Virus record (IMG/VR): IMGVR_UViG_3300042361_000188
Span: 1-34,782 of that record
Reading direction: 5' to 3' (one strand)
Origin: a virus
Length of the DNA stretch: 34,782 nucleotides
Shown: piece by piece, positions 1-34,782 of the stretch
Layout of the letters: every line of letters starts with the position of its first letter
How positions within the stretch are numbered: the first letter of the stretch is position 1
The notes under the pieces: model-generated
Told to the model about the DNA's origin: nothing
What the model saw: only the letters and a program-made list of their open reading frames with translations
Databases searched by the model: none
Program-made: the position numbers and the translations under genes

Positions 1-289
1 TAGTTGAAATCCCCTTCTTAATTAACCATCTCTCTATCGCTTCAGCGACTGGAGGAGGGAGCAGTGTATACACCTCTGTACCGATACCCAACCTATTAAT
101 TGAATCACTTAAAGATTTAATTGGAAGAGTATTTGGTTCCCACAGCCGTAGGTACTGTTCCCATTTTTCATTCCTCAAATAGTATGCGGCTTTGATTTTT
201 GCAATACCTTCAGGTTCAGAAGCAAGAACACCTTCAAACATTGTTGCTTGTGACTTTAGTGAAAACGGTGCTAAATCATTTCGTTCCAT
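1..289 (-). CDS. Partial hypothetical protein downstream of the helicase loader
   Basis: An open frame starts with ATG at 289 and runs off the left edge, giving about 96 residues (begins MERNDLAPFSLK). The start overlaps the last 14 bases of the helicase loader gene, in keeping with the tight packing of this operon. An alternative in-frame ATG at 241 has no visible ribosome-binding site. The visible part is rich in aromatic and charged residues (for example NEKWEQYLRLWEP) and ends with TLLPPPVAEAIERW. I do not recognise a family. Its place after the loader suggests a replication-related or early gene, but this is context only. Confidence 0.6.
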   Translation of the reverse strand, partial: MERNDLAPFSLKSQATMFEGVLASEPEGIAKIKAAYYLRNEKWEQYLRLWEPNTLPIKSLSDSINRLGIGTEVYTLLPPPVAEAIERWLIKKGIST

Positions 290-929
290 ACTGAGTGATC
301 CGGTAATCCTTTCCTTCAAATGGTATTTGTAACGTTGAGTCTTGAAGTATTGATGACAGTCGTGGGCCATAAATCTTAGATAAAGATGTGATGCTGTATT
401 CAGATGTAACAATTGTGATCAACTTCTGTTCGTACCGACTGTTAAACAATGATACAAGAGCGCCTTTTGTAAACTCAGTTTTCTTCTCGCTACCTAGACC
501 GTCAATAACAACAACGTCATAGACAGCGTTCAAGTACTTGAGCAAGTACTCATCCCCGTACTCCATCGGAAGTTCACCATCGTTGCGAATCTCATCGTAA
601 GATGCCTCAACAAACTTTTCAGTAGTAATAAAAAAGCCACCAAGTTTGTGCTTTTCTAACAACTCAGATAGTAATCCTGCTGCAAGGTGAGTCTTACCAG
701 TACCTGTTGACCCACAAAGGTACAACCCCTCACCATTCAAACGGTTCTCTTCAAAGTTTCCCATCCACCCACGAATGGCTTTAACAACACCCCAACTACC
801 AACTTCTTCATCGTAGTTATCTAAAGTCTTTTCAATGTAACGGCGAGGTATGTGGGCATTATCAACACGCTCTTTTGGTTGTCGGTTACGCCAGTACCGA
901 GAACCGTGCCACTCAGTGTTCATCATCAT
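276..929 (-). CDS. DnaC/IstB-like AAA+ helicase loader
   Basis: This 217-residue ATPase would load the replicative helicase onto origin DNA opened by the initiator encoded upstream. Visible motifs are a Walker A (GSTGTGKTH, residues 73-81), a Walker B (VVVIDGLGSE, 139-148), a sensor-like IVTSEY (173-178) and a possible arginine finger in GPRLSSIL (R190). Length and motif order fit the DnaC/IstB group. I chose the first ATG of a run of three at 929, which follows GAAAGGG by 9 bases; a longer start at 947 is possible. The start overlaps the end of the previous gene. IstB proteins from transposons share the fold, but there is no IS context here. No replicative helicase is visible, so it may use the host's or one encoded beyond the window. 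Confidence 0.85.
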   Translation of the reverse strand: MMMNTEWHGSRYWRNRQPKERVDNAHIPRRYIEKTLDNYDEEVGSWGVVKAIRGWMGNFEENRLNGEGLYLCGSTGTGKTHLAAGLLSELLEKHKLGGFFITTEKFVEASYDEIRNDGELPMEYGDEYLLKYLNAVYDVVVIDGLGSEKKTEFTKGALVSLFNSRYEQKLITIVTSEYSITSLSKIYGPRLSSILQDSTLQIPFEGKDYRITQYGTK

Positions 930-1101
930 CAAACAAAACCCTTTCAAATCCCTTTTTGTTTTCTTTTATATATCCAGCAACAAAATCTTTCATAGTTCTC
1001 AAATCAAGTTGAGATTGGATAAGCCAATTATCAGCCGATTCCCAATCACGAAATTGTAAAGCCGTGTTGTACTCATGAAGAGATTCCAAGTAATCAATCA
1101 T
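913..1101 (-). CDS. Small hypothetical protein in the replication operon
   Basis: A 62-residue protein (MIDYLESLHEYNTALQ...) lies between the helicase loader and a 135-residue unknown. I chose ATG at 1101 because AGAAGG lies about 11 bases upstream. A longer frame reaches 1155 but overlaps the previous gene. The sequence is predicted helical, with several Trp and Tyr residues, and has an acidic C-terminus (FDDDEH) whose codons overlap the next start. No family is recognised. Its place between initiator-like and loader-like genes suggests a small replication accessory factor, which is inference. Confidence 0.6.
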   Translation of the reverse strand: MIDYLESLHEYNTALQFRDWESADNWLIQSQLDLRTMKDFVAGYIKENKKGFERVLFDDDEH

Positions 1102-1120
1102 GATACTGATTGCCTTCTTT

Positions 1121-1528
1121 TCAATCCTCAAGGTATTTCTCCAGTCGTGGATCAAACTTCATAGGTTCAGAAGTGGTCTGCACTGTACTACCCTGAACAC
1201 GCTTAAACAACTCACCACGTCTGGCAGCAAATGCTCTCCATGGTGTTTCTTGTTCTTTTAACGGAATACGCTTAATGTCATCAGCAAACAAATCAATCAT
1301 TTGATATATCTGTTCATGCGTTACAGACTCAGCAATCATTGAACTAAATATCTTCATCATGGCTGGACCATTGATAGGAGCATTTAAAGACATGGACATT
1401 CCAGAAGTTCTATCATGGAGATAAGCAACCAAATCTTTTAGGCTTTTCTTTTTGGTCGGTTCAACTTTCGGCTTATCTTCGTCAGCGCCGATCACCTTAA
1501 CATCCCAGTCATCTTGCTTCTTTTTCAT
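1121..1528 (-). CDS. Hypothetical replication-module protein
   Basis: The product has 135 residues with a Lys/Asp-rich, probably disordered N-terminus (MKKKQDDWDVKV, then EPTKKKSLKDL) and a helical C-terminal part (residues ~45-120). The start is ATG at 1528: it overlaps the initiator's stop as ATGA and follows GGAG by 5 bases, preferable to the longer frame from 1561. It is co-transcribed with the initiator and the loader. No family is recognised; it could be a helicase-loading or single-strand DNA partner, but no motif proves this. Confidence 0.65.
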   Translation of the reverse strand: MKKKQDDWDVKVIGADEDKPKVEPTKKKSLKDLVAYLHDRTSGMSMSLNAPINGPAMMKIFSSMIAESVTHEQIYQMIDLFADDIKRIPLKEQETPWRAFAARRGELFKRVQGSTVQTTSEPMKFDPRLEKYLED

Positions 1529-2040
1529 TCCGACTCCAAGTTTTTCATCTGACGCATCCACCTAGGGTCTTGAAGCATGAAAGTAGGTATTTCTTTCTTT
1601 TCCTTTTTGGTCACTTCTAGAGAATGATTAGTCTCTATAGATTGGGTGACTCTGGAGACACCCTCCGAGGGTGACACTGGAGTCACTAGGGGGGTGACAC
1701 TGGAGACACTATGGGGGGTGTCACTGGAGACACCCTCCCTGGACTTTGGGTTGTTGAAGTCAACGGTGTACAAGTTGGTCTTGTTGTTTCCACCCTTGGC
1801 TCTTCGGATAGTCTTTCTCAGTACACCAGAAGACTCAATCCGCTTCATGGCACGTAGGATTGTCCGTCTGTTCAAACCAGTCTTCTCAGCCAGGTGGTCG
1901 TAAGACGTTGTGAATTGCTGGGTGTCGTTGTCCATGTACTTCATAGCGTTTATCAATACGCATAAAGCAATTGGGTCGTTTCCAATGTATTCCATGACCC
2001 AACTTGGTATAGGAATAAAGGTTCCGTTGAACTTTGCCAT
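1525..2040 (-). CDS. Winged-helix replication initiator-like DNA-binding protein
   Basis: This 171-residue protein has an N-terminal winged helix-turn-helix (residues ~5-95). The recognition segment is seen in TSYDHLAEKTGLNRRTILRAMKRIESSGVLRK, of which LNRRTILRAMKRIE is the core. A Ser/Thr/Val/Pro-rich linker (~98-135) and a short C-terminal tail follow. Layout and length resemble phage initiators of the lambda O/DnaD-like type, and the gene is followed by a DnaC-like loader, as in lambda O-P-type modules. The linker is encoded by four direct repeats (1644-1740), like the lambda ori iterons inside gene O. AAGGAGC precedes the ATG. A transcriptional regulator is the main alternative. Confidence 0.75.
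   Translation of the reverse strand: MAKFNGTFIPIPSWVMEYIGNDPIALCVLINAMKYMDNDTQQFTTSYDHLAEKTGLNRRTILRAMKRIESSGVLRKTIRRAKGGNNKTNLYTVDFNNPKSREGVSSDTPHSVSSVTPLVTPVSPSEGVSRVTQSIETNHSLEVTKKEKKEIPTFMLQDPRWMRQMKNLESE
1644..1740 (+). repeat. Four iteron-like direct repeats, candidate replication origin
   Basis: Four imperfect direct repeats start at about 1644, 1669, 1692 and 1716, so spacing is 23-25 bases. The shared core reads GGGTGWCWCTGGAGWCAC on the plus strand. Each copy is itself a partial palindrome: copy four has perfect 6-base arms, GGTGTC and GACACC, around ACTGGA. The array lies inside the initiator-like gene and encodes its low-complexity linker. Intragenic iterons bound by the encoded initiator are established for lambdoid O genes; that this array is the origin is inference. 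Confidence 0.7.
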
Positions 2041-2104
2041 GATTAAATTGCTCCTTCTTGTGTGTTAACATCTGCTTTACGGGTAACTACTATCTAGTTT
2101 CCGT

Positions 2105-2137
2105 GTCGAATCTGGCCCCCTTTCTCCAGATTTCGAC
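2105..2137. other. Strong hairpin between structural and replication operons
   Basis: An inverted repeat has an 11-base arm GTCGAATCTGG (2105-2115), a 10-base loop and the arm CCAGATTTCGAC (2126-2137), with one bulged base. There is no T-run on either side, so it is not a canonical intrinsic terminator. It may be an attenuator, a processing site or a protein-binding site ahead of the replication genes. Confidence 0.55.
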
Positions 2138-2154
2138 TAAGTATGGGATTGAGG

Positions 2155-2184
2155 GTGGCAGGGTTTCCTTCTTTGACCTGCCAC
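2155..2184 (-). terminator. Possible terminator after the late (structural) operon
   Basis: A perfect 8-base inverted repeat, GTGGCAGG (2155-2162) and CCTGCCAC (2177-2184), lies 7 bases past the stop codon of the last gene of the baseplate operon. Three more pairs can form beyond one mismatch. The U-tract expected of a strong rho-independent terminator is missing, so function as a terminator is plausible rather than shown. With the hairpin at 2105-2137 it fills most of the 150-base gap between 2041 and 2190. Confidence 0.45.
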
Positions 2185-2190
2185 TCTCTC

Positions 2191-2772
2191 CTATAACTGC
2201 TTAGTTTTGATAGAGCCATCAGAGTAGACCGTAATCTGCATTACAGGCTCTCTAACGCTCAAAACTTTCTCCATACGTGGGGTAGACACCACATCTACTT
2301 TTGGCGCATCCTGGGGCTTCCTAGGGGCCTCTGGGGCGACATGTCCTGGGTCTACAGTCAGTGGTGCAAGCCCATTAGTTAACTCTAGGCATTTTAGGTT
2401 GCGATCATGCGAACCAAAAACCAACCGTTGAGTCAGATCTGTAGCCTCTTTTGACTCGTCTTCAGCATACAAAACAAGGACTTCAAGAGAGTTTTCTGAA
2501 TGGACAAGGGCAGAAAAGAACGTGTCTTCTACGATGTCATCTACCTTGATGACAGCATCAGCAGCCTGACCTACTGCTGGTGGTACTTTCCCCGACTCTG
2601 AGTAAATCGTAAATTTTGCACTATGGTCAATCATCCAGTCAAGAACTCGTGCCTGACCTGCGGTTGGTTTCCCTGTCCACATGATGTGAAACCAACTATC
2701 TTTGAGATCACTAAGACCTGATTCAATTACGTTTGCTTGTGCGTTACCTGTTCCACCAATTATATATTCCAT
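2191..2772 (-). CDS. Hypothetical protein ending the baseplate operon
   Basis: A 193-residue soluble protein with ATG preceded by AAGGAAAC. The first ~135 residues look like a compact alpha/beta domain (IIGGTGNAQANVIE, then DSWFHIMW, SLEVLVLYAEDE). A Pro-rich linker (~142-165) and a short tail with VYSDGSIKTKQL follow. The domain loosely recalls nucleotide- or toprim/TIR-like folds, but no catalytic motif can be named. It follows the small membrane protein gene and precedes the hairpins that separate the replication genes. Function is not recognised. Confidence 0.65.
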   Translation of the reverse strand: MEYIIGGTGNAQANVIESGLSDLKDSWFHIMWTGKPTAGQARVLDWMIDHSAKFTIYSESGKVPPAVGQAADAVIKVDDIVEDTFFSALVHSENSLEVLVLYAEDESKEATDLTQRLVFGSHDRNLKCLELTNGLAPLTVDPGHVAPEAPRKPQDAPKVDVVSTPRMEKVLSVREPVMQITVYSDGSIKTKQL

Positions 2773-2781
2773 GTTGTTTCC

Positions 2782-3036
2782 TTATTTGATTGAGCGTTTA
2801 AACGACATATCCCCCATTAGAGTCAGTAAGCGTAGCAGGGTATGTACTGCTCCTGCAAGTGTCGCTACTGCTAGACCCGATAACCATCGGTCATCAAAAG
2901 GGACAATAAAGATTGCAATGTAAGACAGCACTGTTCCAGCAACAACTTTTACCCAAGGCATTACTTCTTTTGGTAATAATGATTCAATGATTTGTATTGC
3001 TTTGTAAACGGCTAATGCACAAATTATATAGTTCAT
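2782..3036 (-). CDS. Small integral membrane protein
   Basis: An 84-residue protein with about three hydrophobic segments (residues ~1-20, ~28-47 and ~52-75) and a basic C-terminus (SFKRSIK). The ATG at 3036 overlaps the previous stop as ATGA, preferred over an upstream start at 3054. Size and topology are compatible with a class I-like holin, but the gene lies after the baseplate genes, far from the endolysin, so a superinfection-exclusion or other envelope role is equally possible. Confidence 0.65.
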   Translation of the reverse strand: MNYIICALAVYKAIQIIESLLPKEVMPWVKVVAGTVLSYIAIFIVPFDDRWLSGLAVATLAGAVHTLLRLLTLMGDMSFKRSIK

Positions 3037-4661
3037 GTTTTTCCTGGAATCCAATCAAACTCTAATGCGTAACCTTGAAGATTTTGAATAAGTATTGTAA
3101 CTGGGATAAGCGTAGGTAACAACTTTGTAATTGCGTCTTGTGTTTTTTTCTTATTTGTTGTGTAAGTTGAATACGATGCATACTCTTGGTCTGACCAAGA
3201 GTGGTCAGCAAAGTTGTTTTGGTAGATAAACCCACCAAAGTCTGAGGAGCCATTAAAGAATGTCCCGTAAGTCTTTGGTTCTACCATCCATTCAGAAACA
3301 TTCATGACATCCCCGTCATCAAGAGCAAACAGCATTACTGGGTAAGCCATTGCACTTGCACTTTCTGGCATAAGAATTACACGCCTATCTTCTGGGGATA
3401 GGTTTACTGGCATTAAATAATCATCTTGTTCCGTAGTGTCCCACTCAGTCCAAGCGGCTGAAGCAGACCAGAATGAACCATAAACCCTGCCATCTCCTGA
3501 TTTTTTAACAGAAGACCAGTAGTCAGTGTTTGTTTCTACAGGTACAGCAACTTTAGAAACCAATGCAAATTGTGCAGAAGCGCCACTCGTGTTTGAGACA
3601 GTAAGAACTTCGTCTGCTTTAGTGTATGTACATGAAGCACTTGACGAACTGAAATCCCATTTCTTAGTTCCAGATTCAATAACAAATAACGAGTCAGCAA
3701 CAAGGTTTACCTTCTCTGCATACACACGGAAGGTGTATCGAGGATCAGATATTGATTCAACAACATCTACTTGACTACCACTAATAGCCGTAATGTATTG
3801 GGCCGCAGCATCTATAGTTCCTTTACGTTGTCGGTAGTACCCAATGTCCTGAATGATTTGCCTAGTTCGAGAAACACCAATGTCTTGAACACCTACTTCT
3901 AAACCAAGCATTGAAGTTAGTTGGTCAAGCGAGGCTGATTCAGTTAGTGATGGGTCGTATTGTGTGACTACTGCGTTAATAAGTGATTGTGTTCTGTCTA
4001 ATTCAAATCCAAACACATTAATAAATCGTTCTAATTGACCACGTTCTTGACCAGTTGGATCAAGTGACCTACCTGATGTATCTCCAGATTTAATATAATT
4101 AGGAATTCTATTCCATAATCTTTCCGATCCACCGTAGTTCCTTGGAACTAATTCTTGTAATGTTGCTACACGTTCATACCAACTAACGCCGCTTGGGCCT
4201 ACTCCGTTTTGATTCCAATGCAAGAACAAAGAATAGTAAGCCCATCTTCCTTGTGGAAGGTTGTTATGTGTTATTGATGAAACTTCGTCATCATATCTTT
4301 GGGTTTTAATAATTACCCCATCAGCAACAGTTTCTGGAAAACCTGTTGACGAGTAAACTACTACTACTTCGTAGGGATTTGAATCACCACTTTCATTGTC
4401 AATTGGATTAACTAGTAGAAAAGATGACCATGACAAATTGATTGTTGAGTAATCTACTGCTGTTGCTTCAAACGATGCTTCTACAAACATTGAACCAGTT
4501 GCTAAAATAACGCCACTGGAACGTAATGCCGAGTCTGAGTCAATCCGTGTTAACCCAGGTGGTGCAGTTTCATCAGTACCACGAACATAAGAGCCAAACG
4601 GGTTAGCGTCTGGCGCTGCAATATTGTCTTGCCTACGTATTCTAAACGAAGTGTATGCCAT
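3033..4661 (-). CDS. P2 gpI-like tail/baseplate wedge protein with FN3-like N-terminus
   Basis: The central part (residues ~180-310) matches the tail protein I / wedge pattern: RLWNRIPNYIK, RFINVFGFELDRTQSLIN, LTSMLGLEV and YRQRKGTIDAAAQYI. Such proteins pair with baseplate J to form the wedges that trigger sheath contraction. Residues ~65-170 resemble a fibronectin type III domain (YSTINLSWSS, RWAYYSLFLHW). The C-terminal ~230 residues look like a beta-rich, possibly carbohydrate-binding, module. It follows the baseplate J gene by one base. At 542 residues it is much longer than P2 gpI, so a fused receptor-facing domain is likely. The fold assignments are inference. Confidence 0.75.
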   Translation of the reverse strand: MAYTSFRIRRQDNIAAPDANPFGSYVRGTDETAPPGLTRIDSDSALRSSGVILATGSMFVEASFEATAVDYSTINLSWSSFLLVNPIDNESGDSNPYEVVVVYSSTGFPETVADGVIIKTQRYDDEVSSITHNNLPQGRWAYYSLFLHWNQNGVGPSGVSWYERVATLQELVPRNYGGSERLWNRIPNYIKSGDTSGRSLDPTGQERGQLERFINVFGFELDRTQSLINAVVTQYDPSLTESASLDQLTSMLGLEVGVQDIGVSRTRQIIQDIGYYRQRKGTIDAAAQYITAISGSQVDVVESISDPRYTFRVYAEKVNLVADSLFVIESGTKKWDFSSSSASCTYTKADEVLTVSNTSGASAQFALVSKVAVPVETNTDYWSSVKKSGDGRVYGSFWSASAAWTEWDTTEQDDYLMPVNLSPEDRRVILMPESASAMAYPVMLFALDDGDVMNVSEWMVEPKTYGTFFNGSSDFGGFIYQNNFADHSWSDQEYASYSTYTTNKKKTQDAITKLLPTLIPVTILIQNLQGYALEFDWIPGKT

Positions 4662-4662
4662 A

Positions 4663-6474
4663 TTATGCTACTGCGATTCCGCCACTTGCTGTTACTGTTA
4701 GGTCTGTAAGTAACAACAAAGTTCCAGTAGATGTTGACACACCTTTAACTGCTGGGCTAATACCTACTGTAGTTATATCATTAGGCGTTCCAGAAGTGTT
4801 AAACGTAGATATTGTTGTGTAATCAACTCCTGCAACGTCTAATACAGTTCTATACAAAGTTCCTAATGTTATTACTTGGTCAAATTCAACATTGTCAAAA
4901 GAGAACAAACTTTTAATTGCATTTTCTACGTCAGTTTTAACTGCGTCTTGAGAATAGTTGCTCATAACATTTAGTGTTAGACCAACATACACAGGAGTTA
5001 AAACAACCGTTGGCATCACTACAGTATTAACACCAAACATTTGACGTGGCTCAATGTATTCATATATTGAATACCTAAGTGATGAGTTGACAGACAGTGG
5101 GGATGTTGTTGGGGATACTGCCAACGTTCCATCGTAAATTGCTTGCTCAGTCAAAGCATAAATTCTAACGTTGTCGTTTCTGTACAAAGCAGATGGACTA
5201 CTTACTGCCACTGATGCAGAGTTTGGTTCTGTAATGTCTAGGTTATAAGCAAGAACGTTGGCACTAGCAGTGACCAGAGAGAATGAGCCATCATATGGAT
5301 AACCAATTCCTGATATTCCTACGATGCTTGAGACAGTGAGTCCATGAGAGGCTGCGGTTTCTAGAACAACTTGATTGCTTTGTATACGTTTGGAAATAAT
5401 TAATCCCTGCACTGGTGTGTTGGCATTGATTTTTGCAGTTGATTTAACAACACTTGGAACTCTAAGCGTTAGATCAATATAATCTTGAATTGAAACAGCA
5501 CGATCTTGAGACCTAAATGATGCTGGAATATTTGATTTAAGCGAATCAATACTTTCACTATCAGTTCCACCAATGGCCTTAGTACTATTTGGCGTGATAA
5601 TAACCCCGTCATATGGTGGTCCATAAATGTTATTTAGTGATTCAAATTCCTTAATTGCAGATACGTCTACGTTTCCTGCTGCACCACGACTACGCCTATA
5701 CACAATACGAACAACCGCATTTGTTGTTGGTATTTTTCCGTGTACAGAGTTACCAAATACAAGAGTCGATGTGTCATCTGATGATAAAGCCACAGCGTAA
5801 ACAAGGTCTGTGTTTGTTGCTTCAATCAAACGTGTGGCTTGGGTGTACGGTATTTCAGCGCCATCTACACCTTCACCAACATAAACCTCAACTGAAGATG
5901 CAACAACTCCAGTATTTGACAAAATGTATTGCTGACTGATTCTTCCGTCACTTGTAAATGTTTCTTGAAACATTTCACCTTCAGTAAGATTTAATGGCAC
6001 TGAAGTTGCTTTTGTATATGTAGCATATCCACTAACAGGGGTTCCAGTAACATTAAATGCTATTGCCCTATCTGATGTAAACACCACTTCATCAGCAGTT
6101 TCTAGTAGTGGTTTGGCAAGAAACCTGGTGTACTTAGGGATAAGTATTGGGCTTGCATCTGTTGCTGCTGAGTTTGTAGCCACCAATGTGATTTGAGAAC
6201 TAGCAGGGGTCCTACCAGCAGGTACGTAGTCCAGTAGGTTTGCAATGGCAAGAATACTTTCACGCCTTGTAGCAGTTCCTAAGAAAGATTCCTGTGCTGC
6301 CTTGTCAATGTAATAATGGAGAATATCTCCCATGTAAGCCCAGAGGTCGACAAGTAACATACCAAAGTCTGACGAGTCACGTGATGTCCACTCTGGTAAA
6401 ACCTGTTCAGCACGTGCCAGGAGATCTTGTTTAATGGAAAAATAGTCTCGGCTTGTATAGTCAAAAGTGCTCAT
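4663..6474 (-). CDS. Baseplate J-like (T4 gp6-type) wedge protein
   Basis: This 603-residue protein forms the ring of the baseplate that holds the wedges and changes conformation on contraction. The N-terminus is typical of the family: DYTSRDYFSIKQDLL, then WTSRDSSDFGMLLVDLWAYMGDILHYYIDKAAQE and a TATRRESI element. A middle domain carries IGGTDSESIDSLKSNIPASFRSQDRAVSIQDY, and beta-rich repeats follow. ATG overlaps the gp25-like gene's stop (ATGA). Order gp25, J, I is the usual P2/T4-like baseplate order. Length is within the range of J proteins of large baseplates. Confidence 0.9.
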   Translation of the reverse strand: MSTFDYTSRDYFSIKQDLLARAEQVLPEWTSRDSSDFGMLLVDLWAYMGDILHYYIDKAAQESFLGTATRRESILAIANLLDYVPAGRTPASSQITLVATNSAATDASPILIPKYTRFLAKPLLETADEVVFTSDRAIAFNVTGTPVSGYATYTKATSVPLNLTEGEMFQETFTSDGRISQQYILSNTGVVASSVEVYVGEGVDGAEIPYTQATRLIEATNTDLVYAVALSSDDTSTLVFGNSVHGKIPTTNAVVRIVYRRSRGAAGNVDVSAIKEFESLNNIYGPPYDGVIITPNSTKAIGGTDSESIDSLKSNIPASFRSQDRAVSIQDYIDLTLRVPSVVKSTAKINANTPVQGLIISKRIQSNQVVLETAASHGLTVSSIVGISGIGYPYDGSFSLVTASANVLAYNLDITEPNSASVAVSSPSALYRNDNVRIYALTEQAIYDGTLAVSPTTSPLSVNSSLRYSIYEYIEPRQMFGVNTVVMPTVVLTPVYVGLTLNVMSNYSQDAVKTDVENAIKSLFSFDNVEFDQVITLGTLYRTVLDVAGVDYTTISTFNTSGTPNDITTVGISPAVKGVSTSTGTLLLLTDLTVTASGGIAVA

Positions 6475-6881
6475 ATCAAGGTGTCCTCAGTCAATGTTGT
6501 TGGAGATACTAGGTTGTACTGGGCAGTACGAACCCCCCCAGTTGGTAATTTATACTGTACATTAATAAGCATTGTGTCATCGCTGTAACCCTTTCCCGTT
6601 GTCATGTTTTGTGACGAAAGGCTTATGTTAATGATGGTTGCTCCAGATATGTGTTTACGTAATCCTTGTAATGTCTCAACTTTGTACTCCTCAAATACCA
6701 TGCTGTCAAAGTTTTCATACACAAGGTAGTTACTATTGGCACCATAAGTTGTTTGCATAGGGCGTTCAAACTCGTTTGTCAGTAGGTAATCACCTATTTT
6801 TTGAGAGATTACTTTTGATGACTCAGTAATATTTTCTACTTTTCCTGAGTCCGATACGGTAAAAGGTACTTTAATAATCAT
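6471..6881 (-). CDS. T4 gp25-like baseplate wedge protein
   Basis: A 136-residue protein with the gp25/gpW-like layout: a short beta-start (IIKVPFTVSDSGKV), a helix (ESSKVISQKIGDYLLTN), the FERPMQTTYGANSNYLVYE segment, a second helix with LQGLRKHISG and a C-terminal beta-hairpin. In the family this protein nucleates sheath assembly and belongs to the inner baseplate. It sits between the OB-fold spike-like gene and the baseplate J gene, in conserved synteny. Confidence 0.85.
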   Translation of the reverse strand: MIIKVPFTVSDSGKVENITESSKVISQKIGDYLLTNEFERPMQTTYGANSNYLVYENFDSMVFEEYKVETLQGLRKHISGATIINISLSSQNMTTGKGYSDDTMLINVQYKLPTGGVRTAQYNLVSPTTLTEDTLI

Positions 6882-6883
6882 AA

Positions 6884-7111
6884 TTATCCTGTCGGCTCTA
6901 TGTTAATGATAAATACGTTTGTAAATGCCTCATCGTCAGACCCTACGACTACTTGTTTACCTATTTCGGGCACAGCCCAAGGTGCTGACCTTCCATAGTA
7001 TGAAATTGGCACTGTAGTATCAGAACCAAATTTTGCAGGGATTCGAACTTTAATCACCCCAGTTGTTTGGTCGGAGTACGCAACAATGGCACGGTACAAG
7101 TTAGTAGACAT
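6884..7111 (-). CDS. Small OB-fold baseplate/spike protein (gp5/gpV-type N-domain)
   Basis: A 75-residue protein with the OB-fold signature of baseplate spike bases: TGVIKVRIPAKFGSDTTVPIS, then APWAVPEIGKQVVVGSDDE. In T4 gp5 and P2 gpV this domain sits at the tip of the hub; here nothing follows it, so the needle or beta-helix must be elsewhere or absent. ATG at 7111 follows AAGGAG by 7 bases and overlaps the previous gene's end. Neighbours on both sides (hub and gp25) support the call. Confidence 0.8.
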   Translation of the reverse strand: MSTNLYRAIVAYSDQTTGVIKVRIPAKFGSDTTVPISYYGRSAPWAVPEIGKQVVVGSDDEAFTNVFIINIEPTG

Positions 7112-8264
7112 AACCAAACTCCTTGACCGTTACCCAGTCGCCGTTCACTAACCTAGATCCTGGGTACTTTACAAATCGTTTTCCAACAGTATTTTTCTTT
7201 GCAACATTATTTGTTGAATCTGTTTTTATATGCATATGGGTAATGTAATGATCTGTATTAATGACATGTTTAACGTCTTCAACAATCCAATACCCATCGT
7301 ATTCTGAATTATAATTGTTTAGATATACAGTTGCCCCAGGGAATACAGTTGATATACCTAGAGTAATAACATCTGCATGCAACGGTATAGATTGTTTTAA
7401 GTATCCGTCTGCGTAATTACGCAATGCTTCTTTAGATACTGCGTTCATAGTTATTTCTTGGGTAAACCTTCTTTTAACTGGTTTACCTAAACCACTACCT
7501 TGTGTTCCTGCCGTAGAGTACTCAATGCTTTTACCATTTGCGTCTAATGTTTTTACAACGTAGTTATGACTTGACCCATATGGGGTGACATCCCCAAACG
7601 TTCCTTTAAACTCAAGCACATTTCCTGGTTGCCTATCAGCACCATTTTGGGCTTGTAGAGTATTAAGAGTTGTCAATGGTAGATCCCTGTAAAAGGGTGA
7701 AAACGGATCGTAAACTGTTATATGTGTGTTTGTTGCAGTTACGTAATATCCTAACTTATTAGCCGTTGATACGAGTACTTCCCAATCGGATTTAGATGAT
7801 TGATCTACAGTTGAGATAACAAAGTTATTATTTGGAACTGAATATGAAAATTTATATTTGTTTGCAATAGTTTTAACTAACTTTGGAAGAGTTATATCTT
7901 TGTATGCGGTAGATGTTAGCGGTTTCATGTTATAACTAACCCCAAAGCAAACTACCTTTGCTTCTTGAATCCTAGATTTATTTACTGTACCCATGCGTGT
8001 GATTGCGTTTGCTTCAACATACGCCACATAGCCATGAAACTCTTGAATATTTGCTTCGTTGTTTCCAAACTTAATGTATACAGGTAAACCTGAGTAAGCA
8101 GTAACTGCTTCTGGTGGAAATCCAGAATAAGTAATTGTTGCAATGTCGTGCTTGTTTTCTGAATAGCAAATTTCAACAGAAACAATATCGTTGGTGTTTA
8201 CCGACCCACCCAGTACTTGGATATCAATTACTGGAGCATCTTTATATGCATCTCTTAATATCAT
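7101..8264 (-). CDS. Baseplate hub protein (gp27 / gpD late-control-like)
   Basis: A 387-residue protein resembling the gpD/gp27/VgrG hub: tube-like beta domains at the N-terminus (IDIQVLGGSVNTNDIVSVEIC, HDIATITYSG, YIKFGNNEA, FHGYVAYVEAN) and the phrase KLVKTIANKYKF plus SSKSDWEVLVSTANKLGYYVT (~125-180), typical of late-control D proteins. It would connect the tail tube to the spike. The gene overlaps the LysM gene by ATGA and is followed by the OB-fold gene. Many structural-module homologues look alike, but the synteny is strong. Confidence 0.85.
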   Translation of the reverse strand: MILRDAYKDAPVIDIQVLGGSVNTNDIVSVEICYSENKHDIATITYSGFPPEAVTAYSGLPVYIKFGNNEANIQEFHGYVAYVEANAITRMGTVNKSRIQEAKVVCFGVSYNMKPLTSTAYKDITLPKLVKTIANKYKFSYSVPNNNFVISTVDQSSKSDWEVLVSTANKLGYYVTATNTHITVYDPFSPFYRDLPLTTLNTLQAQNGADRQPGNVLEFKGTFGDVTPYGSSHNYVVKTLDANGKSIEYSTAGTQGSGLGKPVKRRFTQEITMNAVSKEALRNYADGYLKQSIPLHADVITLGISTVFPGATVYLNNYNSEYDGYWIVEDVKHVINTDHYITHMHIKTDSTNNVAKKNTVGKRFVKYPGSRLVNGDWVTVKEFGYVY

Positions 8265-8509
8265 TTAGGAATACGGATAACCATCCCTGGTTGTAGATCT
8301 AAGGGAAATCTAATCTGTGGGTTTAAATCGGTAATGCGCCACCACAATGATGGGTCTCCATAAATCTGAGTAGCAAGACCTTCCAAAGTATCTTCAATTT
8401 TTACTGAGTACTTTTGTACATAAACATCAGCAATAGGTTTTCGTTCAGCAGTTTTAATACCACCACTATTAACTGGTGCATATGTATATCGAGACAATAC
8501 TGTAATCAT
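8261..8509 (-). CDS. LysM-domain tail protein (gp53/gpX-like)
   Basis: An 82-residue protein that is essentially one LysM domain: VKIEDTLEGLATQIYGDPSLWWRITDLNP, then LQPGMVIRIPK (residues ~34-82). In contractile tails and related injection systems, small LysM proteins such as P2 gpX and the T4 gp53 domain bind at the tube/hub junction or periplasmic face. It is encoded between a large baseplate protein and the hub protein. The N-terminal 33 residues look extended. Confidence 0.85.
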   Translation of the reverse strand: MITVLSRYTYAPVNSGGIKTAERKPIADVYVQKYSVKIEDTLEGLATQIYGDPSLWWRITDLNPQIRFPLDLQPGMVIRIPK

Positions 8510-8511
8510 GG

Positions 8512-10398
8512 CTATATCCGATCTGCTGGTTTAAATTCTGCTTTACCACCTGGGCGATACGCTGGTGATGGTGTTACCGATGCCCATAGTTTGTCATCAT
8601 TTGCTGTAATGTTTGAGTAATACCCACGTACTGTTTGTTCAATAGGTTTTGTATCTCCAAACCGTGTTGCTTTTATCGTGATTACTAACTCAGCAGTAAA
8701 CTGATCTTCTTCAAATGGGATTGGCATAGTTTCAGATGGTCTTGTAAATGTATAAAATGCCGGGGTTCCATCACCCAATGGGTTGTTTATCCCAAGAGTT
8801 TCTCCTTTAATTAAATTAAATTTACTGAACCCACGTTTTTGACCAAATACCATAAACTGTCTTCTTTCGTCATCACCTTTTCTAGAACCTTGTTCATAAT
8901 AAACAGGAAGTTCTGAGCAGGTAATAACAAAAGGTTTTGTTTTTGTTCCCCAGTCAGCAAGGTTGTTTGACCCCTGTTTTGGTGGGGGGCCATCAGCATA
9001 TTGAATACCACCTGGGGTTACTGCATTTGTTCTAGTAGTTATTCGAGGGTTCGTTGCATTTGATACGTGTCGTGACCACCATATCCTTATCTCACCACTA
9101 AATGTAAATTGGCAACCACCACCATTTTTCTCTTTGGCTGCAACGTTGTCATAAAACGATTTACCCTCTTTAGATACTAAGGCAGCAAAGTTAAATTCAT
9201 ACTTATTGTTTGGGTTAGCAAAAACAGCATCTATTAAATCCACAGAGTTTTCGCTACCTTGAATATGTGCAGCACCCTCCATATAATTTTTTGTTCCTTC
9301 TAGCGTTTGTTTAACTACGTCAGATGGGGTAGCACTACCAGAAGGGGCACCACCAGAGCCAGTTGAATTTTCGTCTGGTGCTGTGTTACTCAACGATGAT
9401 GTTAAAAATGTATCCTTTTGAGCAAAACCAATGTATAGTGCCTGCACTTGTAACTCAACAATTGCTTGGGTTGGGACCATTTTTGTATTAAATTTGTTAA
9501 AGGTAACTTTGTGAGACATGATAAAACCTTCAACCATAAACCATTCTGACAACATGATTCGAACTGGTGTAGGGACTAGGTATGCTTTGTTTCCAATGTT
9601 TGATGAAAAAACACTTAATTTGTTTGAGTCATAGTCTGACGCTAAATCATCATCTGTAGTGTCGGTTGTATCTTTCGTAGATGATCCAGTTTCTGTAGCA
9701 GGTTTAAATGTTCCAGATTCTTTTTGTTGAATGATGTCTTTAGCCAAGCCTTGACCAACAATGTCATCAAGAATTAAAATGTCAGCAAGAACACCAATCT
9801 CAGTAACCCATGCTGGATCGTAACTTTCTGTTATATATTTCTCAGGGTTGTTACCAATTCCATTTTCTAAAGTTTTACCAGACACTAGGTTTCCGTTTGC
9901 ATCTTTGTATTTACCGCTAGCCATTTCAGCCTCACGATTAAATAAAAGCACAAAACCAAACGATGCTTGACCAGGAATTGGTTGTGCTAACTGGTCTGGG
10001 TTTTGGTTAAAAAAGTATTGCATGTTGTGGTTTGCTTCGATACTTCTAGTAATCAACTCAGGATTAAATTGAAAGTTACAACGCAAGTTCTTTAAAGTTT
10101 TAGCACCCTCTACGTTTTTATAAAACTCTGTAAGTCTTCGTATGTACCCTCTGTTTATAACTTCTGTAGCACCATCTTTAGGTACGCCGTTTGTTGCATA
10201 TGTCCTAGGGTTACCTGGATATATAAACGGTGGATTCATATTAGAAAATAATGATGTCTCTGACTCACGTTGACCAAACGATGTTGGGTTATCAACAGTT
10301 GAAGATTTAATTGGGGCTGCCTCAACAAATGTAGAAACTTCTGCTGTAGGGTTATATCTACGTGCGGTTAAAGCAGCAAGCATTTCTTCACTAGGCAT
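8512..10398 (-). CDS. Large baseplate/tail structural protein
   Basis: A 628-residue protein between the tape measure and the LysM protein, overlapping the tape measure stop as TAATG. Two similar beta-rich stretches can be seen: NLRCNFQFNPELITRSIEANHN (split here: NLRCNFQFNPEL) with QASFGFVLLFNRE near residues 105-155, and YEFNFAALVSKEGK plus GCQFTFSGEIRIWWSRH around 400-445. A disordered Ser/Thr/Asp-rich insert lies at ~235-260 and a Gly/Ser-rich one at ~350-365. The position fits a tube-initiator or hub-adaptor protein. I do not recognise a precise family. Confidence 0.7.
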   Translation of the reverse strand: MPSEEMLAALTARRYNPTAEVSTFVEAAPIKSSTVDNPTSFGQRESETSLFSNMNPPFIYPGNPRTYATNGVPKDGATEVINRGYIRRLTEFYKNVEGAKTLKNLRCNFQFNPELITRSIEANHNMQYFFNQNPDQLAQPIPGQASFGFVLLFNREAEMASGKYKDANGNLVSGKTLENGIGNNPEKYITESYDPAWVTEIGVLADILILDDIVGQGLAKDIIQQKESGTFKPATETGSSTKDTTDTTDDDLASDYDSNKLSVFSSNIGNKAYLVPTPVRIMLSEWFMVEGFIMSHKVTFNKFNTKMVPTQAIVELQVQALYIGFAQKDTFLTSSLSNTAPDENSTGSGGAPSGSATPSDVVKQTLEGTKNYMEGAAHIQGSENSVDLIDAVFANPNNKYEFNFAALVSKEGKSFYDNVAAKEKNGGGCQFTFSGEIRIWWSRHVSNATNPRITTRTNAVTPGGIQYADGPPPKQGSNNLADWGTKTKPFVITCSELPVYYEQGSRKGDDERRQFMVFGQKRGFSKFNLIKGETLGINNPLGDGTPAFYTFTRPSETMPIPFEEDQFTAELVITIKATRFGDTKPIEQTVRGYYSNITANDDKLWASVTPSPAYRPGGKAEFKPADRI

Positions 10399-13178
10399 TA
10401 GTTGTTCCTCATTGATTGTTTCTTAAGTTCTTCCTGAACCATTCTTGTAATGTTCTGGGCGATTCTCCGAGCGTCTTGCTCATTACCGTTAGAACCGTTC
10501 ATGTTAATAGTTGGTGCAATTGTAATTGAAGTACTACCACCTACGGAGATAGATGAAGATGACCCACGAGATGGCGATGGCATAGGGTCACCACGATCTA
10601 CACCAGCAGCCTTTGCGGCAGCCTGTGCTTTAGGCATCCAGTTTTCAGTGCGGGCTAAAGCATTACCCTTAATACCCCATGGTGAAAGGTTCTCACTTTT
10701 ACCACCACTCAGAATCCACGCTGCTCTCACGTTAGTTTCTGGATCAAACAATTCTTCATTTTTGCTAATCTTAAATTTCTTTAAACGATCAGGTCCAAGT
10801 TTTCCAAGCATGTTGATTTGGAATAGACCATAGGAATCATCTGGTGGTTTTCCATTATGCGCTGTAGGTGTCCACGCCGATTCACGACCAGAAATAGCCA
10901 ACATGTTGATAAGGTGTTTTCCACGAAATCCTCGTTTGTACAACAATTTTGCCAGCGCTTGTGGGTCCATTGACCCGGCAGGTTGTGCTCCAGTAGTAGA
11001 ACCAGAAATACTTTGTTCCACTACTGTTGAGTTTGATCCCTGCATTTTTGCAGACTGTGAAAACATTTGACTGTTTTCATATGATGCACCTACTTGTTCT
11101 GCAATAGACATACCTGCGTATGGGTTTACAGTTTGAATAACACCACCGTTACCACCAGCGTTCTTGTAAGAGTCGCCAACCATAGAACCACCGATAGGTT
11201 CCCCTGTGCCAGGATCAGTGGCTACTGCACCACGGGTAGCGCCAGCAGGCATACCCCACTGAGAACCATTCTTTTCGTATTCAAAACGTGAGTTAGGAAG
11301 TTCTGCTGGTTGAATGTGCCAAGGTTCTCCGTTAACGCTTGCAAATGTTTTAAGGCCATACCTAGATGCGTTTTTCTGAACCCAATCAAGGTCTCCAACC
11401 AAGTCGGCAGCAAGACCAAGTTCGTGCATCGAGTGTCCTGGGGGTGCAGCAGGTGCTCCCGATACTCGTTTCCATTGAGCACCATCCCAGTCAACATCTC
11501 CCTTGCTACCATCAGTTACTTTCTTGTAACGGGACAAAAAGAGTTGACGTTGTACAGACTCACTACGAGTTCCTTCACCGATACCAACGTTAGGGTTATC
11601 CGCTATCATCTTAAACAAACGTTCTTTAAACTTAGAGTTAAGACCACTTACGTTTGAATTTGATTGGAGTTGGCTAAACGACACTCGCTTACCACCATAA
11701 CCAGATGGAACCATTGTGTTTCCAGCAGGCATGTTTCCGTCACCCCTACCACCACCCATAATTGCTGCACCCAAAGCGCTGAATCCAAGAGACATACCAC
11801 CTGTGAAAGGTGCTGCTACTATTCCACCAGCCATCAATGCTCCGCCAATGACTTTGCTGCCCATACTTCCTTTACCAATTAAAGGGCTACCGATTCGTGC
11901 GCCAATGATTCCCTTTAGTGCTTCATCAAATTTCATAAGCGTTTCTGTAACCGTTTGGATATTCTGTTCCATCTTTGCATAATCATCAGCGTGGTTACGA
12001 TAAAAGTTTTCGTCACGCCTTCCTTTAGTGGCGATAGTTTCTTCTGCTTGGGTAGCAAAGTTTTCTTCAATACCCATAACAGTTCTGTGGGCTGCATTGG
12101 ATGGGTCGTACTGCCCCATTTTTCCGCCAGTCTTTTTAGTGAATTGGTTTGCAGAGTTTGCGTAGTCAAACATTAAGTTTTGAATGTCTTCACCAATACC
12201 CATTGTTTCCAACCGCATTCGGCTGACAGACCCATTTTGCCTTGCTCCTTCTAGCAATGCAGGGTTTCCAAGCAACCCAGCGTTCTTAGCGCCTGTCCTA
12301 ATTACTTCATCAAGTGATCGTTGCTTACCACCTGGTCCATAAATACCAGTACCAAGCATCATCGTCATTCGGTTGTTAACCTGTGCAGAACTCATTGTGG
12401 ATGTCATCTGAGCCAAGTCACCTGTGCTTAATGAATAACCTGATAATGAGCGTAGCCCTTCAAAACCTTTTACGTTAAGGTCAGCCTTTAACCCAGTTTG
12501 CGCTTGCAATGCAAGTAGTGTGTTGACACCCTCTTCACCAATGCGGTAACCAGTTAAAGGTTGGCGCATAGTTGATTGGTATTGTGCCTGGGATATACCC
12601 ATCTGTTGTTGGTAGTAAACACCAAGTTTGTCTGCGGTAAGTGATTTACCATACATTGAGTCAATACGACTATCCATTGCTCCAATTGCATAAGATGCCA
12701 TTTGAGCAACTTGAGAAACAATCCCAGCACCTCTACCGCCAGCAGCACCGCCACCACCAGATCCACCACCAGATCCACCACCACCAGGTCCAAAGTTATT
12801 GATCGTTAATCTACGTGCGTCAATTTGGTTAGCCTGTATCTGGTTTGCACTTGTGTTTGTTATATTTGGGTTTGCTTTAAGTGGATCAACAACACCACCA
12901 GCAGCGCTTCTCCCACCACCACCAGCACCACCAGGATTTAAGTTACCTGTGTCTACAGCAGAAATGTCTTGAAGCAACTTAAGGGTTACTTTAAGTTTTT
13001 CGTTAACACCCTTAAGACCAGACGTGTTGAGGTATTCAAAATCACTTCTAATCTTTTTAACGCCAGCAGCAAGTTTGTCAAATTGCTGAGTATCTAAACG
13101 GAAACGAGCACGAACGTCAGCAGACGCACTGCCTTTAGGGATTGATCCCCGACCTCCAGTTAAATCTTTCTCAGCCAT
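10398..13178 (-). CDS. Tape measure protein with M15 peptidase and lytic transglycosylase domains
   Basis: A 926-residue protein that sets tail length and is probably ejected during infection. Residues ~20-100 are helical, followed by a Gly-rich stretch (GPGGGGSGGGSGGGG) and a long helical/Ala-Gly region with possible membrane segments (~435-475). Around residues 530-625 is an M15 metallopeptidase signature: GTRSESVQRQLF, SMHELGLAADL and EPWHIQ. Around 750-840 is a lysozyme-like transglycosylase: AISGRESAWTPTAH, SYGLFQINMLG and NVRAAWILS. Both domains would cut peptidoglycan on entry. It follows the chaperone frame at a 2-base gap, as tape measure genes do. GGAG precedes the ATG. Confidence 0.92.
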   Translation of the reverse strand: MAEKDLTGGRGSIPKGSASADVRARFRLDTQQFDKLAAGVKKIRSDFEYLNTSGLKGVNEKLKVTLKLLQDISAVDTGNLNPGGAGGGGRSAAGGVVDPLKANPNITNTSANQIQANQIDARRLTINNFGPGGGGSGGGSGGGGAAGGRGAGIVSQVAQMASYAIGAMDSRIDSMYGKSLTADKLGVYYQQQMGISQAQYQSTMRQPLTGYRIGEEGVNTLLALQAQTGLKADLNVKGFEGLRSLSGYSLSTGDLAQMTSTMSSAQVNNRMTMMLGTGIYGPGGKQRSLDEVIRTGAKNAGLLGNPALLEGARQNGSVSRMRLETMGIGEDIQNLMFDYANSANQFTKKTGGKMGQYDPSNAAHRTVMGIEENFATQAEETIATKGRRDENFYRNHADDYAKMEQNIQTVTETLMKFDEALKGIIGARIGSPLIGKGSMGSKVIGGALMAGGIVAAPFTGGMSLGFSALGAAIMGGGRGDGNMPAGNTMVPSGYGGKRVSFSQLQSNSNVSGLNSKFKERLFKMIADNPNVGIGEGTRSESVQRQLFLSRYKKVTDGSKGDVDWDGAQWKRVSGAPAAPPGHSMHELGLAADLVGDLDWVQKNASRYGLKTFASVNGEPWHIQPAELPNSRFEYEKNGSQWGMPAGATRGAVATDPGTGEPIGGSMVGDSYKNAGGNGGVIQTVNPYAGMSIAEQVGASYENSQMFSQSAKMQGSNSTVVEQSISGSTTGAQPAGSMDPQALAKLLYKRGFRGKHLINMLAISGRESAWTPTAHNGKPPDDSYGLFQINMLGKLGPDRLKKFKISKNEELFDPETNVRAAWILSGGKSENLSPWGIKGNALARTENWMPKAQAAAKAAGVDRGDPMPSPSRGSSSSISVGGSTSITIAPTINMNGSNGNEQDARRIAQNITRMVQEELKKQSMRNN

Positions 13179-13180
13179 AA

Positions 13181-13348
13181 TTACTCCTGTTTACGCCATC
13201 TACTCATTGCTGACCAGTAAGTTCTTTGCCTTACAGTCATTGATTTAATATCCTTGAGCGAGAAGCCCTTGTAAACAGAAGCAATCGAATCGTATTCCCA
13301 ATATGTTACTACTAAATTAGCCGAATAAAAGTGAGGCCCAGTTGAGCA
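13181..13348 (-). CDS. Frameshifted C-terminal extension of the tail assembly chaperone
   Basis: After the stop of the gp26-like gene another frame, open from 13348 to a TAA at 13183-13181, codes for about 47 further residues, including TYWEYDSIASVYKGFSLKD and MTVRQRTYWSAMSRWR. It has no ATG, GTG or TTG near its beginning; the first ATG would leave 19 residues. Its frame is +1 (or -2) relative to the upstream gene. It ends 2 bases before the tape measure ATG, exactly where the lambda G-GT and P2 E-E' type frameshift extensions lie. The sequence CTT-TTA-TTC-GGC-TAA at 13331-13317 may host the shift; CTT-T resembles the prfB +1 site. The frameshift itself is inference. Confidence 0.65.
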   Translation of the reverse strand, partial: CSTGPHFYSANLVVTYWEYDSIASVYKGFSLKDIKSMTVRQRTYWSAMSRWRKQE

Positions 13349-14111
13349 TTACGGGGAATTGCTTTTCGCAATGGGCGCAGTGGGCTTCCACCTCCTTGAT
13401 TTCTGGGCCAGGTTGTGCTTCCATTAACTTGTCAATAATTGCTGATCGGTCTTTCATTCCTAATTTCTTAGCCCAAGCAAGAATATCCTTTGGCTTTTCC
13501 CCATCTGGGAATACAGCACAACGGGAAATAAGAATGGTGTTCTGTTCTGGAACCGTCTTAGCCTTTGTTGTAACAAATTGTGTATCTGCACCAGAAACTA
13601 AACGGAACCTTTGCTCAACTCCATTACGCAAAATTACAGTAATGCCATCCCTAAGATCGCCTTTACCTTCACGGACTGGGAACTCTGACATCTCAATAAA
13701 CACGTCATTGGACTTACCGCAATGTGGGCAATTCATTTGGTACTCACGCACTTCGCCATAAGTTGCACGAACTGTAGCCAAGAACAGAGTGTCTCGGTCT
13801 CCGATAATTAGATTGTCAATAACCGATGGGTTATTTTTAACCTTTACGTTTCCAATACTTTCAACACTTCGTTTAAGTAGCGCTGACATGTATTGGGCGT
13901 AAAGGTAATCGTCATCTGATTCCATTGAAGCAAGTGCTTCTTCATCCTCACCAGTTAACTCGTTAACTGTGGCAAGGGTTTCCCACTCTTTTGTTTCAGG
14001 GTTTTGAACACCCCTGAACAACTCAACTGTTGTTACAGGGGCATTCTGAATACGTGGTACTGGGTCTGCAATTGCAGCGTTTACCGACATTGCGTCTGAT
14101 TGGGTAGACAT
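13317..14111 (-). CDS. T4 gp26-like baseplate/tail assembly chaperone with split zinc site
   Basis: A 264-residue protein between tail tube and tape measure. It contains two Cys pairs, CPHCGK (C128, C131) and CAHCEK (C245, C248), which could together bind one zinc ion. IGDRDTLFLATVRATYGE (~104-120) precedes the first pair, a layout seen in T4 gp26-like baseplate assembly proteins. Such a protein at this position usually acts with a frameshifted partner to keep the tape measure soluble, and a candidate extension overlaps its 3' end. RBS AAGGAG is 8 bases before the ATG. The N-terminal ~20 residues look disordered. Confidence 0.75.
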   Translation of the reverse strand: MSTQSDAMSVNAAIADPVPRIQNAPVTTVELFRGVQNPETKEWETLATVNELTGEDEEALASMESDDDYLYAQYMSALLKRSVESIGNVKVKNNPSVIDNLIIGDRDTLFLATVRATYGEVREYQMNCPHCGKSNDVFIEMSEFPVREGKGDLRDGITVILRNGVEQRFRLVSGADTQFVTTKAKTVPEQNTILISRCAVFPDGEKPKDILAWAKKLGMKDRSAIIDKLMEAQPGPEIKEVEAHCAHCEKQFPVMLNWASLLFG

Positions 14112-14148
14112 GTACTTACTCCTTGTTATTAATAGATAGTTTACTTAA

Positions 14149-14787
14149 TTATTCTTGACTGTCAATTGCCGCAATTTCTGATGCTGTCCAAGCAACATAG
14201 AATCCTTCGTGGTGAACGTTCATTGATTGAACCATGATGCCGTTGTCACCAGCGTTAAGGTCGCTGAGTCCGTAAGCACCAGGCCATGCGTTGAACAACT
14301 TATAAGCCAGTTTGACGTTACCAGGTTTTACGTTGGCACTTTCATTTTGGCTACTGTCGTAGGCATAGCGTGTTGGTCCTTGATCAGTTACTGAATTAGT
14401 AAATGGGTGGTCATAAACCTTAACAATAATGTTGCATCGGTAGTTTGACCCATCTCCAGATGACCCACCTGGGAAACCAGAAACACCACCACTGATCCAT
14501 GAATGCATGAACTTTTGCCAGTTCCACAGTTGGGCTTGCTCAGCAAATGCGCCACGAGCAAACGACACTGGTGGGAAGTCTGACTGCCCAACCATCTTGT
14601 GTGGGTGGGTATTCATTCCGCCTTCACGGTATGGGATAACTTCGTTTGTTACGGCAAGTCCACCCATTGATGCAAAACCCAAATCACCAATACCAGTGGT
14701 CAGGTTTTTGAGTTCATCATCAAGAGGTACAAACTTAACCGTAAACTTAAAGTTACGGAGCGGATCTGTGCGTTGTGTACGTGCCAT
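14149..14787 (-). CDS. Tail tube protein (T4 gp19-like)
   Basis: A 212-residue protein that builds the inner tube under the sheath. Family features are RTDPLRNFKFTVKFVPLDD at the start, DLGFASMGGLAVTNEVIPYREGG (~35-57), HPHKMVGQSDFPPVSFARG (~60-79) and LWNWQKFMH. The gene directly follows the sheath gene, the normal order in contractile tails, and has a good RBS (AGGAG, 8 bases before ATG). Confidence 0.93.
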   Translation of the reverse strand: MARTQRTDPLRNFKFTVKFVPLDDELKNLTTGIGDLGFASMGGLAVTNEVIPYREGGMNTHPHKMVGQSDFPPVSFARGAFAEQAQLWNWQKFMHSWISGGVSGFPGGSSGDGSNYRCNIIVKVYDHPFTNSVTDQGPTRYAYDSSQNESANVKPGNVKLAYKLFNAWPGAYGLSDLNAGDNGIMVQSMNVHHEGFYVAWTASEIAAIDSQE

Positions 14788-14795
14788 GTTTTCTC

Positions 14796-16343
14796 CTAGG
14801 CGTTAGTAGTGACGGTGCTTCCACCAGTCCATTGACTGATGTTAATTACAATGTATTCAGCAGGAGACTGCAAAGCGACTCCGATAGTTACGTTTACTCT
14901 TCCATCTTCAATATCATTTTGCGTGTTGTTAGTCGAGTTACAAATGACGTAATAGGCTTCTGTTGAAGAGTTGCCCTTAAGTCCACCAGTTGCCCAAAAG
15001 GCATTAAGGAGTGAGGACAAACGAACTGTAATGTCTGACCACAAACGCTGATCGTTTGGCTCAAACATTGCAAATGCTGTCTTTTGCTTAATCACATCCT
15101 TGAGGTAGTTGATTGAACGGCGAACCGTTACATACTTGTCAGATGTGTTACGGGCAAGTGTTCGTGAACCGTTGATGATCACACCAACTCCTGGAACAAG
15201 GTTAAACAAGTTGATTTGACTGTCCTTGTAAACCGTTCCTTGCTGGGCTTCAGTAAGGGTTCCAACAAGTCCATAAACGTTGCGGATATCCAAACCGTAA
15301 CCAGCAGGTGCTTTAGCAACACCACGGGTTACTTCTGAACGAATGAACGCACCGAGTACAGCACCACCAGCATAAGTGTTGCGGATTGCAGCAGCACCAG
15401 TCTTCTTAGGATCAAACATCTTAAGTGCTGGTCCGTAAACTGCTGCGTAACTTGACTTAGTGTAGGCCGATACAGCGCTCTGCAATTGATCTGCCGTTGT
15501 AGCAGTAAGTGGGGTATCAATAATCAACATTGAGTTTCCACGTGCTTGCATCACGTTAATCGCACTGTTAATGATTGTTGATGATGTTTGACCAACCAAG
15601 TTAAACAACAGTCCAGAAGTAATTGTTTCATATGAAGAAACTGCGGTTGCCCAATCAGTTGCGTCAATTGATCCTGCTCCTTCAGACCCGTTTGTAAAGG
15701 TTGTTGTTGAAACATAATCATTAGCAGCAATTCCAGTTACAGTAAGAGTTGTTCCAGCAGCAACAGTTGCTACCGTTGAGGCACTTACATAAGATGAGTA
15801 AAGATCAAGCACTGTGTCAATGTAGCGAACGTTTTCTGGGTCAACTGAAAGGTTATTCCAGCGCTCTACTTCAACGCTATTAAGTTTTACAGTAAGACTA
15901 AACAACGAGTTCTTGGTTGCCTTTGGCGTTGTTGTTGGGTTATCCAATGTTTCTGGATCAAAGGTGTAGTCAACAGTAAGGTTATTGCCCCAAGCACCAG
16001 GTGACTTTGTAACTAAAAGCACAAGGTTGGCACTGCTTCCACCCGTTGGGGTTGCAGTCAACGCACTTTGTGCAATTGTTGCGGATGAGTCAATTACACG
16101 TGTAATGTATGCAGTTTGACCGCCATTAGCAAAGTAATGATAAACAGCATAACCTAAATCATAGTCATTGCTCAGTTCACCAAACAAACTTGTGTATTGA
16201 TTCCAAGACGTGACCAATGTTGGTGTGGTTGGTCCACGATCTGCAAGTCCAACAAATGCAGCACCAGTTGGTCCTGATGTTGTTTGAATGTTGGTCGCAA
16301 ACGTACCTTCCTGTACGTAAACTCCTGGGCGTTCGTATGCCAT
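14796..16343 (-). CDS. Contractile tail sheath protein
   Basis: A 515-residue protein starting MAYERPGVYVQEG, the hallmark N-terminus of sheath proteins, followed by GAAFVGLADRGPTTP, SWNQYTSLFG and YAVYHYFANGG (~25-75). The C-terminal half contains NVYGLVGTLTEAQQGTVYKD, GVGVIINGSRTLA, YVTVRRSINYLKD and the conserved end AEYIVINISQW. Contraction of this sheath drives the tube through the envelope, which establishes the myovirus morphology. RBS AGGAG precedes the ATG. Confidence 0.96.
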   Translation of the reverse strand: MAYERPGVYVQEGTFATNIQTTSGPTGAAFVGLADRGPTTPTLVTSWNQYTSLFGELSNDYDLGYAVYHYFANGGQTAYITRVIDSSATIAQSALTATPTGGSSANLVLLVTKSPGAWGNNLTVDYTFDPETLDNPTTTPKATKNSLFSLTVKLNSVEVERWNNLSVDPENVRYIDTVLDLYSSYVSASTVATVAAGTTLTVTGIAANDYVSTTTFTNGSEGAGSIDATDWATAVSSYETITSGLLFNLVGQTSSTIINSAINVMQARGNSMLIIDTPLTATTADQLQSAVSAYTKSSYAAVYGPALKMFDPKKTGAAAIRNTYAGGAVLGAFIRSEVTRGVAKAPAGYGLDIRNVYGLVGTLTEAQQGTVYKDSQINLFNLVPGVGVIINGSRTLARNTSDKYVTVRRSINYLKDVIKQKTAFAMFEPNDQRLWSDITVRLSSLLNAFWATGGLKGNSSTEAYYVICNSTNNTQNDIEDGRVNVTIGVALQSPAEYIVINISQWTGGSTVTTNA

Positions 16344-16379
16344 TTTTACTCCTAAAGTGTAAAGGGGGTTGGAAAAAAC

Positions 16380-17063
16380 TTACTCATTGAAGACATGCAT
16401 TTGAGATGTAATTGTACTACTAATCTCTTCAACAGGTTGTGTGCCTTGCAGAAAGGCAATAGACTGGCTAGTTATTTCTGCTGACATTTTTAATGTTAAC
16501 ACCTTACGGAATATGCGTTTTCTATACCCAGATTCCATATCTAGAAGGTCGGCGTTAGTCCAGTCCAGCATGTCAAACCTACGGGAAGTTCCGTCTGCTT
16601 GAATGTAGATTGAGTTCCAACGGTATGGTGTTACTCTAGAAATAATCCCAGAGGTCAATTGCCTATCATGCAGGGCAGACCTCGTGTAAATAGAAACCTG
16701 GTAAAGCAGGTCAACTGGGATAAAATCGTTTGCTGATGCAAAGTGTGCTGCGGATGCAGTGTCTGAGATAGTTACCCCGTCAACCTCGCTAGGCCAATAA
16801 TTAAAAAAAGCAGGGTGATTTTCAAATATATCGCTTTCAGATGTGTCTGCGTAAATGACAGTATCCGAGTATTGGCGGTCGGTAGCATGCAGAATATCAA
16901 TAAGTTCAATAGTGATAAACGGGTACTCTCGTTCTGTTTCTCCATCTGGGTAACGGAAAAACACCTTTACAGGTCGTTGGGCATTACGATCATCCGTAAC
17001 GTACAAACCACTAAAACGAAGTTTGACTGCTTCGTCTTCGGCTAGTAGAAACCCAGTTTTCAT
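16380..17063 (-). CDS. Neck / tail terminator-like protein
   Basis: A 227-residue protein directly before the sheath gene and overlapping the previous stop by ATGA. Visible elements are FFRYPDGETEREYPFITIELIDI (~35-57), VDLLYQVSIYTRSALHDRQL and SGYRKRIFRKVLTLKMSAEI. The combination of a beta-rich core with a YQVSIYTRS strand and a position between a gp10-like protein and sheath suggests the tail terminator that caps the tube. No unique motif confirms it; assignment is mainly by synteny. Confidence 0.65.
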   Translation of the reverse strand: MKTGFLLAEDEAVKLRFSGLYVTDDRNAQRPVKVFFRYPDGETEREYPFITIELIDILHATDRQYSDTVIYADTSESDIFENHPAFFNYWPSEVDGVTISDTASAAHFASANDFIPVDLLYQVSIYTRSALHDRQLTSGIISRVTPYRWNSIYIQADGTSRRFDMLDWTNADLLDMESGYRKRIFRKVLTLKMSAEITSQSIAFLQGTQPVEEISSTITSQMHVFNE

Positions 17064-17479
17064 TTGTGGGTTCTCATTCCTGTAGCCATATCTAGTTGGC
17101 GATTAATGTTTGACGTAAGCCTTTTAGACCCAACAATGCATTGGTGGCGGAGGATGGAACGACCAGGAGGCCCATATTCTAAATCCTTTGCTTTTTGCCC
17201 TGACTTACCAATTACCTTATATGTAAATGATTCTTCGTTCTTGTCATACCCCAAACGGAAATCATCTACAAGTTCAGAGTACGATGAGTCTGCTGAAACC
17301 AGACCCTTCTTTGCTTCCTCGGTTTCTGCAACCAAGGCTTGGTTAACAGCGTCTTCAAGATAGTCTTGCAAGTTAAGTACTAAATCACCAAAGAAAAGCA
17401 CTGGGGCAGGAAACCCCTCAACAATTGGGCGTAAAGACGTAGAACTAATAGGAGTCTTGGTTTTAGGTTTGCCAGCCAT
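17060..17479 (-). CDS. HK97 gp10-like neck / tail completion protein
   Basis: A 139-residue protein with the gp10-type layout: a long N-terminal helix region (VLNLQDYLEDAVNQALVAETEEAK), a central beta part (DSSYSELVDDFRLGYDKNEESFTYKVIG) and the LEYGPPGRSI motif, reminiscent of the EYG-P element of gp10-like completion proteins. ATG at 17479 follows AAGGAG by 5 bases, better than a GTG at 17485. It is the third of four neck genes between capsid and sheath. Confidence 0.65.
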   Translation of the reverse strand: MAGKPKTKTPISSTSLRPIVEGFPAPVLFFGDLVLNLQDYLEDAVNQALVAETEEAKKGLVSADSSYSELVDDFRLGYDKNEESFTYKVIGKSGQKAKDLEYGPPGRSILRHQCIVGSKRLTSNINRQLDMATGMRTHK

Positions 17480-17507
17480 AGGCACTCCTTAGTTCTAGGC
17501 GATGTGT

Positions 17508-17525
17508 GCATGCCGCACGGCATGC
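17508..17525. other. Perfect short inverted repeat between neck genes
   Basis: GCATGCC and GGCATGC (7-base arms, loop GCAC) lie in the 50-base gap between two neck genes, just upstream of the RBS of the gp10-like gene. There is no T-run, so it is unlikely to be an intrinsic terminator. It might be an mRNA processing or translational control hairpin. Confidence 0.5.
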
Positions 17526-17529
17526 TCTA

Positions 17530-18063
17530 TTAGTTTACCAGGAATGTTGGAAGCACTGAAGGCCAAGGTAAATCGCTAATACTCATTTGAGCAGGACCTG
17601 GATCAAACGGCATTTCTTGATCAACATATACTTCAATACCTTCAACAACGATTAGAACATCGTCTTTTGCCCGACCTCGCACTCGGTACATAGATACAGA
17701 AAAGTATCGACCATCGTAAAAGAACATGTCATTTAAATGCTTTTGATATTCGTAAGGGTCGTTTACCCCGGCATCACGAACATCTTCAATTGAGAGAACA
17801 GCGTTTACAACCTGTACTGGCTGACGACCTTCTGGGATTGCTCTCTTAGTATCTTCAGTTTCTGTAACCATGAGGACAGGTAAAAGCACTCCAGTTTTGT
17901 AGGTTTTTCCACCAGATCCAGAAACACCTTCATCGTAAACATCATCGTAAGTGCTTCCAGCCTCTAATGGATTGAATTCAAACCACACAATACGTTCACC
18001 TACATGGCGGTGATACTGGCGGTAATGCTTTCGTATTTGCCCAAGTTCTCTACGGGGATCCAT
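17530..18063 (-). CDS. Head-tail stopper-like neck protein
   Basis: A 177-residue protein starting MDPRRELGQIRKHYRQYHRHVGERIVWFEF. The core is beta-rich (KTGVLLPVLMVTE, VQVVNAVLSIED, DDVLIVVEGIEVYVDQ). A basic helical N-terminus followed by a beta-barrel fits a connector stopper, and the gene lies between a larger adaptor-like gene and the gp10-like gene. No exact family can be named; the call relies on position. Confidence 0.55.
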   Translation of the reverse strand: MDPRRELGQIRKHYRQYHRHVGERIVWFEFNPLEAGSTYDDVYDEGVSGSGGKTYKTGVLLPVLMVTETEDTKRAIPEGRQPVQVVNAVLSIEDVRDAGVNDPYEYQKHLNDMFFYDGRYFSVSMYRVRGRAKDDVLIVVEGIEVYVDQEMPFDPGPAQMSISDLPWPSVLPTFLVN

Positions 18064-18066
18064 AAG

Positions 18067-18903
18067 TTACCAGTTAATTGGTTGTACGGTGGAGTACCCA
18101 GACTGTGGGTTGATTTGCATGTAAACCTCTTCACGAAGAGGTTCATCGTTGTCTTCAATTTTAATATCCCCTGGATTGATTTCAGGGAACTGTCTCTCAA
18201 TTGGGCCGTAATCTCCAACTTCACGTGCTTTATAAATAGGAACTAGCAGACCTGTAGTTCTAGATACACGGCGAAGGTTCATTATTTCAATACGTTCAAT
18301 ACCAATGTTTAGAGCACGAGCCTGTGCTTGGTAGTTACGGGTCCAGTAATCCAACATGGATTGAACCATTCGAAAACGTTGACTGGCAGGAATATGAATA
18401 GATTCAGACGTAGTTACGTCAATGTCACGGCTGTACTCAGTTAGCAATCCCCACAAAGTTTCAACTACAGTAGCCATACCAATTGTATCTAGAACAATTG
18501 GGGCAACAAGTTCTAGAGGTGTATCTAAGTTGTATGTGTGTTGCTCAATAGCATGTCTTGCAAAGTATTCAAGGTCTTTAGGAAGAACCCATTCATAGTA
18601 ATAACCTTCTACCATAATTTTTGTAGCCGAAGCAGAAGAACTATTAAATCTTATAATCCCGTTTCTATCATCTAATGAGTAATACGTAGATGCAGATGTA
18701 TTAGAGGTAATCTCAGTAGGGTTGCCATTTGCTGTGTATGTGGCTATCCATAGGGAACTAGATTCAATATTGGGGTTTCCTAATTCGTAGGTTCTACCCA
18801 CAGCGTCAAAAGAAACTTGAAAGAATTTGGGGTAATCACGGAGATATGTACGGGCAATCTCCATGATCTTTTCAATCAGTACGTGGGAGTAATTAGCATG
18901 CAT
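18067..18903 (-). CDS. Head-tail connector / adaptor-like protein
   Basis: A 278-residue protein in the first neck position. The start MHANYSHVLIEKIMEIARTYLRDYPKFFQVSFDAVGRTYELG is helix-then-strand, and a central part contains WVLPKDLEYFARHAIEQHTYNL and FRMVQSMLDYWTRNYQAQARALN helices. Adaptors bind the portal through helical domains, which fits. The C-terminal ~60 residues are Pro-rich and acidic, possibly an extended arm. Assignment by synteny; homology not recognised directly. Confidence 0.6.
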   Translation of the reverse strand: MHANYSHVLIEKIMEIARTYLRDYPKFFQVSFDAVGRTYELGNPNIESSSLWIATYTANGNPTEITSNTSASTYYSLDDRNGIIRFNSSSASATKIMVEGYYYEWVLPKDLEYFARHAIEQHTYNLDTPLELVAPIVLDTIGMATVVETLWGLLTEYSRDIDVTTSESIHIPASQRFRMVQSMLDYWTRNYQAQARALNIGIERIEIMNLRRVSRTTGLLVPIYKAREVGDYGPIERQFPEINPGDIKIEDNDEPLREEVYMQINPQSGYSTVQPINW

Positions 18904-18915
18904 AAATACAGTTTA

Positions 18916-19089
18916 CTATTGATCGCCTGATCCCGTGCCGGGAACTGTGTCTTGAAGCGGTTGCCCAATCGCTGGTTGTTGTTCACGCATACGTGACGTA
19001 TGTATTCTTCTAATTCTTGTAATGTCTGCTGTTGTTGAGTTACTTGATGGTCTAATTAGTCGTGTAATTATCTCTACTGCACTAGCCAT
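18916..19089 (-). CDS. Small basic hypothetical protein in the neck region
   Basis: An unbroken 57-codon frame fills the 185-base gap between two long genes. Its ATG at 19089 overlaps the previous stop in a TAATG junction, with AGGA just upstream, and it ends 12 bases before the next start. The product begins MASAVEIITRLIRPSSNS, has a basic middle (ITRIRRIHTSRMREQQ) and a Gly/Pro-rich tail. Start overlap and the full use of the gap support it as a real gene; no family is recognised. Confidence 0.65.
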   Translation of the reverse strand: MASAVEIITRLIRPSSNSTTADITRIRRIHTSRMREQQPAIGQPLQDTVPGTGSGDQ

Positions 19090-19730
19090 TACAGTCCTGA
19101 AAACAAGAATGGATGCAATGGGTCTTCACGCACACCTTCGTATTTAGCAAGGTTTTGCCAAGCAGAATCTACGTACACATACACTGCTGATTGTTCAGCC
19201 AGTAGTGCTGCCCCTGTGCGTATGTACAAGTCACCGTTATCTGCTGCTGTTGTTGGTACTGCGGCACCAGTTCTGTGAGCAAGATTTAGAAATTTGCGCT
19301 TATCTACAACACTGGTTGAGTTAAGGGTTGTTCCAGATTTTCTATAGATAGCATAAAGAGGCAATTGGTTAACAGACACTGCTGGAAAGACTGGGTTTGT
19401 TGCGCTAGATGTACCAACAATAGTTGTGTAGATAAACGAACTACCAGATTTTTCTACAGCAACAATATCAAATCGTGCGTCTGCACCTGCGGCTGAAAAG
19501 GTTAAAGTGTCACCAGTAACAGTTCCAAAGGAGTTGTTAACGAACACTTCACCGTTGGTTAGTGTTGCACTGCCATTACCAATAGAAAAAACAGTGATGT
19601 CACACCCTGTAAGAACACCTGCACTGTGGTTACCAAGAATTTTAAAGTCAAGAGAGTCTGGCTCTGCTTGATCAAGGCTCTGGATTGTTACACCGTATTC
19701 GCTTGCATTAGGTACTGTAAATCCAGCCAT
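19089..19730 (-). CDS. Capsid-associated or head-fibre-like structural protein
   Basis: A 213-residue, Ser/Thr/Gly-rich, beta-predicted protein. The N-terminal half has short strands (GVTIQSLDQAEPDSLDF, LTNGEVFVNNSFGTVTGDTL). The C-terminal part, with ADNGDLYIRTGAALLAEQSAVYVYVDSAWQNLAKYEG, resembles fibre and decoration proteins that carry a D-x-Y-hydration-like beta domain. It lies after the capsid gene and one small gene, the usual spot for decoration or head-fibre proteins. The precise role is not proven. Confidence 0.55.
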   Translation of the reverse strand: MAGFTVPNASEYGVTIQSLDQAEPDSLDFKILGNHSAGVLTGCDITVFSIGNGSATLTNGEVFVNNSFGTVTGDTLTFSAAGADARFDIVAVEKSGSSFIYTTIVGTSSATNPVFPAVSVNQLPLYAIYRKSGTTLNSTSVVDKRKFLNLAHRTGAAVPTTAADNGDLYIRTGAALLAEQSAVYVYVDSAWQNLAKYEGVREDPLHPFLFSGL

Positions 19731-19737
19731 TTAAACC

Positions 19738-19995
19738 TCAGAGAGTGTCGTAGATATTGCCGTTCTTCTTCAAATATTCAAACAAGCCACGTGGAAGTTT
19801 GTAACGGTGACCGTCATTAAAAATCCATGTATCTTGACCCCAAAACATTGTCCAAGATCCTTTTACACGAGCACTAATATCTCCCGACTTAGTTGTTGTA
19901 TCAAGGACTTCTGCTTCAGGGATTTCTGAAACAAACAATTGTTCTTCATCGTTTTCAACGAATTCTTGAACTACTGATTTTTTACGTGCTGCCAT
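19738..19995 (-). CDS. Small hypothetical protein after the capsid gene
   Basis: An 85-residue protein beginning MAARKKSVVQEFVENDEEQ, with a basic start, an acidic stretch (EIPEAEVLD) and a C-terminal part rich in aromatics (GSWTMFWGQDTWIFNDGHRYKLP, then LFEYLKKNGNIYDTL). ATG at 19995 follows GGAG by 6 bases; an upstream TTG is less likely. It is the first gene after the hairpin downstream of the capsid gene. It may be a head-completion or small decoration protein. Confidence 0.6.
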   Translation of the reverse strand: MAARKKSVVQEFVENDEEQLFVSEIPEAEVLDTTTKSGDISARVKGSWTMFWGQDTWIFNDGHRYKLPRGLFEYLKKNGNIYDTL

Positions 19996-20017
19996 TTTAT
20001 TCTCCAATTGAAAGGGG

Positions 20018-20050
20018 TTGAGGGAGTCGGGTTTTACCCCGACCCCCCAA
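20018..20050 (-). terminator. GC-rich hairpin downstream of the capsid gene
   Basis: Arms GTCGGG (20026-20031) and CCCGAC (20038-20043) with a TTTTAC loop, extended past one A/C mismatch by GGG/CCC and then TTG/CAA. It lies 16 bases after the capsid stop on the minus strand. There is no U-run after it, so it may attenuate rather than stop transcription and would favour high capsid mRNA. Hairpins downstream of capsid genes are common in phages. Confidence 0.5.
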
Positions 20051-20065
20051 TACTAGTTGACTTAA

Positions 20066-21145
20066 TTACGAGGAAGCGATTGCTCCGCCCTTGGTGTTCA
20101 ACAATACACGTGATTCATGCGTGATCATGCCGAAGCCCCAAATGGCGTACCAAGCGAGACCGTGCTCACGACCGAAGTCGATTACGCCACCGTCACGGAG
20201 TTCAACTGGCAATGCAATTGCATGTCCAAAAGCGTTGTCACCGATCATGATTGCGTTGTACGAGTCTGCGTTCATTGCTTGCGTACCCGATGCTGAGTTG
20301 TCGATGTCTGCTGGACCTGTGTTCTTTGTAACCTGTGTGGTTTCAATGAATACAACGTCATACAAACGACCGATTTCACCAAGCATGAAGTTTCCTGGAG
20401 CAGCGTACTTCGTTACTTCAATGAATTCAGGCCAGTCACGGAGCGCACGGCTCTGTGAAGGGTGAACGAAGCAGACGTACGTGTCGCCAAGACGAGGGAT
20501 GTTCTGACCTGCAAGCACTTCAACAGCATCCTTGACGGTTGCTGGTGAGAGGTAGCCTGGATTACTTGCGTCACCCAAAGTACCTGCATCGTAAGGAGCA
20601 ATTGAACCACGGGTTGAACCGAGAGTCTTGCGACCAAACACGATGTTTGGTGGTACTGCTGCACCGCCACCGAATGGGATTGCGGTCTTGTAGAGGGTGT
20701 TGCGAGCCTGGATGTCCATGGATTGCGCCATGTGACGACCGAGCAAGCGGCTGGATGATGCCATAACGTCATCGAACGATGCGTTAAGGAGCAACTCGGT
20801 TACTGCGAGAGCCTGACCCTGTTCACCTACGGTGATTTGAATCTGTGATGCTGACAGAGCAACTGGCTCCATACGCACACCTTCATCAAGGGTTGCTCCT
20901 ACTGCCTGATCTACTGCAAGGTTGCTGTAACGCATGAAGTTGATGGTCAAACCAGGCTGTACACCAAGTTCGGTCTTCTTCACTGCGAACTGCTCAAAGC
21001 GCAGAACAGGCATTGCCTGGAACAAGATTTCCTTGGACCAGATAGTTTGAATTGCTGGGGATAGTGCGCTATCGCTCGAGTAACCAGTTGGACTGATGTT
21101 TGCTGTTGCGGTAATCGCACCACCTGTTGGTGCTGGAAATGCCAT
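20066..21145 (-). CDS. Major capsid protein (N4-gp56-like, HK97 fold)
   Basis: A 359-residue protein directly after the scaffold gene. The N-terminus matches the N4-gp56 family pattern: AIQTIWSKEILFQAMPVLRFEQFAVKKTELGVQPGLTINFMRYSNL, with LDEGVRMEPVALSASQIQITVGEQG (~83-107) and a long helix with LLGRHMAQSMDIQARNTLYK (~128-153). Later, YVCFVHPSQSRALRDWPEFIE and APGNFMLGEIGRLYDVVFIET fit the A-domain. The end has no obvious N-terminal delta domain or cleavage site. The coding region is more GC-rich than its neighbours, as highly expressed capsid genes often are. RBS AAGGAG. Confidence 0.93.
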   Translation of the reverse strand: MAFPAPTGGAITATANISPTGYSSDSALSPAIQTIWSKEILFQAMPVLRFEQFAVKKTELGVQPGLTINFMRYSNLAVDQAVGATLDEGVRMEPVALSASQIQITVGEQGQALAVTELLLNASFDDVMASSSRLLGRHMAQSMDIQARNTLYKTAIPFGGGAAVPPNIVFGRKTLGSTRGSIAPYDAGTLGDASNPGYLSPATVKDAVEVLAGQNIPRLGDTYVCFVHPSQSRALRDWPEFIEVTKYAAPGNFMLGEIGRLYDVVFIETTQVTKNTGPADIDNSASGTQAMNADSYNAIMIGDNAFGHAIALPVELRDGGVIDFGREHGLAWYAIWGFGMITHESRVLLNTKGGAIASS

Positions 21146-21176
21146 GATTTCTCCTTAGTGACTTAATGGATAATAA

Positions 21177-21959
21177 CTAAAAACGACCTTTAGGTCGTGA
21201 ACTTAAAAGCCTGTCTCGCATTTTAACATACTGATCCATTGTCATGTTTCGGATATCTTCCGCATTCAATGTTTGATACTCCGTTTGAGTTTCCATTGGC
21301 CCAACGGATGGTGACGTTACCGCCGCACCCCTAACACGACTTGGTTGAGTCGCTTGTTGGATACTCTCAATAATAGCAGCACTCCGCTGACGAAGGATTT
21401 CCACTGATGCTTCAATCTCTTCTGGGGTGTTGCCTGCGACCAAATCAATCAGTTCTGGAATGATTTCGTCTTGAGACTCGTGTACACGGCGCTGGCGGTA
21501 GGTTTCAACCTCACGCAATTGCCGTTCTTTATCTAACAATGCTTGTTGTGCCGAGCGTTCTGCTTCAATCTGAGCAAAGCGACTCTGCCATTCAGCATCC
21601 ACATTCTTAATCTTGACATTAAATTCATCCTCGGTTCGCTTGAGAAGTTCTTTTGCACTCAACTCATCAAACTCACGCTGGCGGCGAATTTCTTCTTCTT
21701 TACGGGCAATTTCAGTTGCTTCTTTAATTGCCTTTTCACGTTCAGTAGCAAGTGTTGAGATCTGTTCTTCCATGCCCTTGTAGCGGTTTTCTGCCTCTTC
21801 AAGACGCTTGTAGAGTTTATCTTTCTCTTGCTTTCGGATGTTTTCTACTTCATCCTCCGTGAATACTTTCCCGCTTTTAGGGGCTACTGTGTTTGCCTCC
21901 GCATGAAAGGCTTCTGTAGCCTCTACAGGGATGACAACTTCGTCATTACCTTTTGCCAT
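21177..21959 (-). CDS. Capsid scaffold protein
   Basis: A 260-residue highly charged protein with a coiled-coil core (residues ~30-170: KQEKDKLYKRLEEAENRYKG, REFDELSAKELLKRTEDEF, then AERSAQQALLDKERQLREVE). The C-terminus ends with helical and basic segments (MTMDQYVKMRDRLLSSRPKG), a typical capsid-binding element. It precedes the capsid gene, the usual order, and acts as the internal core around which the shell assembles. RBS AGGAG precedes the ATG. Confidence 0.88.
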   Translation of the reverse strand: MAKGNDEVVIPVEATEAFHAEANTVAPKSGKVFTEDEVENIRKQEKDKLYKRLEEAENRYKGMEEQISTLATEREKAIKEATEIARKEEEIRRQREFDELSAKELLKRTEDEFNVKIKNVDAEWQSRFAQIEAERSAQQALLDKERQLREVETYRQRRVHESQDEIIPELIDLVAGNTPEEIEASVEILRQRSAAIIESIQQATQPSRVRGAAVTSPSVGPMETQTEYQTLNAEDIRNMTMDQYVKMRDRLLSSRPKGRF

Positions 21960-22017
21960 GATTTTCTCCTATAAGTGTTGTTTAGCAAATATTGACTTGA
22001 ATTATTTATACGTGTTA

Positions 22018-23706
22018 TTAGTCTTCATCAGGGATACGGCGTTGGGCGAACCTCGCACCATATGCCCTGCTAGTCATTTGGTTCATCAATTCCATTTCTA
22101 CTGGTGGTACAGCAGTTCCTGGAAGCACTCCACCCCCTTGAGGGTTTCCTGCACTAGTTACATTATCACCACCAGCAGAAGTCTGCTCTAAGCCGCCTCC
22201 AGTTGGTAGTAATCCTGTAGCCATCATTACCGCCTGACCAATCTGAGCACGAAGCATGTCGAGCGCTCCTTGGTCAATAGCGTCATCTCTGAGTTCTTCA
22301 AAGATTTCAATCATCTTTTCGTTCGGGAATTCTTCACCCAATAGTTTCAACGCACCACGCTTGGACTCAATGCCAAGAGCCATTTTGGATTGAACTTCAT
22401 TGAGTTTGATTAGAGCATCTACAGGCAATGGTTCAGGCCAGTGGATCGTTGTCTTATACGTGTTTGGATCATTTGGGTCCAACTGCGTGAGCATCTCTGG
22501 CTCTGGTTGCGCCGATTGTGAAGGGTCATACGTCAAGAGTTCAGGGATAAAAATAGCAACAGTTTTAATAATGATCTCGTTAAGTTTTTCAAGACCCTTA
22601 GTAAAGTGAATACGCTTCATTTGGTAGCGGTTCATCAAAGGCTGGTATTGAATAGCCAAAGCAACACCAGAAGTATTAGACACTGGTTGGAATTGTCCAA
22701 GGGCAGTTTCGGGAACACCTGTGATTTCATGCATGGCACGTTTAATCATTTGCACGTATTCCAAAGCACCAGACATTTCACCACGTGATTCAAGGTTAAA
22801 TACTTGTGCTTCTTTAGGAAGACCAGCCCACACCTTCTTAGGTCCACGTTCTAGTTGTGAAGCCTTAGCACCAGTGATGATTGTTACTGGGGCAGCGTGG
22901 TAGTTAATGATGTCTGAAATTTCAGTCATCTTCTCATTAAGTTCACGGTTCAACTGGATAATGTCCCAGATGTCTGACTGACCCCACGGTGATGAAGTTA
23001 TTGTAATGTTCGGAATATGGACAACAGGAACTTGTCCCAATGGGTTTGCATATTCATCAATTAGTTCATCATTAATAAATTGTTGTACTGTGCTATCGGT
23101 AAGGATCTCAGTAAAGGTGTACACCTGACGAGTACCTTCTGGCGATGTTCCCCAGAAGCGATACTTAAGTTTAAAACGCAACAACCTCTCACGGTCGTGA
23201 GGGTGGTATTCGGGGAAACAATGCGCTGGGTTTAAAGGAAGGATGCGAACACGGCCTTCATGCATCATTCCAATAGCATCTTGGTACGGTTCGTCATAAG
23301 CAACTTTTACAAACACGTCACCAGTTACTGAGGCAAGTTGCCCCATTTCCCAAAGCAAATAATGCTTGTTGTTATGGTTATCCCAAACTTCATGAAGCAA
23401 ACGTGGAATGATGGCTTCGTTTTGCTCAGGTACTTTGAACTGAATTCCTTTACCAAAACAAAAGTTGGTAATAAAGTCCGACATGGTTTTTACGTAATTC
23501 AACGTAATGTTGTTGTCACCCACTTCACGGCGGTGTGACCAATGGTGTCCTAGATACCAAGCCCAGGCAGCAGAATACCTGTTGAGTCTTGGTCCATGAA
23601 CTTCAAACTCTTCGTCTGCAAGTTCAACCAATCCAAGTGGACTAATCGCTACGGTTAAGTCACTAGATGCCGCCCTATAAGACGGGGACCAAAAATCAAC
23701 AGGCAT
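22018..23706 (-). CDS. Portal protein (SPP1 gp6-like)
   Basis: A 562-residue protein forming the dodecameric gate at the packaging vertex. Typical features are the N-terminal wing (HHWSHRREVGDNNITLNYVKTMSDFITNFCFGKGIQF, of which NYVKTMSDFITNFCFGKGI is the signature), LLWEMGQLASVTGDVFVKVAYDE, a stem-helix region and ALGQFQPVSNTSGVALAIQYQPLMNRYQMKR (~320-350), as in SPP1-type portals. It is followed by scaffold and capsid genes. A Gly/Thr-rich stretch lies near ~520. RBS AAAGGTG. Confidence 0.9.
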   Translation of the reverse strand: MPVDFWSPSYRAASSDLTVAISPLGLVELADEEFEVHGPRLNRYSAAWAWYLGHHWSHRREVGDNNITLNYVKTMSDFITNFCFGKGIQFKVPEQNEAIIPRLLHEVWDNHNNKHYLLWEMGQLASVTGDVFVKVAYDEPYQDAIGMMHEGRVRILPLNPAHCFPEYHPHDRERLLRFKLKYRFWGTSPEGTRQVYTFTEILTDSTVQQFINDELIDEYANPLGQVPVVHIPNITITSSPWGQSDIWDIIQLNRELNEKMTEISDIINYHAAPVTIITGAKASQLERGPKKVWAGLPKEAQVFNLESRGEMSGALEYVQMIKRAMHEITGVPETALGQFQPVSNTSGVALAIQYQPLMNRYQMKRIHFTKGLEKLNEIIIKTVAIFIPELLTYDPSQSAQPEPEMLTQLDPNDPNTYKTTIHWPEPLPVDALIKLNEVQSKMALGIESKRGALKLLGEEFPNEKMIEIFEELRDDAIDQGALDMLRAQIGQAVMMATGLLPTGGGLEQTSAGGDNVTSAGNPQGGGVLPGTAVPPVEMELMNQMTSRAYGARFAQRRIPDED

Positions 23707-23743
23707 TTGTTACACCTTTTCTGAAAAGAAGAATAATAAGATA

Positions 23744-24013
23744 TTACTTCTTTTTTGCTGATGCGGCTTTTTTGGCTGGGGCCTTCTTAGCAACAGGTGC
23801 TGCTTCAAGTGCCTTAGTTGCCACACTTAGAAGAAGTGCAGTGTTCTTAGGGCCAATTTTGGTTGCAATAACCGAGACAATTGCTGCTGCCACAGGCAGT
23901 GCTACCGCAATCATTTCTGGGGTCAAGTCCAACTTTGCTCCTGCGTAAGTAAGTGCGCCCAAAATAACGCCCTTAATTGCTGCATCTGCTGTTTCTACTT
24001 TTGCTTGATTCAT
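23744..24013 (-). CDS. Small membrane-associated protein with Lys/Ala-rich tail
   Basis: An 89-residue protein with two hydrophobic segments (VILGALTYAGAKLDL ~16-30 and MIAVALPVAAAIVSVIATKIG ~34-54) and a repeated basic tail (VAKKAPAKKAASAKKK). The tail resembles histone-H1-like or holin C-termini. It lies between the HslV-like gene and the portal gene. It could be a second holin, a membrane anchor or a DNA/anionic-surface-binding protein; context does not decide. RBS AAGGAG. Confidence 0.6.
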   Translation of the reverse strand: MNQAKVETADAAIKGVILGALTYAGAKLDLTPEMIAVALPVAAAIVSVIATKIGPKNTALLLSVATKALEAAPVAKKAPAKKAASAKKK

Positions 24014-24040
24014 GTTAACTCCTTAATAGGGGATACCCGA

Positions 24041-24673
24041 TTATACAGGCTTACGGGTTTTGCTTTGTTCGTACTCCTGAATGTACGTGTGATACGGAGG
24101 ACCCGTATGGGGGTCAAACTTAGCACTAACGGCAAGAGCCTTCAGCGCATGGTTTTTAGCCTGTTGCACAGTTTGTTTTTTATTGTGGGTAAGTATATGC
24201 ATAGCCCCTAATGCGTACTCTCCACCAGAACCAATTACATACAGCCCACTGGCTTCAGAAGCCCAAGCGTAATCACCGTCAACAATGTAGATTGTGCCGT
24301 TAACGGCTACAAGGATTAGAGATCCTTGCTCTGCGATGTGTTGTTTGTTTTCGTTGAGGTCGGGGATTGAGTACCCTTGTGCGTCAAAGCATTCACGGAG
24401 TGCTGGTATAAACTTCGCCGTAAAGAACTGGTCAAGTTTCTTCCCTTTAAGGTTTGGCGGTGGTGTTGGCGGTTGGAACACATGATGGAGAATGTTGATG
24501 GCCCGTACATCTCCAGCAGCACCGAGTAAATATTTTCCATTAGTTGATACCTTGCTTGATCCTTCACGAAGAGTTCCTATTTGCGTGGCAATGCCCCCAT
24601 CAATAGATGAGATGCGAGAGTCTACGCATACGACTGCGAACCCATCACCTTGGACAGCGACAATAGTAGTCAT
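24041..24673 (-). CDS. HslV / proteasome beta-like Ntn hydrolase
   Basis: A 210-residue protein that starts MTTIVAVQGDG: removal of Met would expose Thr, the catalytic nucleophile of HslV and 20S beta subunits. In that numbering Asp sits at position 17 (CVDSR), a Lys at about 40 (GSSKVS, aligning with Lys33 of the proteasome), the serine of the GSGG motif follows (GSGGEYALGAM, full-length 148-158) and an Asp occurs at 187 (KFDPHTG). These match the proteasome catalytic set, so activity is likely. No long propeptide is present, unlike actinobacterial PrcB. It starts 2 bases after the phosphoesterase gene, without a strong RBS, which suggests translational coupling. No HslU-like ATPase is encoded nearby. 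Confidence 0.85.
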   Translation of the reverse strand: MTTIVAVQGDGFAVVCVDSRISSIDGGIATQIGTLREGSSKVSTNGKYLLGAAGDVRAINILHHVFQPPTPPPNLKGKKLDQFFTAKFIPALRECFDAQGYSIPDLNENKQHIAEQGSLILVAVNGTIYIVDGDYAWASEASGLYVIGSGGEYALGAMHILTHNKKQTVQQAKNHALKALAVSAKFDPHTGPPYHTYIQEYEQSKTRKPV

Positions 24674-24675
24674 GG

Positions 24676-25833
24676 TTACTCAGCGATGAATTCCTTCCCA
24701 TGATACAACGCCCAACCGTTGTAAATGGGAATAACGTCATATGTAAACCTGTGATTTCCGTCATCTTCGTAAGTAACAACCCCGATCCCTTGTTGCCAAT
24801 TTTCGTAACGAGTTAATGGGCGACCATCAAGATCCACACCACCACGAGTTGAAGGAATGGCTCCGTCAATACGAGCAAGGCAACCAGGAGAAGCAGCCAT
24901 AATAGTGCGTGGACCATCGAAATCTTCACGTGTTTTAAAAGCCGTTTCAATGCGATGAATATGCCCATAGATAACGCTCGTCTTTTCTTGGTTGAGATAT
25001 ACGTGTGCTGTTGATCCTGATGACTTAACACGATCACCGTGGATGATTCGAAGTTTTTCATTGACCCAATAATCCGATGCTGGATAACCAGGTCGGTACT
25101 CAATACCAAATTCATCCATGCGACAAAGGTACGGAACTGAAAGAACAGGCCATGAGTCTGGGGTATTCCCCTTACGAAGACCATAAGCAGCACCTGCATT
25201 TTGTACAAGGTATTTAGGCATACGTTCTTCGTGGTTTCCTGCAAGCCAAATAATCTTTGCGTTTGGAGCAGCAGCACGAAGTTGAGCGCAGAACAAAGTT
25301 GCACGATCAATTGACGCTTGTGTTGTTTGTGCATACGCAGGGTATGTCACGTACTTGCCCATCTCAGGTAGGTCAAGGTTGTCACCGACAAGTGCAACAA
25401 CTTCAGGCTGTAAATCTTCTACAAGTTTGATGCAGATATCAAGAGCCTTTTCATCATGCGTTGCTTCTAGCAAACCCTCACGATTACGGTAATACCCAAT
25501 CTGAATGTCTGGTGGAACTACACAAGTTTTAAAGCCTGTTGATTTCTTCTTAGTTACCTTTGGTGTTGGTAACTTAATAGCAGGCCCTTGTTGTACAACA
25601 GGCCATTCAGGACCCGATTCCCATTTAGGTGAGAACTTAAACTGCACACCAGCAAGATCGTGGATTTCCGCTTCACCATCTTCGTTTTTGGTAAGCGATT
25701 GATACAAAGATACTCGTTGAATTTGACCAATTTCGTCTACATCAATTCCTTGACGAGCAAATAAATCTGCTAATTTACCGAGTACTTCTTTAGGACTCTG
25801 AGGTCCTGCAACTAGTTCTTCTTTAATGGACAT
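24676..25833 (-). CDS. Calcineurin-like metallophosphoesterase
   Basis: A 385-residue protein with the dinuclear metal-site motifs in order: PPDIQIG (D109; the usual D-x-H has Gln at the third place), VGDNLDL (149-155), GNHEER (199-204), IHGDRV (264-269) and YGHIHR (289-294). Such enzymes hydrolyse phosphomonoesters or phosphodiesters and include nucleases. The N-terminal ~100 residues are a separate helical part with a Lys-rich linker (TPKVTKKKS). ATG at 25833 overlaps the upstream stop by 11 bases. The substrate is unknown. Confidence 0.88.
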   Translation of the reverse strand: MSIKEELVAGPQSPKEVLGKLADLFARQGIDVDEIGQIQRVSLYQSLTKNEDGEAEIHDLAGVQFKFSPKWESGPEWPVVQQGPAIKLPTPKVTKKKSTGFKTCVVPPDIQIGYYRNREGLLEATHDEKALDICIKLVEDLQPEVVALVGDNLDLPEMGKYVTYPAYAQTTQASIDRATLFCAQLRAAAPNAKIIWLAGNHEERMPKYLVQNAGAAYGLRKGNTPDSWPVLSVPYLCRMDEFGIEYRPGYPASDYWVNEKLRIIHGDRVKSSGSTAHVYLNQEKTSVIYGHIHRIETAFKTREDFDGPRTIMAASPGCLARIDGAIPSTRGGVDLDGRPLTRYENWQQGIGVVTYEDDGNHRFTYDVIPIYNGWALYHGKEFIAE

Positions 25834-26104
25834 CGCAACCACACATCTTTCTACTATGTTTTTCGACCATTCGGAATGTTATGTCATGCCCATGTTTTTT
25901 AAGCAAGTCAGTTAACCATTTATATGTATAACCACTAGTTTGAATTGAACGTGGTGATGCATTCTTAACACGTATTTTTTCAAATGCGTCATCAAGTGCT
26001 GCTCGTTCTTCTTCGGTCATACCGCTACGAATCTTCTCAACCCCACATTGTTTTAATGGGGGAGAACCTGCTTTAAGTTCATTTAAAAGACTATTTTTTG
26101 ACAT
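25823..26104 (-). CDS. Small HTH-like or terminase-small-subunit-like protein
   Basis: A 93-residue protein beginning MSKNSLLNELKAG. The C-terminal half (YKWLTDLLKKHGHDITFRMVEKH) reads like a helix-turn-helix followed by CGC near the end (C88, C90), with another Cys at 20. Such short proteins near packaging genes can be small terminases or regulators; here the large terminase is 3.3 kb away and transcribed earlier. RBS GGAG, 7 bases before the ATG. The function is not proven. Confidence 0.55.
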   Translation of the reverse strand: MSKNSLLNELKAGSPPLKQCGVEKIRSGMTEEERAALDDAFEKIRVKNASPRSIQTSGYTYKWLTDLLKKHGHDITFRMVEKHSRKMCGCDVH

Positions 26105-26234
26105 GCTTCTTCTCCAACTTTTGCCGTTCTTTTTGAAGCACGTCTATTACCCTAAACAACTCTTCGGCATCGGTAGGCCCAACAAAGACCTTTCCGAGGT
26201 AATAGATAATACGATCAATGTCATGTACTTTCAT
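26091..26234 (-). CDS. Short helical hypothetical protein, first gene after the promoter
   Basis: A 47-codon frame starts with ATG at 26234, preceded by AAGGGTGG, and overlaps the next gene's start (stop TAG at 26093-26091, next ATG at 26104). The product MKVHDIDRIIYYLGKVFVGP then continues with TDAEELFRVIDVLQKERQKLE and a basic tail. It follows the promoter at 26263-26291 at a short distance, so it is the leader gene of the head operon. No family is recognised. Confidence 0.6.
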   Translation of the reverse strand: MKVHDIDRIIYYLGKVFVGPTDAEELFRVIDVLQKERQKLEKKHVKK

Positions 26235-26262
26235 GCTACCACCCTTTTGGTTTAGGTTGTGT

Positions 26263-26291
26263 AGCGTATCCTACCTAAGTAGGTGTGTCAA
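26263..26291 (-). promoter_or_regulatory. Sigma70-type promoter with palindromic spacer
   Basis: On the minus strand TTGACA (26291-26286) is followed after 17 bases by TACGCT (26268-26263), fitting a -35/-10 pair with TAnnnT at the -10. Within the spacer CCTAC-TTAG-GTAGG (26283-26270) forms a perfect 5-base-arm palindrome, which could be an operator. It lies directly after the endolysin stop codon and ~30 bases before a start codon with an RBS. No experimental data; the match is by eye. Confidence 0.6.
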
Positions 26292-26831
26292 CTACCCCTG
26301 AAAGGAAGCGACAGCCTCTGGCATATTGTCACCACATACGTAGCGCAAGTGCCAAGGCTCAGAGGGAACGACTTCCCATGAGAAACCAAATTTCTTCACA
26401 TTGGCAATCAACCAATTAAGGCGTTTTGGTTCTGATGCTGAATGAACGTCAACGGCGATGCCGAGGTTATGCTGGCTCTTACCCGGTGTAGCCAACATCG
26501 CCATACCCTTTTTTAGATACCAAGTCTTGCCTTCAAATGTTTTGGTGCTTTGACCTGGAATTGGTTCAAGTTGGTAGCGAGTAAGGAAGCCTTTTTTCTG
26601 GGTTTCGTAGTCACGATATGTGTCACCTGCGGAAGTCGGCTTGAGTTCAATCCCTTCAGCCTTTGCAGCAGCGACCATTGCAGCCCATGCTTTTGCTGCA
26701 ATGTGGTGCAATTTACCGCCACCTACGGCAGGGACAAGGAGGTTTGCTGGTAACTTTCCAGGAGTTACTCCCTTAAGGTCTTTTGGCAATACTACGGGAA
26801 CAATGTAGTCCCAAGCAACTTTCTTACTCAT
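26292..26831 (-). CDS. Endolysin: M15 D-Ala-D-Ala carboxypeptidase / L-Ala-D-Glu-type peptidase
   Basis: A 179-residue zinc peptidase with the M15/VanY motifs: SAGDTYRDYETQ (67-78), SQHNLGIAVDVH (119-130; metal ligands H121 and D128) and SEPWHLRY (157-164; base E158, ligand H161). It would cut peptide links in cell-wall peptidoglycan for lysis. There is no signal peptide or cell-wall-binding domain, so export should depend on a holin. It overlaps the upstream membrane-protein gene as ATGA. Length fits single-domain M15 phage endolysins. Confidence 0.9.
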   Translation of the reverse strand: MSKKVAWDYIVPVVLPKDLKGVTPGKLPANLLVPAVGGGKLHHIAAKAWAAMVAAAKAEGIELKPTSAGDTYRDYETQKKGFLTRYQLEPIPGQSTKTFEGKTWYLKKGMAMLATPGKSQHNLGIAVDVHSASEPKRLNWLIANVKKFGFSWEVVPSEPWHLRYVCGDNMPEAVASFQG

Positions 26832-27076
26832 TTTTTATCTCCATCCTTACCGTCAACTTTGTTGAACACGGCGTTGATTTCTTCAAGACTAAGTTTACCA
26901 TCGTCAAGAAATGCCCTTGACAAACCTTCTACTACAAATGCAACTCCAGCAATTCCCGCCATGAAGCAGGCTTTCCACAAAGGCACTCCAGCGATTGCTC
27001 CTGCGCCAATAACGCCTAATCCTGATGCGGCAAATGTTGCCATAATCCGAAGCATGATGTTTTGAAACTGTTTCAT
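26828..27076 (-). CDS. Probable holin (two-TM membrane protein)
   Basis: An 82-residue protein with two hydrophobic segments (~11-32 and ~34-52; FAASGLGVIGAGAIAGVPL, CFMAGIAGVAFVVEGL) and a charged C-terminus containing DDGKLSLEEINAVF, which recalls an EF-hand-like loop. It overlaps both neighbours by ATGA and directly precedes the endolysin gene, as expected of a holin. Holin sequences are not conserved enough to be sure; the adjacent gene could be the holin instead. Confidence 0.7.
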   Translation of the reverse strand: MKQFQNIMLRIMATFAASGLGVIGAGAIAGVPLWKACFMAGIAGVAFVVEGLSRAFLDDGKLSLEEINAVFNKVDGKDGDKK

Positions 27077-27291
27077 TTCTTTTCCTTATCCATATGCCAG
27101 TCAATGTGGGTGTTTAAACGACCAGCCACTGCGTCAATACCATTACGAACCTTACGAAGTTCAACCATTACGTTTGCGTGATCTTGGCGATTTTCTATTC
27201 TGAAGTTTTTGAATTCCCTGATAAGAAAACCGACTCCAGTTCCGACTACGGGTATAGCAGCCGCAATGATGATCGCCCAAGCATCGTTCAT
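27073..27291 (-). CDS. Single-TM lysis-cassette membrane protein
   Basis: A 72-residue protein with one N-terminal hydrophobic segment (AIIIAAAIPVVGTGVGFLI, ~5-23) and a hydrophilic, coiled-coil-like C-terminus (FKNFRIENRQDHANVMVELRK, then NTHIDWHMDKEKK). This resembles the small membrane proteins of actinophage lysis cassettes (DUF2746-like). It may be a holin partner or antiholin. It starts 3 bases after the GP88-like gene. Confidence 0.65.
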   Translation of the reverse strand: MNDAWAIIIAAAIPVVGTGVGFLIREFKNFRIENRQDHANVMVELRKVRNGIDAVAGRLNTHIDWHMDKEKK

Positions 27292-27294
27292 AAA

Positions 27295-28410
27295 TCACTC
27301 AATCTCACCAAATTGTTGACCGTTAACTTTACGGCGCACATGTACTTGACGGTTAATAGGCATTGATTCTCCCTGGGGTGTTTTACTTATGATTGCTCGT
27401 ATCTTTGTTCCCTCAGTATTTGGGCGAATAAATCCAGCATCATTAGTGTGTGGGTTGATGACAATAGGGTTACCCATTTGATCTTTACCAGCAAATGATC
27501 CTTGTTTTTTTTCTGACAAGATTCCAAATTGCCCTTCTTCAGGGTCTGCCCAACGAGCGTCATCCCGGTCAGAGTCAAATGATTTTGCTGTTACAGAATC
27601 CCCAGATTTATCTGTAAAGGTTGTGTATGGGTGTGGTGCTTCTTTTTTGCTTTTATCCACTGGAAATATTACGTTCTTACCTTCACTAAGCACTTCCCGT
27701 ACTCGTGCTGCCGAAGTTAGTTCACTAGCGCTATGTGCGGTGTATACGTTTGGATACGGTTCTTTAGGGGATGGTTTTCCTAAAGGCCCACGCATGTCTT
27801 CTTTTGAGTAGTCATTAAAGGTTGCACCAGGCATACCACCAAAATATTTAGGAATATGAATACCAGATGGTTTTTGTACATAATCACCAATAAGTGTTGG
27901 TGCGGTTGGAAGCCTTTTGAATGCAGTGTCTGACAATGTGTTGTAACGAAATACTGGATGCAACTCATTTGCCCATGCTTCTTCTGCACCTTGACGTGTT
28001 TCATCTCGTAACTGCGCTAGGAACATGTCTGGATGTTCTGTGGCATATTCTGTTCTAATTTTTTGTGCTCTTTGAGGCGCTTCCCCAGACATATGCCCAG
28101 AGTCGCTAAGACAGTTAGCACGGCAACCTGGTGTTGAGCATGAACCACAAACATCAGTAACACCAGAGGTACCTGCTGGTGACAGGTTTAGAGAGAACTG
28201 AGCAGACAACCTTGCTAGTGGGTTTGGTGAAGTTTGATTCTTTTTAATCTTTGCGTTACTAAACGGGGATGTTAATAAAGTTAGACTTGGAGCAGCCCCA
28301 CGACTTTTAGCAAACTTAGCCCAATGTCCCCCAGCACGATATGGTGGAATGTTACCTAAATCTTGTTCTGAAACTTGTTCAAGATCACGAAAAAGTGGTG
28401 ATTCAGCCAT
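27295..28410 (-). CDS. GP88-like protein with Cys cluster
   Basis: A 371-residue soluble protein. A Cys cluster CGSCSTPGCRANC (C88, C91, C96, C100) is followed by LSDSGHMS and AQKIRTEYATEHPDMFLAQLRDE. The element VFRYNTLSDTAFKRL (~152-166) and, later, VYTAHSASELTSAARVREVLSEGKNVIFPV with FDSDRDDARWADPEEGQFGI follow the layout of the GP88/DUF7227-type family found in actinophages. The biochemical role of that family is unknown to me. It lies between head unknowns and the lysis cassette. The family call is from pattern memory and needs a profile search. Confidence 0.6.
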   Translation of the reverse strand: MAESPLFRDLEQVSEQDLGNIPPYRAGGHWAKFAKSRGAAPSLTLLTSPFSNAKIKKNQTSPNPLARLSAQFSLNLSPAGTSGVTDVCGSCSTPGCRANCLSDSGHMSGEAPQRAQKIRTEYATEHPDMFLAQLRDETRQGAEEAWANELHPVFRYNTLSDTAFKRLPTAPTLIGDYVQKPSGIHIPKYFGGMPGATFNDYSKEDMRGPLGKPSPKEPYPNVYTAHSASELTSAARVREVLSEGKNVIFPVDKSKKEAPHPYTTFTDKSGDSVTAKSFDSDRDDARWADPEEGQFGILSEKKQGSFAGKDQMGNPIVINPHTNDAGFIRPNTEGTKIRAIISKTPQGESMPINRQVHVRRKVNGQQFGEIE

Positions 28411-28425
28411 TACCTATTTTATCCT

Positions 28426-28965
28426 TTATTGACCAAAGTCGTTTTCGTCTTTACGACCTTTGCTAACGTGTATTGCTCTGCGGCGAAGATCTGTTTCTTT
28501 AATCAAACGACCTTCTTCTTCAGGTCGTGCTGAATCTTTAATTTTTTTATCAAGCATTGGTTTACCCGTAGAGAACGCAGCATCAACAGGATCTTGTGCA
28601 GTATTAGTTACAAAAAACTGATCTTGTTGAAGATTGTCTGCTGCCTGTAGGTCACGTTGAACTGAATAACCAGTAGGTTGATAAACATTTACTCCCATGT
28701 TTTGTTTTAAGAATGTTTCCAAAACAAAAGGATTACGCCGTTCACGAACTTTTGGTGGTGGTGCAGCCTGAAAAGAACTGTAAAAATTACCAAACCGACC
28801 CATAGATAAACTAGGGCTATATTGCCCCATAGGGCCAAGTCCGTATGTCTGGGCTATCCCAGCCCGAAGATCATCAGTTGAAGTTAGAGCATCTGAAGGT
28901 GGGCTTTCCCCACCATCAGTTTGACTACCAGCGTCAACACCTGAGTCGCCGCCGACATCCGACAT
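28426..28965 (-). CDS. Hypothetical protein, disordered N-terminus
   Basis: A 179-residue protein with an Asp/Gly/Ser-rich start (MSDVGGDSGVDAGSQTDGG), a Pro/Gly/Tyr-rich middle (LGPMGQYSPSLSMGRFGNF) and a basic, charged C-terminus (KKIKDSARPEEEGRL, then RRRAIHVSKGRKDEN). It looks largely unstructured and may be a virion or packaging accessory protein. Start lies 2 bases after the preceding stop. No family is recognised. Confidence 0.6.
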   Translation of the reverse strand: MSDVGGDSGVDAGSQTDGGESPPSDALTSTDDLRAGIAQTYGLGPMGQYSPSLSMGRFGNFYSSFQAAPPPKVRERRNPFVLETFLKQNMGVNVYQPTGYSVQRDLQAADNLQQDQFFVTNTAQDPVDAAFSTGKPMLDKKIKDSARPEEEGRLIKETDLRRRAIHVSKGRKDENDFGQ

Positions 28966-28967
28966 AA

Positions 28968-29369
28968 TCAGTCGTAAACAACCGTTGGGTTTGGTCGGTT
29001 CATGTGAGCACCAGTGTTGTACGAGTACTCAAACTTAGGCATGTCATCGCCAGCCATTGCGCCTTCAACGAACTCTGAAAGTACCGATGGGGCTTCAATC
29101 CACGATGCTGAACCTACGTGAGCACGTTCACGCATGGTGTCTGCTGCATGCTTGTAGAACATTTCAGGATTGTTCTGGTTCTGACGCATTGGCGATGGTG
29201 CAGTGTCCTCATAGGCTCCACGACCAAAGTCGTTTGGAACGTCAGTGTCGGTTGCGACACCTTCTTCAAAGCGAAGAGGTCCTTTGTTTCCTGGGATGCT
29301 TGGTGCCAGTGTTCGTTCAAATACAGGAGAATGTTTCTCAGGGAACATAGGCGATGGTGCTACTGTCAT
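28968..29369 (-). CDS. Hypothetical protein downstream of terminase
   Basis: A 133-residue, Pro-rich protein (MTVAPSPMFPEKHSPVFERT) with a short helical stretch (MFYKHAADTMRERAHVGSASW, ~70-90) and an Asn/Tyr-rich end (FEYSYNTGAHMNRPNPTV). RBS GAGGAG lies 8 bases before the ATG. It follows the large terminase gene at a 40-base gap. Unrecognised; a minor head or packaging role is possible. Confidence 0.6.
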   Translation of the reverse strand: MTVAPSPMFPEKHSPVFERTLAPSIPGNKGPLRFEEGVATDTDVPNDFGRGAYEDTAPSPMRQNQNNPEMFYKHAADTMRERAHVGSASWIEAPSVLSEFVEGAMAGDDMPKFEYSYNTGAHMNRPNPTVVYD

Positions 29370-29409
29370 GTGTGACTCCTCAATAAATAGGGGTGTTCAT
29401 AGAATACCA

Positions 29410-30975
29410 TCAATTGAAAAATGGGTTTTCTCCAACTTGGATGGTGGGCATTACATCTTGTACCGTCAAATAACAAGCAATTGCTAAAGAGTCGGGGTAG
29501 TCGTCAAATGCTCCTTTTTCATCAGGTGCTTCAGCCAACAGATAAGGACCACGGTAAACCTTCTCAAGATCATTCATTTGTTGATTAAAGCGCTTCCATG
29601 AACGGGTACGGCGGGCTTTGGAGTGACCTGGGATCACTAATTGCTCACGTTGAATTAGTTCAGTTAAGTGAACCCAGCGTTCATTTTGTGCTTTTGAATC
29701 AGACCCAATTGGTAAAACTTCAATGTCTGGTAACAAGATTTTAAGGCGTTCCGCTACAGCGCCGCCAACACCTTGTGCGTCAACACCAATTCTTAAAACA
29801 TCATAGTTTCTCAAGAAGTCAATAATCTGGAAGTACTGTGACTCCCATTCTTCGTTGTTGATTTCCAACCAATTCAAAATACGGTGTTCATAGAAACCAA
29901 AAGGATCTGGATGATCCCAATCCACCCAGCAGACAGTTACTACCGTAGAGTCATTTGAACGGGCAACGTCAATACCGACCACAACAGGTGTTCTCCACCA
30001 CTGCTTGACCATTGGCATTGACGGGTCATACAATCGTTCCATTCGTTCTTCTGTAACGAACATACCCTTTTCAAGCATCCACCTATTGCAATAGGACATT
30101 TGAAATTCATCAGAGTCTTCACCGATACGTAGTTTTTCTTTAGAAATAAACTTCCCGTAGTTAGGGTTGTATTTAGATGCAACCCTCCAGTCGTACTCAA
30201 AATGAGCCTCACGAATTGCTTTCCTTGCTTGTGTAGCACGGCGTTTGTTGTATTGAATCGCTTTATAAAAGTACGATTTAGTACGAGAAGCCGTTCCAGT
30301 AAGCATGATGCTTCCGTTGTTAAACGCCAACATTGGCTTAATTGACTTGGTGATCATAAACTCATCTGCTTCTTGAGCCTCGTCAATAAGTACAAAATGA
30401 TAAGTCTTTGATTCAATCTTTGCTTTTGGGTTACAAGTTTGCATACGACAAATAGACCCAGACCGCTTCATCGTGATAATCTTTCCCTTGCCACGAGTAC
30501 CACCGGATTGTGCTTTGTCGTCTAATTCTGGATCAAGCAAAAACCCAAGAGCGTGGTCACTAGTAAGGCGGCTTACAATACGACTAAATACTGTATCTGC
30601 CTGGTCTTCGGTTGGGGCAAATACACCAACCCAAAACCCCTTGTCAAACTTAGACAACCATGTCGGGTATACCTTAGCCAACTTTGGAAGGATAACCATC
30701 TGTGCAGCAAGCACGTTGGACAGTACTTCTGATTTACCAGACTGACGTGTTGCAATTAGGGTTAGTTCTTCACCGTCACCCAAGACAATAGATTCAATAA
30801 TTCTGTACGCAATAGGAATTTGGTACGGAAACAACTCAACATTACAGAATTGTTCTGTGAATAAAACAAGTTTAGTAACTAATTGGTCAACAAATTCAGC
30901 CGAGGTTTCGTCAAGTTCCTCGACTAATTCTTCAGGTAATAACTCTTGTTCTTGATCCAATAGGGAGTCTGACAT
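29410..30975 (-). CDS. terL: Terminase large subunit
   Basis: A 521-residue packaging motor and nuclease. ATPase motifs: Walker A ATRQSGKS (75-82), Walker B FVLIDEAQ (194-201) and coupling motif GTAS (227-230). The nuclease (RuvC/RNase H-like) carries D336 in VGIDVARS, D399 in IGVDAQGVGG and D491-D492 in FDDYPDSLA. The N-terminal ~35 residues are an acidic helix. The length is near that of T4 gp17-type enzymes without long tails. No obvious small terminase gene precedes it, although three small unknowns do. Confidence 0.95.
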   Translation of the reverse strand: MSDSLLDQEQELLPEELVEELDETSAEFVDQLVTKLVLFTEQFCNVELFPYQIPIAYRIIESIVLGDGEELTLIATRQSGKSEVLSNVLAAQMVILPKLAKVYPTWLSKFDKGFWVGVFAPTEDQADTVFSRIVSRLTSDHALGFLLDPELDDKAQSGGTRGKGKIITMKRSGSICRMQTCNPKAKIESKTYHFVLIDEAQEADEFMITKSIKPMLAFNNGSIMLTGTASRTKSYFYKAIQYNKRRATQARKAIREAHFEYDWRVASKYNPNYGKFISKEKLRIGEDSDEFQMSYCNRWMLEKGMFVTEERMERLYDPSMPMVKQWWRTPVVVGIDVARSNDSTVVTVCWVDWDHPDPFGFYEHRILNWLEINNEEWESQYFQIIDFLRNYDVLRIGVDAQGVGGAVAERLKILLPDIEVLPIGSDSKAQNERWVHLTELIQREQLVIPGHSKARRTRSWKRFNQQMNDLEKVYRGPYLLAEAPDEKGAFDDYPDSLAIACYLTVQDVMPTIQVGENPFFN

Positions 30976-30996
30976 ACCCTACTAGGCTACCCCAAT

Positions 30997-31233
30997 TTAG
31001 AACAACGATAGTTGGTCGGGATTATGAGGTGCAAACATACGGCGATTTGCCTCTACCTCATCCACGTACTTCTCCACTTGGCGTAGAAAATCAAGCATGT
31101 CACCAGTGTCTGCTACCAACTGGTAATCAATCCGCTTCAGTAGCCCATTGTGGGGGAATGCCTGAATACGATTTGCGAGTTCCTTTGCTAGCCAGATAGT
31201 GCTATCCATTCTAAGTTCTTCTGGTGATCTCAC
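30997..31233 (-). CDS. Small hypothetical protein before terminase
   Basis: A 78-residue helical protein (VRSPEELRMDSTIWLAKELANR, then ADTGDMLDFLRQVEKYVDEVE) ending QLSLF. I chose GTG at 31233, which overlaps the previous stop as GTGA; ATG at 31209 is an alternative. It lies directly before the large terminase gene. A small-terminase function is possible by position, but there is no DNA-binding motif I can point to. Confidence 0.55.
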   Translation of the reverse strand: MRSPEELRMDSTIWLAKELANRIQAFPHNGLLKRIDYQLVADTGDMLDFLRQVEKYVDEVEANRRMFAPHNPDQLSLF

Positions 31234-31472
31234 TTTTTTCTCTTTTCTATTTCTTCCCAAAGAATCTGTAATGTCTCTATGGAGTCTTTGACTTCACTAT
31301 CGGGTGCGGATTTATATCTCCAAGCATCAAATGCTTGCCCCAAATACATAATGGTGTTATCCATAGTTGCGTATAAACCACTGTTGTCCAATTTAGATGC
31401 TCGTTCTTGCGCCTTACTAGGTGGTAATTCGTTTATCTTTTTTGTTTCCTTCTTAAATATTCCTAACGCCAT
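31230..31472 (-). CDS. Small hypothetical protein
   Basis: An 80-residue protein starting MALGIFKKETKKINELPPS, helical with a central GLYATMDNTIMYLGQAFDAWRY. GAGGAG precedes the ATG at 8 bases, and the start overlaps the previous gene by 10 bases. Unrecognised; part of a run of three small genes ahead of the large terminase. Confidence 0.6.
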   Translation of the reverse strand: MALGIFKKETKKINELPPSKAQERASKLDNSGLYATMDNTIMYLGQAFDAWRYKSAPDSEVKDSIETLQILWEEIEKRKK

Positions 31473-31732
31473 TTTTTGATCTCCTCCACTGTTGTGTCCA
31501 TTTCACGACCACCTAGAGCAAAAAGTAGTCCTTCTTTTTCATTCTTAATCTCATTGCGTTTACAGAACCCAAACTGTAGCAAGTATTTACCAACCCTGAG
31601 TTGGGGACCTTTACCTTTGCGCCAATATCCACCAAGTTCTTGGCATGTACCCATTGCAATATGGGGAATGTTAGGAGTGCCTGTATCACGGGCGATCCAA
31701 TAGAAGAACAAAATTCCTTTTACCTTATTCAT
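31463..31732 (-). CDS. Small hypothetical protein
   Basis: An 89-residue protein from ATG at 31732 (MNKVKGILFFYWIARDTGTP); a longer frame to 31846 would overlap the KTSC gene by 98 bases and is unlikely. Aromatic and basic residues dominate (YWRKGKGPQLRVGKYLLQFGF, C-terminal EEIKKW). No family is recognised. Confidence 0.55.
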   Translation of the reverse strand: MNKVKGILFFYWIARDTGTPNIPHIAMGTCQELGGYWRKGKGPQLRVGKYLLQFGFCKRNEIKNEKEGLLFALGGREMDTTVEEIKKWR

Positions 31733-31748
31733 TTTTAGAATACTAGTC

Positions 31749-32315
31749 TTATTCTTGGCCCCACTGCAAACCAAGTTGGTTCTGCGACATGTCACGTTGA
31801 ACTGGGTTAATTTCACCCATCTCATCAAAAAGGTTGCGTTGAACATTGTCTTGACTTTGGATTAACCCACTCATGAATTTCCTACCCATAGGGGTTCCTT
31901 CTTGTCTAGAGAAGTATTCACCTTCGCCACCACGATGTTGGTAATACCCGTATTGCTCAAACGATGGAATTGTTTTTCCTTTTGATAAAGCATCATATAT
32001 TCTCCGAGCAGCGTATACGGGCACCCCCGTGTACACATACTCACTCCCCTTACGGCGAAACTTAACATAAAAGTTTCCAGACATTGTTTCTGGGTCAAAG
32101 AAATACTGAGCATGAGACAACCTTGTACTGTCCATGCCGTTTGTGTTTTGCCCGAGCATTGCTGGAACAGCATTATCAAACCCAGGACTCGCAGCAACCC
32201 ACGGATCAAATGCTTCCTCACGGTTACTTTGTGTTTGGGTTACATCCTTAGAGGTAGCGTTCAGCGCTTCTCTAATTCTATCTTTACCGTATTTTCCTAA
32301 ACCACGTTGTGCCAT
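31749..32315 (-). CDS. KTSC-domain protein
   Basis: A 188-residue protein whose centre (residues ~62-123) fits the KTSC domain: STRLSHAQYFFDPE, NFYVKFRRKGSEYVYTGVP, then a helix YAARRIYDALSKGKTI. KTSC domains are short, of unclear function, and often found near nucleic-acid enzymes or in phages. The rest is low in recognisable features. Its start lies 7 bases after the methyltransferase stop. It may be a virion or DNA-associated protein. Confidence 0.65.
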   Translation of the reverse strand: MAQRGLGKYGKDRIREALNATSKDVTQTQSNREEAFDPWVAASPGFDNAVPAMLGQNTNGMDSTRLSHAQYFFDPETMSGNFYVKFRRKGSEYVYTGVPVYAARRIYDALSKGKTIPSFEQYGYYQHRGGEGEYFSRQEGTPMGRKFMSGLIQSQDNVQRNLFDEMGEINPVQRDMSQNQLGLQWGQE

Positions 32316-32322
32316 ACAGCAA

Positions 32323-32895
32323 TTATAGTTTGTTATTAAATCTTAGGCAAAGTTGCCAAGCAGCCTTACCTACTACAGGCCAAACTAAGTCTGTAATGTG
32401 GTTGTCTTCCCATGAGTTTCCATCAGGGATAAGGCTAAATACGTTTTCGATGTTGGAGAACCCCATTTTTTTAAGAAGGTCTTCCACCCGTTTCTCATGA
32501 GCATTCCAGTGATGCGCCGCCCCATTCCACCATTTAACCGATTTGTCTTCTGGAGCAACATCAGCATGCTCCATTGTAGATTCAACTAACCACCAAGGTA
32601 GAGATCCTTGATGCCACAACTTAATCGTCTTTAAAACATCTGGGCAGATAATAAGGATTGGCGCTTCAGGTTTAGCCACACGAGACATTTCCCGAATGAA
32701 GTCTGGAACTTCGTGCCAGTTGATGTGCTCAAGCACATGGCTTAACATCACTGCATCAAAAGTATTGTCTTCAAATGGGTAGGGCTTACCTGGTTCTACA
32801 AGGACATCAGGTTTGGTTTCATCGTTTTCCCAAACATCTGTGTTGACCCAACCTTTGGCGTAGTGCGTTCCACAGCCTGCATTAAGTAATTTCAC
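32323..32895 (-). CDS. SAM-dependent methyltransferase (type 11-like)
   Basis: A 190-residue class I methyltransferase. Motif I is LLNAGCGTHYAKGWVNTD (3-20), the post-motif acidic residue D20 follows, and FDAVMLSHVLEHI (46-58) and ILIICPD (80-86) match motifs IV and V of the Methyltransf_11 group. These enzymes often act on small molecules or sugars. It overlaps the dioxygenase gene (ATGA), so both are translated together, which suggests a shared pathway with the sugar-related genes upstream. Confidence 0.88.
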   Translation of the reverse strand: MKLLNAGCGTHYAKGWVNTDVWENDETKPDVLVEPGKPYPFEDNTFDAVMLSHVLEHINWHEVPDFIREMSRVAKPEAPILIICPDVLKTIKLWHQGSLPWWLVESTMEHADVAPEDKSVKWWNGAAHHWNAHEKRVEDLLKKMGFSNIENVFSLIPDGNSWEDNHITDLVWPVVGKAAWQLCLRFNNKL

Positions 32896-33662
32896 GAAAC
32901 AAGACCACCTTCAATTGGGAAATACCACCCACCGTTATGGCTTTTTGCTGTTGGCATATCTTGACGATGATTGATCCCTGAGTAGTGGGCAATCAAAGAT
33001 TTACGTGGCATACCAACAACATTAGGCTCAGAACCTCGATGTAATAAACGACCATGCCAGAACAACACGTCACCACGCTCTGGTAAGTACGTAACTACCT
33101 CAGCGTTACGGTTTTCAATCTCCGCTTCAAACAGTGGTGTAAGTAGGCGCTCGCTGTGCTTAGGCCATGTGTGGTCTTGTTCATCTGGGTTGAGCGCATC
33201 AAGAATCTTTTCTCGTGTTACAACAGGCCAGCGGTGTGAGCCACGAACAAACTGAAACGGACCAGAATCTGGATGAATAGTTTCAAGCGCAATCCAAATT
33301 GCAACATAATAATCACCAACATGTGCAGGATTTAAATATGTATCTTGATGCCAATTACGGCGAGTAGTAACCCAACCAGTTAGATTTAGATGAAGACCAG
33401 CAGGTTCACCAATGAGATCTTGCATAGTGTTACTAATACCACTGTAAGTAAGAATTTCCAGCACTTCTGGATGCCTGCGATATGGTGTGCAATCAGGCCA
33501 TCCACCAGGTCGTTCAGAGTTATTCTCTAGCCAGCACTGTTCGTAGTTGACCATCAACTCTTCTGGAACTAAGTTTTTCTTAATAACAAATCCGTCTGCG
33601 TTCCAATCCATCGGTCCAATGGGTGGTGCAGGTATCGTCAGGTCATCTAGTGTTACAGCCAT
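32892..33662 (-). CDS. PhyH-type Fe(II)/2-oxoglutarate dioxygenase
   Basis: A 256-residue protein with the facial-triad pattern: NWHQDTYLNP (H105, D107) and LLHRGSEPN (H208), plus R220 (MPRKSLIAHYS) as likely 2-oxoglutarate anchor. GPFQFVRGSHRWP (~135-146) is typical of the PhyH family. These enzymes hydroxylate or otherwise oxidise small molecules. ATG at 33662 was chosen over an adjacent TTG. It lies between the MptE-like gene and the methyltransferase. Confidence 0.88.
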   Translation of the reverse strand: MAVTLDDLTIPAPPIGPMDWNADGFVIKKNLVPEELMVNYEQCWLENNSERPGGWPDCTPYRRHPEVLEILTYSGISNTMQDLIGEPAGLHLNLTGWVTTRRNWHQDTYLNPAHVGDYYVAIWIALETIHPDSGPFQFVRGSHRWPVVTREKILDALNPDEQDHTWPKHSERLLTPLFEAEIENRNAEVVTYLPERGDVLFWHGRLLHRGSEPNVVGMPRKSLIAHYSGINHRQDMPTAKSHNGGWYFPIEGGLVS

Positions 33663-33674
33663 CAAAAAATCGTA

Positions 33675-34352
33675 TCACAGGTTTATTTTTGATACCCCAT
33701 CAAAAGGAACACCCTCAAGGTTGAAGTTTACAAAAGGGTTTAAAGAATAAACCTTTGCTCCAAAGTTCTCTAGTATCCAGCGTTTCATCATTACAAGTTT
33801 TGTGTTGTATTCAGACCAAGGATTATCCCCTATTACGTAGCCCGTAAAACGGTCAGCATTGTTTAACTTTCCACAATCAGCCCCGACCAAAACTATGTGT
33901 TTAGCGCCTAAGTAAGCCGCTAAATGTATTGATCCGTGGATACTTGAGTTCCCGATCATTAGTCCAGCCGTAGGTTTGTCCTTCCCAAATGGGTCAAAAC
34001 TATCCCCAGGTGCTCCTGCATTTGAGTCAAATAACACCACGTTTGCTGGAAGGTGTCCTGACCACTCTGCTCTGTTTCCGTGTTCTTTTCTGGGTGTAAA
34101 TACAAACCTAGAGGATTCCGCCATCTCTAAGGAGTCTGAGTGGTAATGAGAAAAGGTGAAGTAGTTAGCCAATCCAAATACTTTTCCAACAAAGTTTACT
34201 CCTACGCAAATTTTGTCATCAAAGAAAGATGGGTCAAGGAAATCTAATGACCCACCAGAACCAAGAACCCAGATCGTTTCACCTTTATGGATGTCTTTAA
34301 AAGACTCCAGGGTTCTTATAGTGCGGAGATTTTCTCCATCACTTCGTTCCAT
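33675..34352 (-). CDS. DUF115/MptE-like protein
   Basis: A 225-residue Rossmann-like protein. The first motif GETIWVLGSGGSLDFLDP (24-41) and later AAYLGAKHIVLVGADCGK are typical of the DUF115/MptE-like and some sialyltransferase-related families that bind nucleotides. It overlaps the glycosyltransferase stop by 37 bases. In phages such genes accompany glycan-modification genes. The exact substrate is unknown. Confidence 0.7.
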   Translation of the reverse strand: MERSDGENLRTIRTLESFKDIHKGETIWVLGSGGSLDFLDPSFFDDKICVGVNFVGKVFGLANYFTFSHYHSDSLEMAESSRFVFTPRKEHGNRAEWSGHLPANVVLFDSNAGAPGDSFDPFGKDKPTAGLMIGNSSIHGSIHLAAYLGAKHIVLVGADCGKLNNADRFTGYVIGDNPWSEYNTKLVMMKRWILENFGAKVYSLNPFVNFNLEGVPFDGVSKINL

Positions 34353-34782
34353 TCAGCACCACGCACTTCCATTGAAAACTTCTCTTTAACTATCTCGTAG
34401 TTTACCATTGCGTCATCTTTACGCATTTGTGGGTCTAGTAGTTCATTTAAATGGTAAGTCCATTCCTCTGGGCTTTTAGCAATACGCCCGACCCCGGCAT
34501 CAGCAAGGTATTGATACTCGGGGGAATACGAAGAAATAAAAGGAACTCCAGCAGCAGCGTATTCAAGACCTTTAATAAATGACTTGGCATGGTTAAACTC
34601 AAGATTGTTAAGTGGGACTAACCCAACATCAATTGGTGGAAACAATTTTGGGTAGTCAAGAATTGGGGCCATAGGCATGATGGTTGATTTTTGTCTGTGG
34701 TATCCAATTTGCTCGTAGGCAAACGGTGCTTCGGGGGTATGACCAGAGTGGTGAAACGTCAAATTATGTTTCTTCAAAAATT
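34316..34782 (-). CDS. Partial glycosyltransferase (GT-B, group 1-like C-terminal half)
   Basis: The frame is open to the right edge, so the N-terminal half is missing. The visible part contains FPPIDVGLVPLNNLEFNHAKSF, then GLEYAAAGVPFISSYSPEY and VGRIAKSPEEWTYHLNELL, the donor-sugar-nucleotide-binding part of GT-B enzymes (the E in GLEYAAAG is the usual E-x7-E-like site). It would transfer a sugar from a nucleotide donor. It begins the cluster of four modification genes. Confidence 0.8.
   Translation of the reverse strand, partial: FLKKHNLTFHHSGHTPEAPFAYEQIGYHRQKSTIMPMAPILDYPKLFPPIDVGLVPLNNLEFNHAKSFIKGLEYAAAGVPFISSYSPEYQYLADAGVGRIAKSPEEWTYHLNELLDPQMRKDDAMVNYEIVKEKFSMEVRGAEWNEVMEKISAL

What the first reader, a model, noticed from the sequence alone, without database searches (positions are those of the whole stretch)
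13181..13348. Probable +1 (or -2) programmed frameshift making a tail assembly chaperone extension
The frame after the gp26-like stop is open for ~47 codons, lacks a standard start codon near its beginning, and ends 2 bases before the tape measure ATG. The -1 frame closes at once, so the shift would be +1 or -2, less usual than the -1 of lambda. CTT-TTA resembles the CTT-T slip of prfB.
Basis: partly seen in the sequence, partly recalled or inferred. Interest (0 to 1): 0.6.

Follow-up and report, generated by a model that had tools for sequence, protein, structure and literature searches.

The report
+1 frameshift in phage tail chaperone
A freshwater phage and its relatives appear to make a short and a long version of one tail-building helper protein by having some ribosomes skip one base near the end of the gene, a +1 variation on a trick that many phages use.

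Summary
The frame after the gp26-like stop stays open in all 231 of 233 homologous loci whose contig does not end inside it. It is under strong protein-level selection: dN/dS 0.11, against 1.4-1.9 in the other frames.

Best explanation: a programmed +1 shift that adds a 48-residue C-terminal domain to a tail assembly chaperone (TAC). The slip site is CUU_Y in all 48 representatives of the window's clade and UUU_C in all 65 others. TTT followed by C is only 18 of 389 background Phe codons.

Gene order is sheath, tube, chaperone, tape measure. The predicted fold's best solved matches are phage TAC structures, at middling Z. T4 gp26 and gp51 are in the same Pfam family, and gp51 looks like gp26 plus this domain.

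Prior art covers much: TAC frameshifting is classical, a +1 at TTT-CGC was proposed for haloviruses (PMC7230728), and T4-like TAC genes were identified in 2022 (a paper I could not read). Apparently new: the +1 sites in this family, the CUU_Y variant, and a likely link to DUF6760 of contractile injection systems.

A -2 shift is not excluded in the window's clade by pairing alone. There is no protein evidence.

The parts
13317..14111 (-). Zero-frame gene: short form of the chaperone, 264 aa, T4 gp26/gp51 family (PF12322)
   Evidence: Pfam PF12322 48.2 bits against a cut-off of 24.5; phrog_150; AlphaFold2 pLDDT 92.5
13328..13331 (-). Predicted slip site CTT_T: Leu codon CTT at 13331-13329, skipped T at 13328
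   Evidence: CTT has no variation in the clade, next base always T or C
13317..13319 (-). Zero-frame stop codon TAA
   Evidence: sequence; TAA, TGA or TAG in relatives
13181..13327 (-). +1-frame extension as it would be read after the slip: 48 codons (YSANLVV...WRKQE) and stop
   Evidence: open in 231 of 231 uncut loci; dN/dS 0.109
13335..13340 (-). TGGGCC, weak Shine-Dalgarno-like stretch upstream of the slip codon; role uncertain
   Evidence: mean anti-SD duplex energy about -2.9 kcal/mol in both clades; may only reflect the encoded protein
13184..13188 (-). AGGAG inside the extension, likely ribosome binding site of the tape-measure gene
   Evidence: sequence
10398..13178 (-). Tape-measure-like gene, 926 aa, with SLT and VanY-like stretches
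   Evidence: position and length; Pfam
14149..14787 (-). Tail tube protein (T4 gp19-like)
   Evidence: PF06841, 72.9 bits
14796..16343 (-). Tail sheath protein
   Evidence: PF17482, phrog_23

Best explanation
The locus encodes a tail assembly chaperone of the T4 gp26/gp51 family in two forms. Most ribosomes stop at 13319-13317 and make the short, 264-residue form. A minority slip forward by one base while tRNA-Leu holds CUU at 13331-13329: it re-pairs with UUU, base 13328 is skipped, and translation runs on for 48 codons in the +1 frame, giving a form of 309 residues with a C-terminal T-like domain. By analogy with lambda gpG/gpGT, many short copies would coat the tape-measure protein and the few long copies would recruit the tail tube protein. 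Shown here: dual coding, its conservation and the invariant slip codon. Inferred: that the shift happens, its +1 direction, its efficiency, and the chaperone function.
For: +1 frame conserved in 231 of 231 uncut loci. dN/dS 0.109 in the +1 frame against 1.37 and 1.87 in the others. CTT_Y in 48 of 48 and TTT_C in 65 of 65 representatives at 90% identity, the only codon re-pairable by +1 in all of them. TTT_C is kept 3 to 9 codons before the stop, while the next amino acid varies. 53 of 111 representatives have no ATG/GTG/TTG in the +1 frame before the conserved core. Gene order sheath, tube, this gene, tape measure. Best VIA-align matches are HK97 tail assembly chaperone 2OB9 Z 7.2, YqbN 3KLU 7.0, 3FGX 6.5; next 3.9. 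Fused profile aligns with T4 gp51 through the extension, Prob 94, E 1.2e-7.
Against: No proteomics or reporter data. No downstream RNA structure signal, no adjacent stop codon, and only a weak SD-like signal, so the stimulator is unknown. Z values near 7 can reflect a common arrangement. The extension alone matches gp51, P2 gpE' and DUF6760 only by weak or profile-profile scores.
Confidence: 0.85

Rival explanations
1. The long form is made by a -2 rather than a +1 shift: tRNA-Leu on YTA, the codon after CTT, slips back two bases onto TTY, giving WASLLYSAN instead of WASLYSAN. Both reach the same frame.
For: By a two-base pairing rule the -2 slip at YTA is possible in 48 of 48 window-clade representatives.
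Against: It leaves a third-position mismatch (U-U or C-U). In the UUU_C clades the equivalent -2 slip is possible in only 22 of 65, whereas +1 is possible in 65 of 65. The invariance of CTT and of the following Y is explained by +1.
Confidence: 0.08
2. The second frame is a separate small gene, translated from its own start (unusual or internal) by re-initiation after the gp26-like stop.
For: GenBank annotates such a small ORF in BRock, LuckySocke and GiJojo. Related systems do encode the module separately: ATG-started in L362 and L367, ATGA-coupled DUF6760 in actinobacterial loci.
Against: 53 of 111 representatives have no ATG/GTG/TTG in the +1 frame before the conserved core. Conservation runs upstream of the annotated starts. 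It does not explain the invariant CTT_Y or TTT_C.
Confidence: 0.05
3. The messenger itself is edited by transcriptional slippage on the T run, so the shift is made by RNA polymerase.
For: The window's CTTTTA holds a run of four Ts.
Against: The run is interrupted in CTTCTA relatives and is three Ts in most TTT_C relatives, shorter than runs usually reported for slippage (general knowledge).
Confidence: 0.01
4. The open frame is a chance or decayed remnant without function.
For: A frame of this length is open by chance in 6.8% of shuffles in this genome.
Against: Open in 231 of 231 loci with dN/dS 0.109.
Confidence: 0.01

Closest known systems
Lambda gpG/gpGT tail chaperone frameshift (and P2 gpE/E+E')
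   Same: Short chaperone plus frameshifted long form, directly upstream of the tape-measure gene (PMC5009743; P2 annotation). The extension HMM weakly matches P2 gpE' (E 0.027 in a small search).
   Different: Lambda and P2 shift -1; here the frame is +1. No sequence kinship of the short forms was found.
T4 gp26 and gp51
   Same: Same Pfam family PF12322. gp51 looks like gp26 plus about 48 residues that align with the extension. Both are listed as hub assembly chaperones; gp51 is required but not in the particle (PMC3004832).
   Different: T4 has two genes and no frameshift is needed. T4-like TAC genes were already identified by Vladimirov et al. 2022 (not readable here; summarised in PMC10885494).
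HF1-group and HSTV-2 haloviruses, tail assembly chaperone
   Same: +1 frame between tube and tape-measure genes, TTT-CGC motif before the stop, proposed as a +1 site (PMC7230728; motif confirmed in HF1).
   Different: Archaeal viruses. No sequence match of the HF1 proteins to this family. The window uses CTT_T.
Bacterial prfB (release factor 2) +1 site CUU_U
   Same: Same slip codon and same +1 re-pairing (PMC5009743).
   Different: prfB has a stop codon right after CUU and a strong SD close upstream; neither is present here.
Influenza A PA-X site UUU_CGU
   Same: Same UUU_C re-pairing as in the relatives of the window (PMC3498833).
   Different: Eukaryotic ribosomes and an unrelated gene; the window itself has CUU_U.
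DUF6760 (PF20546) of actinobacterial contractile systems
   Same: Aligns with the extension, Prob 92, E 6.3e-7; its upstream partner aligns with the N-terminal half of the gp26-like family, Prob 94, E 1.5e-7.
   Different: Separate gene, mostly overlapping its partner by ATGA or GTGA, not frameshifted.

Membership tests
[quoted passage not shown]
   sheath, tube, this gene, tape-measure-like gene
Frameshifted tail assembly chaperone (lambda G/GT kind) | Second frame overlaps the 3' end, is conserved and lacks its own start | tested here: met
Frameshifted tail assembly chaperone (lambda G/GT kind) | Conserved slippery site in the overlap | tested here: met
   CTT_Y 48 of 48, TTT_C 65 of 65
Frameshifted tail assembly chaperone (lambda G/GT kind) | Both products made, in a fixed ratio | not testable with these tools
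   needs proteomics or a reporter
Frameshifted tail assembly chaperone (lambda G/GT kind) | Binds the tape measure and tube proteins, absent from the virion | not testable with these tools
   inferred from position and family only
Tail assembly chaperone fold | Structure resembles solved chaperones such as HK97 2OB9 | tested here: inconclusive
   Z 7.2 over 92 residues, 3.7 A; top three matches are phage or phage-like proteins, next 3.9; no Foldseek hit below E 0.001
T4 gp26/gp51 family (PF12322) | Matches the Pfam model above its cut-off | tested here: met
   48.2 bits against 24.5
DUF6760 (PF20546) | Extension matches the Pfam model above its cut-off | tested here: not met
   best extension 14.5 bits against 27, window extension no hit; only profile-profile similarity, so not filed as a member
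prfB-type +1 site | Stop codon directly after CUU, with SD close upstream | tested here: not met
   codon after CTT is TTA or CTA; SD-like signal weak

The most novel reading that the evidence does not exclude
A +1 shift at UUU_C or its variants is the ancestral way of making the long chaperone in the gp26/gp51 family, across phages of Actinobacteria and Firmicutes and a huge phage. The T4 gene pair, the separate ATG-started gene of a side clade, and the ATGA-coupled DUF6760 gene of actinobacterial contractile systems would be later replacements of that shift. The window's CUU_Y would be a bacterial +1 site that works with neither an adjacent stop codon nor RNA structure.
Probability: 0.45. 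Interest if true: 0.62.

Novelty: new variant of a known kind. Interest (0 to 1): 0.48.

Why it matters
It turns unannotated or mis-annotated small ORFs in many phage contigs into one two-product gene. It provides conserved +1 sites (UUU_C, CUU_Y) in bacterial phages, with no obvious stimulator, so that a minimal +1 system could be studied. It places the locus beside T4 gp26/gp51 and suggests that DUF6760 proteins of contractile injection systems are the T-like half of a tail chaperone, which can be tested.

Tried and rejected
Chance open frame: 6.8% in this genome alone, rejected by conservation. Sequencing error: identical contigs and all relatives agree. Independent initiation: rejected as the general rule because half of the representatives have no start codon. 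Downstream stem or pseudoknot: mean z near 0; only simple folds were tested. Homology to the HF1 chaperone: no match. I first took the T4 gp26/gp51 link as new; one search showed that Vladimirov et al. 2022 had already identified T4-like chaperone genes, so it is not claimed. Two sequences were first counted as TTT_C because of an accidental TTT_C at -39; corrected. Bacillus phage BCD7 could not be fetched. A script with an endless loop gave nothing. No tRNA gene in the window.

Full report
What is there. On the minus strand the window carries a sheath gene (14796-16343), a tube gene (14149-14787), a 264-residue protein of the T4 gp26/gp51 family (13317-14111; PF12322, 48.2 bits), a second open frame (13181-13348) and a long tape-measure-like gene (10398-13178). 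The second frame is +1 relative to the gp26-like gene. It has no usual start codon before the Met of SMTVRQ, and it stops two bases before the next ATG. The -1 frame closes at once.

Is it more than chance? In this genome alone, hardly: a given frame of this length is open in 6.8% of shuffles. Relatives decide it. I collected 233 loci from viral contigs, Streptomyces phage records and bacterial genomes. All 231 that are not cut by a contig end keep the +1 frame for about 40-80 codons past the stop. They hold 160 distinct gp26-like proteins and form 65 clusters at 70% identity. In the window's clade dN/dS is 0.109 in the +1 frame, against 1.37 and 1.87 in the other two frames; the body of the gp26-like gene has 0.211.

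Where would the shift happen? In some relatives (L018 and others) the +1 frame opens only 23 nt before the stop. Within this overlap one codon never varies in the window's clade: CTT, always followed by T or C. In the other clades collected there, the corresponding feature is TTT followed by C. Among 90% representatives, a two-base pairing rule allows a +1 slip at that codon in 48 of 48 and 65 of 65, and at no other codon in all of them. TTT_C makes up 18 of 389 Phe codons elsewhere in the same genes, and CTT_Y 94 of 1137 Leu codons. These ratios are descriptive, because the sequences are related. TTT_C is kept although the next amino acid varies and its distance to the stop ranges from 3 to 9 codons. 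This fits +1 slippage of tRNA-Phe from UUU to UUC, and of tRNA-Leu from CUU to UUY. A -2 slip at the following codon is possible by the same rule in the window's clade, but it is not shared by the other clades.

What stimulates it? Unknown. There is no RNA structure signal. A weak SD-like signal lies a few bases upstream in both clades. The codon after the slip codon is not a stop.

What is the protein? The predicted structure of the zero-frame protein is confident (pLDDT 92.5). Its best solved matches by VIA-align are the HK97 tail assembly chaperone (Z 7.2), YqbN (7.0) and 3FGX (6.5), with the next at 3.9. YqbN is, from memory, an XkdN-type tail chaperone. Z values near 7 are only suggestive. 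Predicted viral structures give T4-like hub assembly proteins. T4 gp26 and gp51 are both in PF12322, and gp51 extends about 48 residues past the end of gp26. The profile of the fused proteins aligns with gp51 through that addition (Prob 94, E 1.2e-7 for a single comparison). The extension alone scores 24.0 against the gp51 C-terminus; the best of 100 column shuffles scores 13.0. In T4 both proteins are listed as hub assembly chaperones, and gp51 is required but absent from the particle (PMC3004832). With the gene order, the simplest reading is a tail assembly chaperone whose long form carries a T-like domain.

Prior art. Frameshifted tail chaperones are classical; PMC5009743 excepts T4 and calls HSTV-2 very likely +1. 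A TTT-CGC +1 site in the halovirus HF1 group was proposed in PMC7230728. I confirmed the motif in HF1 but found no sequence match of its proteins to this family. UUU_CGU is the site shown by mass spectrometry for influenza PA-X (PMC3498833). Vladimirov et al. [quoted passage not shown] I could not read it, but PMC10885494 summarises that some T4-like phages carry a short gene and a longer fused gene. So the T4 link is not claimed as new, and that paper may touch on other phages treated here. PMC12846349 describes a -1 shift in another myophage chaperone.

How far does it reach? Streptococcus phage vB_SagM-GXN1 and a 484-kb uncultured phage, both distant relatives, also have TTT_C followed by an open +1 frame. 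A further clade has TTC TTT TGG with an open +1 frame; its extensions match the extension HMM (E about 1e-6 in a three-sequence search), suggesting UUU_U. Two loci of that search (L362, L367) instead carry the T-like part as an ATG-started ORF. In actinobacterial genomes, loci such as L153, ordered sheath, tube, short zinc-ribbon protein, DUF6760, second tube, have DUF6760 overlapping the upstream gene by ATGA or GTGA. DUF6760 aligns with the extension (Prob 92, E 6.3e-7), and the upstream protein with the N-terminal half of the gp26-like family (Prob 94, E 1.5e-7). I take these loci to be extracellular contractile injection systems from their gene order and from memory.

Verdict. It is a new variant of a known kind, without protein evidence so far.

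Noticed in passing
L145, L151-L161 (actinobacterial genomes; minus-strand hits not reoriented): DUF6760 genes sit between tube genes, directly after a short zinc-ribbon protein, and overlap it by ATGA or GTGA with GGGGGAA just upstream; DUF6760 looks like the T-like half of a tail chaperone.
   Followed up: partly
L165, L172, L173: In these DUF6760 loci no ATG/GTG/TTG lies at the overlap; the sequence GGGGGAATCCTGACG suggests a CTG start.
   Followed up: no
L362, L367: The T-like part is an ATG-started ORF in the +2 frame just after the chaperone stop, instead of a +1 extension.
   Followed up: partly
L352-L360: A clade with TTC TTT TGG before the stop and an open +1 frame resembling the extension; candidate UUU_U site.
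   Followed up: partly
L039-L043 (Streptomyces phages BRock, LuckySocke, pSt2308, GiJojo, Alone3): The +1 extension is annotated as a separate small hypothetical gene with an internal start, or left out, in the public records.
   Followed up: yes
L349 (Streptococcus phage vB_SagM-GXN1), L350 (uncultured 484-kb phage): Distant gp26-like genes also end with TTT_C in an overlap with an open +1 frame.
   Followed up: partly
window 10398-13178: The tape-measure-like protein carries SLT lysozyme-like and VanY-like peptidase stretches.
   Followed up: no
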